DNA from: Fimbriimonas ginsengisoli Gsoil 348 | Lineage (GTDB): Bacteria; Armatimonadota; Fimbriimonadia; Fimbriimonadales; Fimbriimonadaceae | DNA: 64,000 nt | Direction: 5' to 3' | Assembly: GCF_000724625.1 (NCBI RefSeq) | Contig: NZ_CP007139.1 | Location: forward strand, 5,022,001-5,086,000 | In this document: positions 1 to 64,000 of the stretch, in pieces | Layout: the number at the start of each line of letters is the position of its first letter | How positions within the stretch are numbered: the first letter of the stretch is position 1 | Made by a program: the position numbers and the translations under genes | Notes under the pieces: model-generated | Databases searched by the model: none | What the model saw: the letters and a program-made list of their open reading frames with translations, nothing else | What the model was told of the DNA's origin: nothing

Positions 1-702
1 GATCCCATAGATGGCGATCGCCGTCCGCAACTTATCCGGATTGATCTTCTGCGAGACCCGTGCGGCGGCGAAGCCGCCGACGATCGAGCCGAGGGCAAGA
101 ACGGCCGCCGTCATTGGCTCGATAAGGTGCTGAAAGATGAAGACCCACGAACACGTGAAGTTGATCACCAAGCCAAGCCAGTTCTTCACCGCGTTCAACT
201 CATGAATCGTGCCATCCATATAGAGAGCAAACGCCGCGAGCATCATGATCCCCATCCCCGCGCCGAAGTACCCTCCGTAAATGGCCACGAAGAATTGACC
301 CGCCATCGCCGCCACCGGGTGCGCTTTCCGACCTCCGCGCAAGACCAGCGCCTTCACCTTCGGCTGAAGCAACAGCAGTACCGCGGCGAACAAGATCAGC
401 CAAGGAACGACCCGGTCGAACACCGATTTATCGGTATGAACGAGAAGCTCGGCCCCCACGATGGAGCCGGCGAAGGTCGGCAAAAGCAAAATCCGAAGGT
501 GATGCTTCGTTTTGGAGATCAGATTTCGGAACCCGAACGCCCCGCTGAGCGATCCCGGCCATAACGCTACCGAGTTCGTCGCGTTCGCCACCCTCGACTC
601 GAGCCCGATTCGCAGTTGGAGAACCGGAAACGATAGGAGGGTTCCACCCCCCGCTACCGCGTTGATGCCGCTGGCGACCGCGCCGACGACGAAGAGGATC
701 AC
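1..702 (-). CDS. TauE/SafE-family sulfite exporter-like permease (3' end cut by window)
   Basis: This is an integral membrane permease of the TauE/SafE (DUF81) family, whose members export sulfite, sulfonates or related anions. The reading frame stays open from about base 732 to the window edge, giving at least 234 codons. The first helix carries the family motif INAVAGGGTLLSFP, followed by NATNSVALWPGSLSG and later YGGYFGAGMGIMML, which is the start of the second repeat half. Several hydrophobic helices are visible. I chose the GTG at 702. A CTG at 732, overlapping the ribH stop as CTGA, is an alternative. It lies directly behind ribH and may be co-transcribed with it. The family is secure but the substrate cannot be told from sequence. 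Confidence 0.85.
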   Translation of the reverse strand, partial: MILFVVGAVASGINAVAGGGTLLSFPVLQLRIGLESRVANATNSVALWPGSLSGAFGFRNLISKTKHHLRILLLPTFAGSIVGAELLVHTDKSVFDRVVPWLILFAAVLLLLQPKVKALVLRGGRKAHPVAAMAGQFFVAIYGGYFGAGMGIMMLAAFALYMDGTIHELNAVKNWLGLVINFTCSWVFIFQHLIEPMTAAVLALGSIVGGFAAARVSQKINPDKLRTAIAIYGI

Positions 703-728
703 CGCATCGGCAGCGGTGAGGACGTGCG

Positions 729-1217
729 TCAGAGCCGCTCCAACACGCTCGCAAGCTCGATCGCCGCCTGCGCCGCCTCGCGTCCCTTGTTCCCGTACTT
801 GAGCCCGGACCGGTCGAGCGCCTGGTCCTGGGTATCCGGCGTAAGTACGCCCCACGCGATCGGCACGCCATGCTCCACCTGAAGCGACATCAACGCCGCC
901 CCAACGTCTGATCCGAGCAATTTCGCATGCGGCGTCTGCCCCTGCAAAATGCACCCCAGTGCCAGCACCGCATCCGGCCGGTTATCCCTTGTAACGAGCT
1001 TTCGGACGACGATCGGAATCTCCCAGGTGCCCGGCACGTGCACCACTTCGACCTCCGGATCTCCAAACCGTCGCAGCTCATCCAGCGCCCCGGCCAAAAG
1101 CTCCTTCGTCACCAGTTCGTTCCACCGGCTCACGACCACCGCAAACCGCTTACCAGAGGCATCCATGCGCCCGAGAATTTCCCGCACGGGTGGATTATGG
1201 CCGCGAAGAGGTGCCAT
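729..1217 (-). CDS. ribH: 6,7-dimethyl-8-ribityllumazine synthase
   Basis: It catalyses the penultimate step of riboflavin synthesis, condensing 5-amino-6-ribitylamino-uracil with 3,4-dihydroxy-2-butanone 4-phosphate to give lumazine. The 162-residue product has the usual length. Visible motifs are RFAVVVSRWNELVT (pyrimidine pocket), PGTWEIP, GCILQGQTPHAK with the conserved His that acts as general base, and GVLTPDTQDQALDRSG. The frame extends upstream to 1319, but that 34-residue extension is rich in simple repeat sequence and unlike the family, so I start at the ATG at 1217. No FMN riboswitch is recognisable in the leader. No other rib gene is in the window. tauE follows directly. Confidence 0.93.
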   Translation of the reverse strand: MAPLRGHNPPVREILGRMDASGKRFAVVVSRWNELVTKELLAGALDELRRFGDPEVEVVHVPGTWEIPIVVRKLVTRDNRPDAVLALGCILQGQTPHAKLLGSDVGAALMSLQVEHGVPIAWGVLTPDTQDQALDRSGLKYGNKGREAAQAAIELASVLERL

Positions 1218-1344
1218 GGTGTTTCGCGGAGCCAGATTCGTGTGGACTGTGGCGTGTGGCTTGTGGACTGATGGAAGCAAAAGAACCATGTGACCCACAA
1301 GTCCCATCCGTCCCATCAAAAGAGGTAAAGCCTCAAACTAACTA

Positions 1345-1379
1345 CGCCCAACGCCCAACGCCCAACGCCCAACGCCCAA
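1345..1379 (+). repeat. Heptamer tandem array (CGCCCAA)5
   Basis: Five perfect head-to-tail copies of CGCCCAA end about 20 bases before the ATG of the nucleotidyltransferase at 1400, followed by the looser pair ACACCGCA-ACACCGCA. The same heptamer occurs in the same coding-strand orientation upstream of genes at 24115 and 57962. No Shine-Dalgarno sequence is visible between the array and the start codon. Confidence 0.95.
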
Positions 1380-1399
1380 CACCGCAACACCGCAACCTC

Positions 1400-2140
1400 A
1401 TGCTCGCCCTCATTCCCGCCGCCGGACTTGGAACTCGGATGGCCGCCGTTACCGGCGGCGCTCCCAAAGAATTGCTGCCACTTGGACGGCGCGCAGTCCT
1501 CCGGCGAATCGTCGATGAGGCGATCGCCGCGGGCGCGGACGAGGTCGTCGTCGTCTCCTCACCCAAGAAGCCGCAGATCGAAGCCGCCCTGGCCGATTGG
1601 CAAAGCGAAATCCAGATCCCGCTCCGGGTCGCCTACCAGCAATCGCCCCGCGGGCTCGGCGATGCGATCTTTTGTGCGGAGCCGGAGGGGGATACCCTCA
1701 TCCTTCTGGGTGACTGCGTCTACGATGGCGGCTCGCCCAGCGACCGCATGGCGACTCTGGTTTACCGAGGCATCGACGGCTGCATCGCGGTCGAGACCGT
1801 CCCCGATGAAGAGGTAAGCCGCTACGGTATCTGCCAGGTGGACGAGATGGGAGGAATCCGCGACATCCTGGAGAAGCCTCAGCCCCACGAAACGACGAGC
1901 CGATGGGCCGTCGCGGCGCGCTACGCCTTTACTGGTCCGGTGATGGACCACTTAGGCGAGATATTCTCGCAGATCTCGGCCGCGCGACCGGTCGGCGAAA
2001 TCTCTCTCACCGACCTTCTCCGACCCGCGATTCAAAGCGGCGTCGACCTCAAGGCGGTGGCTCTTCAACCGGGCCAAGCCCGAGTCGATTGCGGCACCCC
2101 GGAAGAGTACGCGCAAGCTCTTCGTCTCTCCTGGTCATAA
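1400..2140 (+). CDS. Sugar-phosphate nucleotidyltransferase (GalU/RmlA-like)
   Basis: This predicted enzyme transfers a nucleotidyl group from NTP to a sugar 1-phosphate, giving an NDP-sugar and pyrophosphate. The 246-residue protein starts with IPAAGLGTRM, the glycine-rich NTP loop, then KELLPLG, which holds the conserved catalytic-site Lys. LLGDCVYDGG carries the metal-binding Asp, and an EKP motif sits near residue 160. It is shorter than GalU (about 290 residues) and has no C-terminal hexapeptide domain. The start was set at ATG 1400 because the frame upstream runs through repeat sequence. The sugar and nucleotide specificity are unknown. A GHMP sugar kinase at 4494 could supply a sugar 1-phosphate, but the two genes are separated by the prepilin genes. 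Confidence 0.85.
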   Translation: MLALIPAAGLGTRMAAVTGGAPKELLPLGRRAVLRRIVDEAIAAGADEVVVVSSPKKPQIEAALADWQSEIQIPLRVAYQQSPRGLGDAIFCAEPEGDTLILLGDCVYDGGSPSDRMATLVYRGIDGCIAVETVPDEEVSRYGICQVDEMGGIRDILEKPQPHETTSRWAVAARYAFTGPVMDHLGEIFSQISAARPVGEISLTDLLRPAIQSGVDLKAVALQPGQARVDCGTPEEYAQALRLSWS

Positions 2141-2176
2141 AAACGACCCGCTCGGAATCTCTTCCGGGCGGGTCGT
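2139..2176 (-). terminator. Rho-independent terminator between convergent genes
   Basis: Stem ACGACCCGC/GCGGGTCGT (2143-2151 with 2168-2176) is followed on the minus strand by a short T run. It lies just after the small lipoprotein gene that ends at 2186, and overlaps the stop of the plus-strand nucleotidyltransferase. Confidence 0.75.
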
Positions 2177-2185
2177 AGGGCGGAA

Positions 2186-2386
2186 CTACTGGCCCTGTTG
2201 GCCTTGCTTCATCGAAGCGCGCACCTCGGCGGCCTCCTTCATCTTCCCTTGCTTCTCGTACTCTTTGGCCACGTTTTCCGGGCTGAAGTCCTTCGCAAGC
2301 TTCTGCTGATCCGCGTCGCTCGGACCGCTCGCGGAACATCCAACGACCATCAGACCGGCGACGAGGAGAATTCCGAGACGCCTCAC
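2186..2386 (-). CDS. Small lipoprotein coupled to a prepilin gene
   Basis: This is a 66-residue predicted lipoprotein of unknown function. It has an N-terminal hydrophobic stretch ending in the lipobox LMVVGC, so Cys about 18 would be lipidated. The mature part is short, charged and helical, with a heptad-like stretch ending in KQGQQGQ. The GTG start at 2386 overlaps the TGA stop of the upstream prepilin-like gene as GTGA, which implies translational coupling and a shared function. A longer upstream start is possible only by reading through the prepilin gene out of frame. Small lipoproteins of this type are often found beside DUF1559 proteins in this phylum, which is recollection and not something shown here. 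Confidence 0.75.
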
Positions 2387-3339
2387 TGACCGTAACCCCA
2401 GAACGGATAGTTGATCGAGGTGTTCGGCGAGCTGCCGATTCCGATGTTGCCGATCGCGCCATTGCACCGCGCCGTCGCGTTGAATGTGACGTTCACGCCC
2501 CACTCGGCGAGGGTCGGCGTCTTGGCCAGAATCTCGAGCGCGTTCAGCGACTTGGCCGAACCATCGGCAAATCCGACGACCATGTGGCCGTTGCTCGTCT
2601 TCACCGGGTCCGGAACGGTTCCTTTGGTTCCGGCGACGCAGTCTGCCGCCGTTCCGTCGAGGAAGCGATAGCGCCAGAACTCCCGATACGCAACCGGGTG
2701 GGTCTCCTGGGTCGCCGCAAACGGGTCGACCGTCGCATGGGGAATGTGACCCTGGTTAAAGCTAGTCTCCATGAACAGCATCGCCGCCGAAGGCTGAGGA
2801 ACGCCGCTCTGAACGCCGCCGGTCCACGAGTTTCGGAACGAGCCGCCCGCGGTGTTCGGCTGCCCCTTGATCGATTGGCTGTAGGTGTTGAGCGCGCCGG
2901 TAAGGCCGGTGTTGATGCCGAACTGGTTGTTCAGATTTCCTTGAGCCCAAGCCGCCGCGTCCTTCTCCCGAACCTTGTTGAAGAAAACTTCCACGCTGGA
3001 GGTGTACGGCATCACCCATTTCTGCCAGGTGAAATGGTTTATGCGGTGCACGAACGGAGCGGAAAGACAGCCGGCGCCGGTCGGGTTGAAAGGAACCGCG
3101 TTGGAAGCGGTGGGATTGAGGACAGGCGTCGGCGCGCAGTTATCCTGGCGCGGCCAGACATCGTCGTTGTCTCCCGCGTACAGAATGGTCGCGGTGCCGA
3201 CCTGCTTGATATTGGAGAGAGTGACCGTCTTCTTGGCCGCAAGCTTGGCCTGGGCGAAAACGGGGAAAAGGATGGCGGCGAGAATCGCAATGATGGCGAT
3301 GACGACGAGGAGCTCGATAAGAGTGAACGCCTTCTTCAT
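2383..3339 (-). CDS. Prepilin-type N-terminal cleavage/methylation protein, DUF1559-like
   Basis: This is a type II secretion/type IV pilin-like protein of 318 residues. The N-terminus is KKA, the prepilin peptidase site, then [18 protein letters not shown] with the conserved Glu at +5 and the [10 protein letters not shown] signature typical of Armatimonadota. After the membrane helix comes a large globular domain with the DUF1559 pattern, including [11 protein letters not shown] near residue 255. Four Cys residues (for example NCAPTP, AGCLSAP, ADCVAG, ARCNGA) could form disulfides outside the cell. It is transcribed divergently from a paralogue at 3508 and overlaps the small lipoprotein gene. 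Such proteins are exported, but whether they build pili or act as surface proteins is not known. Confidence 0.88.
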
Positions 3340-3507
3340 AACCCCATCAAGGTACAGACTCGGTGTTAAGAGGATATTTTTTAGGAAGGCCGCCTTATTA
3401 GATTCTTAATCATGCATTAGCCATCAGTTAATCGGTTTAAGATAGGATCGGGGCGGAATTATCCCTTGGATCGTCCGAGAGATCCGAGCCCGAAAGGATC
3501 GATCCCA

Positions 3508-4425
3508 ATGAAAAAAGCATTTACGCTCATCGAGCTCCTCGTCGTAATCGCCATCATCGCGATCTTGGCCGCTATCCTTTTCCCCGTCTTCTCGCAGGCA
3601 AAGGTCGCCGCTCAGAAAACGGCGGACCTCAATAACCAGAAGCAGCACGCCACCGGAACCCTTCTCTACGCGGGCGATTTCGACGATTGCTTCTTCCCCG
3701 AAGCCGGAATGGACTGCAGCGGAAACTGGGATTTCAACTCCCGCGTGCTCGTCCCCGCCGATTGGAACGCCGGCGAAGTCGCCAAAGCGTGCAGTAAGCG
3801 CGTGCTGGGAGGCCTGGGCCTGCCCAATAACCTTGTCATGCCGTACGAGAAGGCGCTCGCGATGCAGAAGCTGCCGGGCATCGGCATCACCACGGGCGTC
3901 AACTTCGCGACCTCGCCCCAAGACAAGCCGTACGCCATCGTTGGCTACAACTTCAACGGTCTCCTCAGCTCGCTCTCGACGACCGCTGTCGTGAGCCCCT
4001 CGTCCACCCCGACCTGGTGGTCCGGATTTGGCAAGACCAACCGCTCGGGCGACTCCTACTCTCACCCGTTCCTTATCTGCCCAGACGGCAACTCTGCCTG
4101 CGTCTTCAACGGCGGCGGCGCCAGCATCGGCGGCGCCGATGGATCGGGTTGCCCTTACAACGACGACGACCACACCGGGACCGCCTACCCGAACGGAACG
4201 CGCTCGGGCGTCGGCGCCGGCGTATTCAACACCGTGTTCATCTACGGTAAAGGGATGAACTGGGCTTTCGCCGACGGCCATGCCAAGTGGCGCACGCTAG
4301 GAACGCTCGATCCCAAGACCGACCCGTTCCGCCAGTACAAGGCCGACGGAACCCCCGTGGACAACGCCGCCCGCAAAGACGCCCAGTGCCACGTAACCCT
4401 GTTCCGACCCGACTACCAGCCATAA
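3508..4425 (+). CDS. Prepilin-type N-terminal cleavage/methylation protein (paralogue)
   Basis: This is a 305-residue paralogue of the divergent neighbour, with the same KKA cleavage site, [18 protein letters not shown] helix and ILFPVFSQAK signature. The first 33 codons are almost identical at protein level, while the globular parts diverge strongly. A middle Ser/Gly-rich region carries paired Cys residues. Near the C-terminus FIYGKGMNWAFADGHAKW matches the DUF1559-type closing motif (FADGH). The ATG at 3508 is chosen over the in-frame ATG at 3466 because it gives the canonical prepilin leader. A strong terminator follows. The 168-base intergenic region shared with the minus-strand paralogue must hold both promoters, so the two may be co-regulated. 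Confidence 0.9.
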   Translation: MKKAFTLIELLVVIAIIAILAAILFPVFSQAKVAAQKTADLNNQKQHATGTLLYAGDFDDCFFPEAGMDCSGNWDFNSRVLVPADWNAGEVAKACSKRVLGGLGLPNNLVMPYEKALAMQKLPGIGITTGVNFATSPQDKPYAIVGYNFNGLLSSLSTTAVVSPSSTPTWWSGFGKTNRSGDSYSHPFLICPDGNSACVFNGGGASIGGADGSGCPYNDDDHTGTAYPNGTRSGVGAGVFNTVFIYGKGMNWAFADGHAKWRTLGTLDPKTDPFRQYKADGTPVDNAARKDAQCHVTLFRPDYQP

Positions 4426-4430
4426 GAACG

Positions 4431-4466
4431 AATGGGCCGGGCTCCGATGAGTCCGGCCCATTTTTT
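4431..4466 (+). terminator. Rho-independent terminator after prepilin gene
   Basis: A perfect 10-bp stem AATGGGCCGG/CCGGCCCATT (4431-4440 with 4453-4462) has a 12-base loop and is followed by a run of T. This is a textbook intrinsic terminator for the prepilin gene that ends at 4425. Confidence 0.93.
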
Positions 4467-4493
4467 GAGCCGGAAATGCCCCATGATTTATCC

Positions 4494-5423
4494 ATGGTCT
4501 TCCAGGCATCCGCCCCCGGCCGGTGCGGCATCATCGGCAATCCGAGCGACATCTATGGCGGCAACGTCCTCTCCTGCTCCATCCCCGCCCGGGCAATCTG
4601 CCGCCTGACCCTGGGCAACGCCCACCGGCTGCCGGAGGACACGCGCCTTTGGGACGCCGCCACCAAGCGCTACCCGGTGGAAGCCCCCGTCGAAGTCGAG
4701 TGGGCGACCGATATCCCCCGCTCTGCCGGCCTTTCCGGTTCCACCGCCCTCCTGGCCGCCACCCTTGCCTGCGTCCTGGCCGCCCGAGGCGAAGCGCCTC
4801 CACTAGAGACCGACGACGACCGGATCGCCTTCGCCGAGCTCGTTCGAGATATCGAATATCACGACGCCGGAGTCAAATGCGGATACCAGGACGCTTACAT
4901 GATTGCCCTTGGCGGTTTGCGTCTCATGCGCTTTCACGATAAGCACCCGGTCAAGCCGGGTTCGTTCGGGTCGGCCGAGTCGCTCCACGCTCCCCTCCCG
5001 TTCCTATTGATTACGACCGGCGTCGAAAGGTTAAGCGGAAACACCCACGGTCCCATGATCGACCGATGGCTGGCCGGAGACGCTGCGGTGACCGCGGCAA
5101 TGGAGCGGATCACGGAGCTCGGACTAGAAGGAGCCGAGGCGATCCAGAAGCAAGAATACGCACGCCTGGGCGACCTAATGGACGAAAACCACCGGCTCGT
5201 CGCCGACCTCGGAGGAAGCGGTGAGCCGATCGACCGGCTCATCGCTCTCTGCAAGCAGAACGGCGCCCTCGGCGCCAAGCTGGCCGGCGCTGGCCTCGGC
5301 GGCACCGTCCTCGCCCTGACCGAAGACGCCCCCGCGCTAAGAGCGGCGCTGGAAACCGAAGGCTACTCCCGCTTCCTCGTCCCAAGCCAACAGCCAGGCG
5401 TTCAGATAGAAACCCCCGCTTAA
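4494..5423 (+). CDS. GHMP-family sugar kinase (glucuronokinase-like)
   Basis: This predicted ATP-dependent small-molecule kinase of the GHMP superfamily has 309 residues. Motif 1 is ASAPGRCGIIGNPSDIYGG near the N-terminus. Motif 2, the phosphate loop, reads IPRSAGLSGSTAL, which resembles plant glucuronokinase and related sugar kinases more than galactokinase. Motif 3 is GAKLAGAGLGGTVLAL near residue 270. GHMP sugar kinases phosphorylate the anomeric position and feed nucleotidyltransferases such as the one at 1400. ATG 4494 is chosen as it sits directly before motif 1; ATG 4476 would add six residues. The gene ends convergently with, and overlaps by a few bases, the S41 peptidase. The substrate is inferred only loosely. 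Confidence 0.82.
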   Translation: MVFQASAPGRCGIIGNPSDIYGGNVLSCSIPARAICRLTLGNAHRLPEDTRLWDAATKRYPVEAPVEVEWATDIPRSAGLSGSTALLAATLACVLAARGEAPPLETDDDRIAFAELVRDIEYHDAGVKCGYQDAYMIALGGLRLMRFHDKHPVKPGSFGSAESLHAPLPFLLITTGVERLSGNTHGPMIDRWLAGDAAVTAAMERITELGLEGAEAIQKQEYARLGDLMDENHRLVADLGGSGEPIDRLIALCKQNGALGAKLAGAGLGGTVLALTEDAPALRAALETEGYSRFLVPSQQPGVQIETPA

Positions 5424-7678
5424 GATCCCCTCACTATCGCCAGCGCCTTCTCTAACGCTTCGTCCCGTCCCGCCGCGACCCCCGCGATCGTACGGTGAAC
5501 CGGAATCGTGGGCAGGATCCCAACGCCGTGGTGGGTCGTACCGTCGTGCTTCAGAACCTTCATTCCGGTGAACACAACCGTATATCCGCCCGGCAAGGCG
5601 AACGGGTTGACGTTCCCGTTCGTTCCCGCCGTTGGCTCGCCGACGATCTCGCCAAGCTTGTAGTTTTCGACCATCCCCATCACGCTCTCCGCGAAACTAA
5701 TCGCCCGGCCATCGGTGATAAACGCGATCTTTCCTCGGAATCTCGGCACCGTCGGCTGAGCCAAGGGCCATCGGCTCTTCACGAACTCCATTCCCTCGCG
5801 GTCCGGCTTGGTGACCCTGGGAACGTTCCACAGTGCCGACGTGATCGGCTCTTTGGCCAACCGAGGCAGCACGTCCATCGCGACCTCGTTCGGATAGCCG
5901 CGCATGTCGAAGATGATCCCCTGAGCGCTGGTAAGGTCCCGGAGCGACTTCTGATACTCGGCCATATTGATCCGGCCGCCGTCGAGGTCGACATACCAGT
6001 ACCCGACCTTGAGCTCTTCGATCGCTTTCGGGCGCTTCTCCTTCAGCTGATTGGCCACCGAACGCGGCACGGAAGCCGTAAACGGTTGACCGGCCCCTCG
6101 CTTCGCCTTCACCTCGAGCGAAGACCCCTCCGGGCCGACCAACATCTCCCTCTTTCCTCGGTTACGCCGCCACTGATCGGTGGCGCCGGAAATCAACGGC
6201 TCTAATCCCTTCCAGAGATTGTCGACCGGCGTTCCATCCATTTCTAAGATCTCGTCCCCCGGAAGCAGCTTGGGAGTACCGGGAGCGACCTGGGTGACGA
6301 TGAACTTCCCTTCCACCCAGTCGGCGGCGAACGGCGGCATCGCGAACTGGTCGTCCGCGGCGCTGCCCACGAACCCGTGCCCATCTTTGGCCATGGCCGT
6401 CATTCGGCGAAGTGTGTTCAGGAAAGCGCGCTCGTCCCTATCCGTCGCCGCCGCTTTCAGAGCTTCGGGAAGCACCGGCGCCCAATCCACCTTCACCGCG
6501 TCGAAGTACGGATAGAAATGCTCATAAACGTTCCAGTCCAAGACGACGTCCGCGAGCCGGGTCGTCCGGTCGTCCCCCGTCGGTTCTGCTCTCACCCCTT
6601 TCGGCGTGACCGGGTCCGCCGTATGCGGCAGCGCCGAGCCGTCCACTGCGTACAAGGCGAGCGGAACTTGGCAGGAAACCCCGCCACCCAAGTCCGCTGT
6701 AAACGGCGACTTCGGATCCGGCGAGCCGGCTGCCTTGGCTGCGAACACTCGCTTGCTGTGATAGATGTTCTGCCCCGCGGGGATCGTTCCTCCGCCGAAA
6801 CCCAAATTGTCCCAAGTTACGATCTGCGCCTTCGGAGGCGCCGCCATGTCGACCGGCGCCGGTTTCTCTCCCGTCGCGAAGACCCTTACCGTCGGCGCTA
6901 GCGGCTTAAAGAACGCCTCCAATCTCTGAGCGAGATCCGCCGGATCCTTCGCACCCTCGGCCACCTTCACCCCCGCCATCGCATACGCGTTCCAGTCCGC
7001 CTTCTCCACCGCGTCGCTTGGGTGGAAGTGGCGGACATAGCCAAACAGCTTGGCGAAGGCAACCAGGTTTTGAACCCCTCGATCGGTAAGCGCCCTCGGC
7101 GGCTCCACCGGCTCTTCCTGAACATCCGCAAGTTGCAGGCTCGTCGCATCCAAGAACGCCCGGCCACCGCCGACCAGCATCATCCCAACGCTGATGTTCG
7201 TGGCGTTGCCGGGGATCTTGGCCACGATGTCGTAAAACGCCCAGGCCGACGACCGGATCGGCCGCCGACCCATGTTGTCCAGAAACAGCGGTCCGTCCGG
7301 TCCGTCGACCCGGAGCCAAAGCTGCGCCTGCCCCTGCTCGCCCCCGCTTTCGTACCTCACCGCGCCTCGAAAGCGAACCCTCTTCCCCAAAAACGGGCCG
7401 GGGGGAATCTCCTGGAAGAGATTCCCAAACCCGTCTCCCTTTCGGGCGCCCAGCGCAACGCACACGCACTGCTTCCCTTCTTTCGGGCTCTCGGTGGAGA
7501 TCTGGACGGTGTACCCAGCCGCCGTCACCAACGGTACGACCGCCCAGCCCGGCGGATTTTGGCCAACCGATCCGGTCTCGAACCCTGGATTGGATATCGG
7601 TGACTGGGCTACCGCCGATGCACAAGTGACGGATAGCGCAAACAATTGGACGAGGGCAACGAAAGGCTTAAACTTCAT
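5420..7678 (-). CDS. Secreted S41-family peptidase (tricorn/C-terminal processing protease type)
   Basis: This is a 752-residue secreted protease. A signal peptide ends near AVAQ (about residue 25). Next comes a beta-sandwich, carbohydrate-binding-like domain beginning SNPGFETG and running to about residue 190. A helical region and a PDZ-like segment follow (FIVTQVAPGTPKLLPGDEIL). The C-terminal S41 core holds GIIFDMRGYPNE, then AISFAESVMGM with the candidate nucleophile Ser, then GEIVGEPTAGTNG and GVGILPTIPV. The family cleaves proteins near hydrophobic C-termini, and this protein would act in the periplasm or outside. ATG 7678 is chosen because it gives a clean signal peptide; the frame extends to 7765. 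It stands as a single gene, convergent with the GHMP kinase. Confidence 0.88.
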   Translation of the reverse strand: MKFKPFVALVQLFALSVTCASAVAQSPISNPGFETGSVGQNPPGWAVVPLVTAAGYTVQISTESPKEGKQCVCVALGARKGDGFGNLFQEIPPGPFLGKRVRFRGAVRYESGGEQGQAQLWLRVDGPDGPLFLDNMGRRPIRSSAWAFYDIVAKIPGNATNISVGMMLVGGGRAFLDATSLQLADVQEEPVEPPRALTDRGVQNLVAFAKLFGYVRHFHPSDAVEKADWNAYAMAGVKVAEGAKDPADLAQRLEAFFKPLAPTVRVFATGEKPAPVDMAAPPKAQIVTWDNLGFGGGTIPAGQNIYHSKRVFAAKAAGSPDPKSPFTADLGGGVSCQVPLALYAVDGSALPHTADPVTPKGVRAEPTGDDRTTRLADVVLDWNVYEHFYPYFDAVKVDWAPVLPEALKAAATDRDERAFLNTLRRMTAMAKDGHGFVGSAADDQFAMPPFAADWVEGKFIVTQVAPGTPKLLPGDEILEMDGTPVDNLWKGLEPLISGATDQWRRNRGKREMLVGPEGSSLEVKAKRGAGQPFTASVPRSVANQLKEKRPKAIEELKVGYWYVDLDGGRINMAEYQKSLRDLTSAQGIIFDMRGYPNEVAMDVLPRLAKEPITSALWNVPRVTKPDREGMEFVKSRWPLAQPTVPRFRGKIAFITDGRAISFAESVMGMVENYKLGEIVGEPTAGTNGNVNPFALPGGYTVVFTGMKVLKHDGTTHHGVGILPTIPVHRTIAGVAAGRDEALEKALAIVRGS

Positions 7679-7815
7679 CTTCGCAAACCAGCCCGGAATG
7701 GGCTCCTCAAGATCATAGCAATCAAGGCAATAGAATGGATGCAAAAGCAACGCAAGAACGTTCACCCGATACGACGCCCCAACGGCTTGCGAGTGTCGGA
7801 TAAATTAGAGGCTCG

Positions 7816-8622
7816 ATGCTCGACTCCTACCTCGCAAGAATCGGCTTAGCTGCCCCGCCCCCTTGCGACGCCGACGGCCTGGCCCACCTCCACCGTTCTC
7901 ACTACCTGAACGTCCCCTACGAGAATCTGGGCATCCTGCTCGGCCGATCCTTTTGCCTAGACCAGGATGCGTTGATGGAGAAGCTTATCGGCCGAGGCGT
8001 CGGCGGGTACTGCTACGAGCTGAATATCTCGTTCTATCGCTTGTTGCTGAACCTTGGATTCAAAGTCGATCTCGTCTCCGCGAGGATCCTGCAGGCCGAC
8101 GGAAACCTCGGCCCGGAATACGACCACGCCGCCATGATCGTCCACCTCGAAGAACGATGGCTGGTCGACGTCGGTAACTCCAAATGGTTCTTCGAGCCGA
8201 TCCGTCTCGACACGAGAGCAGTTCAAGCCCAGGTCGGCCGGCGGTTCCAAGTCGAGCCGGCCGACGATGAGTTCGACCTTATGGAATTCGACAGCTCCGG
8301 CACGCCTAAGCTGCGATACCGAGTTGGCGCCGTGGCAAGGGATCCATCCGAGTTCGAGCCGCTCTGCCAATGGAAATGGACCTCTCCCGACTCCAAATTC
8401 ACCCGCGGACTCATCCTCTCCAAGTTCTGCGAGGAAGGCCGCTTCGTGGTAACCGGCATGCGCAGCATCGTCCTCGCCCACGACGGCTCCCGAATAGACC
8501 ACGACTTCGCCGACTTTGAGGAACGCCGCCAAGTAGTTCGCGACCATTTCGGCGACGCCATCCACGACCAATTAAAAGCCCTCGGCGATAGCGGCCCTTC
8601 CATCACCCCCTTCCCGGTCTAG
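7816..8622 (+). CDS. Arylamine N-acetyltransferase family protein
   Basis: This 268-residue cytosolic enzyme belongs to the NAT family, which moves an acetyl group from acetyl-CoA to arylamines or hydrazines through a cysteine. The catalytic triad is complete: Cys66 in RGVGGYCYELN, His104 in YDHAAMIV and Asp118 in WLVDVGN. The N-terminal HRSHYLNVPYENL matches the family. Length is normal (about 270-280). It starts at ATG 7816 with no strong ribosome site, and is divergent from the S41 peptidase. Related NAT-fold enzymes also make amide bonds in natural-product pathways, but no such cluster is seen here. Confidence 0.9.
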   Translation: MLDSYLARIGLAAPPPCDADGLAHLHRSHYLNVPYENLGILLGRSFCLDQDALMEKLIGRGVGGYCYELNISFYRLLLNLGFKVDLVSARILQADGNLGPEYDHAAMIVHLEERWLVDVGNSKWFFEPIRLDTRAVQAQVGRRFQVEPADDEFDLMEFDSSGTPKLRYRVGAVARDPSEFEPLCQWKWTSPDSKFTRGLILSKFCEEGRFVVTGMRSIVLAHDGSRIDHDFADFEERRQVVRDHFGDAIHDQLKALGDSGPSITPFPV

Positions 8623-8980
8623 TCGCGATACGCCGACCACGCATTGTAAATCTATCTTGTACACGACCATGAGTCCACCCCGGATGCGAGCAACAACCCC
8701 AGGAGCGCCGGCTTCAGCCAGCATGCCCCGCCCGGGCTTCAGCCCGCGGTGAATGCATCGACTGAGGTCCTTATCTGTCTTCACCAGTAGCCCTGAGTAA
8801 ATTCCCGAGGCGATAGGTGACCTCTTATCGTAAACTATTTTGTTAATGCCATCGTCCTCGGCACAAGCAGTACCCTGAGCTCGGACTAAAGGGCCACCGG
8901 GGGCGGAATTCCTGAAGCGAAAACAGTGAAATACCATTCTTCCGCTCCTTCTCTTCCACCATTCCTTCGCGGTTTTCAAC
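8623..8980. other. Intergenic stretch with simple palindromes, no convincing gene
   Basis: About 358 bases lie between the NAT gene and the next reading frame. Bases 8700-8755 hold two GGCTTCAGCC-type short palindromes (GCCGGCTTCAGCC and CGGGCTTCAGCCCG) in a style common to dispersed intergenic repeats. A minus-strand frame crosses the region but has repeat-derived sequence and no family motif, so I do not call a gene. Confidence 0.6.
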
Positions 8981-9280
8981 ATGAGCGTTCCGTTCGGGGC
9001 GATGGCGACGATCGCGCCGAACCTGCTCGTGGTGAAGAAGAGCCACGAGAAGCCGGCCGAGCCCTCGCGAGCGCTGACTTCCGCCGAAATGATCACGCTT
9101 CGCGGACGCACGGGCGAGTCGCCATATCTGGTGGGTCAGAACAAGTGGGACATCGTCTACAAAGGCCTCAACCTAATGAGCGGGAACTACTCGGTGAGCG
9201 CCACTGACCTCTCTTCGACGGAGCGTACGGCATCCGCACAACTCATGATTCGAACCAAGATCGTTGAGCCATGCCATTGA
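8981..9280 (+). pseudogene. Possible remnant of a large surface/Rhs-like protein
   Basis: This is a 99-codon frame of unknown function. The segment WDIVYKGLNLMSGNYSVSAT resembles the segment that often precedes the YD-repeat part of bacterial Rhs-type proteins, but it stops after a further 26 codons with an unrelated tail (ending VEPCH). No signal peptide is seen. The stop overlaps the start of the next gene by 10 bases. Two readings are possible: a deletion remnant joining the N-terminus of a large protein to its C-terminal tip, or a short independent gene. A minus-strand frame overlaps it, so even coding status is uncertain. Confidence 0.35.
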
Positions 9281-9684
9281 GCGAAGCATTTGTAAATGAG
9301 TTCGGAGAGCTTGCCGGCAAGGTCATTGACCTTGAGCGATCGATCCTGGAGAAGTATCGGGATTCAGATGGCCCGAATTTCATCACCCTGGATTCCGCCT
9401 GTGTATCGATCACTCGCTTTGCGACCTGTTGGCTCGAAAACGAGGATCTTAGAGACATGAACGACTGGGAGACTCTGTTCAATGTCCACACGCGGGAACA
9501 GTTAGAAATTCTAGCGACCAACTTGCAAGCCAAGAAAATTGAAGATCGGCTTACCCACGAAGATGTGGTGCGGATGGAAGAGGTCGGCACGCTTCTGTGG
9601 GATCGGGCTATGTGCCTTACCAACCTGCCGAGCATCATGGCGAAAATCCCCCGATATCTGATGAACGGCACACGGATCGCCTGA
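9271..9684 (+). CDS. Hypothetical acidic helical protein, possible orphan immunity-type gene
   Basis: This is a 137-residue soluble protein that I do not recognise. It is predicted mostly helical and rich in Glu, Asp and Leu, with no signal peptide or membrane helix. Base composition is visibly lower in GC than the neighbours, with codons such as GAT, AAT and TTA more frequent, which hints at transfer. It overlaps the preceding short frame by 10 bases, the arrangement expected of a toxin tip with a downstream immunity gene, but no toxin motif is recognised. No terminator follows on the plus strand; the hairpin at 9713-9762 serves the opposite gene. Confidence 0.55.
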   Translation: MPLSEAFVNEFGELAGKVIDLERSILEKYRDSDGPNFITLDSACVSITRFATCWLENEDLRDMNDWETLFNVHTREQLEILATNLQAKKIEDRLTHEDVVRMEEVGTLLWDRAMCLTNLPSIMAKIPRYLMNGTRIA

Positions 9685-9712
9685 ATGTCGGGGCGATAAT
9701 CCAGAAACAACG

Positions 9713-9762
9713 AAAAACCCCTCCCCTTCCCCGGCACAAACATCCGGGGTAGGAGAGGGGTT
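9713..9762 (-). terminator. Rho-independent terminator for the RCC1/Ig gene
   Basis: On the minus strand a long GC-rich stem (9744-9762 pairing with 9716-9734, a few mismatches, 9-base loop) is followed by five T. It sits 12 bases after the stop of the gene ending at 9775. Confidence 0.85.
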
Positions 9763-9774
9763 GCGGAGGCGAGA

Positions 9775-12700
9775 CTAGTGGAGAACGGTCAGGACCGCCG
9801 CCTTCGAACCTCCCGCATGGCTTGCCGTGATCGTCACGTTGACGTTCGAGCCGACTCCGAAGTGGCTGCAAGTGAACGTCGCAGACGAGTTCCCTTTGAG
9901 GACCGTTACCGTCGCCGGGACCTTGACGACCGTGGTGTTCGAGGAGAGTAGGTTGACTACTGTATCCTTGTCCACCGGAGCGCTCAGCTTCACCGTGCCG
10001 GTGACCGCCGTCGACGCGCTTCCCTGTACCGAGGTCGGCGAAAGCGTCAGGGTCGAGGGGATATTTGGCTGAATCGTCACCGTGCCGATGACGTGGTGCG
10101 GGCCGACGCTGGCGTCGATCTTCATCTGAGTCGGAGCCGAGACGTCGAACGCCGTGACCGGAATCGCCAGCACCGAAGCTCCGGCGGGAATCTGGATGTA
10201 CTGGATGTACGTGCAGTTCGTTCCCTGGATGTTGACGTTGAATCCGCCGGCCGGCGCCGGGAGCGCGATGTGGATGAAGATCCACTCGAACTCATTCCCA
10301 TAGACCGTCGTGGAAGGCATCGTCACCATAGTGAGCGCCGGTTGAAGGTTGATCGTGTCGCCAACCCCGTTCCCGTCGACGGCGCCTTTAATCGTGACCG
10401 TGCTGTAGACGGTGTTCTTGTTCGTGGGGAATTTGAACGTGCCGGTGTTCGTGTTGGCGGCGATCGTGTAATTCCCCGGATCGGCCTCCATCGCCGTGTT
10501 CGACGACGTGAGATTGACCAGAACCGACGCTGTCGGCGTCGCGTTCAGCGTCACCGTCGCGGTTGCATTCGCACCGCAGAGAACCGTCTTAGGGGACATG
10601 ACGAGCGTCTTCACCGCGAAAGGCGCCAGATTGGAGGTCTGAGTCCGGGTCGTACCGGCATAGGTCGCCGTCACCGTAATCATCTCAGAGGCGTGGACGC
10701 GAACCGCGGGCAGGTCGAAGGTGACCGTCTTCTGGCCCGCCAAAATAGAGACCGATGCCGGAATCGACACGTTGATCGGATCGCTGACCTTTAGCGCGAT
10801 CGTCGCTCCACCGGCCGGGGCCGGGTTGAACAGCGTGATCGTTCCCGTAAGCTTGTCCGTCGAACCGCCGACGAACGATCTCAAGGAAGTCGTCAGCTTG
10901 AAAGGCGCCGCCGACACGGTCTCCAAGGCATCCTGGGTGTCGGTTCCCATCGTCGCGGTGATGACCGCGTGGACAGGAGACGCAGGATCGGTCTCGTTTA
11001 CCGGGAACGTGGCGAGCCGCATCCCACCGGGAACCGTCACCGTCGCCGGAACCGTCACGTTTGCGTTATTCGACGAAAGCTTGACCACCACCCCGCCCGC
11101 CGGAGCCGGACCGGAGAGGTTGACGGTCCCCTGTACCGGGTCCCCCGCCTTGCTGATCGCCGGATAAACCGACATCGTCATCTGTGGCAACAGCGCCGCG
11201 AAGTGCTGCCCGGTCGCAATCTGCCCGATCCGGGGAATTCCCGCCGGAACCGCCGTGCAATTCCAAATCGCTCCCCAAGTCTTAACGCTCCCGTCCGACT
11301 TTAGCGCCATCGAGTAGTTCTCACCGCCACCGACTTGAACGACGTTCGTCAATCCCGCCGGGACGTCGATCTGGCCCGCGTTGTCGATCCCCCACGCGAC
11401 GACCGTTCCGTCGGTCTTCAGCGCAAGGTTGTGATACGACCCGCTCGCGATCTGAGCGACGTTGGCGAGCCCCGGAGGAACCTCCAACTGGTGGTTGGAG
11501 TTCGTGCCCGCCACCACCACGCCGCCGTTCTGGAGCAGCCCGAGCGCATGGACCGATCCTCCGGTGATCTGGACGTAATTGCCGTTCGATGGAAGATTCA
11601 AGGCGCCCCAGTAGTTGTCCCCCCACGCCTTGACGCCGCCGGTCTTAAGCCGGCCATAAGTACCGTTCCCAACCGCCCAGAGGTGATCGTAGTTATTGAT
11701 ACTGCCGACAGGAGTGCACTGACCCAGCGAGTTGTCGCCGGAGAAAGCGTTTTGGTAGACATTCCAGCCGTTCGTGTAATTGGTGAGGGCGCTGTGATTG
11801 ATGCCGCCCGAAACGTCCTGATAGAACCACAAGTTGGGGCGGCATTGGCTTTCCAGGTTGCGGCCCCAGCTTCGGGTAGCGCCACCGCCGCCCCAATCGG
11901 AAACCATCATTAGATGGTTGTAGCCGGCGGCTATCTTGGTGATGCTGCCCAAGGATGTGTCCGTAAATTGCCACGGGGAGATCGTTTGGCCGTAGGTGCT
12001 TTCTCCCCAGCCGTCTACCTGTCCGTTCTGGTCGATCGCGTAGCTGGCCCGGGCCCCAGCCGCCACCTTCGTCGCCCCCGGGGCGTACGGGTTGGGAGTC
12101 GTCTCGCCGTTGTAGTTCAATCCCCAGGAAACGATCGAGTGGTCTGCCTTCAGAGCGACCGTGTGCGTCGGCCCCACCGCGATCTGAACGACGCCGGTGA
12201 GGCCCGCCGGAGTCACATTTTGCGCCGCCGCCCCGCCCCAGCAAACGACGGTCCCATTAGTGAGCAGCGCGCCTACTCGCTGGGCACTTGCCGAAATGCT
12301 CTTGACCGTGCCCAGGCCGGCCGGAAGGTTGCACTCCCCATAAGCGTTAGAACCCCAGCAAACCACGGTCCCGTTCGACTTGAGGGCGGCAAAGCTATAG
12401 TCCCCCGCTGCCACCTGCACGACGTTCGTCAGTCCAACCGGCACGTTGAGCTGCCCCGCGCTGTTGTCGCCCCAGCACACCACGGTGCCATCGTTCTTCA
12501 GCGCGACCCCGCCGTACGTGCCGGCCGCAACCTGCTTAACGTTAGCCAACCCTACAGGAAGCGTCGTCTGGCCATAGAGCCCATATCCGAACGCCTTCAC
12601 CGTGCCGTCGCTCATGAGAAGGAGCGAGTAATTGCCGGCGGCCGAAACCTGGGTGACATCGACGAGCCCCTTCGGAACGTCGCACTGCCCCCAATCGTTG

Positions 12701-12948
12701 GAGCCCCATGCCACCACGCTGGAGTCCGCCTTCAGGACGATGACGTGGTGATCGCCCGCCGAGACCTGGCTAACGGCGGCGGTCGAGGCGATCGATTGCC
12801 GAACCACCCGGTCACCCACGTAGATGATCCCGTTCGTGCCAATGCTCTGCGCCCCCGCCGAGGTCGCAATCGCCGCCATAAAGATAGTCGCCAGTAAGGT
12901 CGTGCTGGAACGTTTCCAGAGTGAATTCGCTCTACTTCGAGGACGCAT
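9775..12948 (-). CDS. Secreted RCC1-repeat and Ig-like-repeat protein
   Basis: This is a 1057-residue exported protein with no catalytic motif. An Arg/Lys-rich signal peptide ends at ATSAGAQ (about residue 34). Residues about 50-600 hold many RCC1-type repeats of the form QVAAGDYSFAALKSNGTVVC followed by WGSNAYGECNLPAGL, expected to fold as beta-propeller blades. One segment near residues 340-430 is degenerate. Residues about 620-1057 hold repeated Ig-like beta-sandwiches with the pattern PAPAGGxxVxLxS, VxVPAxVTV and a G-rich linker. Such mosaics are usually surface or adhesion proteins. ATG 12948 is chosen because AAGGAGAAAC, a good Shine-Dalgarno, lies just upstream; the frame extends to 13023. 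A terminator follows. It is divergent from clpB. Confidence 0.85.
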   Translation of the reverse strand: MRPRSRANSLWKRSSTTLLATIFMAAIATSAGAQSIGTNGIIYVGDRVVRQSIASTAAVSQVSAGDHHVIVLKADSSVVAWGSNDWGQCDVPKGLVDVTQVSAAGNYSLLLMSDGTVKAFGYGLYGQTTLPVGLANVKQVAAGTYGGVALKNDGTVVCWGDNSAGQLNVPVGLTNVVQVAAGDYSFAALKSNGTVVCWGSNAYGECNLPAGLGTVKSISASAQRVGALLTNGTVVCWGGAAAQNVTPAGLTGVVQIAVGPTHTVALKADHSIVSWGLNYNGETTPNPYAPGATKVAAGARASYAIDQNGQVDGWGESTYGQTISPWQFTDTSLGSITKIAAGYNHLMMVSDWGGGGATRSWGRNLESQCRPNLWFYQDVSGGINHSALTNYTNGWNVYQNAFSGDNSLGQCTPVGSINNYDHLWAVGNGTYGRLKTGGVKAWGDNYWGALNLPSNGNYVQITGGSVHALGLLQNGGVVVAGTNSNHQLEVPPGLANVAQIASGSYHNLALKTDGTVVAWGIDNAGQIDVPAGLTNVVQVGGGENYSMALKSDGSVKTWGAIWNCTAVPAGIPRIGQIATGQHFAALLPQMTMSVYPAISKAGDPVQGTVNLSGPAPAGGVVVKLSSNNANVTVPATVTVPGGMRLATFPVNETDPASPVHAVITATMGTDTQDALETVSAAPFKLTTSLRSFVGGSTDKLTGTITLFNPAPAGGATIALKVSDPINVSIPASVSILAGQKTVTFDLPAVRVHASEMITVTATYAGTTRTQTSNLAPFAVKTLVMSPKTVLCGANATATVTLNATPTASVLVNLTSSNTAMEADPGNYTIAANTNTGTFKFPTNKNTVYSTVTIKGAVDGNGVGDTINLQPALTMVTMPSTTVYGNEFEWIFIHIALPAPAGGFNVNIQGTNCTYIQYIQIPAGASVLAIPVTAFDVSAPTQMKIDASVGPHHVIGTVTIQPNIPSTLTLSPTSVQGSASTAVTGTVKLSAPVDKDTVVNLLSSNTTVVKVPATVTVLKGNSSATFTCSHFGVGSNVNVTITASHAGGSKAAVLTVLH

Positions 12949-12950
12949 AG

Positions 12951-12960
12951 GTTTCTCCTT
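12951..12960 (-). promoter_or_regulatory. Shine-Dalgarno site fixing the RCC1/Ig start
   Basis: On the minus strand AAGGAGAAAC lies directly before the ATG at 12948. It is one of few strong ribosome sites in the window and supports this start over the upstream in-frame one. Confidence 0.8.
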
Positions 12961-13125
12961 TGCTCCGTGCGGGATACTCCCCACAATCGGACACAGGGAG
13001 ACGATACAGAGCGGGTGTGACAACAGCGTGACAACCCGCCCCCTTTATCCCGCCTGGTCCCTTTTGCCTATCTAGAACCTCCAAAACCTTGGAACCTCTA
13101 TCGATTAAACTGCGTTACTATAGAA

Positions 13126-13143
13126 GTCAACAAATGATTTGAC
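13126..13143. promoter_or_regulatory. Candidate operator upstream of clpB
   Basis: GTCAA-N8-TTGAC is a short inverted repeat 15 bases before the clpB start. No CIRCE element (TTAGCACTC-N9-GAGTGCTAA) is present. No Shine-Dalgarno is seen before the ATG. Function as a heat-shock operator is only a guess. Confidence 0.3.
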
Positions 13144-13157
13144 ATCAATAGACTCAT

Positions 13158-15758
13158 ATGAGACTCGAAAAACTAACCGTCAAAGCTCAGGAGGCAATTA
13201 GGGATGCGCAGGCGATCGCAACCGACCAGCAGCACTCCGCACTAGATGTCGAGCATCTGCTCGTCGCGATGCTGCAGCAAGAAGGCGGCATCGCACGCCC
13301 CATCCTTCAAAAGGTCGGCGCAGATCCCGATCTCATCCGAAGGGAGGTCGAAGGAGAGCTTGATCGCTCCTCCAAAGTTACCGGCGGCGGTAACTACGGC
13401 GAGTCGCTCTCGAATCGGATCCAAACCATTTTCAACGAAGCATTCAAAGAGGCCGATCGCCGAAAGGATGAGTACGTCTCCACCGAGCACCTCCTGCTCG
13501 CCATCTCCGAAGACCCGGGAGTAAGCGGGCGCGCGCTCCGCTCCAATGGCGTCACCAAGGCCTCGCTCTCTTCCGCCATCGACGAATTGCGAGCCGGCCG
13601 CCGGGTGACCGATCCGAACGCCGAGGACAGCTACCAAGCCCTCGAAAAGTACGGGATCGACCTTACCGACCGCGCCCGAACCGGCAAACTCGATCCGGTC
13701 ATCGGCCGCGACGAGGAGATTCGGCGCGTCATCCAGGTTCTTAGCCGGCGGACCAAGAACAACCCGGTCCTCATCGGTGAACCCGGCGTCGGCAAGACCG
13801 CCGTCGTCGAAGGGCTCGCCCAGCGAATCGTCTCGGGCGACGTTCCCGAAGGGCTGAAAGGCAAAAGAGTGATCTCGCTCGACCTCGGCGCCCTCATCGC
13901 GGGCGCTAAATACCGTGGCGACTTCGAGGACCGGCTCAAGGCCGTCCTCGACGAAATTAGAAAGTCGAACGGCGAGATCGTCCTCTTCATCGACGAGCTG
14001 CACACGCTGGTCGGCGCTGGTAAGGCCGAAGGCTCCCTCGACGCCGCCAACATGCTCAAACCGATGCTCGCCCGTGGCGAGCTGCGGTGCGTCGGCGCCA
14101 CGACTCTGAACGAATACCGGCAGTACGTCGAGAAAGATAAAGCGCTCGAACGAAGGTTCCAGATGGTCTTCGTCGGCGAGCCCTCCGTCGAGGAATCAAT
14201 CTCTATCCTTCGCGGTCTGAAGGAGCGATACGAGATCCACCACGGAGTCCGGATCACCGACTCCGCCATCGTCGCCGCCGCCACCCTAAGCGCGCGATAC
14301 ATCCAGGACCGCTACCTGCCCGACAAGGCGATCGACTTGATGGACGAGGCCGCGTCGCGCCTCAAGATCGAGATCGACTCCGTCCCCGCCGAGATCGACG
14401 AAGTCGAGCGGCAGATGGGACAGTTCGAGATCGACCGAGAAGCCCTTCGAAAAGAGACCGACCCCGCCAGCAAAGAACGGCTTCAAAACGCCGAACGCCG
14501 CCTGGCCGAGCTCCAGGAGAAGTCGAGCGGCCTCCGAGCCGTTTGGCAGCGCGAGAAAGAGCAGATCGAAGCCGTCCGAAAGGCGAAGACCGAGCTCGAC
14601 TCGTTACGCAGCCAGCTCGACGACGCCAAAGCCAATCTCGATTGGGCTCGCGCCGCGGAGATCCAGCACGGCCGCATTCCCCTGATCCAGCGAGAGCTCG
14701 AAGCCCAAACCGCCGAGCTCGAGAAGGTTCAGCAAAGCGGAAAGATGCTCAAGGAGGAGGTCGATAGCGAGGATATCGCCCAGGTCGTCAGCAAGTGGAC
14801 CGGCATCCCGGTCAGCCGGCTTCTCCAGGGCGAGATGCAGAAGCTTCTGACGATGGAAGAGCACCTCGCCCGACGCGTAGTCGGTCAAGAGGAGGCGCTC
14901 ATCGCCCTGTCCGACGCGGTGCGCCGCTCCCGGTCCGGCATTTCCGATCCGAACCGCCCGATCGGCTCGTTCCTATTCCTCGGCCCCACCGGCGTCGGCA
15001 AGACCGAAACCGCCAAGGCGCTCGCCGAGTTCATGTTCAACGACGAGAAGAGCATGGTTCGCATCGACATGAGCGAGTACTCCGAGAAGCACTCGGTCGC
15101 CCGGTTGATCGGCGCCCCTCCCGGATACGTGGGTTACGAAGAAGGCGGGCAGCTCACCGAGGCCGTCCGGCGGCGACCCTATCAGGTCATCCTCCTCGAC
15201 GAAATCGAGAAGGCGCATCCGGAGATCTTCAACGTCCTGCTGCAGGTTTTGGACGATGGACGGCTCACGGATGGTCAGGGCCGCACCGTCGACTTCCGCA
15301 ACACGGTGGTGATCCTCACGTCGAACATCGGCTCCCACTACTACGCGGATCCCCTTGGCGAGACGAACTTCGACGAGGTGAAGCAGCAGGTTCTCGACGA
15401 GATCCGGCTCCATTTCCGACCTGAGTTCATCAACCGGCTCGACGACATTCTCGTCTTCCGGCAGCTCGGAGTGGCGCAAATCAAGGAGATCGTAAAGATC
15501 CAGTTGCATCAGCTCGCATCCCGGCTCGCCGAGCGGCGAATCGAGTTGGAGCTGACCGAAGACGCGGCTCTCCAGATTGCCACCGCGGGCTACGATCCGA
15601 CCTACGGCGCTCGCCCGCTGAAACGGGCGATCCAGCGCGAGATCATGAACCCCCTCGCCAACGCGATCCTGCGGGGCGAGATCCGCGACGGCCAAAAAGT
15701 GCTCGCCGACTACCGCGAAGGAAGCTTCGTCTTCCAACCTTCCGGCATCCCCGCCTAG
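13158..15758 (+). CDS. clpB: ATP-dependent chaperone ClpB
   Basis: This is an AAA+ disaggregase that, with DnaK, pulls proteins out of aggregates in the cytosol. The 866-residue length is standard. The N-terminal double Clp repeat spans residues 1-145. NBD1 has Walker [10 protein letters not shown] and Walker [15 protein letters not shown]. The middle domain coiled coil (about 400-525), which separates ClpB from ClpA/ClpC, is present. NBD2 has [21 protein letters not shown] and the sensor region TSNIGS, and the C-terminus has [10 protein letters not shown]. No ClpP-binding loop is expected. It starts at ATG 13158 without a visible Shine-Dalgarno. It is followed at once by a perfect inverted repeat. 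An mcsA-like gene linked to stress control in Firmicutes is also in this window (59047). Confidence 0.97.
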
Positions 15759-15819
15759 TAGCATCGGCTCCCAGCCGATGAACCCAAAGTTAGGTTCATC
15801 GGCTGGGAGCCGATGCTAC
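15758..15819. repeat. Perfect 27-bp inverted repeat; inverted pair of GTAG-hairpin elements (REPIN-like)
   Basis: Arms 15758-15784 and 15793-15819 are perfectly complementary with an 8-base spacer. Each arm starts at its outer end with the head GTAGC, followed by its own small hairpin ATCGGCT-CCC-AGCCGAT. Two heads in opposite orientation around a short spacer is the layout of REPIN elements. It begins on the last base of the clpB stop and may also terminate transcription, although no T run follows. Confidence 0.9.
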
Positions 15820-15825
15820 GTTCGG

Positions 15826-16332
15826 TTAGTGAACCGAGGCTTCGACGTCCATGTGCACCGGCGCGCCCAGCACTCCGGTTCGCGAGCCGTTGAAGTGGCC
15901 GCTACCCGTTGCGTTCGCGTAGACGCCCGTGCCTCCGACGACCGTGAGATTCGCTGAGAAAGCGGTGTTCCCCGACGTCAGATTCTTGGTGGCCGTTCCG
16001 GTCATATGCATCGTCAGGAGCGACGAGTCGGCGAGGGTGACGGTGATAAAGCCGAAGAACTGCCCGCTGCCGTTTGTGTAGTCCACATTGGCAAGCACCT
16101 CGACCGTCACTGCATTGCCGTTCAAGGTACTCGGCCCGCTCAACGTATTCGTTCCGGCCTGCTTCGTGCCGCCGTTGAGCTGCTTGATATTGCTGCCCGA
16201 CGACGTCACGTCGGCGGTGAAGACGACATTCGGCGTTGGTGTTGGCTCCGAACGGGACGAAGAGCCGCCGCAACCGGCGAGGAGAACGAGGAGAGGGAGA
16301 GCGACGCTGCACTTTCGAAACATCGTCGTCAT
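15826..16332 (-). CDS. Predicted lipoprotein of unknown function
   Basis: This is a 168-residue exported lipoprotein. The lipobox is LLVLLAGC, so the mature protein starts at Cys near residue 18, followed by a Ser-rich linker. The rest is beta-strand rich with repeated Thr/Val/Ser patterns (for example FFGFITVTLADSSLLTM and ANLTVVGGTGVYANATG), a style seen in small beta-barrel or allene-oxide-cyclase-like secreted proteins; this assignment is weak. ATG 16332 is chosen to give a short signal peptide; the frame extends to 16392. No operon partner is evident. It is convergent with clpB across the inverted repeat. Confidence 0.7.
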   Translation of the reverse strand: MTTMFRKCSVALPLLVLLAGCGGSSSRSEPTPTPNVVFTADVTSSGSNIKQLNGGTKQAGTNTLSGPSTLNGNAVTVEVLANVDYTNGSGQFFGFITVTLADSSLLTMHMTGTATKNLTSGNTAFSANLTVVGGTGVYANATGSGHFNGSRTGVLGAPVHMDVEASVH

Positions 16333-16496
16333 GGTGCCACGAATCAAGCACCCATAGCATGCCTTTCGGAGCCCGGCTTCGCCGCGGAGCATGCCGAGCT
16401 ATCGGAGCCCGCTTCGCGGGGAGCGTTCGGAGCAGCGCTTCGCTTCGGAGCATGCGGAGAGTGGGAGCATTAGGGTAACGCCTGAATACACTCGAA

Positions 16497-16536
16497 AGCT
16501 CCGAAGGCTCCGAAAGCTCCGAAGGCTCCGACAAGC
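16497..16536 (+). repeat. Short tandem repeat of CTCCGAA-type units
   Basis: Four imperfect copies of GCTCCGAAG/GCTCCGAAA occur in a row just upstream of the beta-lactamase-fold gene. Scattered TTCGGAGC copies, in the opposite orientation, continue back to about 16370. Nothing else is seen in the 16333-16572 gap. Confidence 0.75.
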
Positions 16537-16572
16537 GAAGCGATCCCCCCGGTCGGTCGTCATAATCCGACG

Positions 16573-17781
16573 ATGGTTGCCCTGGTCGCTTATCTTCTCT
16601 TGCCGGTAACGACGCGCGTCGGGGTGCCGATGGCCGTTCAGGGGCAACCGGCGGCGGCGATTGAAAGCGCGCTGACCCGGTTTCAGGACGAGAACGCGAT
16701 TCCTGGCCTCTGTTTCACCGTCTCTTGCGAGGGGAAGCTGAAATACACGTTCCAGCGCGGCTACGCCGACCGTGAACGGCGAACGCCGTTCACCACGTTG
16801 ACCCGCGTCGCCCTCGGCTCCATCTCCAGAACCGCCACCGCATTGGCGGTCATGCACCTTCTGACCGCGAAGAACATCTCGCTTGACGCGCCGGCTCTTC
16901 CCTACTTGAAGCTCACGGACGTTCAAGCAAAGAAGCAGGTCGCTTCCGACGACTATCCCAAAATCACCTTCCGAGACCTCCTTCAGCACTCCGCCGGCTT
17001 CGGTCCGGCGTTTAATGCCTGGAGCCGGCCCGAGGTTGCCAAGGCTTTCGAGGGAACCATGCCCTCCACCGCTCGCCAGAACGTCGTTTTCGGACTTCGC
17101 CAGCCCCTCTCCTACGTTCCGGGAACGAAGGCAGAGCTCTCCAACTTCGGTTACGTACTGCTCGGGAGACTCATCGAGGACATCTCCGGCACGCCCTACA
17201 GGGAGTACGTTCAATCCACCGTCTTCGGGCCGCTCGGAATATCGCGAGCCGTCCTGCGGCGCAGTCGTGGCCCCGAGAACTACCAAGACGAGGCGAAGTA
17301 TTACGAGCAACCGGAACACACCTACCCTTCCGTCTTCGCCGCCGACCACGGAAAGGGGGTGGCGCTGATGTACGGGGGCGCCGCCTACGAACAGGCCGAC
17401 GCCGCCGCCGGCTGGGTATCCGACTCGATCGACCTCGCCCGGCTCGTCTCCGCTTTTCGAACCGACAAAGCCGCCCAGGTCCTCTCCGACCGGATGCAGA
17501 TGGAGATCATCCGCCGCCCCGAATTCGCCGGATCGGTCGCCCAATACAAGGGGCTGGGACTGGACGTCGAACTGGGCCAAGGCGCCGTCGCGTTCCGCGA
17601 GGGCGGAGCGTTGCCCGGCGGCGGCGGGTTCTTCTCCACCAACTTTGCCGGCGTCTGCATGACCCTCGTGATCAACAAGGGGATCGACGGCCGGCAGCTC
17701 CCCTGGGAAATCCACCAAGAGCTGATGAGCGCTATTACCGCCATCGATTGGAGTCAGCGCAAATCGATTCTCGCGCTGTAG
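16573..17781 (+). CDS. Beta-lactamase-fold (serine hydrolase family) protein lacking catalytic residues
   Basis: This 402-residue secreted protein has the class C beta-lactamase/DD-peptidase fold (PF00144-type). A signal peptide is followed by the domain from about residue 28. The usual SxxK motif is GSISRTAT, that is Ser83 present but Lys86 replaced by Arg. The usual YxN motif is ELSNFGY, with Leu190 in place of the catalytic Tyr. The C-terminal HxG/KTG region reads GGALPGGGGF with no His or Lys. Active family members need the Lys and Tyr, so I infer an inactive enzyme or a changed mechanism. Fold motifs such as LLQHSAGF and SNFGYVLLGRLIEDISG are intact, so the gene is under selection. It is 10 bases upstream of an oxidoreductase gene. 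Confidence 0.85.
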   Translation: MVALVAYLLLPVTTRVGVPMAVQGQPAAAIESALTRFQDENAIPGLCFTVSCEGKLKYTFQRGYADRERRTPFTTLTRVALGSISRTATALAVMHLLTAKNISLDAPALPYLKLTDVQAKKQVASDDYPKITFRDLLQHSAGFGPAFNAWSRPEVAKAFEGTMPSTARQNVVFGLRQPLSYVPGTKAELSNFGYVLLGRLIEDISGTPYREYVQSTVFGPLGISRAVLRRSRGPENYQDEAKYYEQPEHTYPSVFAADHGKGVALMYGGAAYEQADAAAGWVSDSIDLARLVSAFRTDKAAQVLSDRMQMEIIRRPEFAGSVAQYKGLGLDVELGQGAVAFREGGALPGGGGFFSTNFAGVCMTLVINKGIDGRQLPWEIHQELMSAITAIDWSQRKSILAL

Positions 17782-17791
17782 AATTCGCCTC

Positions 17792-18802
17792 GTGACCAAT
17801 CTTCCCAGCCAAACCGTCGGCGCCGCCGTCATCGGATACGGAGGCGCCTTCAACATGGGCCGCGAGCACGCGAAGTGGATGAACGCCGCGGGAATGCGCA
17901 CCGTAGCCGCCTGCGACGTCGACCCGGCGCGAGTCGCCTCCGCCGCCGACGACTTCCCCGGCATCGCCACCTACTCCAGTGTCGACGACCTGCTTCGGGA
18001 CGAGTCGGTCGATCTCTGCGTGGTCATCCTTCCTCACAACCTGCACGCCCCCGTTGCCATCCAATGCCTCAACGCCGGCAAGCATGTCGTGGTGGAAAAG
18101 CCGATGTGCGTCTCGGTGGAAGAGGCCGACGCCATGATCGAAGCCGCGGACCGGAACGGCAAGATGCTCTCCGTCTTCCACAACCGCCGTTGGGACGGCG
18201 ACTTCATGAAGATCCGCGAGCTGATCGAGCAGGGGCTGATCGGCGAGGTCTTCCACATCGAAGCCTGCATGGGCGGCATGCATAAACCCGGAACCTGGTG
18301 GCGAAGCGATAAGAAAATCTCCGGCGGCGCGATGTTCGACTGGGGCGCCCACATCGTCGACTGGGTCCTCCAATTCATCCCGGAGAACATCGCCGGCGTG
18401 GATGGCTACTACCACAAGCTCCGCTGGCACGAGTCGACGAACGAGGACCACACCGAGCTCGTCATCCGGTTCGAAAGCGGCAAAACCGCCCAAGTGGAAA
18501 TCTCCTCCCTCGCCGCCGTTGGAAAGGCGCGATGGCGAATCTTGGGCACCCGGGGCGCGATCGTCCAATCCGGCTGGAAGGAAATCGACGTAACCGTCGA
18601 CCACGAAGGCCACATGGCCAAATTCACCGTCCAACCCAAAGAAACCGAGTGGGCCGCCTACTACGCCAACATCGCCGCCCACCTAATGCACGGCGAAGAC
18701 CTAGTCGTCAAACCCACCCAAGCCCGCCGAACCATCGCCGCCATCGAAGCCGCCGAACGCTCCTCTTCGGCGAAGCAGACGGTAGTCCCAAAATACAAAT
18801 AA
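17792..18802 (+). CDS. Gfo/Idh/MocA-family oxidoreductase
   Basis: This is an NAD(P)-dependent sugar or polyol dehydrogenase family member of 336 residues. The N-terminal Rossmann fold shows GAAVIGYGGAFNMG, then CDVDPAR after strand 2 and the family motif GKHVVVEKPMCVSVEEA with the EKP signature. The C-terminal alpha/beta domain contains MFDWGAHIVDWVLQF, where the conserved Asp/His of the GG-DxGxHxxD motif sits. It starts at GTG 17792, 10 bases after the previous stop, so the two probably form an operon. The substrate is unknown. A second family member is at 60865. Confidence 0.88.
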   Translation: MTNLPSQTVGAAVIGYGGAFNMGREHAKWMNAAGMRTVAACDVDPARVASAADDFPGIATYSSVDDLLRDESVDLCVVILPHNLHAPVAIQCLNAGKHVVVEKPMCVSVEEADAMIEAADRNGKMLSVFHNRRWDGDFMKIRELIEQGLIGEVFHIEACMGGMHKPGTWWRSDKKISGGAMFDWGAHIVDWVLQFIPENIAGVDGYYHKLRWHESTNEDHTELVIRFESGKTAQVEISSLAAVGKARWRILGTRGAIVQSGWKEIDVTVDHEGHMAKFTVQPKETEWAAYYANIAAHLMHGEDLVVKPTQARRTIAAIEAAERSSSAKQTVVPKYK

Positions 18803-18821
18803 CCTCCGGATGGTGAGGGAG

Positions 18822-18838
18822 CTACGGCGAAGCCGTAG
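18822..18838 (+). repeat. Short palindrome CTACGGC-GAA-GCCGTAG
   Basis: This perfect 7-bp hairpin with a GAA loop has the GTAG/CTAC heads inside the stem. Its ACGGC-GAA-GCCGT core is identical to the first stems of the elements at 44736 and 63135. It opens a 220-base run of such elements. Confidence 0.8.
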
Positions 18839-18846
18839 AAGGACCG

Positions 18847-18898
18847 CCGCTCTCCAGAGCGGCCTCGCCTGCGCCTGGTGTACCTTCGGTACACCAGG
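18847..18898. repeat. Two perfect hairpins in intergenic mosaic
   Basis: CCGCTCT-CC-AGAGCGG (18847-18862) and an 11-bp stem with a three-base loop, CCTGGTGTACC-TTC-GGTACACCAGG (18874-18898). The first motif recurs at about 32746-32760. No gene is seen here. Confidence 0.8.
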
Positions 18899-18901
18899 AT
18901 C

Positions 18902-18924
18902 ATCGGCGAGGGCGCCGACGCTAC
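18902..18924 (-). repeat. GTAGC-hairpin element, minus orientation
   Basis: On the minus strand the head GTAGC is followed by G and the hairpin TCGGCG-CCCT-CGCCGA. It is head to head with the next copy at 18930. Confidence 0.8.
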
Positions 18925-18929
18925 TCCCT

Positions 18930-18968
18930 ACGTCCGAAGGACGTGTAGCCGCGGGTTCCGTGCCCGCG
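18930..18968 (+). repeat. Two-hairpin GTAGC element, copy A
   Basis: Stem 1 ACGTCC-GAA-GGACGT, then GTAGC, then stem 2 CGCGGG-N7-CCCGCG. Elements with the same order occur at 32767, 44736 and 63135 with different but still complementary stems. Confidence 0.85.
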
Positions 18969-18998
18969 TCCCGGTGTACCGCAAGTACGCCGGAATCA

Positions 18999-19019
18999 TC
19001 GGCGGGGCGCCGACGCTAC
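18999..19019 (-). repeat. GTAGC-hairpin element, minus orientation
   Basis: On the minus strand the head GTAGC is followed by G and the hairpin TCGGCG-CCC-CGCCGA. It is nearly identical to the copy at 18902 and lies 22 bases before the start of the peptidase gene. Confidence 0.8.
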
Positions 19020-19040
19020 GGGGAACATAATTGGTATGAA

Positions 19041-19946
19041 GTGAGTGAAGGCAATGTCGTCAGCCGGTATGGATCCTTAGGCGATTACGGCGAGTGGAGG
19101 GCGGTCATCCAGGAGTATTACTGGGACCGCCTGGAACCCGCGTACGCCATGGCGATCCGGCTGGGAGTCGGCGCAACCGGAGCCTACGAAGGGTGGTACC
19201 GGCTGATCGAAGCCGAAACCGTCACCCGAAGACAGTCTGAGGAGATCGCCGTCAACGACTGGCTCACCCTGGAGTCTTCCGCCCACTCACACGAGCTGGC
19301 CCACCTCACCGTCGAAGCATGCGAGAACGTCGCGCGTCGATTCGGGTTCGCCAACCGGCCAAAGACGATGGTGACCTTGCTCGCCGAAGAAACCGACGCT
19401 CCGTGGGCGGTCGGCCGATTCGGATACATGATGGACAAGTACCCCTACGACAAGATCTGCATTCCCGCCGGGGCCGCCGCCAGCTTCCATGGCTTTCAGG
19501 AAGTGGTGTCGCACGAGTACGCCCACGTCGGGGTGCTCGATGTCACCCAAGGACGCGCGCCCCACTGGCTGAACGAAGCGGTCGCCATGCTCGCCGAGCA
19601 GAGCTCCGACCTTCGCATGAGACGTGCCTTCGCCTCCGGCGAAGCGCGCTGGCTGTCGCCCCGCGGCCTGGAGCTCGTTCACACCGCCCGACGCCAAGGC
19701 GAGCCGCATCCCGCCAAGACCTGGCGCGCTTACCAGCAATCGGCATGGATCGGCCGCTACCTCGTCTCTTTGAAGGGCGAAGAGGGGATCGGCGAATTGC
19801 TGCGAGCGTTCTCCGACAACTCTATCTGGACGGAGATCAAAATGCGAGTCACCAACCAGCCACCCGCCGACGAAGCGCTCCGGCAAGTCTACGGCATGAG
19901 CGAGCAGGCGGTCTTCGACCAAGCCCTTGCTTGGATTCAAGGATGA
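19041..19946 (+). CDS. Zinc metallopeptidase-like protein (peptidase MA-like, HExxH)
   Basis: This is a predicted gluzincin-type peptidase of 301 residues. The zinc site is SHEYAH (His158, Glu159, His162) with the third ligand Glu179 in HWLNEAVAML, as in peptidase MA-like domains. A second HExxH-like string, SHELAH at residues 83-88, lies in the N-terminal half and is probably coincidental. The C-terminal part (SAWIGRYLVSLKGEEGIGELL) matches the helical region of the family. I start at GTG 19041 because the frame further upstream runs through palindromic repeats. No clear signal peptide is visible with this start, so location is uncertain; a repeat insertion may have displaced an original leader. 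A HAD phosphatase gene follows 21 bases later. Confidence 0.75.
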   Translation: MSEGNVVSRYGSLGDYGEWRAVIQEYYWDRLEPAYAMAIRLGVGATGAYEGWYRLIEAETVTRRQSEEIAVNDWLTLESSAHSHELAHLTVEACENVARRFGFANRPKTMVTLLAEETDAPWAVGRFGYMMDKYPYDKICIPAGAAASFHGFQEVVSHEYAHVGVLDVTQGRAPHWLNEAVAMLAEQSSDLRMRRAFASGEARWLSPRGLELVHTARRQGEPHPAKTWRAYQQSAWIGRYLVSLKGEEGIGELLRAFSDNSIWTEIKMRVTNQPPADEALRQVYGMSEQAVFDQALAWIQG

Positions 19947-19967
19947 CTGGGAGAGCTACAATTTCCC

Positions 19968-20615
19968 ATGATCTTTGAATTCGACGCGATCCTGTTCGAC
20001 CTCGACGGATCCCTCGTCAGCTCGATCGCCGCCGTCGACCGCGCCTGGACCGCCTTCGCAAACCGGCACCACCTGGATGCCAGCTTCGTCCTGCCCCAGA
20101 TCCACGGCCGCCGATCGATCGACTCCATTCGAGCCCTTCTCCCCCACGTCGACGCGGAAGAAGAAGACGCCTGGATCCGCAATCGAGAAGCCACCGATAC
20201 CGAAGGCGTATTCGCCCTACCCGGAGCGATTGAGTTTTTGATCAGCCTGACTTGCCCCTGGGCGGTCGTCACCTCCGGAACCAGCGACGTCGCCCGCGCC
20301 CGGATGCGGGCCGCCGGAGTGCCGACGCCGCCGATCTCTGTTTTCGGAGAAGACGTAGAACGCGGCAAGCCCGCCCCCGACCCGTTCCTGCTCGCCGCAA
20401 AGCGGCTAAACCAAATCCCCGAACGATGCCTTGTCTTCGAAGACACCGTCGCCGGCATCCGATCCGGCCATGCCGCGAACATGAAGGCGATCGCCCTCAG
20501 CACCTCCGTTCCCCGAGACGGATTGGCGGAAGCCGACGCCATCATCAAAGACTTCCGCGAAATCCGATTCGAGTCCCCGGGCCAGGTCCGGCTACTCCCA
20601 GGCGATCAGGCTTAG
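19968..20615 (+). CDS. HAD-superfamily sugar-phosphatase-like hydrolase
   Basis: This is a 215-residue HAD subfamily IA hydrolase, cytosolic, that removes phosphate from small sugar or polyol phosphates. Motif 1 is LFDLDGSL with nucleophile Asp11 and acid Asp13. Motif 2 is VVTSGTSD (Ser/Thr). Motif 3 is the Lys in RGKPAPDPFLLAAKRL, and motif 4 is VFEDTVAGIRSG with two acidic residues. The cap lies between residues 15 and 80. The GKPAPDPF string and size resemble glycerol-3-phosphate or 2-deoxyglucose-6-phosphate phosphatases. The 3' end overlaps the convergent glgP by 24 bases. Confidence 0.88.
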   Translation: MIFEFDAILFDLDGSLVSSIAAVDRAWTAFANRHHLDASFVLPQIHGRRSIDSIRALLPHVDAEEEDAWIRNREATDTEGVFALPGAIEFLISLTCPWAVVTSGTSDVARARMRAAGVPTPPISVFGEDVERGKPAPDPFLLAAKRLNQIPERCLVFEDTVAGIRSGHAANMKAIALSTSVPRDGLAEADAIIKDFREIRFESPGQVRLLPGDQA

Positions 20616-23156
20616 CTCGCTCGGGATTGCCACGTCGTCGTGCTTAGGCACCACGCGAACCGTGTAACCCTGATACCCCGGCACGTCGCAGGTAATCGTC
20701 CCCTTGAATAGCTGACGATTGCCATCCGCCCCCACCGGAAGCAGCTCGGTAATCTGCGCGTTCTGAAGCTCCCGATTCGGGCCGACTTTCCCTACCACCG
20801 CCTGAACACTGACGTCTCCCGGCGCGAGCGGACCCATCTCCACCGCCGCCGTCACCTCAAAGGAGCGCCCAAGCGGGTTGGCCGTCTCCGCCCCGTCGCG
20901 CACCTCGGCTACCCGCACCGCGCCCCAGTTGGTCCGGACCCGGTCGCGCCAAGCGAGCGCCTCGCGCGCCTTGTCGAGCGTCCCATCCGCCATCGTGTGG
21001 TAGGTCCTCGCCGCTGGCACGTAGTAGTCTCGCGCGTAATCACGCACCATCCGGTTGGTCGAGAAAGTCGGGCCAAGCTTTTGGATCGAGCGCTTTACCA
21101 TCTGCACCCAGCCGCGAGGAACGCCGTTTTCGACCCGGTGGTAGAACATCGGCGCGACCTCATGCTCGATGGCATGGTACAGCGCCCGGCTATCCAGCCA
21201 GTCTTGATGCCCCTCGTCCCCCAACTGCGTCCGGTCGCCGATCGCCCATCCCAGGCCAGGTTCGTACCCCTCGTCCCACCACCCGTCCAGAATCGACAGG
21301 TTCAGCCCACCGTTGGGCACGACCTTCATGCCGCTCGTACCCGACGCCTCATGCGGGCGCCGCGGGTTGTTCAGCCACAGGTCGACCCCCTGAACAAGCT
21401 GACGGGCTACGCGCATGTCGTAATCCTCGAGGAACACCATCCGAGTGCGAGCGCCCCCGCTGCTCATGAACTGCACCAGGTCCTGGATAATCCGCTTCCC
21501 ACCGTCGTCCCGAGGGTGGCTCTTACCGGAGATAACGATCTGCACCGGCCGCTCCGAATGGTAAAGGATGCTCTTCAAGCGGTCCCGGTCGGTAAGCATC
21601 AGCGAGGCCCGCTTATAAGTCGCAAACCGGCGGGCGAAGCCGATCGTGAGAATCCGCGGATCTAGGATGCCGTTGATCGTTCCGAAATCCAACCCGCCCG
21701 CCATGCGCCGCTCCAGGTCGTTCTGCAGGCGTCGCCGGATAAACCGGATCAGGTCCCCCCGCTGGTGCTCGATCGCCCCCCAAAGCTCTTCGTCCGGAAT
21801 ATCGTCGATCCCCGCCCACAGATCCGGGTTCTCCGGATTTCGCCGCCATGCCGGGTCGAGGTAGTTGTCGAACATCTCGGCCATCCGCTTGCTGACCCAC
21901 GTCATCGTGTGGATGCCGTTCGTCACCGCGCCCACCGGCACCTCGTCCTCCGGGTACCCCGGCCATCGAGAGGAGAACATGCCGCGGGTTACCTCGCCAT
22001 GGAGCTTGGAAACCGAGTTCACGCGGTTGGCATTCTCCATCGCGAGCACCGCCATGTTGAACGCCTCTCCCTGGTTCTCCGGGTCAACCCGGCCGAGCTT
22101 GACAAACTCCTCAAACGGGAGCCCCGTCTCAGCCACCGACTTGCCCATGTACCGCTCCAACAGCGGGGGGTTGAACAGGTCGAATCCGGCCGGGACCGGT
22201 GTATGGGTGGTAAAAATGTTTCCACCGACGATGACCTGCCGCGCGGTGCGGAAATCGCAGCCGTGATCCTGCATAAACTGCCGAATCCGTTCGATCGAAA
22301 GGAACGCCGCGTGCCCCTCGTTCATATGGCACACCGTGGGGTTGATGCCGATGGCGCGGAGCGCCTTCATACCGCCGATCCCCAGGATCATCTCTTGGCG
22401 GATCCGCATATCTTCATCGCCGCCGTACAGGTTGTCGGTGATCCCCTGGTCCGCGGCCTGATTCTCCAGCACATTGCTGTCCATCAGGAACAGCGAAACC
22501 CGGCCGACTTCGGCGCGCCAAACCTGACAGGTTACTGTCCGGTCCGGAAACTCGACGTCGATCCGTAGCGGCTGTCCATCCTCGCCCCGGATCAGCGTGA
22601 GCGGCATCTGATAGAAGTCGTATTGAGGATAAACCTCCTGCTGCCAGCCGTCGTGGTTTAGCCGCTGCCTGAAGTACCCACGGTTATAAAGGAGGCCGAC
22701 TCCGACGAGCGGAATTCCGAGATCGCTCGCCGCCTTCAGGTGGTCCCCCGCCAACACACCGAGACCGCCGGAATAGATCGGCAGCCCTTCCGAGATCCCG
22801 AACTCCGCGCAGAAGTAAGCGATCTTGGTGTTATCCGCCAGCTCGGGATACGTCTTCCCGAACCAGGTCTCCGCGCCGAGATACTCCCGAAGCCGGCTAA
22901 CCGCCCGATTAAGCCGGGTGATGAAGTACCCGTCGGCCGCCAGACGCTCCAGACGCTCCCGTCCGAGGCTGTTCAGAAACAGGATCGGGTTGTGGTCGGA
23001 ATTATCCCACCGCTCCTTGTCGATCGACCGATACAGATCGCGCGTCTCGTGGTCCCAAGTCCACCGGTAGTTGCTCGCAAGCTCCTTTAGCGGAGCCAGC
23101 GCCTCCGGGAATTCGGTGGTGACTTCGAAAGCATGGGAAAACTTCGGATGCTTCAT
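20592..23156 (-). CDS. glgP: Alpha-glucan (glycogen) phosphorylase
   Basis: This enzyme releases glucose 1-phosphate from the ends of alpha-1,4-glucans, using pyridoxal phosphate. The 854-residue protein belongs to the short-regulatory group with an N-terminal DUF3417 domain (KELASNYRWTWDHETRDLY). The PLP-binding segment is HEASGTSGMKVVPNGGLNLS near residue 605, followed by GWWDEGYEPGLGWAIG. VHMNEG-type and FTTHTPVPAGFD motifs of this family are present (CHMNEGHAAFL, FTTHTPVPAG). The last about 100 residues form a beta domain resembling bacterial maltodextrin phosphorylases. It appears monocistronic and is divergent from livF. No other glycogen gene is in the window. Confidence 0.95.
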   Translation of the reverse strand: MKHPKFSHAFEVTTEFPEALAPLKELASNYRWTWDHETRDLYRSIDKERWDNSDHNPILFLNSLGRERLERLAADGYFITRLNRAVSRLREYLGAETWFGKTYPELADNTKIAYFCAEFGISEGLPIYSGGLGVLAGDHLKAASDLGIPLVGVGLLYNRGYFRQRLNHDGWQQEVYPQYDFYQMPLTLIRGEDGQPLRIDVEFPDRTVTCQVWRAEVGRVSLFLMDSNVLENQAADQGITDNLYGGDEDMRIRQEMILGIGGMKALRAIGINPTVCHMNEGHAAFLSIERIRQFMQDHGCDFRTARQVIVGGNIFTTHTPVPAGFDLFNPPLLERYMGKSVAETGLPFEEFVKLGRVDPENQGEAFNMAVLAMENANRVNSVSKLHGEVTRGMFSSRWPGYPEDEVPVGAVTNGIHTMTWVSKRMAEMFDNYLDPAWRRNPENPDLWAGIDDIPDEELWGAIEHQRGDLIRFIRRRLQNDLERRMAGGLDFGTINGILDPRILTIGFARRFATYKRASLMLTDRDRLKSILYHSERPVQIVISGKSHPRDDGGKRIIQDLVQFMSSGGARTRMVFLEDYDMRVARQLVQGVDLWLNNPRRPHEASGTSGMKVVPNGGLNLSILDGWWDEGYEPGLGWAIGDRTQLGDEGHQDWLDSRALYHAIEHEVAPMFYHRVENGVPRGWVQMVKRSIQKLGPTFSTNRMVRDYARDYYVPAARTYHTMADGTLDKAREALAWRDRVRTNWGAVRVAEVRDGAETANPLGRSFEVTAAVEMGPLAPGDVSVQAVVGKVGPNRELQNAQITELLPVGADGNRQLFKGTITCDVPGYQGYTVRVVPKHDDVAIPSELSLIAWE

Positions 23157-23244
23157 CGGGGTGCTGACAGTTTAGCTTTAGGAGCGATCCTCACGTTCGC
23201 CGATGCCCCAAGAGCCGGATGCGGGGTACAACGCGAGAGGCTTC

Positions 23245-23946
23245 ATGCTCGATATCCAGGGAATTAACGTGTTCTACGGGGCGATTCAGGCCCTCAACGA
23301 CGTGACGATCAACGTCCAAAGCGGCGAAATCGTGGCGATCATCGGTTCGAACGGCGCCGGCAAGAGCACATTGCTCCGGACCATCAGCGGGTTGCTGCGG
23401 CCGCGCACCGGCTCCATCACCTTCAAGGGGCGCGATCTTACCGATTGCCCCGCCCACGACATCGTCAAGATGGGGATCTCGCACTCTCCCGAGGGCCGGC
23501 GCATCTTCACGAACATGTCGGTCCACGAGAACCTGCAGCTCGGCGCATTCATCCGGAAGGATGCCGATGTGGACAAGGACATGGAAGCCGTGCTCGATCG
23601 CTTCCCTCGCCTTCGCGAACGGTTCAAGCAGAATTCGGGAACCATGAGCGGCGGCGAGCAGCAAATGCTCGCGATCGGCCGCGCCCTAATGTCGCGCCCA
23701 CAAATTCTGCTCCTCGACGAGCCCAGCCTCGGCCTTGCCCCCAACCTCGTCACCGAAATCTTCAACATCGTTCTCGACCTGAACAAGGAGGGCTGCACGA
23801 TCCTCATCGTCGAGCAAAACGCCAACCGAGCCTTAGAAATCGCCCACCGCGCCTACGTCTTGGAAACCGGCTCCGTGGTCCTCAGCGACACCGGCAAAGC
23901 CCTCCTTGCCAACCCGAAGGTAAAGGAAGCGTATTTGGGAGGATAG
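23245..23946 (+). CDS. livF: LivF-type branched-chain amino acid ABC transporter ATPase, isolated
   Basis: This is an ABC transporter ATP-binding subunit of 233 residues. Walker A is IGSNGAGKST, the signature is MSGGEQQML and Walker B is ILLLDEPSLGLAP. The strings FTNMSVHENLQLGA and SPEGRRIF are typical of LivF, the second ATPase of branched-chain amino acid or urea/amide importers. ATG 23245 is chosen since the family begins right there; the frame reaches to 23203. LivG, LivH, LivM and a LivK-type binding protein are not in the window, so the gene is either split from its operon or used by a transporter elsewhere. Confidence 0.88.
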   Translation: MLDIQGINVFYGAIQALNDVTINVQSGEIVAIIGSNGAGKSTLLRTISGLLRPRTGSITFKGRDLTDCPAHDIVKMGISHSPEGRRIFTNMSVHENLQLGAFIRKDADVDKDMEAVLDRFPRLRERFKQNSGTMSGGEQQMLAIGRALMSRPQILLLDEPSLGLAPNLVTEIFNIVLDLNKEGCTILIVEQNANRALEIAHRAYVLETGSVVLSDTGKALLANPKVKEAYLGG

Positions 23947-23992
23947 AGTGTTAGGCGTTAGGCGTTAGGCGTTAAGGCGTTGGGCGTTAACC
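23947..23992 (-). repeat. Degenerate heptamer/octamer repeat GCGTTAG/GCGTTGG
   Basis: About six GCGTTAGG/GCGTTGGGC units follow directly on the livF stop. They are in the opposite orientation to the perfect array at 24026, so the two can pair into a long imperfect hairpin across a gap of about 35 bases. Confidence 0.8.
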
Positions 23993-24025
23993 TTGAGGTA
24001 ACTGTTTTCTGCTAATCGAAGACTT

Positions 24026-24109
24026 CCCAACGCCCAACGCCCAACGCCCAACGCCCAACGCCCAACGCCCAACGCCCAACGCCCAACGCCCAACGCCCAA
24101 CGCCCAACG
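24026..24109 (+). repeat. Heptamer tandem array, 12 perfect copies of CCCAACG
   Basis: Twelve uninterrupted 7-base units end five bases before the rimI ATG at 24115. It is the same unit as at 1345 and 58008. No Shine-Dalgarno can exist between the array and the start codon. Confidence 0.97.
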
Positions 24110-24114
24110 CCAGC

Positions 24115-24588
24115 ATGCTCTCCACTCTCCGCTTCGAACCGATCCAGGAGGCGCATATCCCCGCGATCCTTGCGATCGAAGGGCGAACGAACACGGCGCC
24201 GTGGTCGGAGCGTAGCTTCCGGAACGAGCTGGATCACCCGCACGGGATCTTTCTCGTCGCGATCCTTTCCGGCGAAGTGATCGGTTACGGCGGCATTTGG
24301 CTCGTCATCGACGAGGCCCACGTCACCACCATCGCCGTCGCCCAGGAGCATCAACGAAAAGGAATCGGCGAAAAGCTAATGGTCGAGCTGCTTCGCCGGG
24401 GACAGGAGAAAGGAATGCTCTGCTCCACCCTGGAAGTTCGAGCCGGCAACGACCCCGCGATCAAGCTTTACGAGAAATTGGGCTTCACCATTTCCGCCCG
24501 CCGGAAAGGGTACTACCCCGACAACCGCGAAGACGCCATCGTGATGTGGCTGTACGACTTGGAGCACTGGGAGCCTCCCCGGGCGTGA
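24115..24588 (+). CDS. rimI: Ribosomal protein bS18-alanine N-acetyltransferase
   Basis: This GNAT-fold acetyltransferase of 157 residues is predicted to acetylate the N-terminal Ala of ribosomal protein S18, or related N-termini. The acetyl-CoA loop is EHQRKGIGEKLM, preceded by VTTIAVAQ. The C-terminal VRAGNDPAIKLYEKLGFTIS and RRKGYYPDNREDAIVM match the RimI pattern, including the conserved Tyr. The stop overlaps the tsaD start as GTGA; rimI-tsaD adjacency is common in bacteria. The heptamer array ends five bases upstream of the start, so translation must begin without a normal ribosome site or from a leaderless message. Confidence 0.92.
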   Translation: MLSTLRFEPIQEAHIPAILAIEGRTNTAPWSERSFRNELDHPHGIFLVAILSGEVIGYGGIWLVIDEAHVTTIAVAQEHQRKGIGEKLMVELLRRGQEKGMLCSTLEVRAGNDPAIKLYEKLGFTISARRKGYYPDNREDAIVMWLYDLEHWEPPRA

Positions 24589-25589
24589 CGCTGTTTGAGC
24601 GTCCCATCCTCGCCATCGAAACGAGCTGCGACGAGACCAGCGCCGCCGTCGTGGTAGGCCGCCGCGTCCTCTCCAACGCCGTCGCTAGCCAGATCGCCTT
24701 ACACGGCAAGTGGGGCGGCGTTGTGCCGGAGGCCGCCGCTCGCGCCCATGTCGAAGCCCTACTGCCCACCATCCAAGCGGGACTTGGCGACGCTGGGGTT
24801 AAGCTCGAGGATGTCGCCGCCATCGCGGTCACCAATCGCCCCGGCCTGGTCGGCGCGCTCAGCGTCGGCGTAACCGCGGCAAAGGCGATCGCTTTCTCGC
24901 TCGAAGTCCCCCTGATCGGCGTCCACCACCTCGAAGGGCATCTCCTCAGCGTATTGGCGCTGCCGGACGAGCTGCCGATGCCCCACGCCTGCCTGATCGT
25001 CTCTGGTGGCCACACCGAGCTCGTGTCGGTGCGTGGACTTGGCGACTACGAGATCGTGGGCGAGACGCGCGACGACGCCGCCGGCGAGGCGTTCGACAAG
25101 GGAGCCCGCCTCCTAGGCCTCGGCTACCCGGGCGGGTTCGCGATACAAGAAGCCGCCAAAGCCGGCGACCCCAAGCGATATTCGCTCCCGAAAGGATTGG
25201 TCGGCGACACCATCGACTTCAGCTTTAGCGGTCTGAAAACTGCCGTGCTGCGCTTGGTCGAACGCGAGGGAGACCGCCTGAACGTTGCCGACGCCGCCGC
25301 AAGTTTGCAGGAAACGATCGTTTCCGTCCTCACCGAGCGCGCGATGCGTGCCGTGCGGCGCCTCGATAGCCGGGCGCTAACCCTCGTCGGCGGCGTTGCC
25401 GCCAACCTCGCTCTCCGCTCGCGTCTCGCCGCCGCTTGCGAAAAGGAAGGCGTCGGATTCCTAACCCCGCCTCTGTCGCTCTGCACCGACAACGCCGCAA
25501 TGATCGGTCTCGCCGCTTCCTACCGCCTCGCCCGAGGCGAACGGAACGGGACGGACCTGGAGTCGCTACCCACCGCCGAGTTGCCCTGA
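24585..25589 (+). CDS. tsaD: tRNA threonylcarbamoyl-adenosine transferase subunit TsaD
   Basis: TsaD moves the threonylcarbamoyl group onto A37 of ANN-reading tRNAs, working with TsaB and TsaE. The 334-residue protein has IETSCDETSAAVV at the N-terminus, the metal site HHLEGH (equivalent to the two iron/zinc His), VSGGHTEL, GEAFDKGARLLGLGYPGG, FSFSGLKTAV and VGGVAANLALR. Length is standard. It starts at GTG 24585, overlapping rimI by four bases, and its TGA overlaps the next ATG as TGATG. tsaB and tsaE are not seen in the window. Confidence 0.96.
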   Translation: MTLFERPILAIETSCDETSAAVVVGRRVLSNAVASQIALHGKWGGVVPEAAARAHVEALLPTIQAGLGDAGVKLEDVAAIAVTNRPGLVGALSVGVTAAKAIAFSLEVPLIGVHHLEGHLLSVLALPDELPMPHACLIVSGGHTELVSVRGLGDYEIVGETRDDAAGEAFDKGARLLGLGYPGGFAIQEAAKAGDPKRYSLPKGLVGDTIDFSFSGLKTAVLRLVEREGDRLNVADAAASLQETIVSVLTERAMRAVRRLDSRALTLVGGVAANLALRSRLAAACEKEGVGFLTPPLSLCTDNAAMIGLAASYRLARGERNGTDLESLPTAELP

Positions 25590-25813
25590 TGTCCGAAGAC
25601 GACCGCCCGGTCAGAAAATGCGTCTGCTTCGACATCCCTTTTGCGACGCTGAAAGCCGCCGGAGTACAAACCGTCGAAGAAGCCGCCGAGCGATTCGGCT
25701 GCGGTACCAACTGCGGCCTCTGCCGCCCCTACATCGCCAAAATGCTCCGCACCGGAGATGTGGCCTTCGCCGTCGACAACCCCCCACCGGGTGCCACGGG
25801 TGAAGGCGGATGA
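25589..25813 (+). CDS. Small Bfd-like [2Fe-2S] protein
   Basis: This is a 74-residue protein with a BFD-type (bacterioferritin-associated ferredoxin-like) iron-sulfur domain. Ligand candidates are Cys11 and Cys13 (CVC), and Cys42 and Cys45 in GTNCGLCRPYI; a fifth Cys38 precedes them. The helix-turn-helix-like FATLKAAGVQTVEEAAERFGC is typical. In other settings the domain handles electrons for iron release or serves as a domain of larger reductases. Here it is translationally coupled to tsaD by an overlapping TGATG, which is unusual. A role in supplying or sensing iron-sulfur state for tRNA modification is speculation. Confidence 0.82.
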   Translation: MSEDDRPVRKCVCFDIPFATLKAAGVQTVEEAAERFGCGTNCGLCRPYIAKMLRTGDVAFAVDNPPPGATGEGG

Positions 25814-25836
25814 TCGTGCCGCTGTAACCCGTGCTC

Positions 25837-26006
25837 TCATAGCCATTTAGATAAGGCTCACCCGGCACAATCCGGAGTCTTCTTCATCGCCTAAGCGGCC
25901 CCATCCCTCTCCTCCGCGAGAGGGGTCGGTGAGTGCGAGGAACGAGCAACGAACCGGGGGAGAGAGACAAACCGAACTCGTCCCTTCCTAAACTAAATGG
26001 CTATGA
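25837..26006. repeat. 14-bp inverted repeat with internal direct repeat
   Basis: TCATAGCCATTTAG (25837-25850) and CTAAATGGCTATGA (25993-26006) are perfect inverted copies 142 bases apart. The string ACCCGTGCTCT occurs beside each in the same orientation (about 25827 and 26006). The middle holds CCCTCTCC/GAGAGGGG palindromes and no gene. It could be a small non-autonomous element. Confidence 0.6.
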
Positions 26007-26028
26007 CCCGTGCTCTCCCCCCACCGCA

Positions 26029-27471
26029 TCACTTTCCAATAAACACCGGCACATTCGCCGATCCCGCCAACCGCCCCGCCGTGTCCCGAACCTCGACTCT
26101 CAAGGCGTGGAGTCCCAATGGACACCAGCGCGGCAAGTGAAACTCGCAGTCTCCCGCCCCGTAAAACTTGGCGATCGGAGCCTTGTCCAAATAGAACGTC
26201 GTCAGCGGCGAGTGCTCGTACGAACGCATGTAGGCGCTAACAAGATCCTGAGCCTCCAGCCGAGAGCTCGGACCGACCGACGAAGGCCGGGAAGCCGCCG
26301 ATGCGGACTCGCGAACCTCGTCCAAGTAGTAGGGCTGATCCACCGCCGCCGAGTAGGCCTCCGCTACTTTCGGATTATTGAACAACGAGTAGTCGTTAAG
26401 CTGCCTGCCCTGTCCCGCGTACTTGAACGTGTCGAAGCTGAGCCAGCTCACCGCCTTCACCCGCGGGTAAATCCGCGGAATCGACGAGTAAAACTCCGCG
26501 ATCTTGTTCGCCGCGAAGTCCGGGCGTTCCTTATTGTCGACCACCGACCGGTGGCTCGCCGCCCACTCGCCCACCATGATCGGATGCCGCCCCGAGTACC
26601 GCTTATAGATGTAATCGAGCGCGTCCTCCGGCCGCCGCCACTCCGCCCCTCGTGAACGATCCGCGTCGTTGAAAATGACTGAATAGAAGTTGACACCCAC
26701 CCAGTCCACCGCGTCCGGCCCCGGATAGTAGCTCGCGATCGGCTCCTGCGGAATCTCGTTCGGGCACCAAACCATCGCCACGTTCGGCGCCGTCTCCCTC
26801 ATCACCTTCGCGACCAACCGAAATTTCTGGATGTACTTGGCGGGATCCCCGTGATACGGGGTCCAGTCGCCGTTCATCTCGCTGGCGTATCGCAGGAATA
26901 CCGGTATCCCGCTTTGCCGGGCATCCTCGGCGAAACCGCGAAGATAGCGGTCGTCTTGCACCTCGTCCAGGTTCGATGGCTCGAAAGCGAGCTGCAACGC
27001 ACATCTCGCCTCTCTCAGCGTGCGCGCGTACTCCTTCGGGAACTCGACGCCATATTTTCGATACATGAAGAAGATCGCGTGGTGCTTGCCGATCCGCTCG
27101 TTGAATTGCGCCGGATCTCGGGTTTCGTCGTCGCGCTCGATATTCGCACCAAGATAGCAACCTGCTAGTGGCTCGAATTTCGCCAACCCGTTCTTATCGC
27201 CCGACACCGGCCGGTCGACGAACAGGCCGATCGAAGTCCGGTACCGGTCCGAGTAACCAGACAGCACCTTCGCCGCATTGGGATCCCCCATCTTCCCGTA
27301 CATCGCCGCCGCCCGCGAGAATGCTTCGCTAGCCTTCTGATACTGCCCCGCCGCCACATAAGCATCCGCCAACGCCCGAACATTCGCCGCCATCGGATGC
27401 CGCTTCACCGCTGCCTCTAGCGAAGCAACGGACTGGCCGGTTAGAAGAAACCCAAGAGACGCTACGAGCAC
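26029..27471 (-). CDS. GH26-like glycoside hydrolase with N-terminal TPR-like segment
   Basis: This is a 480-residue exported protein with a putative signal peptide (about residues 1-17) and a short helical TPR-like segment (to about residue 65). The main TIM-barrel-like domain shows the acid/base motif FLRYASEMNGDW and the nucleophile motif HPIMVGEWAAS, with DWVGVNFYSV between, the pattern of GH26 beta-mannanases and related endoglycanases. A beta-rich C-terminal segment (LHALRVEVRDTAGRLAG) may be a binding module. The start is a GTG at 27471. It lies 41 bases after the repeat protein gene on the same strand, so the two may share a transcript. Substrate preference for mannan is inferred only from the motif style. 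Confidence 0.78.
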   Translation of the reverse strand: MLVASLGFLLTGQSVASLEAAVKRHPMAANVRALADAYVAAGQYQKASEAFSRAAAMYGKMGDPNAAKVLSGYSDRYRTSIGLFVDRPVSGDKNGLAKFEPLAGCYLGANIERDDETRDPAQFNERIGKHHAIFFMYRKYGVEFPKEYARTLREARCALQLAFEPSNLDEVQDDRYLRGFAEDARQSGIPVFLRYASEMNGDWTPYHGDPAKYIQKFRLVAKVMRETAPNVAMVWCPNEIPQEPIASYYPGPDAVDWVGVNFYSVIFNDADRSRGAEWRRPEDALDYIYKRYSGRHPIMVGEWAASHRSVVDNKERPDFAANKIAEFYSSIPRIYPRVKAVSWLSFDTFKYAGQGRQLNDYSLFNNPKVAEAYSAAVDQPYYLDEVRESASAASRPSSVGPSSRLEAQDLVSAYMRSYEHSPLTTFYLDKAPIAKFYGAGDCEFHLPRWCPLGLHALRVEVRDTAGRLAGSANVPVFIGK

Positions 27472-27512
27472 CTCACCAAATTAGCACCCTTACCGTCTTT
27501 GCGTCTTTGTCC

Positions 27513-30074
27513 CTACCTACCAGGATCGATCCGCATAGCCACCGCCCGCACGAGCGGGTCCGGATCGTTACGCAGCTCCGCAAGCATCGGCCGAGCGGAA
27601 ACCGGGCACCGCCCTTGAACCGCGATCATCGCCTGGATCCGCAATCCCGGACTCCCCCCCGAGAGATACTTGGAAGCCCGCAAAAGCGAGTCGTCGGTCC
27701 CCGTCATCCCCAGGAGCTCGATTCCCGTCCGCTGATCCCGTTCACTCTTCTCGGCAAGGAGTTCCTCCGCCGCGATCACCGCGCTAGCGCTGAACTGAGC
27801 GAGTAGCCGCATGGCCGATCGTCTCGTCGGAAGGTCCGGGTTCTTCAGCAACGACCGAGCCGCCGGTATCGCGCTCTGATCGCCGATCCGCTCCAACGCC
27901 AAGATCGCGGTGAGTACGAGATCGCGATCCGCCGACCCCGTCAGCGGCACGATATCGGATACGACCCTCGACAACCGTAGAACCCCCGCTGCTTCCACCG
28001 CTTGCCGTTGGAACTCCGGCTTTTTGACCAATTCCGCCACCCGGTCCTCCGCCGCCTGAACGCTCAACATCGAAACCAGTTGCAGCAGTCGGCCGAGTTC
28101 ACACTCGTTCGGATCGCGCAACTTGGCGGCCACCGCCCCCTTCGCGGGTTCTCCAATCGCCTTTCCTAAACGGGAAAGGAAATCCATGCGGTCCGCATTG
28201 GCCGAGCTGAGGTGCTTATCGAGAATCCGCCGGAACGCCGGGAGGCCGATTCCGATCAACTGGTCGCTCGCCCCCTCCAACAAGAGTTGATCGATCGCAT
28301 CGTCGCCCGGGTTGGGAATCGTTCCCGGACGCGGGACCTTCTGAACCGGCCCGGTTGGAAACGCGAAGACGTCGTAAGCGACCGCCCCGTCGGAATCGAC
28401 CCTTGCCGACCCGTCGACCAAGCCATCCGCGTAGTTATCTTGCCCGCCGGCGTCGATGAACACGCCTAGCGCTTCCCCCTTCCGCCCTCCGACCGCTCCG
28501 CCCGGTGAGTTCGTATACCGGTCTTGCCCCGCCCCATCCAAGAACAACGCCACGCTCTCGTCGTACGCGAGCGCCGGTCTCCCTGCGCCAGCTGCGTAGA
28601 TGTCGTCACCCTCTCGGTCGAGAAAAATCGTCACGCCGCGTGACTGGGCCGCGCCGTGGCACGCCCCCCCGCGGGCGGCGTAGATGTCGTCACCCGCCAA
28701 ATCAAAAAAGTAGGCCGCGCCTCCATCCGCGAAGCCCGTTCCCTCGTGGTCGCAAGTGTACGTGTCTCTTCCCGATGCATCGAACAGCGACCCAAGCCCC
28801 TCGGCTTCTCCAGCGGCTTGGCAGCCGCTGGTTCCGGTGTACGTGTCGTCTCCCGCCAAATCCGTCAACAACCCGATTCCACCCCGCCCGCTTCCCTGCG
28901 CGAACGCTCCCGTCGAAACGTAGGTGTCGCCTCCGTCCCGGTCGATCAGCCAGCCGAGGCCGCGCTCGGTCCCCATCCCCTCTCCCATCCCCGCGATTCG
29001 ATGCCGGTCGTTCCCTTGGGTGTCGATAAGCAGACCCAGGCCGAGCATGCCGAACCCTTGGCTCATCGTTTCGCTGGAGTAATCGTCGTCGCCTCCCATC
29101 TTCACCAACGCTCCCACCCCGGCCATTCCTGCCCCAAAGCAGAGCGACTTGCCGTGAAACCGGTCATGGCCGCCCAGGTCGTACGCGAGCCCGATCCCGA
29201 GCAGCCCGGCCCCGACGCTCAAATCGCCGACCTGGTAGTCGTCATCCCCCCCGAGGTCGATCAGAACCGACGCCGTAAGCGCGCCGCCACCGTACCGGCC
29301 GGTATACGAATCGTTCCCGCCCAAATCGATACAAAGTCCCGAAACGGCTTGGGTGTGCAGGTCCGCCCCCGCGCCGGCGATCTCGACCGGAACCGCTCCC
29401 ACCTGAAACTGGATTGGCCTCGTAATGAGAGCCGGGTCTGCCGCCCGCAAGGCGGGAATCTGCGCTTCGACCACCGCTGATAGCGTCCCGCTTGCGGCAA
29501 GCAGCCGTTTCAAGTCGATCTTCGCCAAAAGCGAATCGACGACTTCACGGCTCGAAGGCGCGCCCCGCACGAAGCTCAACTGCCCGGCCTTGCCCGCTGC
29601 CATCTGAGGCAAGGTATCGATCAGCATCCGCTTTTCCTCGGGCGATAGCGGAGCCACCACCGCCCGAATCTCGGCATTGGCCGCCCCGATCGCATTGACC
29701 AGCTCCCCCACCGGACCCCTTAACGCCCCCGGAACGCTATCTGGGAGCGTGATCCCGGCTCCCTTGACCTCCGAAAAGGCCGGCGCCTGAAGCTGGGCAA
29801 GCGCCACGGCAAGAGTTCCCGAGGGAAACTCGCCCGCCAGCCGGTGCAGCTTCATCAGCGCATCCGCCGACTCCAGCGGTCGATCGATCGCCTCCGCGAC
29901 CGACGGCAACACCGGCTTCGAGCCCTTGCTTCGCCGCACGAACTCGAGGTCCTTGGTCGTCAAGTTGCGCAGATAAAGCGCGTCTCCGATCGCCTTTCGC
30001 TCATCGGCGGTGAGTTGGGCGAAAGACGCCAGCGGAAGGAGCAGGAGAACGGCGAGCGCGAAAAGCCGAATCAC
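27513..30074 (-). CDS. Secreted protein with 12 Asp/Gly (DxGGDDxY) repeats and HEAT-like repeats
   Basis: This is an 853-residue exported protein with a clear signal peptide (to about residue 19). Residues about 20-245 are helical. From about 248 to 560 there are 12 repeats of 20-30 residues, each containing a form of LIDLGGDDDYxxG (for example IDLGGNDSYTG, YDLGGHDRFHG, TDLAGDDTYTG, LDREGDDIYAA, IDAGGQDNYAD), followed by a Gly/Ala-rich strand. The pattern suggests a calcium-binding beta-solenoid or beta-roll like RTX proteins, but the repeat is longer and differs from GGxGxDxUx. Residues about 600-853 form HEAT-like helical pairs. I do not recognise a named family. It starts four bases after the ApgM-like gene stop, so the two are coupled. 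Confidence 0.8.
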   Translation of the reverse strand: MIRLFALAVLLLLPLASFAQLTADERKAIGDALYLRNLTTKDLEFVRRSKGSKPVLPSVAEAIDRPLESADALMKLHRLAGEFPSGTLAVALAQLQAPAFSEVKGAGITLPDSVPGALRGPVGELVNAIGAANAEIRAVVAPLSPEEKRMLIDTLPQMAAGKAGQLSFVRGAPSSREVVDSLLAKIDLKRLLAASGTLSAVVEAQIPALRAADPALITRPIQFQVGAVPVEIAGAGADLHTQAVSGLCIDLGGNDSYTGRYGGGALTASVLIDLGGDDDYQVGDLSVGAGLLGIGLAYDLGGHDRFHGKSLCFGAGMAGVGALVKMGGDDDYSSETMSQGFGMLGLGLLIDTQGNDRHRIAGMGEGMGTERGLGWLIDRDGGDTYVSTGAFAQGSGRGGIGLLTDLAGDDTYTGTSGCQAAGEAEGLGSLFDASGRDTYTCDHEGTGFADGGAAYFFDLAGDDIYAARGGACHGAAQSRGVTIFLDREGDDIYAAGAGRPALAYDESVALFLDGAGQDRYTNSPGGAVGGRKGEALGVFIDAGGQDNYADGLVDGSARVDSDGAVAYDVFAFPTGPVQKVPRPGTIPNPGDDAIDQLLLEGASDQLIGIGLPAFRRILDKHLSSANADRMDFLSRLGKAIGEPAKGAVAAKLRDPNECELGRLLQLVSMLSVQAAEDRVAELVKKPEFQRQAVEAAGVLRLSRVVSDIVPLTGSADRDLVLTAILALERIGDQSAIPAARSLLKNPDLPTRRSAMRLLAQFSASAVIAAEELLAEKSERDQRTGIELLGMTGTDDSLLRASKYLSGGSPGLRIQAMIAVQGRCPVSARPMLAELRNDPDPLVRAVAMRIDPGR

Positions 30075-30077
30075 ACG

Positions 30078-31184
30078 CTAAAGAGTAACCCCGGATTCCA
30101 CCTCGGTGGCTACGTCTCGCGTCGGAATTAGGCGCTCCTCCAAAGATCGTTCATCGAACGGCACCCAATTCGATAGCGGAGATTGCGGCTCGGAGACCAA
30201 ACCCAAACCCGGCTTGCCGTCCAGCCCCGGCGATAGCAACGTGATACGGGTTGCCGTTTCAAGTGCCGAATCGAACAGCGGCTGGAGCATTTCCCGGTCC
30301 AGCTCCCGAACCATCCAGTGAAGCTCTTCTTCTTTCCCCGCTCGGTTGAATTCTTCAAATGCGTCGAGAAAGATGATCGAAACGTCCCGTTGCCCCGTCC
30401 GCTGGGCGAGGTTTCTGAACTTGGTGTTCACCCCCCGGCCCACCAGTGCCCGATCTTCATGCCGGTATCCCGCCAAACGGCTGAGCCCCGCCAAGCGCAT
30501 GGAGCCGCTCTCGACGACCGCTCGCTCTCCGCGACGCAGCAAGAGGTTAGGCACCGGCCGCCTTTCGCCATGTCCCCACGGCCAAAGTAGATTCAGCGGC
30601 GCCAGCCCCTCGTCGATGCGGCGCTGGTTCAGCTCCAAGTCGGTCAAAAGGTTGATCGAGTCGTCGATATACCGCCGGAACAGCGTCTCCCCGTCCCCTT
30701 CCGGCAGGTTCGGCTTCATCGGCTGCCCCTTAACGTCGGTGGCGGACGTCGTGCCGAAGTCCCCTCTCGATTCCCATACCAATCCGTGGTCCAGCGCTTC
30801 CCCGCGAACGAGGGTCAGCTTCGAAGTATTCAGCCGCTTCGCTTGCTCCGAGATCGATTCCACTTCGGTCGGCGTCGGAAGGTAATCCGGAGCATCGACG
30901 ACGCCGTCCACGAACGACATCAGCGAGAGGTGGAAGTGAGTCGATTTCTCCGGCGGATCTGCGCCCAGGGCCGAAACCGTTAGCGGTCCCTGCCGCATCT
31001 GCGCCTCATTCGGCCTCATCCCGAGAAACAGCGCCTCCGGCGTCTCGATACGAGGCATCGCGGCAAGCCTAAATACCGACCCGGTCTCCGCCATCACCTG
31101 AAGCGCCGGCAACTTCTGACGCAACGGCGACTCGGAATCCGGTTCGACGAGCAGTCCAGGCAGGATCAGAACGATTCGGCGCAT
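30078..31184 (-). CDS. Degenerate ApgM-like (cofactor-independent phosphoglycerate mutase family) protein
   Basis: This 368-residue protein resembles archaeal-type 2,3-bisphosphoglycerate-independent phosphoglycerate mutases of the alkaline phosphatase superfamily. The best match is LLWPWGHGERRPVPNLLLRRG followed by RLAGLSRLAG, which corresponds to the ApgM WGxGxxPxLPxF and KGIGxLAGM segments. The metal-binding ends are altered: the N-terminus reads VLILPGLLVEPD where ApgM has DGMGD, and the C-terminus lacks the DHSTP and H-DPVP motifs. I infer loss of catalytic metals. The family call rests on one segment and the general layout. It lies 10 bases after purF and 4 bases before the repeat-protein gene, all on the minus strand. 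Confidence 0.55.
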   Translation of the reverse strand: MRRIVLILPGLLVEPDSESPLRQKLPALQVMAETGSVFRLAAMPRIETPEALFLGMRPNEAQMRQGPLTVSALGADPPEKSTHFHLSLMSFVDGVVDAPDYLPTPTEVESISEQAKRLNTSKLTLVRGEALDHGLVWESRGDFGTTSATDVKGQPMKPNLPEGDGETLFRRYIDDSINLLTDLELNQRRIDEGLAPLNLLWPWGHGERRPVPNLLLRRGERAVVESGSMRLAGLSRLAGYRHEDRALVGRGVNTKFRNLAQRTGQRDVSIIFLDAFEEFNRAGKEEELHWMVRELDREMLQPLFDSALETATRITLLSPGLDGKPGLGLVSEPQSPLSNWVPFDERSLEERLIPTRDVATEVESGVTL

Positions 31185-31194
31185 CTGCTCCCGC

Positions 31195-32661
31195 CTAGTC
31201 GATCAGCCGGAGCTGGCCGTTCGCCAGCGCCGCCATCTGCCCGACTTCGGGAGGATCGTCGAACGCGTGCTTGCTCATGTCGGGCGGAATGGATATTGGA
31301 TACTTGCCGTTAAAGCACGCGAGGCAAAACCTGCCGTTCTCCCGCCCAACCGCCTCGACCGCCCCCTCGATGCTCAGATAGCCGAGTGTGGTCGCCCCCA
31401 GGTACTCGCAAAGCGATGGAATGGTCATCACCGCGGCCGCCAGTTCCCCCTTGCTCGCCATGTCGATCCCGTAAAAGCACGGAAACTTGATGGGCGGGGC
31501 CGTGATCCGGACGTGCACTTCCTTCGCACCCGTCTCGAACAGCATTTTCACGATCTGCTTCGTGGTCGTGCCACGAACGATCGAGTCGTCCACCAGCACC
31601 ACCCGCTGGCCGCGGATATGGTCTTCGAGCGGGGTCAGCTTCATCCGAACCCCCATTTCCCGCATCCGCTGGTCCGGCTGGATGAAGGTGCGATGGATGT
31701 ACCGGCTCTTCATCATCCCTTCCCGGTACGGGATGCCGCTCTCGCGGCTATAGCCGAGCGCGGCTGGGATTCCACTGTCCGGAACCGGAACCACGATATC
31801 GGCTTCCACCGCATGCTCCTTGGCCAGCGTCTGCCCCATCCTCTCTCGCGCCGTGTACAGGCTCGTTCCGTACATTACGGAGTCGGGGCGGGCAAAGTAA
31901 ATGAACTCGAAGAGGCACATGCCGCCCGGCTCGGTATCGTGGCCGCGGGCGAACCGCATCCCTTGGGAGTCGATGATGACCATCTCCCCCGGCTCCAACT
32001 CGTGCGTCGGGGTGCCGCCCACCGGGCCGAAAGCGCACGTCTCGCTCGCCACCATGTACCCCTCTCCCAGCTTTCCTGCCGTCAACGGCCGAATGCCGCT
32101 CGGGTCGCGAAAGCCGATCAACACCTTGGGAGTCAAGACCGTAACGCTGTAGGCGCCCCGAACCCGGCGCATCACCTCGCGAACGGCAACTTCGGGACCG
32201 GAATGCATATGCCGCACCATGATCCTCGCCATGATCTCGGTGTCGCTGGTGGTCTCGAAATGCTCCCCGTCCCGCTCCATCTCCTCGCGCAGCTCGCGCG
32301 CATTGATGAGGTTTCCGTTATGCGCCACCGCGATCTCGCCGACCAGCGATTGGCAGTAAATCGGCTGAGCGTTGCGCAGCACCGAAGCCCCCGTCGTAGA
32401 GTAACGGGTATGCCCTACCGCCAGGTGCCCCGGCAGCGAGCGGAGCACCTCCGGCGTAAACACCTGGTTCACCAGCCCCATGTCTCGGTGCATTCGCACC
32501 CGGAAGCCGTCGCTTACCGCAATCCCCGCCGACTCCTGCCCGCGATGTTGGAGAGCGAATAGACCGAAGAAAGCGATCCGCGCCGCTTCCTGTTCCGGCA
32601 CATACACTCCCAGCACTCCACATTCCTCTTTGAGGCGGTCGTCCTGCTCCGGATGGGTCAC
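31195..32661 (-). CDS. purF: Amidophosphoribosyltransferase
   Basis: PurF makes 5-phosphoribosylamine from PRPP and glutamine, the committed step of purine synthesis. The 488-residue protein is of the Bacillus type: a short propeptide ends before Cys14 (KEECGVLGVY), which becomes the N-terminal nucleophile. The glutaminase domain has HRGQESAGI, GHTRYSTTG and HNGNL. The PRTase domain has VVLVDDSIVRGTT, the PRPP-binding loop. Cys residues near the C-terminus (FCLACFNG) fit iron-sulfur cluster ligands of this class. The usual neighbours purL, purQ or purM are not present. Two unrelated genes follow at 10 and 4 bases. Confidence 0.96.
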   Translation of the reverse strand: MTHPEQDDRLKEECGVLGVYVPEQEAARIAFFGLFALQHRGQESAGIAVSDGFRVRMHRDMGLVNQVFTPEVLRSLPGHLAVGHTRYSTTGASVLRNAQPIYCQSLVGEIAVAHNGNLINARELREEMERDGEHFETTSDTEIMARIMVRHMHSGPEVAVREVMRRVRGAYSVTVLTPKVLIGFRDPSGIRPLTAGKLGEGYMVASETCAFGPVGGTPTHELEPGEMVIIDSQGMRFARGHDTEPGGMCLFEFIYFARPDSVMYGTSLYTARERMGQTLAKEHAVEADIVVPVPDSGIPAALGYSRESGIPYREGMMKSRYIHRTFIQPDQRMREMGVRMKLTPLEDHIRGQRVVLVDDSIVRGTTTKQIVKMLFETGAKEVHVRITAPPIKFPCFYGIDMASKGELAAAVMTIPSLCEYLGATTLGYLSIEGAVEAVGRENGRFCLACFNGKYPISIPPDMSKHAFDDPPEVGQMAALANGQLRLID

Positions 32662-32766
32662 ACCCGGAGTTTACCGGTTGTTGCCGCCGGGTTACGCCTT
32701 AACACCAATACCGAAAGCCCCGCACCCCCCAGAGGGGCGGACCGCTGCTCTCCAGAGCGGCCCCCG

Positions 32767-32802
32767 ACGCCAAAGGCGTGTAGCCGGCACCTAAGCGTGC
32801 CG
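32767..32802 (+). repeat. Two-hairpin GTAGC element, copy B
   Basis: Stem 1 ACGCC-AAA-GGCGT, then GTAGC, then stem 2 CGGCAC-N6-GTGCCG. The order matches copy A at 18930, with different but still complementary stem bases. Confidence 0.85.
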
Positions 32803-32973
32803 TTCCCATGCTTTCGCCCCCACACCGGCATACATGATTTTTTTGTCAAGATTAAGGCTCAAACCCCGTCGGTTAGCCCTAGTCACGCCACCAGCGGCTA
32901 AACTGAGGCGTACTGGAGACAGGAGTGAAGCCTTTATGGCGCGATGAGGCGTCTTGAAGTAAGCGCTTTACAC

Positions 32974-32979
32974 AGGAGG
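32974..32979 (+). promoter_or_regulatory. Shine-Dalgarno site deciding the desaturase start
   Basis: AGGAGG lies five bases before the GTG at 32985. The other in-frame GTG at 32979 overlaps the site and is therefore unlikely to be the start. Confidence 0.85.
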
Positions 32980-32984
32980 TGGGA

Positions 32985-33965
32985 GTGATTCAAACAGCAG
33001 TTAACAAGCCGTTTTGGCAGAAGGCCGTCACCGTGTTCATCATGGTGTTCCCTTGCTTTGCAATGCTCGTGGCGGCATGGACGTTCAGCCGGTCGCCGCA
33101 TCGCGGCGAGCTATGGTACGGGCTGACGATCGCCCTCTTTCTCCTCATCGGCATCAAGGTGCGGATGTACGGCATTTCGCTGGGCTTTCACCGCGGCCTC
33201 ACCCACAAGAGTTACGAATCGAAGCCTTGGCTTCGCGGTCTTTTCCTCATCATGGGCTGCATGGCGATCCAGGGCGAACCGGTCCGCTGGGCCACCGACC
33301 ACACGGAACATCACCGCTACGCGGATAAGGATGGCGACCCGCACAGCCCTGAGCATGGCTTCTGGCATGCTCACTGGGGATGGCTTGTCGAGCATCCGTT
33401 CGACCGGGAAATCAACCCGGCTTTCAAGAACGATGCCTTGGCGATGAAGGTCAGCCGATTCACCTGGCTCTGGGCCGTCGTCGGCCTTGCCATTCCCGCC
33501 GCAATCGGACAGCTTGTCGGTATCGGCTGGTGGGATGGTTTCCTCTGGGGCGGCTGCGCCGCCGTCTTCTTCGGCAACCAGGCCACCTACTGGGTGAATT
33601 CCGGCGCCCACACCTTCGGTCGACGCGATTTCCAAACCGACGACAAGAGCACCAACTTCTGGCTCAAGGGCCCGATCGGTTATCCGATCTCCTGGATCGT
33701 CGCCTGGATCTCCTGCGGCGAGACGAACCACAACAACCACCACGCCATCGGCAACTCCGCCAACCACGGCATGTTCAAGGGCCAGCTCGATCCCTCCGCG
33801 CGCACCTTAAAGATGCTCGAGAAGCTCAAGCTCGTCTGGAACGTGAACTGGACTACCGAGGAGGCAGTGATCAAACGCCAACGCGAGCTCACGATGACCC
33901 CCGAAGAGCGGAAGGCCGAGGCGCTGCGCCTCCACCGCGAGCGCCAAGAAAAGGTCCCCGCTTAG
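32985..33965 (+). CDS. Membrane acyl-CoA/acyl-lipid fatty acid desaturase
   Basis: This is an integral membrane di-iron desaturase of 326 residues that introduces a cis double bond, probably delta-9, into fatty acyl chains. All three histidine boxes are present: HRGLTH (residues 69-74), HTEHH (106-110) and HNNHH near residue 250, the last in GETNHNNHHA. Four hydrophobic helices surround them (for example VTVFIMVFPCFAMLVAAW). The C-terminus is short and charged with no cytochrome b5 domain. The start at GTG 32985 is set by the AGGAGG site. A long inverted repeat follows the gene. Confidence 0.93.
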   Translation: MIQTAVNKPFWQKAVTVFIMVFPCFAMLVAAWTFSRSPHRGELWYGLTIALFLLIGIKVRMYGISLGFHRGLTHKSYESKPWLRGLFLIMGCMAIQGEPVRWATDHTEHHRYADKDGDPHSPEHGFWHAHWGWLVEHPFDREINPAFKNDALAMKVSRFTWLWAVVGLAIPAAIGQLVGIGWWDGFLWGGCAAVFFGNQATYWVNSGAHTFGRRDFQTDDKSTNFWLKGPIGYPISWIVAWISCGETNHNNHHAIGNSANHGMFKGQLDPSARTLKMLEKLKLVWNVNWTTEEAVIKRQRELTMTPEERKAEALRLHRERQEKVPA

Positions 33966-33972
33966 CTGGAAG

Positions 33973-34051
33973 TTGACCATTTACGATTGACGATTGGCCC
34001 AACCCGCCAAGGGTCGTCGAGTCCCTAAAATCGTCAATCGTAAATGGTCAA
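33973..34051. repeat. Perfect 23-bp inverted repeat after the desaturase gene
   Basis: Arms TTGACCATTTACGATTGACG-ATT (33973-33995) and its exact complement (34029-34051) are separated by 33 bases. The arms contain the direct repeat ACGATTGACGATTG. No T run follows, so it is more likely a mobile or structural element than a simple terminator. Confidence 0.9.
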
Positions 34052-34184
34052 TCGACAATCCGTTTGCACATCTATTCCGAGAAAACCTCCACAAATTGCT
34101 TGGCATCCGGCAATTTTAGTAGTACATTGGAATATCCCCCGCCTCCCCACTCTCGGGTGAGGCCACGTGCAAAGGATTCCCGCT

Positions 34185-34592
34185 ATGAGTTCCGTCGCGA
34201 TTCCCCTGCCAAAACCTGCTGGCATGCGGCCGCCGCTCGGACCGCCGCCAGGAAGGACGACGTTCGATTCCCGACCGGGCGACCACGACGAGCCGCTGCA
34301 CAAGCGGATCGCCGACAGCGTTCAGGAAGTCGTCAACGCTTGCAAGTACGCGGAGCCCGACGACGTGCCCTACCTTAACCGCCTGATTCATCAGCGCAAG
34401 CGGCTCGTTGAGCAAGAGTTATCGATGCTGAGAATGATGGCTCCCGTCGTTATGCCCCCGTTAATCAGCAACCTCTACATGCTCGATTTTCTGAACGAGG
34501 ATAACGACCTCGAACGGGTCTACGTCCGCCTCCTCGAGGATCTCGACCTTGCAGCCGAGCGAATCGCAAATCTTGGAGAGCGAAACGGGTAG
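34185..34592 (+). CDS. Hypothetical helical protein, Pro-rich N-terminus
   Basis: This is a 135-residue soluble protein that I do not recognise. Residues 1-35 are Pro/Gly-rich and probably disordered (PLPKPAG, GPPPGRT). The remainder is predicted alpha-helical with an amphipathic pattern (LHKRIADSVQEVVNACKYAE and LNEDNDLERVYVRLLEDLDLAAERI). It starts at ATG 34185, preceded by AAAGGATT. It is 22 bases upstream of the TPR/TM2 gene and probably co-transcribed, so the two may act together. Confidence 0.72.
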   Translation: MSSVAIPLPKPAGMRPPLGPPPGRTTFDSRPGDHDEPLHKRIADSVQEVVNACKYAEPDDVPYLNRLIHQRKRLVEQELSMLRMMAPVVMPPLISNLYMLDFLNEDNDLERVYVRLLEDLDLAAERIANLGERNG

Positions 34593-34614
34593 CGTTTCTC
34601 GTCTACTCCGATAG

Positions 34615-35655
34615 ATGCAGCGACCGGACACTCCCGCCGACAGCGCGCAGGCTCTAAAAAAAGAGCTTTCACGCCTGCGCGCCAAGCTCACCGAAACCAG
34701 CGACCGGGACATTAAGGCGGCTCTCCAAATGCGGATCGAGCAAATCCAGTCGGAGATGCCGAAAGATTCGCCGGGCGCGGCCAAAGCCGACCCGGCTGCG
34801 GAAGAAAAGGAGCTCGCCCGCCTGCGCATAAAGCTTCAGCACACTACCGATCGCGATATCCAAGCCGCGCTCCAAATGAAGATCGACCAGCTCAAAGCGT
34901 CGATTGCGGAAGAAAGCGATAAGCCAGTTGCGGCCGCGGAAGCGGCGGAGGAAGAAGAGCCGGAAATCCAGCCTTCCTCGCCGGAGCAGATCGTCATCGC
35001 GGACGGGCTCATCCGGCAAGCTCGAGTCGAGAAGATGCGGAACAACGTCGCGCGCTCGACAGAGCTGATCAAACAGGCCTCCGAGGTCGCCCCTGGCTCT
35101 GCCGCCGTTTTGGAAGCGCTGGGCGATGACCTGATGGAGAGGCGACTAGTCAAACAAGCTGTCGCCGCCTATAAACGCGCGAGCCGCCTGGAACCGAAGA
35201 ACGTCGCCGTGGAGGAGAAGTTTGCTCTGGCCGCTCTACAATTGCAGTCGTTCGGATCGCTCGACGATCAAATGCGAAGCATGAGCGATCCGCTTCTGTT
35301 GTCAAGAGAGGACACCCTCGCCCGAGTTCCCTATGCCGCGGTTCTCTCCGCGTTCTTTCCCGGCGTGGGCCACCTCGTGTTGGGACAAACCACGAAAGGG
35401 TTCGCGATCCTCGCCGGCTGGGTCATTTGCATCGTCTGGGCCATCACCCAGCGGAATGATTTAGAGATGATCTTCCGCACCGTGGGCGGCCAAAGCCGAC
35501 ACCCGAACTACGTGGTGCTGCTGCCAATCGCCATTGGCGCCGTGATCTACGTCAGCACGCTTATGAGCTTCAAGGGAATGTCCCGAACCACCGTCAAGAA
35601 GAACATTCACCGCCCGCCCCCTCCCACCGAAGGCGGCAACCTCCCCTTCGAGTAA
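34615..35655 (+). CDS. Duplicated coiled-coil, TPR and TM2-like membrane protein
   Basis: This is a 346-residue protein of unknown function with a clear modular layout. Two near-identical helical repeats occur near residues 15-48 and 64-97, both containing LxRLRxKL, DRDI and AALQM, joined by an Ala/Asp-rich linker. A Glu-rich stretch precedes a TPR-like region (about 130-205: AVLEALGDDLMERRLVKQAV and AYKRASRLEPKN). The C-terminus has two to three membrane helices; AVLSAFFPGVGHLVLGQTTKG resembles the TM2 domain. The cytoplasmic part would project from the membrane. It is the second gene of a probable two-gene operon. Confidence 0.75.
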   Translation: MQRPDTPADSAQALKKELSRLRAKLTETSDRDIKAALQMRIEQIQSEMPKDSPGAAKADPAAEEKELARLRIKLQHTTDRDIQAALQMKIDQLKASIAEESDKPVAAAEAAEEEEPEIQPSSPEQIVIADGLIRQARVEKMRNNVARSTELIKQASEVAPGSAAVLEALGDDLMERRLVKQAVAAYKRASRLEPKNVAVEEKFALAALQLQSFGSLDDQMRSMSDPLLLSREDTLARVPYAAVLSAFFPGVGHLVLGQTTKGFAILAGWVICIVWAITQRNDLEMIFRTVGGQSRHPNYVVLLPIAIGAVIYVSTLMSFKGMSRTTVKKNIHRPPPPTEGGNLPFE

Positions 35656-35753
35656 ACATAACGTTTTCTACGAAACCGAGCGAGGGCACTTACGGTTCAG
35701 AGTTCGTCAACCAACCCTTCGATCCTTGCGCCGAATCTGGAAAGGACTTTGTC

Positions 35754-35793
35754 GTACGTTTTGTACACCCCCTCACCAGTGTACAAAACGTAC
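35754..35793. repeat. Perfect 15-bp palindrome GTACGTTTTGTACAC
   Basis: Arms 35754-35768 and 35779-35793 are exact complements around a 10-base spacer. The spacing suits either a dimeric repressor operator or a hairpin. It lies between the TPR/TM2 gene and the end of the HD-GYP gene. No T run follows on the plus strand; the AAAAA after it reads as a T run before the stem on the minus strand, which does not fit a terminator. Confidence 0.85.
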
Positions 35794-35830
35794 AAAAACC
35801 GGGGCACAGAGCGGCTCGTGCCGGAGGCGT

Positions 35831-36937
35831 TTATCCCTCCCAGAAGAACGAATCGGTCTCCGGAAGGTGGTCGAGGCGTCCTTCTTGGGCGAGGTCTTGC
35901 AGGGTCAGGACTACCTCGGCATCCCATTGGACGCCAGCCCCGCGGACGAGGATTTCCAGTGCGTCTGGCCGGGGCATTGCCGGTCGATAGGAGCGGGCGC
36001 TGGTCATCGCGTCGTAGGCGTCGGCTACGGCCACGATCCGAGCGGCAAACGGGATCTGTTCGCCGACGAGCTTGTCCGGATAACCGCTGCCGTCCATCGC
36101 TTCATGGTGGTGCCGCACCACCCTCAGAATCGTCTCATCCGAGTAGATCGGTTTTAAAATCGTCTCGCCGATCACCGGATGCTTCTTAACCGCCTCGAAC
36201 TCTTGCGGGGTGAGCCGGCCCGGGGCAAGCAGTATTTGCTCGGGAACCCCAATCTTGCCGATGTCGTGGAGAAGGGCCGCGGTGACGAGGGAACGGAGGA
36301 ATTCCGGGTGCCCAGGCCGAAGCTCTTGGGCCAGAAGCAACGCGATTCCGGCAACTCGGCTGGAGTGGTTCTGCGTATGCGGATCTTTTGCTTCCAGCGC
36401 TTGCGTAAACGAGCGAAGCGTGCGGCCGAAGATCGTCCGCAACTGTTCCGCCTGCTCGTGCACTCGCGCCTCCAGCCGGCGTCGATACACCTCGTTCTCG
36501 GCTTCCAAAGCCCGCGTAAGGAGGCCCAACCGGCGTCGCTCGAGCGCCTTTTCAAGTCGGATGGTGACGTCTTCCAGGTCGAAAGGCTTGAGGATGTAGT
36601 CGAAAGCGCCTGCCTTCAGGCACTCCACCGCACGCGTAACGTCGGAGCCTGCGGTGATCATAATCACCGCGAGCGTGGAGTCGACGCGTAGGGCTCGGGA
36701 TAAAAGCTCGTCACCCGACATGCCCGGCATGTTCAAGTCGGTCAGCACCGCATCGTAGGCGCCCGGACGGAGGCACGCGAGAGCTTCCTCCCCGGAATGG
36801 GCGATGTCGGTCTCGATCCCACTCAGCATGAGCCCATCGGCGAGGCCGGCGACGAGGTCTACCTCGTCGTCCACGAGTAACACTCGCGTCCCGGTGTCGA
36901 GGGTTTGTTTGGACGGATTGATAAGTTCGCTAATCAT
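35831..36937 (-). CDS. Response regulator with HD-GYP output domain
   Basis: This 368-residue cytosolic regulator is predicted to hydrolyse cyclic di-GMP when phosphorylated. The receiver domain (about residues 18-135) has VLLVDDE, the phospho-acceptor in VLTDLNMPGMSG, and LKPFD with the conserved Lys. A coiled-coil linker follows. The HD-GYP domain has HSSRVAGIA, LHDIGKIGVPE, KKHPVIGETIL, HHHEAMDGSGYP with the GYP signature, and ADAYDAMTSARSYR. ATG 36937 overlaps the end of the upstream histidine kinase gene by eight bases, so the pair is co-expressed. ATG is chosen since the earlier frame lies inside the kinase gene. Confidence 0.94.
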   Translation of the reverse strand: MISELINPSKQTLDTGTRVLLVDDEVDLVAGLADGLMLSGIETDIAHSGEEALACLRPGAYDAVLTDLNMPGMSGDELLSRALRVDSTLAVIMITAGSDVTRAVECLKAGAFDYILKPFDLEDVTIRLEKALERRRLGLLTRALEAENEVYRRRLEARVHEQAEQLRTIFGRTLRSFTQALEAKDPHTQNHSSRVAGIALLLAQELRPGHPEFLRSLVTAALLHDIGKIGVPEQILLAPGRLTPQEFEAVKKHPVIGETILKPIYSDETILRVVRHHHEAMDGSGYPDKLVGEQIPFAARIVAVADAYDAMTSARSYRPAMPRPDALEILVRGAGVQWDAEVVLTLQDLAQEGRLDHLPETDSFFWEG

Positions 36938-38897
36938 CGACTCGAAGCGGTAATCGCAGGTTAAACGTCGTTCCTTCGCCGGGCCTAGACTCAAACGATA
37001 ACGATCCCCGATGCGCCTCGGCGATGCCGTGGCAGATTGAAAGTCCGAGGCCGGTGCCCTCACCTACCGGCTTCGTCGTGAAGAATGGCTCAAAAACCCT
37101 GTTCTGGTGCTCGTTCGGAATACCAAGCCCCTGATCGTCGATAGATATCACGGCCCAGTCCCGTTCTCGAGTGGTGCGAAGCTTCAGCTGGCCGCGACCG
37201 CTCCCTCGCATCGCATGCAGCGCATTGCTCACGAGGTTCAGGACGACTTGCTCGATCTGGCTTTCGTCGACGTAAACGATCGGATTCTCCTCGCACAGCG
37301 CAACCTCTAGCAAAACGTTCTCCCGTCGCACGCTCGATTCGCACAGTTCGATCGCCGTATTCAGCACGTCGTTGATCGGCTGCGCCTTTTGTCGAGGCTG
37401 GCTTTCGCGAGAAAAAGCTAAGAGGGACTTTCCGATCCGGGTTGCGCGATCCACCATACGCAGGATCGTCTCCGCGCGCTTCTGAACTCCGGAATCGCTT
37501 ACCCGCTTGAGAATCTGGGCGTTGACGGAGATGGCGGCCAGAGGATTATTGATCTCGTGCGCGACGCCGGCGACGAGTTCTCCGAGCGCGGCAAGCTTTT
37601 CGGTCTGCCGAATCTGCGATTCGAGCCGCTTTCGCTCTCCGATGTCGGTTCGCACGCCGAGGACGCCGACCCGGGCGCCATCGCTGGAGAGAATGATGTC
37701 CACTCGCTGGTGGACTAGCCGGGGAGAGCCGTTCCGGTGACGAAGGGTCACCTCCCCTTCGAAGAAATACCGATCGTTCATCGACCGGTAAATCATTTCG
37801 AGGTTGTCTCCCTCGGGATAGAGCGCTATCGTGCCTCCCGCCGCGTTCAGCTCGTCCGCCGTGTAGCCGAACATGCGCTCGAAGGCGGGATTGACGTACG
37901 AAGTCTTCCCTTCAAGGTCGGTAATCGTGATCGCATCGCCCGCGCTATGGAGGGCGTGCCGGATTTTCAAGAGCTCGATCTCGGAGTTCTTCCGTTCAGT
38001 GATATCCGTGCAAACCCCGAGAACCAAGCTCTTGCCCGGCTCGACGGACGGGATCGGGTGCTTCGTAGCCTCAAACCAGTGGACTTTGCCGTCGGCCCCC
38101 TCGATCCTCATCTCGTAAGGGCCGACGTCTTCGCTCGTTTCCAGAACTTTTCTGTCGACGGTCAGGAACTCCTCAGTCTCGCTGGCGGCCCGAAAGTCGA
38201 TATCGAAGCGGCCCTCGAGGGTCGATACGTCCGTGCCGTAGAGGCGAGCGGTAGCCGCGTTGCCGAGGACGTACCTACCCTCCGAATCCTTGACGAACAC
38301 CACGCTTGGAATCGACTCGATGACATTCCGTAGGAATTGACGCTGAAAGTCGAGTTCTCGCTGATCGCGTTTTTGAGAAGTGATGTCTCTTTGCGAGCCC
38401 CAAGCTCGAACCAGGCAACCCCGCTCCACAATGCCGAAGAGGGAGTTGAGAAACCATCGAGGCTGGCCGTCGACGCCTACTTCTTCCGACTCGACGTCAT
38501 TCAGGGCCAGGTTCTTCAAAAACGCACTCAGGAACAGGTGGGTTTCCGGCTTGGTTCGGTCGAACATCTGATCCAAGCGCGTGCCGACCAGATCGGACGC
38601 CCGGTCGAGGCCGTACATCCGAGCCATGGCGTCGTTGCATTCGGCGAGATACACCGACTTAAGAGCGATCTCGATCTGGTGCTCGACCGGGATAGTGAGC
38701 GCGATCGGGATTTCACACTCCGCACGCCAAATTCCTTCCGAGCTGCGCTCGACGAGGGTTCGGTACCGTCCCTCGCTTTCGGAAAGGGTGTTCACCTGCC
38801 GTTGAAGCTCGTCGATGCGGCGATGAAGTGCTTCAATATCCCGATCGCCCGAAGCGCCGAGTTTTTCGCTCGTGTTCGTAGACGAAGAAGTCGGCAT
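36930..38897 (-). CDS. Multi-PAS sensor histidine kinase
   Basis: This 655-residue kinase lacks membrane helices, so it senses cytosolic signals. An N-terminal coiled coil is followed by three PAS-type domains (about 45-170, 180-305, 305-425), each with PAC-like ends such as HWFEATKHPIPSVEPGKSLV and RLVHQRVDIILSSDG. The HisKA domain has the phospho-acceptor His in LVAGVAHEINNPLAAIS. The ATPase domain has the N box NLVSNALHAMRG, DDQGLGIP and GEGTGLGLSICHG. It is followed by its HD-GYP partner with an eight-base overlap. The signal is unknown. Confidence 0.94.
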   Translation of the reverse strand: MPTSSSTNTSEKLGASGDRDIEALHRRIDELQRQVNTLSESEGRYRTLVERSSEGIWRAECEIPIALTIPVEHQIEIALKSVYLAECNDAMARMYGLDRASDLVGTRLDQMFDRTKPETHLFLSAFLKNLALNDVESEEVGVDGQPRWFLNSLFGIVERGCLVRAWGSQRDITSQKRDQRELDFQRQFLRNVIESIPSVVFVKDSEGRYVLGNAATARLYGTDVSTLEGRFDIDFRAASETEEFLTVDRKVLETSEDVGPYEMRIEGADGKVHWFEATKHPIPSVEPGKSLVLGVCTDITERKNSEIELLKIRHALHSAGDAITITDLEGKTSYVNPAFERMFGYTADELNAAGGTIALYPEGDNLEMIYRSMNDRYFFEGEVTLRHRNGSPRLVHQRVDIILSSDGARVGVLGVRTDIGERKRLESQIRQTEKLAALGELVAGVAHEINNPLAAISVNAQILKRVSDSGVQKRAETILRMVDRATRIGKSLLAFSRESQPRQKAQPINDVLNTAIELCESSVRRENVLLEVALCEENPIVYVDESQIEQVVLNLVSNALHAMRGSGRGQLKLRTTRERDWAVISIDDQGLGIPNEHQNRVFEPFFTTKPVGEGTGLGLSICHGIAEAHRGSLSFESRPGEGTTFNLRLPLRVDD

Positions 38898-39050
38898 ATT
38901 AGATAACTATTGGCTACGGTTCGCTACTTCGTTTTAGTTTCTTGGAGACGGTAGCGGATTCTGTCCTTCATTGCGCAAAGGACGCGGGGGTGTAAACTCC
39001 AGCTTCACTCTCGCTCCCCTGGAGCGAATGAGGTTGAGGACTTACCGAAC

Positions 39051-40178
39051 TTGGCAAGCGCATACACTCCCGGTCTTACCGTAAGCGGCGACATCGTCGT
39101 CCGCCGCAATCGTCGACTGCCCATCAAGGGCGAAGTTCTGGTCCAGCCGGGCGCCCTCGTAGAGCCTACGACGGTGGTTGCCCGAGCCATGCTTCCGGGC
39201 GCGCTTCAAACCATCAAACTCGCCGAAAAGCTGGGAGTGGAGGCGAAAGACGTGGCGAGCATGCTGAAGATCGAAGTCGGCCAGCCGGTCACGACGGGTC
39301 AAGTCGTGGCGGAGGGAAAGAAGCTCTTCGGATTCTTTAAGGCTCCGTCGGTGTCGTCCGAGTTTTCCGGCACGATCGAATCGGTTTCCGACGTCACGGG
39401 GAACGCGCTCGTTCGCGAACCGTCGATTCCGGTCGACGTCAAGGCATACATCCAAGGTCGAATCGCGGAGGTCATGCCGGAGGAAGGGGCTGTCGTCGAA
39501 ACCCGCTGCGCGATGGTGCAAGGAATCTTTGGCGTTGGGGGTGAGCGCACGGGAACGATCCGAGTCGCGGTGCCCAGCCCCGATAAGGTGCTGGAAGCGA
39601 GCGACATTCAGAGCGGCGATGCGGGCAAGTTCCTTGTGGGAGGAGCCGGCGTAACGCTGGATGCGATTCAAAAAGCTTCCCAAGCCGGCGTTACCGGCCT
39701 GATCGTGGGCGGCATCAAGGATAGCGACCTCACAAAGTTTCTGGGGTTCGATATCGGGGTCGCCATTACCGGTTCGGAACCGATAGATCTCACGATCGTG
39801 GTCACGGAAGGGTTCGGTTTCTTATCGATGGCCGAACGGACATTCAAACTGCTGTCTTCGCTGGAAGGAAAGGTCGGCTCGATTAACGGCGCGACCCAGA
39901 TTCGAGCCGGCGTTATCCGCCCCGAGCTTATCGTTCCGATCGCCGAAGACGCCGCAACGTCGAAGATTGCCAGCCAAGTTTTTGAACTGAAAGAAGGGAC
40001 GCCGATCCGGGTGATCCGCGAACCCTACTTTGGAAGGTTGGGCGCGGTCACCGATCTCCCTTCCGCGCTCGTTACCCTCGAGTCCGGGACCGAGGTCCGG
40101 GTTCTCCGGGCGCGGCTGGAAAACGGCGAAGAGGTCACGGTCCCCCGAGCAAACGTCGAAATTATTGCCTCGGACTAA
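39051..40178 (+). CDS. Hypothetical protein with barrel-sandwich hybrid and KOW-like regions
   Basis: This is a 375-residue soluble protein that I cannot name. Residues about 20-130 look like a barrel-sandwich hybrid as in biotinyl/RnfC-type domains (KGEVLVQPGALVEPTTVVAR and GQPVTTGQVVAEGKKLFGFF, then PSVSSEFSGTIESVSDVTG). The middle has a Gly-rich alpha/beta segment, GGAGVTLDAIQKASQAGVTG, and LGFDIGVAITGSEP. The C-terminus, GRLGAVTDLPSALVTLESG followed by VLRARLENGEEVTVPRANVEII, resembles a KOW motif. The start is TTG 39051 with no clear Shine-Dalgarno. It is divergent from the histidine kinase, and a hairpin separates it from the hydrolase gene. Confidence 0.72.
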   Translation: MASAYTPGLTVSGDIVVRRNRRLPIKGEVLVQPGALVEPTTVVARAMLPGALQTIKLAEKLGVEAKDVASMLKIEVGQPVTTGQVVAEGKKLFGFFKAPSVSSEFSGTIESVSDVTGNALVREPSIPVDVKAYIQGRIAEVMPEEGAVVETRCAMVQGIFGVGGERTGTIRVAVPSPDKVLEASDIQSGDAGKFLVGGAGVTLDAIQKASQAGVTGLIVGGIKDSDLTKFLGFDIGVAITGSEPIDLTIVVTEGFGFLSMAERTFKLLSSLEGKVGSINGATQIRAGVIRPELIVPIAEDAATSKIASQVFELKEGTPIRVIREPYFGRLGAVTDLPSALVTLESGTEVRVLRARLENGEEVTVPRANVEIIASD

Positions 40179-40205
40179 TAGATCCAGAAAAGCGTTGGAT
40201 CTATT
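40177..40205. other. Intercistronic hairpin
   Basis: A perfect 10-bp stem AATAGATCCA/TGGATCTATT with a 9-base loop begins in the stop codon of the barrel-sandwich gene and ends 10 bases before the hydrolase start. Without a T run directly after it, this may be an attenuator or a processing site. Confidence 0.7.
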
Positions 40206-40215
40206 GGACGGTTTT

Positions 40216-41121
40216 ATGACGATTCTCTCAGCTCACGGTCGGGGCCGGCGGGGGGGCTACGCGTTGGCAACGCTGATGCTTGCCACGATTGGATGCGGAC
40301 GCTTTTCGCGAGGTAACCGCACCTCGACGCTTCCGGCGCCGGCAAAGACAATCGCGAGCGGGGTTCGGTTTCAAGAGATTCGGGTCTCGAAGTTCAAGGA
40401 GCGCCCGCGCCTCTGGGTTTATGCCCCTGACGATAAGAAAAAGAACCATCCGTGCATCGTCATTGCCGCGGCCGGCTCACCGATGACGAGTGGAATGCCG
40501 CTCGGAGAAGGGGACCGCGCGGAACATCTCCCTTACGTGGCAAAAGGGTACGTGGTCGTGGCGTACGAAGTGTCTGGCCCACTCGTGAAGGGAGCCGACC
40601 CGATTCCGGCGATGACGCTTTTTGCCAAACGAGACCTGGGAATCGCCAACGGAAAGGCGGCAATCGACTATGCCCTGCATTCCCTGCCGGTCGACCCGAT
40701 GCGGCTTTACGCCGTGGGGCACAGCTCGGCGGCGACGCTTGCCTTGCAGCTTTCCGCCGCCGACTCGCGCATTCGCGGCTGCGTAGCCTACGCGCCGGTT
40801 ACCGACGTACCGGACTTTATTGGCCCCGATCGGATGGCGCTGATCGGGAACCGGATTCCTCAGCTCGCAACCGCTATCCGCAAGCTTTCACCTAAGGCAA
40901 ATATCGGCGCGCTCCGGTGTCCCGTGATGCTTTTCACTGCCGCCGACGATCAAACGGTTCCTACCGAGTCCGTTCAGAGTTACGCCGAGGCGCTGAAGCA
41001 GAAGAACAGCGACGTGGACCTGGTCCGGGTTTCCAGCGGCGATCACTATGACAGCATGATTCAAGAAGGAATTCCGGCGGGAATCCAATGGCTCGGCCGC
41101 GCTCGCCGTCCGAAGAAATAG
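40216..41121 (+). CDS. Alpha/beta hydrolase, probably membrane-anchored or exported
   Basis: This is a 301-residue hydrolase of the dienelactone hydrolase/prolyl oligopeptidase-like group. An Arg-rich N-terminus and hydrophobic stretch ending LATIGC suggest a signal peptide, possibly a lipobox. The nucleophile elbow is VGHSSAAT (Ser). The acid is Asp in FTAADDQTVP and the His is in SSGDHYDS. Typical N-terminal strands such as IVIAAAGSP and GYVVVAYEVSG precede it. The substrate is unknown. ATG 40216 is chosen; the frame upstream overlaps the previous gene. nuoF starts 66 bases downstream. Confidence 0.82.
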   Translation: MTILSAHGRGRRGGYALATLMLATIGCGRFSRGNRTSTLPAPAKTIASGVRFQEIRVSKFKERPRLWVYAPDDKKKNHPCIVIAAAGSPMTSGMPLGEGDRAEHLPYVAKGYVVVAYEVSGPLVKGADPIPAMTLFAKRDLGIANGKAAIDYALHSLPVDPMRLYAVGHSSAATLALQLSAADSRIRGCVAYAPVTDVPDFIGPDRMALIGNRIPQLATAIRKLSPKANIGALRCPVMLFTAADDQTVPTESVQSYAEALKQKNSDVDLVRVSSGDHYDSMIQEGIPAGIQWLGRARRPKK

Positions 41122-41187
41122 CATTCCAGCTTGAGCCGGCAGCACGTAACGCGGAGGCGGCTCTCGGAAGTAAACTTCGGAACGTCC

Positions 41188-42486
41188 ATGGCTGAGTACA
41201 AGCTTCTTTTGGAACACGCGCACGAGCCGAGCTTTCGGACGCTCGAAGGATATCGCGCGACCGGCGGCTACAAAGCGCTCGAGAAGGCGCTCGGCATGGA
41301 GCGGCAGACCATCGTCGACTCGATTAAGACGGCGGGCTTGCGCGGGCGCGGCGGCGCCGGCGCGCCGGCAGCCCTTAAGTGGGGCGGAATGCCGAAAGAA
41401 AAGAAGCGGCCGCACTATCTGATCTGCAACGCCGACGAAGGCGAGCCGGGGACTTTCAAAGACAAACAACTTCTCGAACAGTGCCCGTTCGAGTTGGTGG
41501 AAGGGATGACCATCGCCGCCTGGGCAGTACAGGGCGACGCCGGTTACGTTTACATTCGCGGCGAGTACATGGACGGCGCGAAGGCGCTTCGCGAGGCGAT
41601 CGACGAAGCGTACCGGGCGGGTTTGCTCGGCAAGAACATCCTAGGCAGCGGAATGGATTTCGACCTGTATATCCATTGCGGCGCGGGATCGTATGAATGC
41701 GGCGAAGAAACCGCCCTCATGAGCTCGCTTATGGGCGAGCGCGGCATGCCGCGGCTGAAGTTTCCGCACGCTCCCTTCCCCGTTATCAGCGGAGTTTGGG
41801 ATAAGCCAACGCTGATCCATAACGTCGAGAGCTATTGCACGGTGCCTTACATCGTCGACCGCGGCGCGGAGTGGTGGTCGTCGTTGGGCGCTTCGACCAA
41901 GAACTCGCGGGGAACCAAAATCTTTTCCGTCTCCGGGCATGTGAATAAGCCCGGCAACTATGAAATCGAGTTCGGCACGCCTCTTCGCGAGCTTCTCGAA
42001 CTTGCGGGCGGCGTCAAGGGCGGCGCGCTGAAGGCATGTATTCCGGGCGGAAGCTCGGTCCCGATCATCACCGCCGAGTCGGTCGAGAAGGCGATCCTCG
42101 GCTACGAGGAGATGAGCGAGGTCAAATCGATGGTGGGGTCCGGAGGGTGCATGTTCCTCAACGAGCACACCGACATCGTTAAGTTCGCCTGGCGTACGGC
42201 CGTGTTCTACATGAACGAGAGCTGCGGGAAATGCACTCCGTGCCGCGAGGGGACTCGGTGGATGGTTCAGATTCTGGAACGGATTATCGGCGGCGGCGGG
42301 CGGCCCGGCGACGTCGAGCTGCTTCGTCAAGTCGCCTCGCAAATCGACGGACGGTCGTTCTGCCCGCTGGGCGACGCCGCGGCGTGGCCGATCATGGGCA
42401 TGATTCGCATCTTCCCCGAGGAGTTCGACTACTACATCGAGCAAGGCAGAAGCATGTTGGACCGGGTTCCGGCCAGCGTCGCCTAG
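41188..42486 (+). CDS. nuoF: NADH-quinone oxidoreductase subunit F, isolated
   Basis: This 432-residue NuoF-type protein binds FMN, NADH and one [4Fe-4S] cluster, and in complex I it is the NADH entry point. Motifs are GLRGRGGAGAPAALKW (NADH), CNADEGEPGTFKD, GAGSYECGEETALMSSL (FMN) and the cluster site ESCGKCTPCREGT with FCPLG downstream. Length is normal. NuoE, NuoG and the membrane subunits are absent from the window, so it may work with complex I subunits encoded elsewhere or in a hydrogenase/formate dehydrogenase-type complex. ATG 41188 is chosen as the family start; the frame reaches 41131. A GNAT gene follows 17 bases later. Confidence 0.93.
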   Translation: MAEYKLLLEHAHEPSFRTLEGYRATGGYKALEKALGMERQTIVDSIKTAGLRGRGGAGAPAALKWGGMPKEKKRPHYLICNADEGEPGTFKDKQLLEQCPFELVEGMTIAAWAVQGDAGYVYIRGEYMDGAKALREAIDEAYRAGLLGKNILGSGMDFDLYIHCGAGSYECGEETALMSSLMGERGMPRLKFPHAPFPVISGVWDKPTLIHNVESYCTVPYIVDRGAEWWSSLGASTKNSRGTKIFSVSGHVNKPGNYEIEFGTPLRELLELAGGVKGGALKACIPGGSSVPIITAESVEKAILGYEEMSEVKSMVGSGGCMFLNEHTDIVKFAWRTAVFYMNESCGKCTPCREGTRWMVQILERIIGGGGRPGDVELLRQVASQIDGRSFCPLGDAAAWPIMGMIRIFPEEFDYYIEQGRSMLDRVPASVA

Positions 42487-42503
42487 CCAGTAAGCTTTAC
42501 GGA

Positions 42504-43031
42504 ATGAGTCTCTCTTTGCGCGTTGCGACCAATCGCGACGTCGACGACGTGGTGCGCGTGATCCGCGCCGTTTACGACGAGTACAGCTTCGCTTGGGAAG
42601 AGGATGGGTACCACGCCGACCTTTACGACCTAGAAAAGGCGTATGCCGCGATTGGAGACACGTTTTACGTGGCCACCTGGCAGGGGGAAACGGTCGGCAC
42701 GGCGGCGCTGGAGCGGTTCGACGCGGTGCCCGGCGAGATCGGCGCCATCGTCGAGCACAATGGATTCCTCCGCGTCGGCGGCGCGGATTGTTCGATCGAG
42801 AGGCTCTACGTCCATCCGAATGGACGGAAAAGAGGAGTGGGACAGGCGTTGATGAACCGCGTGATCGAAGATGCGCGGAACGAGGGGCGGTCCCGAATGG
42901 AGATTTGGAGCGATAAGCGGTTCACGGACGCCCATCGGCTTTACGAGCGACTCGGAGCCAGGGTCGTCGGAGAGCGGATCTGCGACGATCCAGACGTGAG
43001 CCCCGAATGGGGCCTGCTGCTCGACCTGTAG
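42504..43031 (+). CDS. GNAT-family N-acetyltransferase
   Basis: This is a 175-residue cytosolic acetyltransferase. The acetyl-CoA loop is PNGRKRGVGQALM, preceded by IERLYVHP, and the C-terminal WSDKRFTDAHRLYERLGARVVG is the usual GNAT end. Acceptor specificity cannot be read from sequence. It probably shares a transcript with nuoF (17-base gap). The gene ends just before a terminator that serves the opposite strand. Confidence 0.87.
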   Translation: MSLSLRVATNRDVDDVVRVIRAVYDEYSFAWEEDGYHADLYDLEKAYAAIGDTFYVATWQGETVGTAALERFDAVPGEIGAIVEHNGFLRVGGADCSIERLYVHPNGRKRGVGQALMNRVIEDARNEGRSRMEIWSDKRFTDAHRLYERLGARVVGERICDDPDVSPEWGLLLDL

Positions 43032-43036
43032 CCAAG

Positions 43037-43071
43037 AAAAAAGCCCACCCCGCTATATTTTTGGGGTGGGC
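43037..43071 (-). terminator. Rho-independent terminator
   Basis: Stem GCCCACCCC/GGGGTGGGC (43043-43051 with 43063-43071) is followed on the minus strand by six T. It lies about 115 bases beyond the stop of the LTXXQ-like gene at 43187. The gap between holds a GCGCATATGCGC palindrome (about 43136) and no gene. Confidence 0.88.
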
Positions 43072-43186
43072 GATCTGCCACGAATCTATTGCGGGCAGGC
43101 TACTTACTTAAACCGGCCTGTCCCTTAGCTTGCCGCGCATATGCGCGTGCCTTCTCCAGCAGTTATAAGTTGTTTTTGGGGCGCTT

Positions 43187-43717
43187 CTAGAGCCCACCGG
43201 GACCACGGCCCGGTCCACCGGGACGTCCGCCTGGGCCTCCAGGGCCGCCGCGGCCACCGCCCATCTTGGCGCGCATTTCTTTGCGGAGGTCGTCGTACTT
43301 CTTCTTCTGATCCGGCTTGAGAACGCTTTCGACCGACTTTCGATAGTCCTGACTGATCGGACGGAACTGGCTGAAGAGGGCCCGAGGATCGCCGCCCTTG
43401 GGCGCGGTGGTCATCAGCTTCTTCATCTTCGCGTCTCGAGCCGCTTGGAATCCTTTGATCTTCTTCTTCTGATCGGCGGTGAGGTTCAGCTTAGCGAACA
43501 TGTCCGCTTCCATCTTGGCCATCCGCGCGCGGCGCTCGCCAAATCCGCCGGGACCACCAGGTCCTCCGGGGCCTCCAAATCCGCCAGGACGACCAGGACC
43601 GCCTGGGCGGCCTTGGCCGGGGGCGCCGCCCTTGGGGCCGGGCCCCTGAGCGAACGATGCCGAAACGAGACCGAACGCGGCCGCGGCGATAGTAAGGGTG
43701 AGAAGCAGCTTCTTCAT
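43187..43717 (-). CDS. Secreted Gly/Pro-rich LTXXQ (Spy/CpxP-like) protein
   Basis: This is a 176-residue exported protein. A signal peptide ends at ASFAQ. Residues about 25-60 and 150-176 are collagen-like runs rich in GGPGGP/GRPGG. The central part (about 62-145) is a basic helical domain with LNLTADQKKKIKGF, the LTxxQ signature, repeated in a weaker form as VLKPDQKKKYDDLRK. This is the Spy/CpxP periplasmic chaperone type. The flanking Gly/Pro runs are unusual and probably disordered. A terminator follows at 43037. Confidence 0.82.
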   Translation of the reverse strand: MKKLLLTLTIAAAAFGLVSASFAQGPGPKGGAPGQGRPGGPGRPGGFGGPGGPGGPGGFGERRARMAKMEADMFAKLNLTADQKKKIKGFQAARDAKMKKLMTTAPKGGDPRALFSQFRPISQDYRKSVESVLKPDQKKKYDDLRKEMRAKMGGGRGGPGGPGGRPGGPGRGPGGL

Positions 43718-43780
43718 AACGGGTTGTGCACAATCCTCCGCAAGGATATGTCCGGCATAACGACCGGCAAGAACGATTGT

Positions 43781-44530
43781 TCAGTTATCTAATGACATTT
43801 TTTCAGCACGCGACTTTTGCACCAGCTCTTGGATGTTTTCGTCGTCGGCCTCGGCAAATTCAGCCGGAGTTCCGACAAAGACGAGCCGGCCGCCGTGTAG
43901 GAACGCGACCCGATCCGCGGTGCGAAAGACGGAGCTGACGTCGTGGCTAACGATGAGGCTCGTCATTCCGAATTCCTTTCGAAGCTGCAGCATTAGCGCG
44001 TCGATGGTGTAAGTCGTGATCGGGTCGAGGCCGGTCGTCGGCTCATCGTAGAGCATTACTTTCGGGCTGAGGGCGAGGGCGCGGGCAATACCTACTCGCT
44101 TCCGCATGCCGCCGCTGAGCTCTGCCGGCATCTTATGCTCGTTTCCTTCAAGCCCGACCCGGGCAAGGGCCTCCGCGGCGACTTTCATCTGCTCGGTTTT
44201 CGAGAGCTTCAACTGCCGTTTGATCCCGAACAACACGTTCGCCTCCACGGTCATGAAGTCAAACAGCGCCGCGGATTGAAAGACCATTCCCATCCGGCGG
44301 CGCGCCTCCTCCGGCTCCGCGTTGACGTCGATTCCGTCAACAATCACCTGCCCCTTCGTCGGGATGATGAGGCCGCTGATACAGCGCAGTAGCGTGGTCT
44401 TGCCACCGCCGCTGCTTCCCATGATCGCCACCATCTCGCCAGGCGCGATCTTCAAACTAATGTCTTCGAGCACCGCTCGCGCATCGAACCGCTTGGTAAC
44501 GTTCTCAATGGAGACGATCGCCTCGCTCAC
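43781..44530 (-). CDS. mlaF: MlaF-type ABC transporter ATPase (MCE-family lipid transport)
   Basis: This is a 249-residue ATP-binding subunit. Walker A is IMGSSGGGKTT, the signature is LSGGMRKRVGIARAL and Walker B is VMLYDEPTTGLDP. The LSGGMRKRV form and MVFQSAALFDFMTV are typical of MlaF, which powers phospholipid transport between the membranes of diderm bacteria. MlaE, MlaD/MCE and the other partners are not nearby. Position fits a single gene with a long repeat-filled region upstream. Confidence 0.85.
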   Translation of the reverse strand: MSEAIVSIENVTKRFDARAVLEDISLKIAPGEMVAIMGSSGGGKTTLLRCISGLIIPTKGQVIVDGIDVNAEPEEARRRMGMVFQSAALFDFMTVEANVLFGIKRQLKLSKTEQMKVAAEALARVGLEGNEHKMPAELSGGMRKRVGIARALALSPKVMLYDEPTTGLDPITTYTIDALMLQLRKEFGMTSLIVSHDVSSVFRTADRVAFLHGGRLVFVGTPAEFAEADDENIQELVQKSRAEKMSLDN

Positions 44531-44605
44531 TTGCCTGCCCCTCTTGGTCCGACAACGCTTAATCTGTCGATGTCCGGAGAGGGTCGGTTCAGACCGACCT
44601 CATTT

Positions 44606-44634
44606 CCCCGGGTAGGAAACCCGGGGCTAATTTC
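44606..44634 (-). repeat. CCCGGGTTTCCTACCCGGG hairpin element, copy 1
   Basis: Read on the minus strand, GAAATTAGC is followed by a 7-bp stem CCCCGGG/CCCGGGG around the loop TTTCCTA. Copy 2 at 44815 is in the opposite orientation and differs at only two positions, which pair with each other. Confidence 0.85.
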
Positions 44635-44735
44635 TGACACGCTTGCAGGGTGGTTGTCCGTCGAAGATGAGCCGTGTCCGTCTACCACCATTCTTTGGAT
44701 GACCTTGAGGAGTTGGGTTGTCCTTTCGGGACTGT

Positions 44736-44776
44736 CCGCAGGTACGAGCCAACCTGCGGCTACACGGCTTCGCCGT
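44736..44776 (-). repeat. Two-hairpin GTAGC element, copy C
   Basis: On the minus strand: stem 1 ACGGC-GAA-GCCGT, then GTAGC, then stem 2 built on CGCAGGT/ACCTGCG with an 8-base loop. Same order as copies A and B. Confidence 0.85.
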
Positions 44777-44814
44777 AAAACGCTGCATTCGTTCCCGACC
44801 TCGGAGAGGTCACC

Positions 44815-44843
44815 GAAATTAGCCCGGGGTTTCCTACCCCGGG
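44815..44843 (+). repeat. CCCGGGTTTCCTACCCGGG hairpin element, copy 2
   Basis: GAAATTAGC is followed by the stem CCCGGGG/CCCCGGG with the same TTTCCTA loop. Compared with copy 1 one C-G pair has become G-C, so pairing is preserved. Confidence 0.85.
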
Positions 44844-44996
44844 ACAGAAGGGCCGCCCTTGGACCGACCCTGAAAGGGTCGCAGAGCCTCTCTAGCTGGC
44901 TGGTAGCCGTAACCTTCGGCAAGCACCGGCGGTCCGAAGGAAGGTGATTGGAACGGGCGGGACGTCCGCGCTCCAACACGGTCTCGATCCACATCT

Positions 44997-46202
44997 CTAG
45001 CCCGTCCCTCGGCGGATTTGGGTGGGGCTGACGGAGAAGCGCTGGGTGAAGGCGCGGCTGAAATGCGAGAGGCCGGTGAAGCCGACCGCCTTGGCAACAG
45101 CCGAAACCGCCATTTCCTCTTCCACCAAGAGGAGACGCGCCTTTTCCAAGCGCATCGCTACCAGATATTTGTGGAACGGCTGGCCGGTCGTCTCTTTGAA
45201 CAAGAACCGGAAGTGAGAGGTGCTGAGCCCGAGCTGCCCGGCAACTGCCGAGTCGGTCAGGTTCTTGGCATAGTGGCGGTCGACGATGGCGAGGGCACGG
45301 TCGACAAGATAGGAGGAGGGACTGGCCGAGTCGCGGAAGAGCATGCTCGCGACTTCCTCGATCATTCGCCGCGCGGCGGCGGCCACGTCCGCCGGCTTCG
45401 TTAGGCGGTCGAGCTCGCGGGCGGCTTCCAACTGAACACGGTGCATGGCGCGGCTTCCCCCCATCTCCAGGGCGCCTGCGGTAACCATGGCGAGAAACGT
45501 GAGCGACTGACCGCGCGCCTCATCGAGATCGGTGGCGCTACTTACCGCGCTCTCCAACTGATCGAGCGCCTTAAGGAACCGAACTCGGTCTCCGACCCGA
45601 ACGATCGAGGCGATTTCGGCCAGCGATACCCCGCCGTGGCTGGAATGAAAGGGGCATCCGGAGCTTGGCTCAGCCTCGAAGAGAACATCGAAGACGACGA
45701 ACGACGCGGGGCTGCCAAGGTCCTTGAGGCGGAGACTCGCCGCCGAAATATCCCGAGGCAAATCGATCGCCAAAACGTCGACGCGGGCGACGTCGCCTTC
45801 AACGCGCGTGGATCCCAGGGTGTGGACGCTGGTGCCGTCGCCGTTCACCCGGTCCAGGGGGCGTAGGTCGCGGGCATCGCTGTAGTGCCGCCCGTTCAGA
45901 AGGTCTTGCCGGTGGAGCGCGTCGCCCCGCTCATCGACCAATTGGAGACTGGCGCCGAGGGTGCCGCTCGGCTCGTTGGCGGGGTCCGCGTGGAGCGCGA
46001 ACGCTCCCACGAGATGGACACGAACGAGACCGCTAAGGCCGCCCAGAGGGACGTCGAGGGTGAATGGGAGCGACCGGGCGGGGTGTCCACGGTTTGGACC
46101 GCCATTGCTTTGCCATGCGATCCCACCGGTGCAAGGAAGGTCGCCCCCGCTTCCTGAGAAGGAGGGGCCATGCAATGGCCGGGCAAAGTTCCCGACCACC
46201 AT
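44997..46202 (-). CDS. AraC-family regulator with N-terminal beta-sandwich domain
   Basis: This is a 401-residue transcription regulator. The C-terminal 100 residues form the double helix-turn-helix: NLTDSAVAGQLGLSTSHFRFLFK and VSAVAKAVGFTGLSHFSRAF with the usual SPTQIRR end. The N-terminal half (about residues 45-175) is not the common AraC cupin. It has strands such as FTLDVPLGGLSGLVRVHLVG and ARVDVLAIDLP, like a carbohydrate-binding beta-sandwich. A helical linker (about 200-295) could dimerise. ATG 46202 is chosen; a GTG at 46226 is possible. It follows the substrate-binding protein gene by a few bases on the same strand, so it may respond to the imported ligand. Confidence 0.83.
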   Translation of the reverse strand: MVVGNFARPLHGPSFSGSGGDLPCTGGIAWQSNGGPNRGHPARSLPFTLDVPLGGLSGLVRVHLVGAFALHADPANEPSGTLGASLQLVDERGDALHRQDLLNGRHYSDARDLRPLDRVNGDGTSVHTLGSTRVEGDVARVDVLAIDLPRDISAASLRLKDLGSPASFVVFDVLFEAEPSSGCPFHSSHGGVSLAEIASIVRVGDRVRFLKALDQLESAVSSATDLDEARGQSLTFLAMVTAGALEMGGSRAMHRVQLEAARELDRLTKPADVAAAARRMIEEVASMLFRDSASPSSYLVDRALAIVDRHYAKNLTDSAVAGQLGLSTSHFRFLFKETTGQPFHKYLVAMRLEKARLLLVEEEMAVSAVAKAVGFTGLSHFSRAFTQRFSVSPTQIRRGTG

Positions 46203-46229
46203 ATGGGTACGTGACGTTCGTGCCACGGC

Positions 46230-47828
46230 CTACTCGAGCCGGGTTGTGGTGTGCGGTAGGTGGCCGAAGACCGACTCTCGCAATCCCTTAACCCGAGGTG
46301 AGATCAGCTCGGCCGCTCGCTCGAAATAGATCGGGATGAACGGCGCGTCTTGTAGCACCATGTCCTCCGCCTGCGCGTACAGCGCCAGGCGTTGCGACTC
46401 TTCTCCGACGAACGAGTCGCCTTGCCGGCAGAGCGCGTCGAAGGCGGGATTCTTGTAGTTGATCTTATTCTCGTTTCCGTAGCTGGCAAGCAGGGTGCTG
46501 AGGAAGTTCTCCGGATCCAGATAGTCGGCAGCCCAGCGCATGTGGAAGAAGTCGAGCTTATGCTTGTTGTGGACGTCGAGATAGGTGTTCCACGGCAGCA
46601 TCGACGTCGTGGCCTCCACACCAAGGTTTTGGCGAAGCATGGTGACCACGCGTTCGGCGACCAGTTTCACGTCGGGTTGTCCGTCGCGGTGGGTTAGGAC
46701 GAGCGGGGGCATCCCTTTTCCGCCGGCGTAGCCGGCTTCGGCAAGGAGCTGTTTGGCCTTCGCGACATCGAACGGGATGTAATTCGCCTTTTCCCGATAC
46801 CCGAGGACGCTGGGGGGAAGAATAGACCGCGCCACCTTGTTGACGCCTCCGAGGGTCGTCTTCACGATATCGTCGGCGTCGATCGCCATTGCGAACGCCC
46901 GGCGTACGCGGACATCGGTGAACGGCTTGTAGGTCTGGCAGTTAAGCCCAACATAGTAGAGCGACGGCCGGTCGAAGAACTTGACGTCGTCTTTCAACTT
47001 GGGATCGTTATTGATGCCGACCAGGTCTTGGCGCTCGATCCTCGTGAGGTCCACTTCCCCGCTTCGGAACATGTTGAGGCGAGTGACGGCGTCTTTGACG
47101 ATCGGCCGATCGATCCCTTCCAGCTTCGGCGAGTGCTCGGTGTCCCAGTACTTCTTATTCGCCACGAGGGTGATCTTGACGGTCGGCACAAATTCTTTGG
47201 CGATGAAGGGGCCGGTACCGACCATCTGGTCGACTTGCTGAATCTCCCCTCCGTCCTTCAGCGATTCCTTGCACACGACCCAAGCGGCGGGATAGGTGAG
47301 GTCGTCGATGAAGTAGGGACGCGGCTTGTCGATGACGATCTGAAGCGTGGACGGGTCGACGACCTTTACACCGGCGACTTCGCTGGCCTTTCCGTTTAGC
47401 TTGTCTTGGATGCCGACGATGGCGGCGAGGTAGGTGGAAGTTGTGGGGGACGCCAGCTTGGGATCGGCAGCTCGCTCGAAGGAGTATTTGAAGTCGTCGG
47501 CGGTGACCGCCCGCCCGTTCGAGAAGGTGATCCCCTTTCGAAGGTGGAAGGTGTAAGTCATACCGTCTTTCGAAACGTCCCACTTCTCGGCCAGGTTCGG
47601 CGTGACCTTGCTATCCTCTCCCCACTTCACCAGCCCTTCGTACACCTGCTGGATGACGTCGATCGAGTCGCCGTCCTGCACCATCGCCGGATCGAGCTTC
47701 GTGAACTCTGGGATGGGGTAGCGAAGGATGTTGGCCTTCCCTTCCGACGACTTCTCGGAGAATTTCCCCCCGGTACAACCGGCGAGCCCAAGAACCACTG
47801 CGAGAAACAGGACTGGCGTCCACTTCAT
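46230..47828 (-). CDS. ABC transporter substrate-binding lipoprotein (peptide/oligosaccharide type)
   Basis: This is a 532-residue extracytoplasmic solute-binding protein of family 5, which feeds peptide, nickel or oligosaccharide importers. The lipobox LGLAGC gives a lipid-anchored N-terminus. Family motifs are GLVKWGEDSKVTPNLAEKWD, YTFHLRKGITFSNGRAVTADDFKYS and DVRVRRAFAMAIDADDIV. ATG 47828 is chosen so the signal peptide is of normal length. No permease or ATPase genes lie beside it. The AraC regulator starts within 30 bases downstream. Confidence 0.92.
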   Translation of the reverse strand: MKWTPVLFLAVVLGLAGCTGGKFSEKSSEGKANILRYPIPEFTKLDPAMVQDGDSIDVIQQVYEGLVKWGEDSKVTPNLAEKWDVSKDGMTYTFHLRKGITFSNGRAVTADDFKYSFERAADPKLASPTTSTYLAAIVGIQDKLNGKASEVAGVKVVDPSTLQIVIDKPRPYFIDDLTYPAAWVVCKESLKDGGEIQQVDQMVGTGPFIAKEFVPTVKITLVANKKYWDTEHSPKLEGIDRPIVKDAVTRLNMFRSGEVDLTRIERQDLVGINNDPKLKDDVKFFDRPSLYYVGLNCQTYKPFTDVRVRRAFAMAIDADDIVKTTLGGVNKVARSILPPSVLGYREKANYIPFDVAKAKQLLAEAGYAGGKGMPPLVLTHRDGQPDVKLVAERVVTMLRQNLGVEATTSMLPWNTYLDVHNKHKLDFFHMRWAADYLDPENFLSTLLASYGNENKINYKNPAFDALCRQGDSFVGEESQRLALYAQAEDMVLQDAPFIPIYFERAAELISPRVKGLRESVFGHLPHTTTRLE

Positions 47829-47978
47829 ATCGATGGGATTGTACACGGAAGCCTTGACCACGGGCGCGAAACGGTCTTCAAGCCTGCTCTCCTAGCCGTA
47901 CCTGAGCGTGTCTTGACACCGGTGAAGGGAGGGTCACGCAAAGGCGCGAAGACGCAAAGGGGGAGGAGAGGGCCGAAG

Positions 47979-48725
47979 TTAGGGGGTGGGTTTGTGTCTT
48001 GCTTCTCTTACGACCGCTTCGTTCGCGGGGAGGGGGGCCTCGGCAATGGCTTGCCAAAAGGGGAGGAGATCGGCGAGGGCTTCGTCGGCGAATTTCATAT
48101 TCGCGGGGGGCGCGTCGAGAGTTGGGAGGCGGGCGAGACCGTAAAGCGCTTCGGCTCGGGTTCGGAACCGGTCGACGTAGGGACCGGCGACGGCGTCGGC
48201 GACGTAACCGCCGGCTCGGGGTGAAACGAACGGATTCGCTTCGGCCAGCGGCTCACCGGTGACCACGCATCGATCGAACTGCGGCATGAAGCCGGAGATC
48301 TCCAGCAGTTTCGCCTCGGCCCAGAGGAGGGCAATTAAGGGTTTCGCGTGCCGCTCAAGGTGGCGAAGCGATTCGTTGAGAAGCTCGTACGCTTCGGGGA
48401 ACGGCTGCTCGACAGGAAGCACGGCGGCGTAAAGTTCTACAAGCGCAAGGCCAAAGCTTAGGCGTTCAAAGTCGGTGCGGAGCCCCCGGAACGAGGCGAT
48501 GGGTTGGGCCTGGGTGACAAACCGGTTGACTTTTCCTTCGGCGATACCGAGCGTCGCGGAACTCAACGGATCGGAGATTCCCGCAAGGCGGGATGCCGCC
48601 TTCCGGGCGCCCTTAGCCACCGCATCGATCTTCCCTAACTCCAGCGTTAAAAGAGTTAGGCGGCGGTCCGACTCGCCGCTGTCGCGGCGGCGCAGCACGA
48701 TCGCTTGGACGGTGGTTTCGGGCAT
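47979..48725 (-). CDS. recO: DNA repair protein RecO
   Basis: RecO helps load RecA onto SSB-coated single-stranded DNA and anneals complementary strands in RecF-pathway repair. The 248-residue protein begins with the OB fold, TVQAIVLRRRDSGESDRRLTLLT and LGKIDAVAKGARK, the most conserved part, then the helical domain (LALVELYAAVLPVEQPFPEAYELL). Only one Cys is present (FDRCVVTGEP), so the four-Cys zinc finger of many RecO proteins is missing. It lies 86 bases behind the membrane module on the same strand, separated by a GC-rich hairpin. Confidence 0.88.
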   Translation of the reverse strand: MPETTVQAIVLRRRDSGESDRRLTLLTLELGKIDAVAKGARKAASRLAGISDPLSSATLGIAEGKVNRFVTQAQPIASFRGLRTDFERLSFGLALVELYAAVLPVEQPFPEAYELLNESLRHLERHAKPLIALLWAEAKLLEISGFMPQFDRCVVTGEPLAEANPFVSPRAGGYVADAVAGPYVDRFRTRAEALYGLARLPTLDAPPANMKFADEALADLLPFWQAIAEAPLPANEAVVREARHKPTP

Positions 48726-48765
48726 TTTTGACGCCGGAACGGCTTCCGGAATTCTCCACCCCCAA

Positions 48766-48802
48766 CCCCCTCCTCATCGCACATACATCGACGAGGAGGG
48801 GG
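48766..48802 (-). terminator. GC-rich hairpin after the membrane module
   Basis: Stem CCCCCTCCTC/GAGGAGGGGG (48766-48775 with 48793-48802) has a 17-base loop. It lies just after the last gene of the membrane module. No T run follows, so it may only weaken read-through into recO. Confidence 0.5.
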
Positions 48803-48811
48803 CTCCGGAGA

Positions 48812-49519
48812 TTAGCCGTGGCCGAAGAGGCCGTTTTTCACGAACTCGATCCAGACGAAGAACATCCGGTCGATGAGAAGGGTGAAGCGCATCATGACCG
48901 TCGATCCGAAGATCGCGCCGAAACCGATCATGAGGAGCCAGCGGCCCAGGGTGGTCGAGTTCTTCAGCAACCGGTTCTTTACGTCGATGCTGAATAGAAA
49001 GTAGCTGAGGACGCTTAGAACGGTCACCACAAAGATGAGGTTCGTCAGTGCCTGAGACCAGGTGAGAGTGCCGGGGGCGGTCTGCGCGGTTTTCAGGAAC
49101 GTCCCGGTAGGAACGATCGGCTTGATCGAGTTCTGGATCTGCGGTAGATACCGGGTTTGCCACGCGCTGAACTGCTGACCTGAGTAGAGACCCAGAATGA
49201 CGCCGATCGGGATGCGGCTGATCCAGTTGTGCTTCGGATGAAACACCAGATATCCCATCAATCCGATCGGCAGAAGCAGAACGTAGGGCCAGTAACCCAT
49301 CGTCGCCGGCTGGCCGGCTTCGGTCGTGGTACCTACCATCTTGAGCCACCAGGGGCTGTACAGCGACTCCGTCCAGAGAATCACCAACGCCCAACCGGAG
49401 GCAAGACCGAGGAAGACGTGCTCCCAGAATCGATAGAATTTATTCTCCCGGTAGAGAACGGTGTAGAGGCCAATGGTGGCGAGCACTCCCGCCCCCATTT
49501 TAATTAGAGGGTAGTTCAC
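48812..49519 (-). CDS. Membrane module gene 6: multi-helix membrane protein
   Basis: This is a 235-residue integral membrane protein of unknown function with about six predicted helices (for example MGAGVLATIGLYTVLY, FWEHVFLGLASGWALVILW, YVLLLPIGLMGYLVFH, LIFVVTVLSVLSYFLFS and LMIGFGAIFGSTVMM). The fifth lies next to a charged stretch. The start overlaps the stop of the previous gene by four bases (ATGA), so it is translationally coupled. It is last in the module and ends in a short tail. I do not recognise a named family. Confidence 0.82.
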   Translation of the reverse strand: MNYPLIKMGAGVLATIGLYTVLYRENKFYRFWEHVFLGLASGWALVILWTESLYSPWWLKMVGTTTEAGQPATMGYWPYVLLLPIGLMGYLVFHPKHNWISRIPIGVILGLYSGQQFSAWQTRYLPQIQNSIKPIVPTGTFLKTAQTAPGTLTWSQALTNLIFVVTVLSVLSYFLFSIDVKNRLLKNSTTLGRWLLMIGFGAIFGSTVMMRFTLLIDRMFFVWIEFVKNGLFGHG

Positions 49520-50451
49520 TTAGCGCGCTCCTTCCGACCGAGGACCATTCCGAGGTTGCCGACGAACAAGGCAAAGATCAAAAGGAAGAGGCAGACGTGG
49601 AGGGTTGGGTAGTAGGCCGTTCCCTTCAACATCTTGTCCTTCTTCAATTTATCGGTCCCTTCCAGAGGAGGAACTGTTTTGTCCGGAGTTCCCTTCTCCA
49701 TCAGGGTCTCGAGGTCGTAGACCCCTTTGACTCCGCCGCAGAGCCCTTTAAGCTGGCCGGAGGAGTAGTAGACCGTGTTCTCCGGGACCATGACCCCGGT
49801 GACCATAAACATCAGAGGCGTCTTCTTGATTCGCTCCAGCGTCACGTTGTTGGTTCCGCTGGCGGTGACTAAGACGAGGTACTTGAAGTCGGCGAGGGAG
49901 GTGATGCCGTCGAAGACCGGCGACGAGGTCACGTCGGTCGCCCTTCCTCCCTCCGGCATATCCTTGCGACCGGCGAAGGCCGCCTTGATGTTGTTGTTGA
50001 TCGCGAGCGTGGTTCCTTCCGAGTTCGGGAAGTAGCCGGCGATCACATAGTCTTGAAACGGCTTATAAAGCTGTCCGCCGTCGGCGGCGACTTCTTTGGC
50101 GATCCGAACGATATTGTCGCGAGCAACCTGCGGCGCTTGCGCGTCGCCAGTGCTGTACACGCAGAACTTGATCTTCTTACGCATGAGGATGCGGAGGAGG
50201 GCGTCCATTTCACCGCCGCTCTCGCCGCGGGTGGAGGTCGTCCAGTCGGATCCAACCAGGACCTTGCTCCCTTCGGGAAGCTTCATCAGGTTGGAGTAAA
50301 AGTCGATGCTGGCATCGACCGGCTCGTTCGGCACCGCGATGTCGAAGAACAGCGGGACGGTGGCGGCGACGAAGAGAACGCCGAATAAGACTTTCTTCGG
50401 CACCGCCTGGAGTCGGTCCGCAAAGCTACGTGGAGAAGATGCGAGTGCCAT
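49516..50451 (-). CDS. Membrane module gene 5: exported-domain protein with two terminal helices
   Basis: This 311-residue protein has an N-terminal helix (VLFGVLFVAATVPLFF), a large soluble domain (about 45-270) and a C-terminal helix (LHVCLFLLIFALFVGNLGM). The soluble part contains EGSKVLVGSDWTTSTRGESG, LRILMRKKIKFCVYSTGD and VLVTASGTNNVTLERI, an alternating alpha/beta pattern. It probably faces the outside, held by both helices. It overlaps the next gene by four bases and the previous one by one. The function is unknown. Confidence 0.8.
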   Translation of the reverse strand: MALASSPRSFADRLQAVPKKVLFGVLFVAATVPLFFDIAVPNEPVDASIDFYSNLMKLPEGSKVLVGSDWTTSTRGESGGEMDALLRILMRKKIKFCVYSTGDAQAPQVARDNIVRIAKEVAADGGQLYKPFQDYVIAGYFPNSEGTTLAINNNIKAAFAGRKDMPEGGRATDVTSSPVFDGITSLADFKYLVLVTASGTNNVTLERIKKTPLMFMVTGVMVPENTVYYSSGQLKGLCGGVKGVYDLETLMEKGTPDKTVPPLEGTDKLKKDKMLKGTAYYPTLHVCLFLLIFALFVGNLGMVLGRKERAK

Positions 50452-51377
50452 TAGTCGGTACCTCCGGTTCGCTCAAGGCTTAGCCAGATTCGAAGTCCCA
50501 TCGCCATTAGTCCGATTCCCACGCCGAAGTCGATCCCCAAGATCGCGGGGGTCTGGATCGTTTTCCGGATCCAGCCGTAAACCTCGGTCAAGCGGAAGTT
50601 TTGGATGAAGGCATCCGGGTTTTGGTGTGCCTGATTCTTGATCATGCCGTCCCAGGCGAACTGGATGACTCCCATGAAGCTGAGCAAGACGACCAAGGCG
50701 GTGATCAGCAAGATCGTCGCCTCAATCGACCGGGCCCGGAACGCCCGGTATCCGGCGGACATGATGTAGAAGGCGACAATGGAGAACATCGCCGCGTCCA
50801 TCTGTTGAAGCAGGCCGTCGAAAAGAAGATCGCGAGCGTACTGCTGGAAACCCCAGCCGGGTCCGGGGATGTACGGTATCGCCCCTCCGGCCGGTCCTTG
50901 CCGGTTGACCCAGTCCCAGTAGCCGAAGAGGGTCATGGAGACGAGGCTAACTACGAGCACCAGACTGAAGAACCAGTCTTTCTGCTGTTTGAACAGCTTC
51001 CTTAGGTGAATTCGAAGCAGCGAATAGATGCCAAGGCCAATGAGGAAGCCGGCGACGATATTGGAGATGTTCGCAACCACCGGTTGGGCGTCTGCGATCC
51101 AAAATCCGACTGCCTCCGAGAAATTACGCGGCTTATCGTCGGGTACCGATCGGGCAATCGGCTGCGGATAGAGCCAGTAAAGAACGTAGAAGAGTCCGGA
51201 GATGAACGTGACCCCGGCGACGATCGGACGTCGAAGCTGGGTCGGCGCTCGCATCAGGCCAAACGTGAGGGCCACCATGGCAAGGAGGGCCAGGATGATC
51301 ATCATCCATAGCTGGGAGCTGCCATTCGGAGCGTTCCAAATCGTCTTTGGATCAAGCTGGGCGAAAAACGGCATCAT
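50451..51377 (-). CDS. Membrane module gene 4: multi-helix membrane protein
   Basis: This is a 308-residue integral membrane protein with about seven helices (MMIILALLAMVALTFGLM, VAGVTFISGLFYVLYWLY, ISNIVAGFLIGLGIYSLL, WFFSLVLVVSLVSMTLFGYW, AAMFSIVAFYIMSAGY, ILLITALVVLLSFMGVI and GIDFGVGIGLMAMGL). A loop rich in Gly/Pro (GPAGGAIPYIPGPGWG) lies between helices 4 and 5. No transporter signature is seen. The start overlaps the stop of gene 3 by four bases and its stop overlaps the start of gene 5 by one. Confidence 0.8.
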   Translation of the reverse strand: MMPFFAQLDPKTIWNAPNGSSQLWMMIILALLAMVALTFGLMRAPTQLRRPIVAGVTFISGLFYVLYWLYPQPIARSVPDDKPRNFSEAVGFWIADAQPVVANISNIVAGFLIGLGIYSLLRIHLRKLFKQQKDWFFSLVLVVSLVSMTLFGYWDWVNRQGPAGGAIPYIPGPGWGFQQYARDLLFDGLLQQMDAAMFSIVAFYIMSAGYRAFRARSIEATILLITALVVLLSFMGVIQFAWDGMIKNQAHQNPDAFIQNFRLTEVYGWIRKTIQTPAILGIDFGVGIGLMAMGLRIWLSLERTGGTD

Positions 51378-52327
51378 TCTCCTCCCACCGGCGCGCCCGC
51401 GACCTTAGCCGGAATTTCGTTCGGGGCGTACTTTTCCCGATCGATCTTGATGTCGGGATCGATCTTTTGCTCGAACATTCTCGAATAGGCGGACTCGGAC
51501 GCTTTCATCGGTCTGGGCTTGCTCAAATAAACTTCACGGCCGTCGTCGTCGTACTCGGTCGTTGCCGTCTTGCGAATGGCAAACGAGTTAAAAACAACTC
51601 CTCCTACGATGAGGGCGCCGACGAGCAACTTGCCCCAGTCTTGCCCGATGAGGCTTCCGACAAGTACCGGCTGCCTGGTCAGGTAGGCGCTGGCGGCGTA
51701 AAACTCGTCCCCGATGAGAACGTAGTCACAGGCGGCGATGAAGAAGGGGGTCTGGGTCAACTCGGTGGAGCTGGCGACCTGGATCGCGCCGATGGAGTTG
51801 GCGGTCTCGGCGAGAATCAGCGACTCCGCATAGAACTCTCCCATGAAGAAGCAGGCGGCAGCCTGCTCGCGGAGGATGAGCCCCGAAACTCCCGCGGCGA
51901 AGGCGAACTGACGGTCGCTGATAAAGCGGACCGAGTCCGGGTCGAACCGGTCTCCCAGCCCTTCTTGCTGATACACGTCGCGGATAACTTCCGTGGCGAC
52001 GGTGTAAATGCCCGCGTTGTAGCAGCAGACCAAGATCGGGTTGAAGAACTTCGCCGCGACACGGGAGACGTAGGCGAAGATGTTAATCGCCTGCATCGAT
52101 TTCGCGTTAACCGAAGTGTCCGACAGACCGGGGACCATCAGAACCGGTCTTCCCATTTCCGTGGCACGTCCGACCGCCTCGTCGATCGTGTTGAGTCCGG
52201 CGATGCGGCGTATGAAGAGCTCGCGCCCTCCCTTAGCTCGGCGGATGTTGAACAAGATAAAGAACGCCACCAAGAGCGTTATCAAGATCTGTATCCACCC
52301 TGTGTCTGTCCACTGTTGTCCAACCAT
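51374..52327 (-). CDS. Membrane module gene 3: DUF6754-like membrane protein
   Basis: This 317-residue protein starts with one membrane helix (WIQILITLLVAFFILFNI) and ends with another (LLVGALIVGGVVFNSFAI) followed by a charged tail. The middle alternates helices and strands with RPVLMVPGLSDTSVNAKSMQ, ILVCCYNAGIYTVATEVI, TQTPFFIAACDYVLIGDEFY and AAGVSGLILREQAAACFFMG. I recall this pattern from uncharacterised proteins annotated DUF6754 in Chloroflexi-like genomes; a search would settle it. It is the best-conserved looking member of the module and a good marker gene. ATG 52327 overlaps the stop of gene 2 by one base. Confidence 0.75.
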   Translation of the reverse strand: MVGQQWTDTGWIQILITLLVAFFILFNIRRAKGGRELFIRRIAGLNTIDEAVGRATEMGRPVLMVPGLSDTSVNAKSMQAINIFAYVSRVAAKFFNPILVCCYNAGIYTVATEVIRDVYQQEGLGDRFDPDSVRFISDRQFAFAAGVSGLILREQAAACFFMGEFYAESLILAETANSIGAIQVASSTELTQTPFFIAACDYVLIGDEFYAASAYLTRQPVLVGSLIGQDWGKLLVGALIVGGVVFNSFAIRKTATTEYDDDGREVYLSKPRPMKASESAYSRMFEQKIDPDIKIDREKYAPNEIPAKVAGAPVGGE

Positions 52328-52653
52328 TAGTTGTCCTTGGCGCCCTCGGCATCGTCGCCGGGGCCTCTCGATAACTCCTCTATCTTAACAAGCAGCCGCT
52401 CGACATTTTCGCGTTTTGCCATGAGGCGGCTGTAGTCGTTGAAATTGTCAAATCCTACGAACGGAATCGCAAAGGGGGAGGCGATGACCGCCGCCTGGGC
52501 GAGGACCGGGGCGAGTGGCTTATTCATCTCCAGCATCAGAATCGCCGGTCCCTGTAGTTTGCGACGGCAGATCTCCGACGCCATCTTCTCGACCAGCGCC
52601 TCCGTCTGAGCTTCCGTCAGCTCCTCCGTCCACAGTTGGGAGAACCCCGCCAA
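52327..52653 (-). CDS. Membrane module gene 2: small conserved protein
   Basis: This 108-residue protein has a helical N-terminus (LTEAQTEALVEKMASEICRR), then ILMLEMNKPLAPVLAQAAVI with a hydrophobic stretch ASPFAIPFVGF, then a charged helix RENVERLLVKIEELSRG. It looks like a peripheral or single-pass helper protein. The LExxKPL and RENVExLxxxIEEL patterns are family-like. Its start at 52653 lies 134 bases inside the preceding gene in another frame, an unusually long overlap. Its stop overlaps gene 3 by one base. Confidence 0.75.
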   Translation of the reverse strand: MAGFSQLWTEELTEAQTEALVEKMASEICRRKLQGPAILMLEMNKPLAPVLAQAAVIASPFAIPFVGFDNFNDYSRLMAKRENVERLLVKIEELSRGPGDDAEGAKDN

Positions 52654-53074
52654 AATCTAGAATTGCCCTCTCAATTGCTTCCCTGTTGTTCGTACCGTAC
52701 CGGAGATACACGCCTCGGAACGCGTCCATCGTTCCCGCTTTCTCCAATGGCGACAGCCTAATTCCACTTCCGTCCCGAATAACCCGCTTAACGTCCGCCC
52801 ATTCCATCGCCACCAGGCTCAACCCTGTCCGGGCGCTTGCCCCTTTTTTGTCGATCGCGAACGATGTCCCCAACCAGTACTCCGCCGTCGATCCGAGAAT
52901 AATAGCAAAACCGATCAGCACCATGAGTGGGTTTCTGAACAAGAACCAGCCCATGCTTCCCGCAAGTACCACGCACGCGACCAAGCCCCACAGCTTTTGT
53001 GGCGCCTTATCCCAAAGACGGACACGCCAGCGAAACGATTCGGGCGACTTTTCGGTCGTTTCACCTGGTTCCAT
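52520..53074 (-). CDS. Membrane module gene 1: two-helix protein with PH-like soluble domain
   Basis: This 184-residue protein has two adjacent membrane helices (LWGLVACVVLAGSMGWFLF and LMVLIGFAIILGSTAEYWL) and then a small beta-rich domain, WADVKRVIRDGSGIRLSPL and GVYLRYGTNNREAIERAI, like bacterial PH domains of DUF-type membrane proteins. The last about 47 residues, from GGVLPTVDGGADG on, are Gly/Asp/Ser-rich and read through the start of gene 2 in another frame. This tail looks like an extension after loss of a stop. It starts 19 bases after prs. Confidence 0.72.
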   Translation of the reverse strand: MEPGETTEKSPESFRWRVRLWDKAPQKLWGLVACVVLAGSMGWFLFRNPLMVLIGFAIILGSTAEYWLGTSFAIDKKGASARTGLSLVAMEWADVKRVIRDGSGIRLSPLEKAGTMDAFRGVYLRYGTNNREAIERAILDFGGVLPTVDGGADGSSDGGAGREDGVGDLPSQTTGTGDSDAGDE

Positions 53075-53093
53075 GTCGTTCGCCCGGCGTTAA

Positions 53094-54065
53094 CTACCGC
53101 CAGCCTTCGAAGAGGGCGCTCACCGACTCGTTAAGGTGGATCCTCCGGATGGCGTCGGCGATGAGAGGGGCGCTGGGGAGAACCTTCAACTTCGGAAAAT
53201 CAGGCCCCTCCTCGTTTGGAATGGTATCGAGGCAAACGATTTCGGAGAGGCAGCTATCCTGCAGGCGTTGTCGCGCGGAGCCGCTGAACACGGCGTGCGA
53301 GCAGCAGGCGATCACCTCGCGCGCGCCACGATCCATCAGGGCCTGGGCGCCGGAGATGATCGAGCCGCCGGTGTCGATCATGTCGTCGATCATCACGCAC
53401 CGCTTCCCTACGAAGTCTCCGACGATCTCCACGACCTCGACCTGGTTCGGGGCCGGCCGCCGCTTGGCGATGACCACGAAGGTGCACTTCAGCATATCGG
53501 CGAGCGACTTGGCGCGGCCGACTCCGGCGACGTCCGGACTGACGACCACGACTTCCGGGTCCTCTCTTAGCCCTTGCTGAACGAAGTAGCGGCCGAGCAT
53601 CGGGCCGCCGTACAGGTTGTCGACTGGGATATTGAAAAAACCTTGGATCTGCTCGGCGTGGAGGTCGACGGTGACGACGCGGTCGGCGCCGCACGTCTCG
53701 AGGAATGTCGCCACCAAGCGCGCGGTAATCGGCTCTCGCGGCTTGATCTTCTTGTCCTGACGCGCGTAGCCGTAATACGGCATCACGACGGTCATTCGGC
53801 GGGCGGAGGCCCGGCGAAAGGCGTCGAGCATGATGAACAGCTCCATCAAGTTGTCGTTCGTCGGCAGGCAGGTGGGCTGCAGGATGAAGATCTCCGCGCC
53901 GCGGGCGCTTTCGTCGATCTTGACCTGGATTTCACCGTCGGAAAACCGCTTATTGGTCATCCGCCCGAGGGGTATTCCGAGGAGCTCGGAAACGCGGGTG
54001 GCAAGCGCCGGGTGGGCTCCCCCCGCGAACAGCTTCATATCCTTTAGCTCGTGAGAATCGCTCAC
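53094..54065 (-). CDS. prs: Ribose-phosphate pyrophosphokinase
   Basis: Prs makes PRPP from ribose 5-phosphate and ATP for nucleotide, histidine and tryptophan synthesis. The 323-residue protein has the standard layout: LKLFAGG-type start (MKLFAGGAHPALA), GRMTNKRFSDGEIQVKI, MPYYGYARQDKKIKPREPIT, VTVDLHAEQIQGFF and the PRPP loop CVMIDDMIDTGGSI. Start GTG 54065 overlaps the glmU stop as GTGA, a conserved glmU-prs coupling in many bacteria. The product is used by TrpD encoded upstream and by PurF at 31195. Confidence 0.97.
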   Translation of the reverse strand: MSDSHELKDMKLFAGGAHPALATRVSELLGIPLGRMTNKRFSDGEIQVKIDESARGAEIFILQPTCLPTNDNLMELFIMLDAFRRASARRMTVVMPYYGYARQDKKIKPREPITARLVATFLETCGADRVVTVDLHAEQIQGFFNIPVDNLYGGPMLGRYFVQQGLREDPEVVVVSPDVAGVGRAKSLADMLKCTFVVIAKRRPAPNQVEVVEIVGDFVGKRCVMIDDMIDTGGSIISGAQALMDRGAREVIACCSHAVFSGSARQRLQDSCLSEIVCLDTIPNEEGPDFPKLKVLPSAPLIADAIRRIHLNESVSALFEGWR

Positions 54066-55462
54066 TTGCCCTGCTTCAGTTCGCTTTTGAGTTTCCGCCA
54101 CTGCGCCGCCCTACCTTCCTTGTTTTCCTGACGCGCCCGGCCGAATGCCATGGCGTCCGCAGGAACTTCGTTCGTAATCACGCTTCCGGCGGCAACGAAC
54201 GCGCCGTTTCCGATCGACACCGGCGCTACCAGAGTTGAATTCGAGCCGACAAACGCGTCCGCTCCGATAATGGTCTGACTCTTAGAAAAGCCGTCGTAAT
54301 TGCAGGTGATCGTTCCGGCTCCGATATTGCTTCGCGCTCCTACGGTGGCGTCCCCGACGTAGGAAAGGTGGTTTACTTTCGCGCCGGGCGCCAAGGTGGC
54401 GTTCTTGATCTCGACGAAGTTGCCGATCTTGGTACCGTCCCCGATGTTCGACTTTGGCCGGAGGTGAGCCCACGGCCCTACCCAAACGCTCGATCCTACG
54501 ACGGCGGTGTCCAAGTAACTGGCGACGATCGACGATTTGTCGCCGATGCGGCTGTCCTCAATTCTTGTGAACGGGCCGATACGGCAGCCCGCGCCGATGG
54601 AGGTGTTACCGACCAAGATCGTCTGCGGCTCAATGACGGTGTCCAACCCGATCGTTACATCGACGCCGATGGAAACGCTGTCGAGGTCGAGGAAAGTGAC
54701 TCCGTTGATGGCGTGCTGCTTGATGACGCGGAGGCGCATCTCACGATCGAGTTGGGCAAGCTGCCACCGGTCGTTGACCCCGGCCAAGATGTCCGGATTG
54801 TCGAAAATCTTCGCGACAACCTTGCCACCTTCGGCGACGACGGTCTCGAGCACGTCGGTGAGGTAGTACTCGCCTTGGGCATTGCTGTTCTTGAGCGTGG
54901 GCAGGATACGGAACAGGGTCTTACTATCGAAAATGTAGAGCGCCGCGTTGACCTCTCGAAGGGCGTTTTGCTCGTCGTTCGTGTCCTTCTGCTCCACGAT
55001 CTTTAGGAATTCACCTTCGTCACCACGGACGATACGTCCGTATCCGTGCGGATTGTCGACCAAGCTCGTGGCAAGGGTGGCGACCGCGCCGGCCGTTTGG
55101 TGAGCCTTTATCAGTTCGTCAAATGTATCGGCTTGGAGCATCGGGGTGTCGCCGGAGGCCACGATGACGGGACCTTCATAGCCGGCCAGAGCCTCGCTCG
55201 CCATCAATGCCGCGTGGCCGGTGCCAAGTTGCTCTCGCTGCCAAACGTAGTCGTAGCCGTCGCCAAGCTCGGCCTTCATCGCCTCGCCACCGTGGCCGAT
55301 GACGACGATCGGGCGGGAGACGCCAGAAGCTCGAATGGCGCGGCCGACGTGCTCGACCATTGGAAGTCCGCAGACCCGGTGAAGGCCCTTGGGAAGATCA
55401 GATTTCATCCGGGTGCCCTTGCCAGCGGCAAGGATGATTCCGGCGACGGAGGAAGATTGCAT
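54062..55462 (-). CDS. glmU: Bifunctional UDP-GlcNAc pyrophosphorylase/GlcN-1-P acetyltransferase
   Basis: GlmU acetylates glucosamine 1-phosphate and then forms UDP-GlcNAc for peptidoglycan and other polymers. The 466-residue length is standard. The uridylyltransferase domain begins IILAAGKGTRMKSDLPKGLH and has VASGDTPML. After about residue 250 comes the left-handed beta-helix of hexapeptide repeats (IGVDVTIGLDTVIEP, IGAGCRIGPFTRIEDSRIG), then NFVEIKNATL, KVNHLSYVGDATVG and NIGAGTITCNYDG with the acetyltransferase site. It overlaps prs by four bases and follows trpF by 95 bases. Confidence 0.97.
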   Translation of the reverse strand: MQSSSVAGIILAAGKGTRMKSDLPKGLHRVCGLPMVEHVGRAIRASGVSRPIVVIGHGGEAMKAELGDGYDYVWQREQLGTGHAALMASEALAGYEGPVIVASGDTPMLQADTFDELIKAHQTAGAVATLATSLVDNPHGYGRIVRGDEGEFLKIVEQKDTNDEQNALREVNAALYIFDSKTLFRILPTLKNSNAQGEYYLTDVLETVVAEGGKVVAKIFDNPDILAGVNDRWQLAQLDREMRLRVIKQHAINGVTFLDLDSVSIGVDVTIGLDTVIEPQTILVGNTSIGAGCRIGPFTRIEDSRIGDKSSIVASYLDTAVVGSSVWVGPWAHLRPKSNIGDGTKIGNFVEIKNATLAPGAKVNHLSYVGDATVGARSNIGAGTITCNYDGFSKSQTIIGADAFVGSNSTLVAPVSIGNGAFVAAGSVITNEVPADAMAFGRARQENKEGRAAQWRKLKSELKQGK

Positions 55463-55557
55463 GTTGAAAACCGGGGACCCACCATTGTGCCCCTATTCGG
55501 CAAAGGAGGGCAAGCGCGGGTTACCGGGACAACGACCGGATCCTTCGACGACGAAGA

Positions 55558-56154
55558 TTAAGCCTGCTTTGCGGCCTGAATAAAATCGCGCAGCTTAGCC
55601 GCGTCCTTTACCCCCGGAGCCGATTCGACGCCGCTGGCAACGTCGACCGCGTAGGGCCGAACTCGACGGATTGCTTCGGCCACGTTCTCCGGCGTAAGGC
55701 CCCCGGCCAAGATCACCCGGCGCTCGGCGCGCTGGACAATTTCCGCGGCGAGATTCCAATCCACCTGGTGGCCGGTCCCTCCGTATGCTTCTTCTTTGTA
55801 GGCGTCGAGCATCAAGGCGGACGCATTGACGGTCTGGTTGATTAGATCGTCGGCTTTCTGCCCGTTCCGAAGCCGAAGCACATGAATCCGCTTTGGGTAG
55901 GGCACCGGAAATATTTCCCATTCCACGCCTTGAACTAAATCGAAAACTCCTTGTGGTACAGGGCGGTCTACCCGTCCGAAGACGGCGATTTTCGGCGCAA
56001 AGGGGGCGAGGCGCTCGATCCACTTGTATTCGCCTTCGCCTACAAAGCGCGGGCTCTTGGGCTCGTGGATGAATCCGACGGCGTCGGCGCCAAACTCAAG
56101 CGCAAGCTCGGCGTCTTGTTGCCGAGTCAGGCCGCAAATCTTGACCTTGGTCAC
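55558..56154 (-). CDS. trpF: Phosphoribosylanthranilate isomerase
   Basis: TrpF converts N-(5-phosphoribosyl)anthranilate to CdRP, the third step of tryptophan synthesis after chorismate. The 198-residue TIM barrel has KICGLTRQQDAELALEFGADAVG at the N-terminus with the catalytic Cys in ICGLT, the general acid Asp in the Asp-rich C-terminal part, LILAGG-type VILAGGLTPENVAEAI and AVDVASGVESAPGVKD. It lies nine bases behind trpC on the same strand. The gap to glmU (95 bases) has no terminator, so read-through is possible. Confidence 0.95.
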   Translation of the reverse strand: MTKVKICGLTRQQDAELALEFGADAVGFIHEPKSPRFVGEGEYKWIERLAPFAPKIAVFGRVDRPVPQGVFDLVQGVEWEIFPVPYPKRIHVLRLRNGQKADDLINQTVNASALMLDAYKEEAYGGTGHQVDWNLAAEIVQRAERRVILAGGLTPENVAEAIRRVRPYAVDVASGVESAPGVKDAAKLRDFIQAAKQA

Positions 56155-56163
56155 GACTTCTCC

Positions 56164-56952
56164 CTACGCTTGGCCAACCATCACCTCGCGGACCTTGGCT
56201 TCGATATCGGGAGCGGCGCAGAAGGTGGTTCCAATGAGCACGGCACCGGCTCCGGCACTCTTGACCCGGTCGAGGTCGGCGCGCGTCTCGAGGGCGCTTT
56301 CGCTGACGGCGAGGGCGTGGGGAGCGATCCTTGGGAGCAGCCGGTCGCTGGTCACTAGAGTGGTGTGAAAGTCGCTGAGGTCGCGATTATTCACTCCGAT
56401 GAGCGGGGCTCCCAGTTTTAGTGCTCGATCGGCCTCGTCGTCGGTATGCACCTCGACAAGGACGTCCATCTCCAAATCCGTTGCCAAAGCATGCAGATCG
56501 CGAAGCTGTCCGTCGGAGAGGGCGGCGACGATGAGGAGGATCGCATCGGCGCCCCAGGCACGGGCTTCGTAAACCTGGTACGGATCATTAAGGAAATCCT
56601 TTCGGAGGCAAGGGAGACCACTGGCTTCTTTTGCGAGCCGGAGATACGAAGGGCTGCCTTGGAAATAGTGCTCGTCGGTCAATACGCTTAGGGCAGTCGC
56701 GCCGGCTCTCGCGTAAGAACGGGCGATTTCGGTCACATCGAAGTTGGGTCGAATCAGGCCTTTGGAGGGGCTTGCCTTTTTGACCTCCGCGATGAGGGCA
56801 AGGTCAGCGGCCGGGTGCTTGAGAGCGTTCAGAAATCCGCGCGTGGGGTGGGCCGCTCGGGCTTGGCGCTCAATCTCGGCGGGAGGAACCGACGACTTCG
56901 CGGCGGCCACTTCCTCGGCTTTGCGGGCGAAAATCCGTTCGAGAACGCTCAA
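56164..56952 (-). CDS. trpC: Indole-3-glycerol phosphate synthase
   Basis: TrpC closes the ring of CdRP to give indole-3-glycerol phosphate. The 262-residue TIM barrel starts LERIFARKAEEVAAAK, then LIAEVKKASPSKGLIRPNFD with the catalytic Lys and Glu, ATALSVLTDEHYFQGS, LPCLRKDFLNDPYQVYEAR, ALIGVNNRDLSDF-type PLIGVNNRDLSDF and GAGAVLIGTTFC. The length is normal. The start overlaps the trpD stop as ATGA, so expression is coupled. trpA, trpB and trpE are not in the window. Confidence 0.96.
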   Translation of the reverse strand: MSVLERIFARKAEEVAAAKSSVPPAEIERQARAAHPTRGFLNALKHPAADLALIAEVKKASPSKGLIRPNFDVTEIARSYARAGATALSVLTDEHYFQGSPSYLRLAKEASGLPCLRKDFLNDPYQVYEARAWGADAILLIVAALSDGQLRDLHALATDLEMDVLVEVHTDDEADRALKLGAPLIGVNNRDLSDFHTTLVTSDRLLPRIAPHALAVSESALETRADLDRVKSAGAGAVLIGTTFCAAPDIEAKVREVMVGQA

Positions 56953-57962
56953 AGCCGGCCACCAAATTCAATGATCTCTTGGAGTTTCGCGGTAGCGAGC
57001 CCATTTGCGATCGCCAGCTTCGCTCGGCGGGCGGCGGACGGCAGATCGTCTTCCAGGCCGGCCAACCAGATCGTGGCGGCAGCGCTCGGGATAACGGCGC
57101 CCGCTCGCGGCGACTCGGCATCCCCCACGGCTTCTCGGAAAATGCCGGCGCAGTCGTCGAGGTCTCTCCCAGGAGCGACCGCGGAGCGGGGCATCGGCTC
57201 GAGACCGAACGATTCGGGGGTGAGAGTGCCGGTGGAAACTTTTCCGTCCCACACCTTGACGTACTCGCTCGGCTCGCAGGGTGAGAGTTCGTCGAGTCCG
57301 TCGTTGCCGTGGACGATTAGGGCACGTTCGGTGCCGAGCTCTCTCAAGGCCTCGCCCATGCTTCTCATGAGGCCGGCGTCGTACACGCCGATCAACTGTC
57401 GTTGCGCCTGAGCCGGGTTGGAAAGCGGTCCGAGCTGGTTGAACACGGTTCGAAATCCAAGCTGTTTACGAGCGGCGGCCACGTGCCGCATCGCCGGGTG
57501 GTGGGCCGGCGCGAAGAGGAAGACGAGGCGAACGGTCTCCAGCATGTGGGCCAGCCGCTCTGGGTCCGCGCTAAGCTGGGCGCCGAGGGTCTCGAGGACG
57601 TCGGCGCTTCCCATTCCGGAAATGGAACGGTTACCGTGCTTCGCAATTCGAACTCCCGCCGCGCATGCCACGACCGCGGCCGCGGTGGAGATATTGAAGG
57701 TCGGCACCCCCCCGCCCGTTCCGCAGGTATCGACGAGGTCACGATGAGAATGGGTGACCGAAGCGGCCTTCTCCCGCATCACGCGCACAAACGAGGCTAT
57801 TTCTCGGGTGGTACACCCCTTCATTCGAAGCCCGAACAGCACGGCGCCGATCTGCGCCTCGGTAGCTTCGCCGCTTATCAGGTACCGCATCAGCTCCTCG
57901 GCCATTTCGGGATCGAGGTCCTTCCGCTCAATCAGCGGTTGAACGAGGTCGGGGAAGGACAT
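56949..57962 (-). CDS. trpD: Anthranilate phosphoribosyltransferase
   Basis: TrpD joins PRPP to anthranilate. The 337-residue protein has the helical N-terminal domain (LISGEATEAQIGAVLFGLRMKG), the PRPP-binding DTCGTGGGVPTFNIST, VRIAKHGNRSISGMGSADVLE, FLFAPAHHPAMRHVA and QLGPLSNPAQAQRQLIGVY. ATG 57962 gives the normal family start; a GTG at 57998 would add 12 residues. The heptamer array at 58008-58042 lies just upstream. It heads a minus-strand run trpD-trpC-trpF and probably glmU, prs and beyond. Confidence 0.96.
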   Translation of the reverse strand: MSFPDLVQPLIERKDLDPEMAEELMRYLISGEATEAQIGAVLFGLRMKGCTTREIASFVRVMREKAASVTHSHRDLVDTCGTGGGVPTFNISTAAAVVACAAGVRIAKHGNRSISGMGSADVLETLGAQLSADPERLAHMLETVRLVFLFAPAHHPAMRHVAAARKQLGFRTVFNQLGPLSNPAQAQRQLIGVYDAGLMRSMGEALRELGTERALIVHGNDGLDELSPCEPSEYVKVWDGKVSTGTLTPESFGLEPMPRSAVAPGRDLDDCAGIFREAVGDAESPRAGAVIPSAAATIWLAGLEDDLPSAARRAKLAIANGLATAKLQEIIEFGGRL

Positions 57963-58007
57963 GGGATAAGGGTACCGCCGGGAGAGGGGGTGGTTCACTG
58001 GGTGCTA

Positions 58008-58042
58008 GGCGTTGGGCGTTGGGCGTTGGGCGTTGAGGCGTT
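58008..58042 (-). repeat. Heptamer array upstream of trpD
   Basis: About four units of the same heptamer as at 1345 and 24026, reading CGCCCAA on the trpD coding strand, flanked by one degenerate unit on each side. It lies about 45 bases from the ATG at 57962 and about 10 bases from the alternative GTG at 57998. Confidence 0.9.
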
Positions 58043-58173
58043 ATGCGTGAAGCGCAGAGCGTGAAGGAAAGAGTAATGCATCAAGCTTTCAACGCCTCAA
58101 CGCCTTCCCCTGATCCCTTCTGCTCGATAACAACTGTACCGATGCCCCACTTGCTTCCCGAGTAAAATGAAGC

Positions 58174-59046
58174 ATGCCCAGATTGGTGTGGTTGAACGGT
58201 CAGGTGATGCCTCTCGAGAATGCGACGACCAGCGTCGCGGATCACGCGCACCTTTACGGTGACGGACTATTCGAAGGGATCCGCATCTATGACCGCAAGG
58301 TCTTCAAGCTGGACGAGCACCTTCGGCGGCTTTACCATGGCATTTCCTATCTTGGATACGAGATGCACATCGGTTTCGACGAGCTGCGCGCGACGGTGCT
58401 GGACGTCTGCCGGCAAGCGGATATCGAGGCGGGCTACATTCGGCTCAACGTTACGCGCGGAACCGGCCTCGGCCTCGACCCGAAGAATATCAACCGAACG
58501 CCAAATGTGATGGTTATGGTCTCCACGCTGTCGCTCTATCCGGAGGACGCGTACGAGATCGGCCTGCATGTGGTGACTTGCTCGCTCAAGGTCATTCCCG
58601 CCGATGTTTTGGACCCGCGCGTGAAGTGCATCGGACGATACGCGAGCAACATCCTCGCCAAGCAGGAAGCGAACCGAGCGGGCGCGGGCGAGGGGCTCAT
58701 GTTGAACCAGCAGGGGCATATCGCCGAGTGCACCGGAGATAATGTGTTCCTCGTCAACGGACGTCACATCCGCACGCCGCATCCGGCTTCCGGCATCCTT
58801 CAGGGGATCACCCGCGACACCGTCATCATGCTGGCGCGAGAGGCGGGCTACACGGTGGAGGAGACTTTCCTTACCCCGTACGACGTCTTCTCAGCGGACG
58901 AGGCGTTCCTTACCGGCACGGCGGCCGAAGTGATCGCGATGGTCAGTCTCGACAGCAAGAAGATCGGTTGCGGTACGCCCGGAGAAGTCACGCTCGACCT
59001 TATGGGACGCTTCCGAGCTCATACGGCGACCGGCGTACCGTTCTAA
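58174..59046 (+). CDS. ilvE: Branched-chain amino acid aminotransferase
   Basis: IlvE moves amino groups between glutamate and the 2-oxo acids of Leu, Ile and Val, using PLP. The 290-residue class IV aminotransferase has ADHAHLYGDGLFEGIRIY at the N-terminus, the PLP Lys in PRVKCIGRYASNILAK, ECTGDNVFLVNG, GILQGITRDTVI and FLTGTAAEVIAM. It starts at ATG 58174, divergent from trpD. The mcsA-like gene begins at the next base, so the two share a transcript. Class IV enzymes also include D-amino acid and 4-amino-4-deoxychorismate types, but the motifs favour IlvE. Confidence 0.92.
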   Translation: MPRLVWLNGQVMPLENATTSVADHAHLYGDGLFEGIRIYDRKVFKLDEHLRRLYHGISYLGYEMHIGFDELRATVLDVCRQADIEAGYIRLNVTRGTGLGLDPKNINRTPNVMVMVSTLSLYPEDAYEIGLHVVTCSLKVIPADVLDPRVKCIGRYASNILAKQEANRAGAGEGLMLNQQGHIAECTGDNVFLVNGRHIRTPHPASGILQGITRDTVIMLAREAGYTVEETFLTPYDVFSADEAFLTGTAAEVIAMVSLDSKKIGCGTPGEVTLDLMGRFRAHTATGVPF

Positions 59047-59352
59047 ATGAATCTGTGCGAGCGATGTTCCCAGCCCGCCACCCTTTGGGTGGCGGTGGGT
59101 GGCGTCGAGCGCTGGGCATGTAACGCATGCGCCGATAGCTTAACCGCCATTCGCGGCCTTGGAGCGCTGGCGGAGGGAATGCGGCGCCCTGCGCGACGAG
59201 ACGGCAAGTGTCCCAATTGCGGAGTTACGGAAGAGGACGCGCGGAAGAACGGCCTTGTGGGCTGCCCACTTTGCTACGCCGCCTTCCGCGATTCCTTTTG
59301 GAGCGATATCGCCATTCCGAGGGGACGATGGACCCGTTCGGAGCTCTGGTAG
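59047..59352 (+). CDS. McsA-like zinc-binding protein
   Basis: This 101-residue protein has four Cys pairs: Cys4/Cys7, Cys25/Cys28, Cys55/Cys58 (CPNCG) and Cys73/Cys76 (CPLCY). The layout CPNCGVTEEDARKNGLVGC then PLCYAAF matches McsA, the activator of protein arginine kinase McsB in Firmicutes, where phospho-arginine marks proteins for ClpCP. Here it lacks the C-terminal UvrB/UvrC motif, so it is shorter than McsA. ATG 59047 follows the ilvE TAA directly. No mcsB, ctsR or clpC gene is in the window. A role in stress control is possible; a simple zinc or heavy-metal binding role is the alternative. Confidence 0.78.
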   Translation: MNLCERCSQPATLWVAVGGVERWACNACADSLTAIRGLGALAEGMRRPARRDGKCPNCGVTEEDARKNGLVGCPLCYAAFRDSFWSDIAIPRGRWTRSELW

Positions 59353-59361
59353 CTCGTTATG

Positions 59362-60294
59362 CTATTGGGGGACCACCCTCACCGCCGGCTTCGCCGCCCG
59401 GTACGACCGTCGGAGCAGCCAAAGGACAGGCGCCCAAAGGGGGCTGAAAACCACGGCCCAGATTCCGATCGCGGCGGCCGAGCGCATGAGGCCACCAAGG
59501 CGGGAAGTGGATTCTCCCCACGTTTGGGCCAGCCAATTCGGGTCGGCGGGGGCCTGTGCGGGAACCGCGGACTGTTGGAGGGTCAGCGTCACCGTTGAAA
59601 GTGAGGCGAGGCCGGAAAGGGCTTTTCGCTGCGCTGCCATGCTTTCGATTTGGCTTCGCACCTCGGTCAGCTTATCTTGCAGCTCGATTACATTCTGCAA
59701 TTGATGTGTCTGCCGCAGGAGACCTCGGTACGTCTCCTCCGTGGCGGTCATCGTCTTAAGCCGCGCTTCCAGGTCGACGATTTGGGAGGTGACGTCCTCC
59801 GAACCGATCGTTTTCGAGAGGCGCACTCCCAGGGTCTCAAATCGGTCGAGGGCTTGGTCGAACGCGCCAACCGGTACGCGTAGGGTTAGCGAGATTGAAG
59901 GATGTTCCGATGCCAGGTCGGAGCTGGTTGCGGAATCGACGTAGCCGCCCATTCCGGCTACCAACTTGTCGACCGTCTTCTCCGCCTTTTCGACGCTGTC
60001 CACCCGAACGGAGAGCTCAGCCTTTCGGATAATGGACCGCTGTTGGGTGACTAAGCTTGCCAACTGCGGCTTGGGAGCGGATGGCGCTCCTCCCCCATGG
60101 ATTGGACGTCCTATGTTCGACGCGACTGTGCCGGTCGCTTGTCCCAGCAGACTATTCGCTGGTTCTGCCTTCGCCATCTCGTCTCGCATCGCGGGCGCGC
60201 TCACGGAACCGGTGGCGTCAGATTGTCCCGAACTACAACCTACGAGGGCGAAGAGCAACATCGCTCCGGCCCCAATCTTCTGTGAAATCGACAT
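59362..60294 (-). CDS. DUF4349-domain lipoprotein
   Basis: This is a 310-residue membrane-anchored lipoprotein. The lipobox is LLFALVGC. The DUF4349 domain covers about residues 85-285 and contains RSIIRKAELSVRVDSVEKAE, LRVPVGAFDQALDRFETLG and a coiled-coil stretch, VDLEARLKTMTATEETYRGLL then QTHQLQNVIELQDKLTEVRS. A C-terminal membrane helix, IGIWAVVFSPLWAPVLWLL, follows. AGGAGG before the start is a strong ribosome site. The family function is unknown. It follows a second lipoprotein gene by 137 bases, with a GTAGC hairpin element between them. Confidence 0.88.
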   Translation of the reverse strand: MSISQKIGAGAMLLFALVGCSSGQSDATGSVSAPAMRDEMAKAEPANSLLGQATGTVASNIGRPIHGGGAPSAPKPQLASLVTQQRSIIRKAELSVRVDSVEKAEKTVDKLVAGMGGYVDSATSSDLASEHPSISLTLRVPVGAFDQALDRFETLGVRLSKTIGSEDVTSQIVDLEARLKTMTATEETYRGLLRQTHQLQNVIELQDKLTEVRSQIESMAAQRKALSGLASLSTVTLTLQQSAVPAQAPADPNWLAQTWGESTSRLGGLMRSAAAIGIWAVVFSPLWAPVLWLLRRSYRAAKPAVRVVPQ

Positions 60295-60396
60295 AACGAA
60301 TACCTCCTGTAAGGCATTCGTAGGTGTCCTGCCGAGCGCTAAGGGTTCAACCTAACCCAACACGCTCTAGATAGGATGAGAAAGGCTTTTTTTACT

Positions 60397-60417
60397 CGGG
60401 CGGGCCGCCCGTGCTAC
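60397..60417 (-). repeat. GTAGC-hairpin element
   Basis: On the minus strand the head GTAGCA is followed by the hairpin CGGGCG-GCC-CGCCCG. It lies between the two lipoprotein genes and may also slow transcription between them. Confidence 0.75.
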
Positions 60418-60431
60418 ATCGGTATTACAAC

Positions 60432-60845
60432 CTACCCGCCGCTTCGGGCGGGGAGGCTGTTTACATCGCTGGGGCCGGGCTGGGCGATAGGAGCGTTCGA
60501 CTGTCCGAAACCGGGGCGGGGATCCGCGTGGTACTCGCCGGCTTGCTGGCCGATGCCCTTTCCGGGTTGGTCCATACCGACGTTGATCGGCTCCTTCGAA
60601 TTCGGATCGGCTCCGGCGCCGTAGGGCGTTTCCGCCTTCAGCCCGCCCGAACCGTTGGCGATCCCGCCGTTTCCGCCGGGATCGCCTTCCCACTTACCGG
60701 GGGTGCCGGCGGGGAGCGAGGACGTGTACTTCACCGGAGTCGTCGCCGAATTGAACGACTCGACACCCTTAAATCGGACCGTGCAGCCGGTCGCGGCAAC
60801 GCCTACGACGGCGAGAACGACGAGATGGGGCAAACGAGTACGCAT
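60432..60845 (-). CDS. Small Pro/Gly-rich lipoprotein
   Basis: This is a 137-residue predicted lipoprotein with the lipobox GVAATGC (Cys about 21). The mature part is short of hydrophobic residues and rich in Gly, Pro, Ser and Asn (GDPGGNGGIANGSGGLK and PRPGFGQSNAPIAQPGPSD), so it is likely disordered and surface exposed or a linker. No family is recognised. It is 19 bases downstream of the oxidoreductase gene on the same strand. Confidence 0.7.
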   Translation of the reverse strand: MRTRLPHLVVLAVVGVAATGCTVRFKGVESFNSATTPVKYTSSLPAGTPGKWEGDPGGNGGIANGSGGLKAETPYGAGADPNSKEPINVGMDQPGKGIGQQAGEYHADPRPGFGQSNAPIAQPGPSDVNSLPARSGG

Positions 60846-60864
60846 CGGCTTATAAGACTACCTT

Positions 60865-61941
60865 TTAGAAGGAGACGTCGACCTTCTGCTCGTCTCCGGT
60901 CGCGCTACTCTTGTAAATCGCGTCGAAGATGGCATTGAGGATGAGACCGTTCTCTCCGGGAACCGGCGATGGCTTGTCGTTCAGGATCGCGTCGACGAAC
61001 GCCTGGACCTCGGCGGTATGGGCCGATTCAACGTTCGGGACGTTCCCCGGCTTTATATCCATCAGCAGGCGATTCTGCTCGGTGAAGATGCGAATCCCCT
61101 CATTTCGGTCCGCGTACGGCGAGATGATCGCCCCGGCCTTGGTTCCATAAAGCTGAGTCTCGAACGGATCGGGGCCGTTCCCCATGAAGGAGCTCTCCAG
61201 CGACACGACCGCGCCGTTGTCGAACTTGATCAGTCCGACGGCGAAGTCCTCTACGGTGAACTTCTCGCGATCGTAGTCGCCCCAGGCATTCCAAAGCTCC
61301 GGGTTCTTGCCGAGCTGATCCCACGTCTTGCCCGACGCGCTGACCGGCTTGGGGTAGCCCATCAGGAACAAGGTGAGATCGAGAATATGCACGCCGATAT
61401 CGATCAGCGGACCGCCGCCCTGAAGCTCCTTGTTGATGAAGACGCCCCACCCAGGCACGCCGCGCCGGCGTAAAGCCTGGGCGCGGGCGAAGTAGATGTC
61501 GCCCATGTTGCCGGCGTCGATGTAGGTCTTCAGCCACTTGCTGGGGCCGTTGAACCGGCTTTGGAGGCCGACCTGCAAAATCTTCTTGTTATCGCGAGCG
61601 GCCGCGCACATTTCGCGGCACTCGTCGGCATTCATTCCGAGCGGCTTCTCGCAGAGAACGTGTACGCCCGCGTTGAGGGCGTCGACCGTCGGTTGCTTGT
61701 GATACTTGTTCGGAGTGGCGACGGAGACGGCGTCCGGCTTCTCCTTTTCGAGCATCTCCTGGTAGTCCGTGTACGTCTTTTTGACGCCGAACTTCTCGGC
61801 CGCCGCTTTGGCGGTGTCGGGGTTCACGTCGCAGCACGCGACGATCTCACAGAGGTCAGGAATGGAGGCGTAGCCCCGCATGTGGCAGCCTTGCGCGATT
61901 CCGCCGCTACCAATGATGCCGATCTTTAGCTTGTCTGCCAT
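60865..61941 (-). CDS. Gfo/Idh/MocA-family oxidoreductase
   Basis: This is a 358-residue NAD(P)-dependent dehydrogenase family member. The Rossmann motif is IGIIGSGGIAQGCH, followed by CCDVNPDTAKAAAEKFG and GVHVLCEKPLGMNADECREM with the EKP signature. The C-terminal domain has GGPLIDIGVHILDLTLFLMG, with Asp and His of the catalytic pattern, and EDFAVGLIKFDNGAVVSLE. Likely substrates are sugars, inositols or their derivatives. It is upstream of a lipoprotein gene and downstream of terC on the same strand (15-base gap). Confidence 0.9.
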   Translation of the reverse strand: MADKLKIGIIGSGGIAQGCHMRGYASIPDLCEIVACCDVNPDTAKAAAEKFGVKKTYTDYQEMLEKEKPDAVSVATPNKYHKQPTVDALNAGVHVLCEKPLGMNADECREMCAAARDNKKILQVGLQSRFNGPSKWLKTYIDAGNMGDIYFARAQALRRRGVPGWGVFINKELQGGGPLIDIGVHILDLTLFLMGYPKPVSASGKTWDQLGKNPELWNAWGDYDREKFTVEDFAVGLIKFDNGAVVSLESSFMGNGPDPFETQLYGTKAGAIISPYADRNEGIRIFTEQNRLLMDIKPGNVPNVESAHTAEVQAFVDAILNDKPSPVPGENGLILNAIFDAIYKSSATGDEQKVDVSF

Positions 61942-61956
61942 GGGTCGGGCGGTAGC

Positions 61957-62763
61957 TTACTCAACCCGGTTCCGATCCGGCTTCCGTGGGTCGCGAATGG
62001 CGGGAATTTGACACGCTTCGTCCACTTCCTCCGCATATTCCTCGTTTGCGGTCGGGACCACGGCCGCCTTCCGGACCGCCACGAGACTGCCTCCCAAGGC
62101 GATCGCGCCGAGAACGCTCCAAAACATCCACTGCGGCATCTCGGGGACGTAACCGGCGATAAGGCTTGGGTGCACCTTGTCCAAGTTGTGCGCCGAAAGC
62201 ACCATCAGTTTGGTCCCCACCCACCCCACGAGCAGATAAGCGACGTGATCGAGGAACGGATATTTCTCCAAGAAGCGAACAAAGACGCCCGCCGCAAACC
62301 GGAGAAGGATCATCCCGACGATGGCGCCGGTGTAGACGACCCAAATCTTGGAGACGCGGTTGTCGACGAAGGAGACGCCCGCCAGCACACTGTCCATGGC
62401 GAACGCGATGTCGGTGAGCTCGACCGCCACCACGGTGTGCCAGAAACTGCCGCTGGATACCTTTTTCGGAGCGCCTTCCCGGTGATCGACGAAATGCTTG
62501 ATCGGCAGGAAGATCAGATAGCCGGCGCCCACCGCTTGGAGCCACCACAGCTTAAGCACCGCGTTGGCGAGAAGGATGGCGACGAGGCGAAACGCGAACG
62601 CGCCGCCGAGGCCGTAGAGGAGGGCCCGCTGCCGCTGCTCCTTGGGCAGATGCCGAACCATGATCGCCAGAACCAGCGCATTGTCGCCCGAGAGCATCGC
62701 CTCGAGCATCACCAAGGCGGCGATGCTGGCGATATCCGCGGTCTGGAAGGTCTGTCCGAACAT
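61957..62763 (-). CDS. TerC-family membrane protein
   Basis: This is an integral membrane protein of 268 residues with about seven helices, in the TerC/Alx family linked to metal (often manganese) export and tellurite resistance. The conserved metal-site motifs are present: MLSGDNALVLAIM near residue 27 and VELTDIAFAMDSVLAG near residue 113, both with acidic residues inside the membrane. The tail is charged and cytoplasmic. It is divergent from the FmdB-type gene with an 87-base gap. Specific metal is unknown. Confidence 0.92.
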   Translation of the reverse strand: MFGQTFQTADIASIAALVMLEAMLSGDNALVLAIMVRHLPKEQRQRALLYGLGGAFAFRLVAILLANAVLKLWWLQAVGAGYLIFLPIKHFVDHREGAPKKVSSGSFWHTVVAVELTDIAFAMDSVLAGVSFVDNRVSKIWVVYTGAIVGMILLRFAAGVFVRFLEKYPFLDHVAYLLVGWVGTKLMVLSAHNLDKVHPSLIAGYVPEMPQWMFWSVLGAIALGGSLVAVRKAAVVPTANEEYAEEVDEACQIPAIRDPRKPDRNRVE

Positions 62764-62850
62764 TACGGGTTGAAATGGCCGACGTGGCGGCCCGTAGGCC
62801 GTGATTCTGTCACAATCTACTTTGACGACGAGTCAGAGCAATACGGAACT

Positions 62851-63117
62851 ATGCCCACGTACGTTTACCAGTGCAGCGCCTGTAACAATACTTTCGAAGT
62901 CGAACAACGGATCACGGCCGACCCTCTCGACACATGCGAGTGCGGTTCGACGGGAACGGTCAAGCGAGTGATTCAGCGGGTAGCGGTGTCGTTCAAGGGT
63001 TCCGGCTTCCACATCAACGACTACGCCGGATCGGGTTCGGAGCCGAAGGTGGAAGCCAAAGCCGAGACGCCAGCTGAGCCAGCCCTCGCGCCCCCCGCGC
63101 CGGTCGCTTCGGAATAA
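62851..63117 (+). CDS. FmdB-family zinc ribbon protein
   Basis: This is an 88-residue small protein of the FmdB/CxxC_CxxC_SSSS family of predicted regulators. The N-terminus PTYVYQCSACNNTFEVEQRI is characteristic. The zinc ribbon uses CxxC at residues 8 and 11 and a CEC with only two Cys at the second site (DTCECGSTG), so the second knuckle is CxC rather than CxxC. FKGSGFHINDY is the usual C-terminal motif, followed by a disordered Ala/Pro/Glu tail. The role is unproven in the family. Confidence 0.9.
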   Translation: MPTYVYQCSACNNTFEVEQRITADPLDTCECGSTGTVKRVIQRVAVSFKGSGFHINDYAGSGSEPKVEAKAETPAEPALAPPAPVASE

Positions 63118-63134
63118 CCTTCGATGCTGAGGAG

Positions 63135-63170
63135 CGGCACACGTGGGCGCCGACTACACGGCTTCGCCGT
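63135..63170 (-). repeat. Two-hairpin GTAG element, copy D
   Basis: On the minus strand: stem 1 ACGGC-GAA-GCCGT (identical to copy C), then GTAGT, then stem 2 beginning CGGC and closing GCCG with an imperfect middle. The head reads GTAGT rather than GTAGC. Confidence 0.75.
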
Positions 63171-63298
63171 AGGGATAGGTTGTTGCTCTTGAGCGCAGGA
63201 ACCTGACTTACACCAACTCCTGGGAAGCGGCCGCGAGCCCTCATGTGGGCTCTTCTTCCAGATCAACACGGAATTTTACTGATACGTTAAAATTGCGT

Positions 63299-64000
63299 GT
63301 GCCTTTCGCCTTCTTTCTCCCCCTGGTTATCCTCCGGTCGCCCGCTCTCGACGTGAAAATCACGCTCTCGCGCACGGAGAACGTCGCGGCGCTGGTGAAG
63401 GAGCTCTCCGATCAGTCGGGAATCCCGCTCAGCACGAGCGATCGCAAAGCAAAGGAGATTTTGATCGTCTCTCTGAAGCAGGTCACGCTGGCGGATGCGA
63501 TGAAGCGAATCGCTTGGGCCACCTACGGGACTTGGCAAAAGACGCGCGACGGGTACCGGCTCATACGCGATACCGATGCGGAGGGGGCGGCCGAGCGCCA
63601 CTTCGTGAAGTGGCAAACTCAGGAAGCCGCGACCGCCATCGAACGGTTCCGCACCTGGATGCTAAAGGGACAGCAGGAGAAGACGAGGCACGTCCCGACG
63701 GACGGCTACGACCGCCTCATCGCCAAGGCGCTTGGGTCGGTCCGGCCGGAGACAACGATCACCGCCAGCGAGTCCCCGTGGTGCGCCTACGCGGACGAGC
63801 CTACGCCGGCCCAATACCTGCTGAAAGGAGCGGACGAGCTGATTCGGGAGTTCAACGCGCGTGTTGCCTACCCCAATGCCGGAGTGGCGGCTCACTGCGT
63901 TCTCAACTGCAACTACCAGTACGAGAAGGGCACCGCCAGACTATCCTTTTACGATGCGGCGGGACGGTTGGTCGCTTCCAAGCAAGCGAATCTTTGGCTA
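63299..64000 (+). CDS. Secreted protein with secretin-N/STN-like domain (3' end cut by window)
   Basis: This frame is open for 234 codons to the window end. A hydrophobic leader (FAFFLPLVILRSP) starts it. Residues about 20-90 look like an STN/secretin short domain: VKITLSRTENVAALVKELS, SGIPLSTSDRKAKEILIVSL and TLADAMKRIAWATYG, with the two strand-helix units of that fold. Such domains sit at the N-terminus of secretins, TonB receptors and other envelope proteins. The rest is unfamiliar and has Cys residues that could pair. The start is GTG 63299 or TTG 63293. I cannot say which family the full protein belongs to. Confidence 0.72.
   Translation, partial: MPFAFFLPLVILRSPALDVKITLSRTENVAALVKELSDQSGIPLSTSDRKAKEILIVSLKQVTLADAMKRIAWATYGTWQKTRDGYRLIRDTDAEGAAERHFVKWQTQEAATAIERFRTWMLKGQQEKTRHVPTDGYDRLIAKALGSVRPETTITASESPWCAYADEPTPAQYLLKGADELIREFNARVAYPNAGVAAHCVLNCNYQYEKGTARLSFYDAAGRLVASKQANLWL

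Follow-up and report, generated by a model that had tools for sequence, protein, structure and literature searches.

The 64-kb stretch of DNA analysed here (C1:5022001-5086000, hereafter the window) belongs to the single 5,231,762-bp contig of Fimbriimonas ginsengisoli Gsoil 348 (Armatimonadota) and contains nine units in which a GTAG head is directly followed by a hairpin (Table 1). What kind of element are these units, and what has spread them? The window has a G+C content of 61.3%, the genome paper giving 60.8% for the genome (PMC4072686), and no Y1_Tnp gene lies within it. A first-pass annotation had listed these copies by their lower ends; all are present, and four of them (heads at 18945, 32780, 44763 and 63157) indeed carry a further stem right before the head.

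Table 1. GTAG units and associated hairpins in the window (window coordinates; the head column gives the first base of GTAG)
Feature	Coordinates	Strand	Head	Structure and context
Class A REP	15758..15779	+	15758	GTAGC + ATCGGCT-CCC-AGCCGAT; head starts on last base of gene ending at 15758
Class A REP	15798..15819	-	15819	Partner of 15758 in inverted pair, GTAG outside (REPIN)
Mini-hairpin	18822..18838	+		CTACGGC-GAA-GCCGTAG; no class C/D hairpin behind
Spacer hairpin	18874..18898	.		CCTGGTGTACC-TTC-GGTACACCAGG; C-GAA-G loop on - strand; behind class B REP
Class B REP	18903..18924	-	18924	GTAGC + G TCGGCG-CCCT-CGCCGA
5' mini-hairpin	18930..18944	+		ACGTCC-GAA-GGACGT; abuts GTAG; CT in front
C/D-kind REP	18945..18968	+	18945	GTAGC + CGCGGG-TTCCGTG-CCCGCG; loop is that of REPs at the G071 RAYT
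Spacer hairpin	18971..18993	.		CCGGTGTAC-CGCAA-GTACGCCGG; within hybrid REPIN 18945/19019; read directly from sequence
Class B REP	18999..19019	-	19019	GTAGC + G TCGGCG-CCC-CGCCGA; outer end of hybrid REPIN
5' mini-hairpin	32767..32779	+		ACGCC-AAA-GGCGT
Class C REP	32780..32802	+	32780	GTAGC + CGGCAC-CTAAGC-GTGCCG
Class D REP	44737..44763	-	44763	GTAGC + CGCAGGT-TGGCTCGT-ACCTGCG
5' mini-hairpin	44764..44776	-		ACGGC-GAA-GCCGT
Apparent GTAGC-headed member of GTGGC-ACGGGC family	60397..60417	-	60417	GTAGC A CGGGCG-GCC-CGCCCG; cf. GTGGCACGGGCGGCCCGCCCGAGTAATAGCC
Class C REP	63135..63157	-	63157	Head GTAGT
5' mini-hairpin	63158..63170	-		ACGGC-GAA-GCCGT

Families of GTAG-headed hairpins and their distribution

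Every 5-mer in 464 kb was scored, with no motif assumed, for a perfect stem of at least 6 bp directly after it. Among the 1,024 heads GTAGC ranked first, with 44/678 (6.5%) against 0.8% for all 5-mers. The copies fall into class A (GTAGC-ATCGGCT-CCC-AGCCGAT), class B (GTAGC-GTCGGCG-CCCY-CGCCGAT), class C (GTAGM-CGGCAC-CTACGY-GTGCCG), class D (GTAGM-CGCAGGT-TGGYTCGT-ACCTGCG) and a related GTGGC-headed family (GTGGC-ACGGGCT-TCC-AGCCCGT), of which the copy at 60417, judged by its letters, looks like a GTAGC-headed member rather than one of any other family. The conserved GT[A/G]G, unpaired and directly 5' of a palindrome, is the feature by which GTAG REPs are recognized. As a MAFFT alignment of classes C and D together misaligned the second hairpin, IUPAC patterns were used in place of a covariance model; these searches covered the whole genome, of which about 1.66 Mb was also examined as sequence. 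They recovered 229 copies of classes A and B, 118 of D and 38 of C (nearly 400 in all), in agreement with the tens to hundreds anticipated, while reversed control patterns gave 0. The 5-mer ranking, the zero control matches and a rate of mini-hairpins far over background (see below) rule out chance hairpins. A search of a phage collection with the locus gave no match. The first-pass annotation had also described the stem variants as compensatory: the first stem does vary yet pair within classes C and D, whereas the variants of the second hairpin compare different families, each with its own stem.

As had been expected, nearly all copies lie outside genes: 6 of 179 fall within genes predicted by a home-made dicodon gene caller, though about 87% of the 1.66 Mb is coding. 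As 0.4 Mb of this sequence was picked for holding class C/D copies, the unbiased 1.26 Mb is also given alone, with 4 of 89. Close pairs follow the REPIN layout, 34 being head-to-head (GTAG outside), 12 head-to-tail (tandem) and 4 tail-to-tail (GTAG inside). Class D-D pairs are mostly spaced by 96-104 bp and B-D hybrids mostly by 76-77 bp; hybrid dimers are reported from Stenotrophomonas in the GTAG survey (PMC3733652). No empty insertion site was found.

Two further kinds of repeat were encountered. Class A also occurs as "double foot" units (GTAGCATCGGC...GCCGATGCTAC; L042:1887, L049:4333 and L060:19151), palindromes with GTAG at both ends, the form that a REPIN might take on losing its spacer. 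Heptamer tandem repeats of the GTTAAGGC, GTTGAGGC and GTTGGGC types are among the commonest 14-mers in the 1.26 Mb (L045:19034-19100 and many other sites), and one such array directly follows a class A REP.

RAYT transposases and the nature of the repeats

The genome encodes 13 Y1_Tnp genes, six of them short and IS200-like and the remainder RAYT-like. For all five RAYTs tested the best family is NCBIfam NF047646 (REP-associated tyrosine transposase), with L011 and L012 scoring above its cut-off and L008, L013 and L014 below it though it is their best match; the sole PDB match of the L008 RAYT is 4ER8, the E. coli TnpArep. The residues contacting GTAG in E. coli are listed as W94, Q95, E100, H101 and R104 (PMC6006769), and the corresponding positions here are W, Q, D, H/R and R, i.e. 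WQ....DH..R in L008, L009 and L013 and WQ....DR..R in L012.

The first-pass annotation had proposed looking for a RAYT bordered by the head and hairpin of the dispersed copies; such genes were found for class B (L008) and class C (L007). The former (L008/L125; 211 aa, 1,982,533-1,983,165) is intact, is enclosed by a perfect 49-bp inverted repeat that includes class B REPs, and is most likely the class B cognate; the latter is frameshifted, with class C REPs and mini-hairpins on either side. For class D, the L012 RAYT is missing its N-terminal strand and is followed by class D remnants, and a second copy is truncated at the 3' end. The two broken class D-type copies, one without its 5' end and the other without its 3' end, lie about 3 kb apart (L105 7836-8249 and 11213-11371; G000 C1:4202836 and 4206213), and three class D REPs adjoin the second. 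The putative link of class D to a RAYT is thus drawn from remnants. As the RAYTs found for classes C and D are broken, these two families may now be immobile. No RAYT flanked by class A was found in this genome; one with class A REPs at its flanks occurs in the relative G010.

L004 and L006 (G000 C1:2310916 and 18747) are near-identical IS200-like TnpA genes with a YIQNQEAHH motif, like subclass 1.2, and the same short flanks, and are likely to represent a recently active element. The L011 RAYT (G000 C1:31814-32317) has long inverted-repeat flanks rich in GGACGTCCC/GGGCGTCCC and devoid of a GTAG head.

In relatives, all ten RAYTs of the L012 clade (order Fimbriimonadales, nine species; support 97/99) have GTAG hairpins or remnants beside them, with stems that differ (CCCAGCC, CGCTGCC, CGCCGG, CGTCAG, GTTCCGG and others), and two members of the sister clade have GGAG-like heads. 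This comparison indicates that head and RAYT clade go together, and that the stems change but stay paired: ten family stems pair at 100% in their own combination, against 55% with arms shuffled. Within a single genus, entire REP families change from one species to another. Beside a RAYT of G025, GTAGC-CGCTGCC REPs stand in tandem every 114-115 bp (L082 693-1150).

Taken together, the hairpins are almost certainly GTAG-type REP/REPIN elements, that is short, non-autonomous repeats spread by RAYT (TnpA_REP) HUH transposases acting on single-stranded DNA, the reading that the first-pass annotation had put first. The units here combine the head with a perfect hairpin, are numerous, sit between genes and pair head to head; the same REPs stand at the ends of RAYT genes, and RAYT and head are linked throughout a clade. 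If the REPtrons studied in E. coli, Stenotrophomonas and Marinomonas are a guide to the mechanism, the RAYT would bind the folded GTAG strand, with GTAG as the guide; a nearby CT (or CA) would be the cleavage site, and the REPIN would then be copied or moved.

Two other origins were weighed. The REPs make inverted repeats at RAYT genes and the near-identical L004/L006 pair is present in the genome, both in keeping with decayed ends of conventional IS elements bearing terminal inverted repeats. Such an origin is scarcely credible, however, given that REP copies far outnumber RAYT genes, that most are fixed-spacing REPINs or single units without any gene, and that the RAYT copies in the genome are divergent rather than recent. 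The second origin, which the first-pass annotation had kept as an alternative, would make the repeats RNA elements, either riboregulators or terminators, maintained for a role in transcripts. Their stems covary, and convergent gaps are favoured, with 60 of 163 classified copies as against 123 of 706 gaps (the gaps from the unbiased part), so that some could be terminators. Yet there is no Rfam match, and copies beside co-directional genes show no strand preference (39 sense, 40 antisense). The conserved GTAG is left unpaired, entire families differ among species of one genus, and the same units flank RAYT genes. We regard an RNA function as the basis of these repeats as very unlikely.

The mini-hairpin ahead of GTAG in classes C and D

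In 60 of 73 class C/D copies a perfect stem of at least 4 bp reaches right up to GTAG or stops a single base short of it (background 3.7%). The stem types are AACGC, ACGGC, ACGCC, ACGTCC, ACGAC, ACGCGC and ACAACC, each with its complement, and the arms pair fully within types as opposed to about 53-63% when shuffled. Loops on the GTAG strand (n=60) are mostly GNA, with 35 GAA, 14 GCA and 1 GGA. DNA mini-hairpins of this kind with GNA loops are reported to be extraordinarily stable (PMC4686876), and two of the forms seen here, AACGC-GAA-GCGTT and ACGGC-GAA-GCCGT, contain exactly the described GCGAAGC (reported Tm 78 C). Our DNA energy model scores the GNA and TNC strands of the mini-hairpin equally, its parameter set giving the same values for both, and the special stability therefore rests on the literature. 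There the GNA mini-hairpin figures as a chemical motif and as part of aptamers, and we did not find it described as a REP component. Likewise, a mini-hairpin preceding GTAG was not found in the available text of the REP surveys. The closest cases are REPs that have inserted into palindromes and, in Pseudomonas, degenerate GTAG-1 units linked to stem-loops unrelated to them.

The base before the mini-hairpin stem is T in 47 of 52 copies and the dinucleotide CT in 29 of 52 (CT background 5.4%), conservation falling off further out. The cleavage dinucleotide of the studied TnpA_REPs is CT, its choice by the AG of GTAG having been proposed (PMC8266576); the CT enrichment is only suggestive of a cut site. 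We propose that in classes C and D the mini-hairpin folds out the linker between this 5' CT and the GTAG guide on single-stranded DNA, so that the two would meet across the foot of a highly stable DNA hairpin.

The twin-hairpin layout recurs in G015, with 13 exact copies of one form and a second hairpin of the CCCAGCC or CGACGGC type, and in G010, of another genus, with 7 copies, and thus in three species and two genera; other relatives have 0-3. The two letters before the mini-hairpin in G015 and G010 are not consistently CT, which, like the equal scores from the energy model, speaks against the proposed linker role. The exact AACGCGAAGCGTTGTAGC form does not appear to be widely shared, as its 8 scattered matches in GTDB genome contigs (a set from which the own genome was possibly left out) are about the chance prediction.

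Could the mini-hairpin lie outside the element, as an insertion target beside which REPs land? A REPIN often has different mini-hairpin types at its two ends, and palindrome-inserted REPs are recorded by the GTAG survey in Thermomicrobium roseum and Anabaena (PMC3733652). On the other hand, mini-hairpins are almost absent away from GTAG units or what is left of such units. They show no interruption and stop exactly where GTAG begins. Their type tracks that of the second hairpin in the G015 copies read, and the same layout is found across the three species. We consider a target improbable and favour the mini-hairpin as a component of the REP. With hardly any found without GTAG, mini-hairpins as independent repeats were also ruled out.

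RAYT genes within host genes and relation to known systems

Members of the RAYT clade related to L008, and to the class A/B RAYTs, frequently lie in frame within host genes across the phylum. Open frames exceed 400 aa in 17 of about 78 phylum matches, while close L012 relatives measure 101-218 aa. In F. ginsengisoli itself (G000; L209/L140, C1:2235671-2236237, - strand) a RAYT splits a zinc alcohol dehydrogenase ORF into the order ADH_N, RAYT, ADH_zinc_N. In G009 and G036 the RAYT separates the ATP-binding domain of carbamoyl-phosphate synthase from the oligomerisation domain; carB of G011 and G106 contains it too, making four species in total. Other hosts are metH (G061), a GH38 mannosidase (G010), the end of prmC (G026), the end of a TetR gene (G101) and DNA methylases (in-frame loci: L209/L140, L205, L208, L210, L217, L206, L222, L204, L212, L213, L220 and L221). 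GT[AG]GC REPs stand at most of the RAYT/host-gene junctions read. In-frame REPs are already known; whole RAYTs in frame were not found described in the literature. It looks as though entire REPtrons have entered coding sequence more than once, and the pattern suggests, as far as sequence can tell, that a "domesticated" transposase may still be mobile together with its REPs, with essential genes among its targets. Such persistence in frame would be shared with inteins, from which these REPtrons differ in being without any known splicing.

GTAG REPs, REPINs, hybrid dimers and structured spacers are already known. With the GTAG REP superfamily (Di Nocera et al. 2013, PMC3733652) our elements share, on the published features available, an unpaired 5' GTAG with a perfect stem-loop, intergenic location, high copy number, head-to-head dimers with structured spacers, hybrid dimers and RAYT association; they differ in the new phylum and in the complete, covarying mini-hairpin that classes C and D add before GTAG. 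The first-pass annotation had taken the layout as gammaproteobacterial: GTAG REPs are indeed a well-known kind but are not confined to that group, the phyla named in the survey being Proteobacteria, Cyanobacteria, Chloroflexi and PVC. As in REPINs (Bertels and Rainey 2011, PMC3116915), the main unit is two inverted REPs at a fixed short distance, with the difference that class B-class D hybrids here join classes that go with different RAYT clades. The TnpA_REP/RAYT subclasses 2.4 and 2.7, in the account available (Quentin et al. 2018, PMC6006769), share the NHVH/DHVH, WQ and Y..NP motifs, GT[AG]G REPs and "double foot" REPs (GTAGC...GCTAC); here the 2.4-like clade, assigned to a subclass by motifs only, is often in frame in host genes.

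As far as the literature found goes, the REP/RAYT set is new for Armatimonadota, as the first-pass annotation had supposed. The available text of the genome paper (PMC4072686) reports few transposases and makes no mention of REPs. We give even chances to the broader proposal that Armatimonadota REP-RAYT systems include two unrecorded forms. The first would be twin-hairpin REPs, with an ultra-stable mini-hairpin bridging the distance from the cut site to the GTAG guide. The second would be REPtrons (a RAYT with flanking GT[AG]GC REPs) moved as units into coding sequence and persisting in frame as an extra domain (carB, metH, alcohol dehydrogenase, alpha-mannosidase and others).

The REP/RAYT world gains a phylum, and a genome previously described as IS-less holds nearly 400 mobile-type repeat copies. 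The twin-hairpin layout, in which the stem and loop of the mini-hairpin can be altered independently of GTAG and the second hairpin, offers a testable handle on how a RAYT picks its cut site.

Follow-up and report, generated by a model that had tools for sequence, protein, structure and literature searches.

The window, a stretch of 64 kb, lies in the genome of the soil bacterium Fimbriimonas ginsengisoli Gsoil 348, which is a single contig of 5,231,762 bp. Three heptamer arrays had been reported in it, and TRF recovered all of them, at 1344–1380 (5.3 units, 100%), 24026–24111 (12.3 units, 100%) and 58008–58042 (4.9 units, 96%). With at most one mismatch, CGCCCAACGCCCAA had 16 matches, vs. 0.07 expected from shuffling; the three arrays exist as described and far exceed what chance would give. 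The names given to the adjoining genes were correct by domain: a nucleotidyltransferase gene with an NTP_transferase domain (1400–2140), a rimI-like GNAT acetyltransferase gene (24115–24588, forward strand), and trpD (57998–56949), with two anthranilate phosphoribosyltransferase-type domains. An ABC-ATPase gene precedes rimI, and a class IV aminotransferase gene (ilvE) at 58174 diverges from trpD. The trpD array sits between these divergent genes and therefore also precedes the aminotransferase gene, at a distance of ~130 bp and in the opposite reading. The lack of a Shine–Dalgarno (SD) sequence before the array genes, which had also been pointed out, is weak evidence because SD-like tetramers at −18 to −5 precede just 29% of the confident genes in a genome sample (11% in a control window); many genes in this sample thus have no visible SD. 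Known RNA families had no match in the window at the gathering threshold. A 36-bp unit rich in CC and GG (CCAAATCCGCCAGGACCACCAGGACCGCCGGGGCCT) occurs twice at 43539–43608 and probably encodes a proline/glycine repeat.

Two of the arrays, those of rimI and trpD, are faced by partner arms of the opposite strand, which the sequence-only reading had overlooked. At rimI, GGCGTT units face AACGCC units across a 40-bp spacer. The G-rich arm, (GGCGTTA/AA/G) × 5 with GTTAGGC-type units, occupies 23950–23990 (+) and starts 4 bp past the stop codon of the ABC-ATPase gene. It is followed by the 40-bp conserved core of family 2 (23989–24028; the element is oriented on the minus strand) and by the C-rich arm, a perfect (AACGCCC) × 12 at 24026–24111 (+), which is the array reported earlier and ends 3 bp before the ATG. 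Read in the orientation of the element, it constitutes the G-arm, and that this family 2 copy points at rimI is happenstance.

Between trpD and ilvE, the element begins with a G-rich arm, (GGCGTTG) × 5, at 58008–58042 (+), which reads CGCCCAA towards trpD. It continues with an inner left segment, GCGTGAAGCGCAGAGCGTGA (58046–58065, +), which is common to the subfamily at 899, 1016, and 3688 kb, then with a conserved core of family 1 (GGAAAGAGTAATGCATCAAGCTT; 58066–58088, +), and ends in a short C-rich arm, (TCAACGCC) × 2 / TCAACGCCTCAACGCC, at 58089–58105 (+), which faces the trpD array. Before the nucleotidyltransferase gene, an outer repeat, GGACTGTGGCGTGTGGC (1244–1260, +), lies ahead of a degenerate family 1 core (AAAGAGGTAAAGCCTCAAACTAA; 1319–1341, +; R1, 16.8 bits, E 0.05) and a C-rich arm composed of (AACGCCC) × 5 and then octamers, CAACACCG × 2.5 (1344–1396, +). 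With one mismatch allowed, the outer repeat has 14 dispersed copies in the genome, namely the one in the window and 13 others, and some of them adjoin family 1 elements. This third element has no GGCGTT partner arm on its left and no stable fold; its RNA fold was no better than shuffled (z −0.28). RNA of the rimI and trpD elements formed hairpins that were far more stable than those of shuffled sequences, with z-scores of −6.55 and −3.57.

Composition and dispersal of the element

The G-rich arms were composed of (GGCGTT + 1–2 purines)n and the C-rich arms of the complementary (AACGCC + 1–2 pyrimidines)n. The part common to all arms was GGCGTT/AACGCC, and the feature that was kept was the complementarity of the two arms. 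In family 1, the linkers were side-specific, almost all G in the left arm and mostly TC or TT in the right arm; GGGCGTT heptamers made up nearly all of the left arms, and octamers (AACGCCTC or AACGCCTT) most of the right arms.

The spacers between the arms formed a conserved core that belonged to two families, of 26 bp (family 1) and 40 bp (family 2). The consensus of family 1 was GGGAAAGGGTAAAGCAnnAAGCTAGC, in which GGTA and GC were nearly invariant, and that of family 2 was GGGA.AGAGCCT..TTAGCAGGACAGAGTTA..TC.GGGTT. At E < 0.01, arm-free spacer profiles matched 12 places for family 1 and 6 for family 2 in the sampled DNA, and the reversed sequence gave no match. The training set supplied most of these matches; the new ones included the copy at 4664113 and further copies whose arms were unlike. 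Sequence models run over the whole genome at E ≤ 0.5 found about 36 places for family 1 and 10 for family 2, of which the weakest, near the threshold, are uncertain. These places were scattered round the chromosome, and most of the matches inspected adjoined arms. Copies of the element stand at no fewer than about 40 places, most of them intergenic. In 60 relatives, which are other genomes of the family, the models of both families had no match at E ≤ 0.01, and in a search of six genomes the sole core matches outside were single and weak (E 0.04–0.43).

Individual copies were closely related. The trpD/ilvE element (core with inner arms) was identical to the copies at 899 and 1016 kb at 61/64 and 60/64 positions, respectively; the rimI element, compared over core and arms, agreed with the 531-kb copy at 79/89. 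Their local scores were 113 (trpD/ilvE) and 124 (rimI), vs. control maxima of 26 and 37 from random 350-bp stretches. Identical 20-base core segments were found at two or three loci each. In two groups of three copies with identical cores, the 440-bp flanks were unrelated (6 copies; scores 17–31). Beside ten recent copies, inspection of the neighboring genes by eye showed no transposase and no common theme.

Copies with identical cores differed in the lengths of their arms. In one group, the left arms had 2, 3, and 6 units and the right arms 16, 8, and 9; in the other, the left arms had 4, 3, and 6 units and the right arms 7, 11, and 3. The earlier statement that the copy number of the arrays varies thus holds in the within-genome sense. 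Right arms of family 1 ranged from 0 to 18 units and left arms of family 2 from 1 to 12. Long arms consisted of unmixed units, and the mixed right arms of family 2 stayed at 1–5 units, presumably because slippage acts on homogeneous units.

Some loci had one arm only, and a convergent arm pair in leuS enclosed a spacer unlike that of family 1; arms can therefore occur without the known cores. The leuS pair (genome 4827966–4828023) consists of two-unit arms that lie in frame in a variable loop of leucyl-tRNA synthetase. In the same loop, genome G017 has GATCAGC- and AATCCAA-type short repeats, and genome G055 has nonamers. The pair was considered as an insertion with clean boundaries and rejected: because the loop varies in length family-wide and the loops of the same genus are about as long, no end of an insertion can be read. 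Nonamer arrays of the ATGGGACGA type, convergent with their complement, were nested inside GGCGTT arms in the gaps at 3074768, 3454493, and 592757.

Placement of the arrays relative to genes

Placement statistics covered 1.264 Mb (24% of the genome), comprising two stretches and the window, besides the searches of the whole genome. An array was defined as at least two GGCGTT cores spaced 7–8 bases. The genes in this sample were called with a simple hexamer scorer and their start positions are approximate; polarity and convergence of the arrays hold nonetheless, because neither depends on start positions. The sample contained 46 GGCGTT-type arrays; rearrangements of these six letters averaged 2.1, and the three permutations that reached 21–26 did so because they overlap the same GGCGTT arrays. 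Forty-one of the 46 were intergenic. Neighboring arrays less than 250 bp apart were convergent (G-rich arm, spacer, C-rich arm) in 16 cases, tandem in two and divergent in none. When single GGCGTT cores were accepted as partners, the divergent class rose to 14 cases, which lone GGCGTT words would lead one to expect.

The sequence-only reading had named enrichment of the arrays in 5′ leaders as support for its view. In the 1.264 Mb, 25 of the 41 intergenic arrays were closer to a stop codon and 16 to a start codon, vs. 21.0 ± 2.4 near starts for random positions in the same gaps, and such enrichment was not supported. The distance to the stop was mostly 0–20 bp and that to the start mostly 14–86 bp. 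The gaps that held arrays were distributed over the gene orientations ++, −−, −+, and +− as 9, 6, 6, and 5 (5.6, 6.9, 8.0, and 5.5 expected by length), with no clear excess of any orientation in this sample.

The G-rich strand led away from the nearest gene in 37/41 intergenic arrays (binomial p = 1e-7; the true p is larger because arrays of one pair are not independent). The fixed orientation noticed in the window is therefore non-random. It is not specific to starts: the rule is symmetrical, applies equally at stops and comes from the convergent pairing of two arms. The coding strand reads CGCCCAA because an inverted-repeat element fills the intergenic gap, and an inverted repeat can be viewed in several equivalent ways, of which a C-rich leader on the sense strand is one.

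Interpretation and alternative explanations

We consider it likely that the arrays are single arms of small, dispersed inverted-repeat elements, non-autonomous hairpins with slippage-prone satellite arms that come close to the small dispersed repeats (SDRs) of Nostoc and the paired G-rich heptamers of Xanthomonas. The arms converge, the cores are conserved, the loci are unrelated, arm lengths differ between copies with identical cores, and gene starts are not preferred. The unit probably spread as a mobile hairpin without an enzyme of its own. The reverse-complementary arms constitute terminal inverted repeats like those of MITEs; a non-systematic look found no parent element. Transposition is inferred from dispersal; inspection by eye at 38 loci recognized no target-site duplication. 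Once in place, the arms would gain and lose units through polymerase slippage, most of all where they consist of pure GGGCGTT heptamers or of AACGCCTC/AACGCCTT octamers. If a copy affects rimI, the nucleotidyltransferase gene or trpD, through an RNA hairpin or through spacing, this would be a side effect of the landing site and not the work of a dedicated control device; an effect on rimI is possible but would be incidental. The elements are presumably, in the main, tolerated extragenic passengers, whose effects on flanking genes would be local accidents. Arrays of heptamers between bacterial genes are usually taken for quadruplexes or for switches that work by slippage. An element with a conserved core accounts for the orientation, spread and length variation of the arrays without a regulatory role, and the presence in one genome of copies with identical cores and different arm lengths makes the origin and growth of the arms directly testable.

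The SDRs of Nostoc punctiforme (Elhai et al., 2008) are reportedly dispersed elements of ~21–27 bp, often embedded in tandem heptamers, confined to one lineage and, by that account, recently mobile. The layout of a core within heptamers matches this description, and the family 1 core is similar, with 26 positions and flanking arms of 7- and 8-mers, whereas the family 2 core (40 bp) is longer than the SDR range. In addition, the heptamer tracts in Fimbriimonas are reverse complements that face each other, so that core and arms form one hairpin. A literature search on the heptamer unit itself found nothing relevant.

An alternative is that the (GGGCGTT)n strand forms a G-quadruplex that acts on transcription or replication, a role that has been proposed for the Xanthomonas GGGAATC and Nostoc GGGGATT repeats. 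The passages of Rehm et al. (2015, PMC4692102) on the Xanthomonas GGGAATC and Nostoc GGGGA(T/C)T repeats describe seven-base G-rich units, mostly intergenic and in 2 to 26 copies, with 70–75 convergent heptamer pairs per genome in Xanthomonas. The G-rich strand of these repeats lies antisense <50 bp upstream of ORFs or sense <50 bp past stops. The placement and pairing of the Fimbriimonas arrays match those of the Xanthomonas GGGAATC repeats closely: they are intergenic, dispersed and convergently paired, and their G-rich strand is antisense near starts and sense near stops. In addition, (GGGCGTT)4 fits the G3-N4 pattern. However, four GGG tracts were present in just 11/46 arrays, and arms with the linkers A, AA, or GA contain no GGG. 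The Fimbriimonas unit is GGCGTT with a variable linker that gives 7- and 8-mers, what is kept is the complementarity of the arms, and its spacer has the form of a core, conserved and dispersed, of which those passages describe none. A quadruplex is thus an improbable explanation of the arrays.

Transcription terminators, or hairpins that protect 3′ ends after genes, would agree with the closest placement, 0–20 bp past stop codons, and RNA from either strand of an element can fold with the G-rich arm 5′ and the C-rich arm 3′. However, four consecutive T within the next 12 bases were found for 3/38 elements on one strand and 0/38 on the other, and convergent genes showed no excess of arrays between them (5 vs. 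5.5 expected by length). Intrinsic terminators were rejected on the rarity of the T run, and a role at 3′ ends in general seems unlikely.

A different history of the arms was also considered, in which it is the core that moves and the arms, instead of being inherited, arise afresh wherever it inserts, through template switching or the action of some uncharacterized polymerase. The same core was found with GGCGTT/AACGCC arms and with other arms, TCACGCC (3191644), GAACGCTCC (5013189), and AACACCGC (1839793). We regard this history as doubtful.

The explanation offered by the sequence-only reading was that sense arrays ahead of genes are slippage-tuned elements of the 5′ leader, which adjust translation or the spacing of promoters. 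In its favor are the three cases in the window, among them the C-rich arm that ends just before the ATG of rimI, the variation of arm length among copies, and the TAACTGA repeats of marine Beggiatoaceae, which cluster in sense just before starts (MacGregor, 2015, PMC4679880). Both types are abundant intergenic heptamers with a patchy distribution over phyla. However, the TAACTGA repeats are direct, most of them stand in sense immediately ahead of starts, and inverted pairs are almost absent, whereas the Fimbriimonas arrays showed no enrichment before starts and abutted stops more closely. The polarity rule is valid at stops too, and the genes beside the ten copies lacked a common theme. A dedicated leader function is therefore very unlikely; the earlier interpretation was borne out for copy number within the genome and not for placement at gene starts.

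Equally little weight was given to the possibility that the elements are REP/REPIN sequences whose movement depends on the genome's own RAYT (Y1) transposases. The genome has 13 Y1_Tnp matches; its authors found only 12 transposase genes (PMC4072686). REPINs, or REP doublets with RAYT (Bertels and Rainey, 2011, PMC3116915), resemble the present elements as dispersed, non-autonomous, extragenic inverted doublets with a spacer that form hairpins. The Fimbriimonas arms differ from them as tandem satellites of variable length without RAYT linkage: of the 13 Y1 genes, 10 were inspected and none was flanked by element arms, which led us to reject movement by RAYT. The RAYT genes are flanked by other palindromes, and the core has no GTAG-headed palindrome. 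A separate GTAG-headed palindrome, GTAGCATCGGCACCCTGCCGATG, recurs between genes, a variant of it flanks one Y1 transposase gene, and it is probably a true REP of this genome. Integron attC sites were rejected as well, since the unit GTTRRRY/RYYYAAC matches attC core sites but the arm order is reversed (GTTRRRY ... RYYYAAC vs. RYYYAAC ... GTTRRRY); no integron integrase (IntI) scored above the cut-off.

Similar arrays in other genomes

At least 120 stretches from GTDB genomes of many phyla contained exact (CGCCCAA)4, and Limnohabitans and Verrucomicrobiota were well represented among the matches listed. Because the same array type occurs in so many phyla, the element type may reach beyond Armatimonadota. 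Two genomes of the same family, G006 and G017, had the same heptamer plus other short repeats. A shared core was not evident in the Limnohabitans arrays. In several Limnohabitans gaps, GTTCAGCG-type units directly followed the stop, and the next start was preceded by AACGCTC/AACGCCC units. One gap with the same upstream gene in two species held such an element in both, with different unit make-up. In some Verrucomicrobiota/Spartobacteria, the AACGCC and GGCGTT arms pointed outward, which is the reverse of the arrangement in Fimbriimonas.
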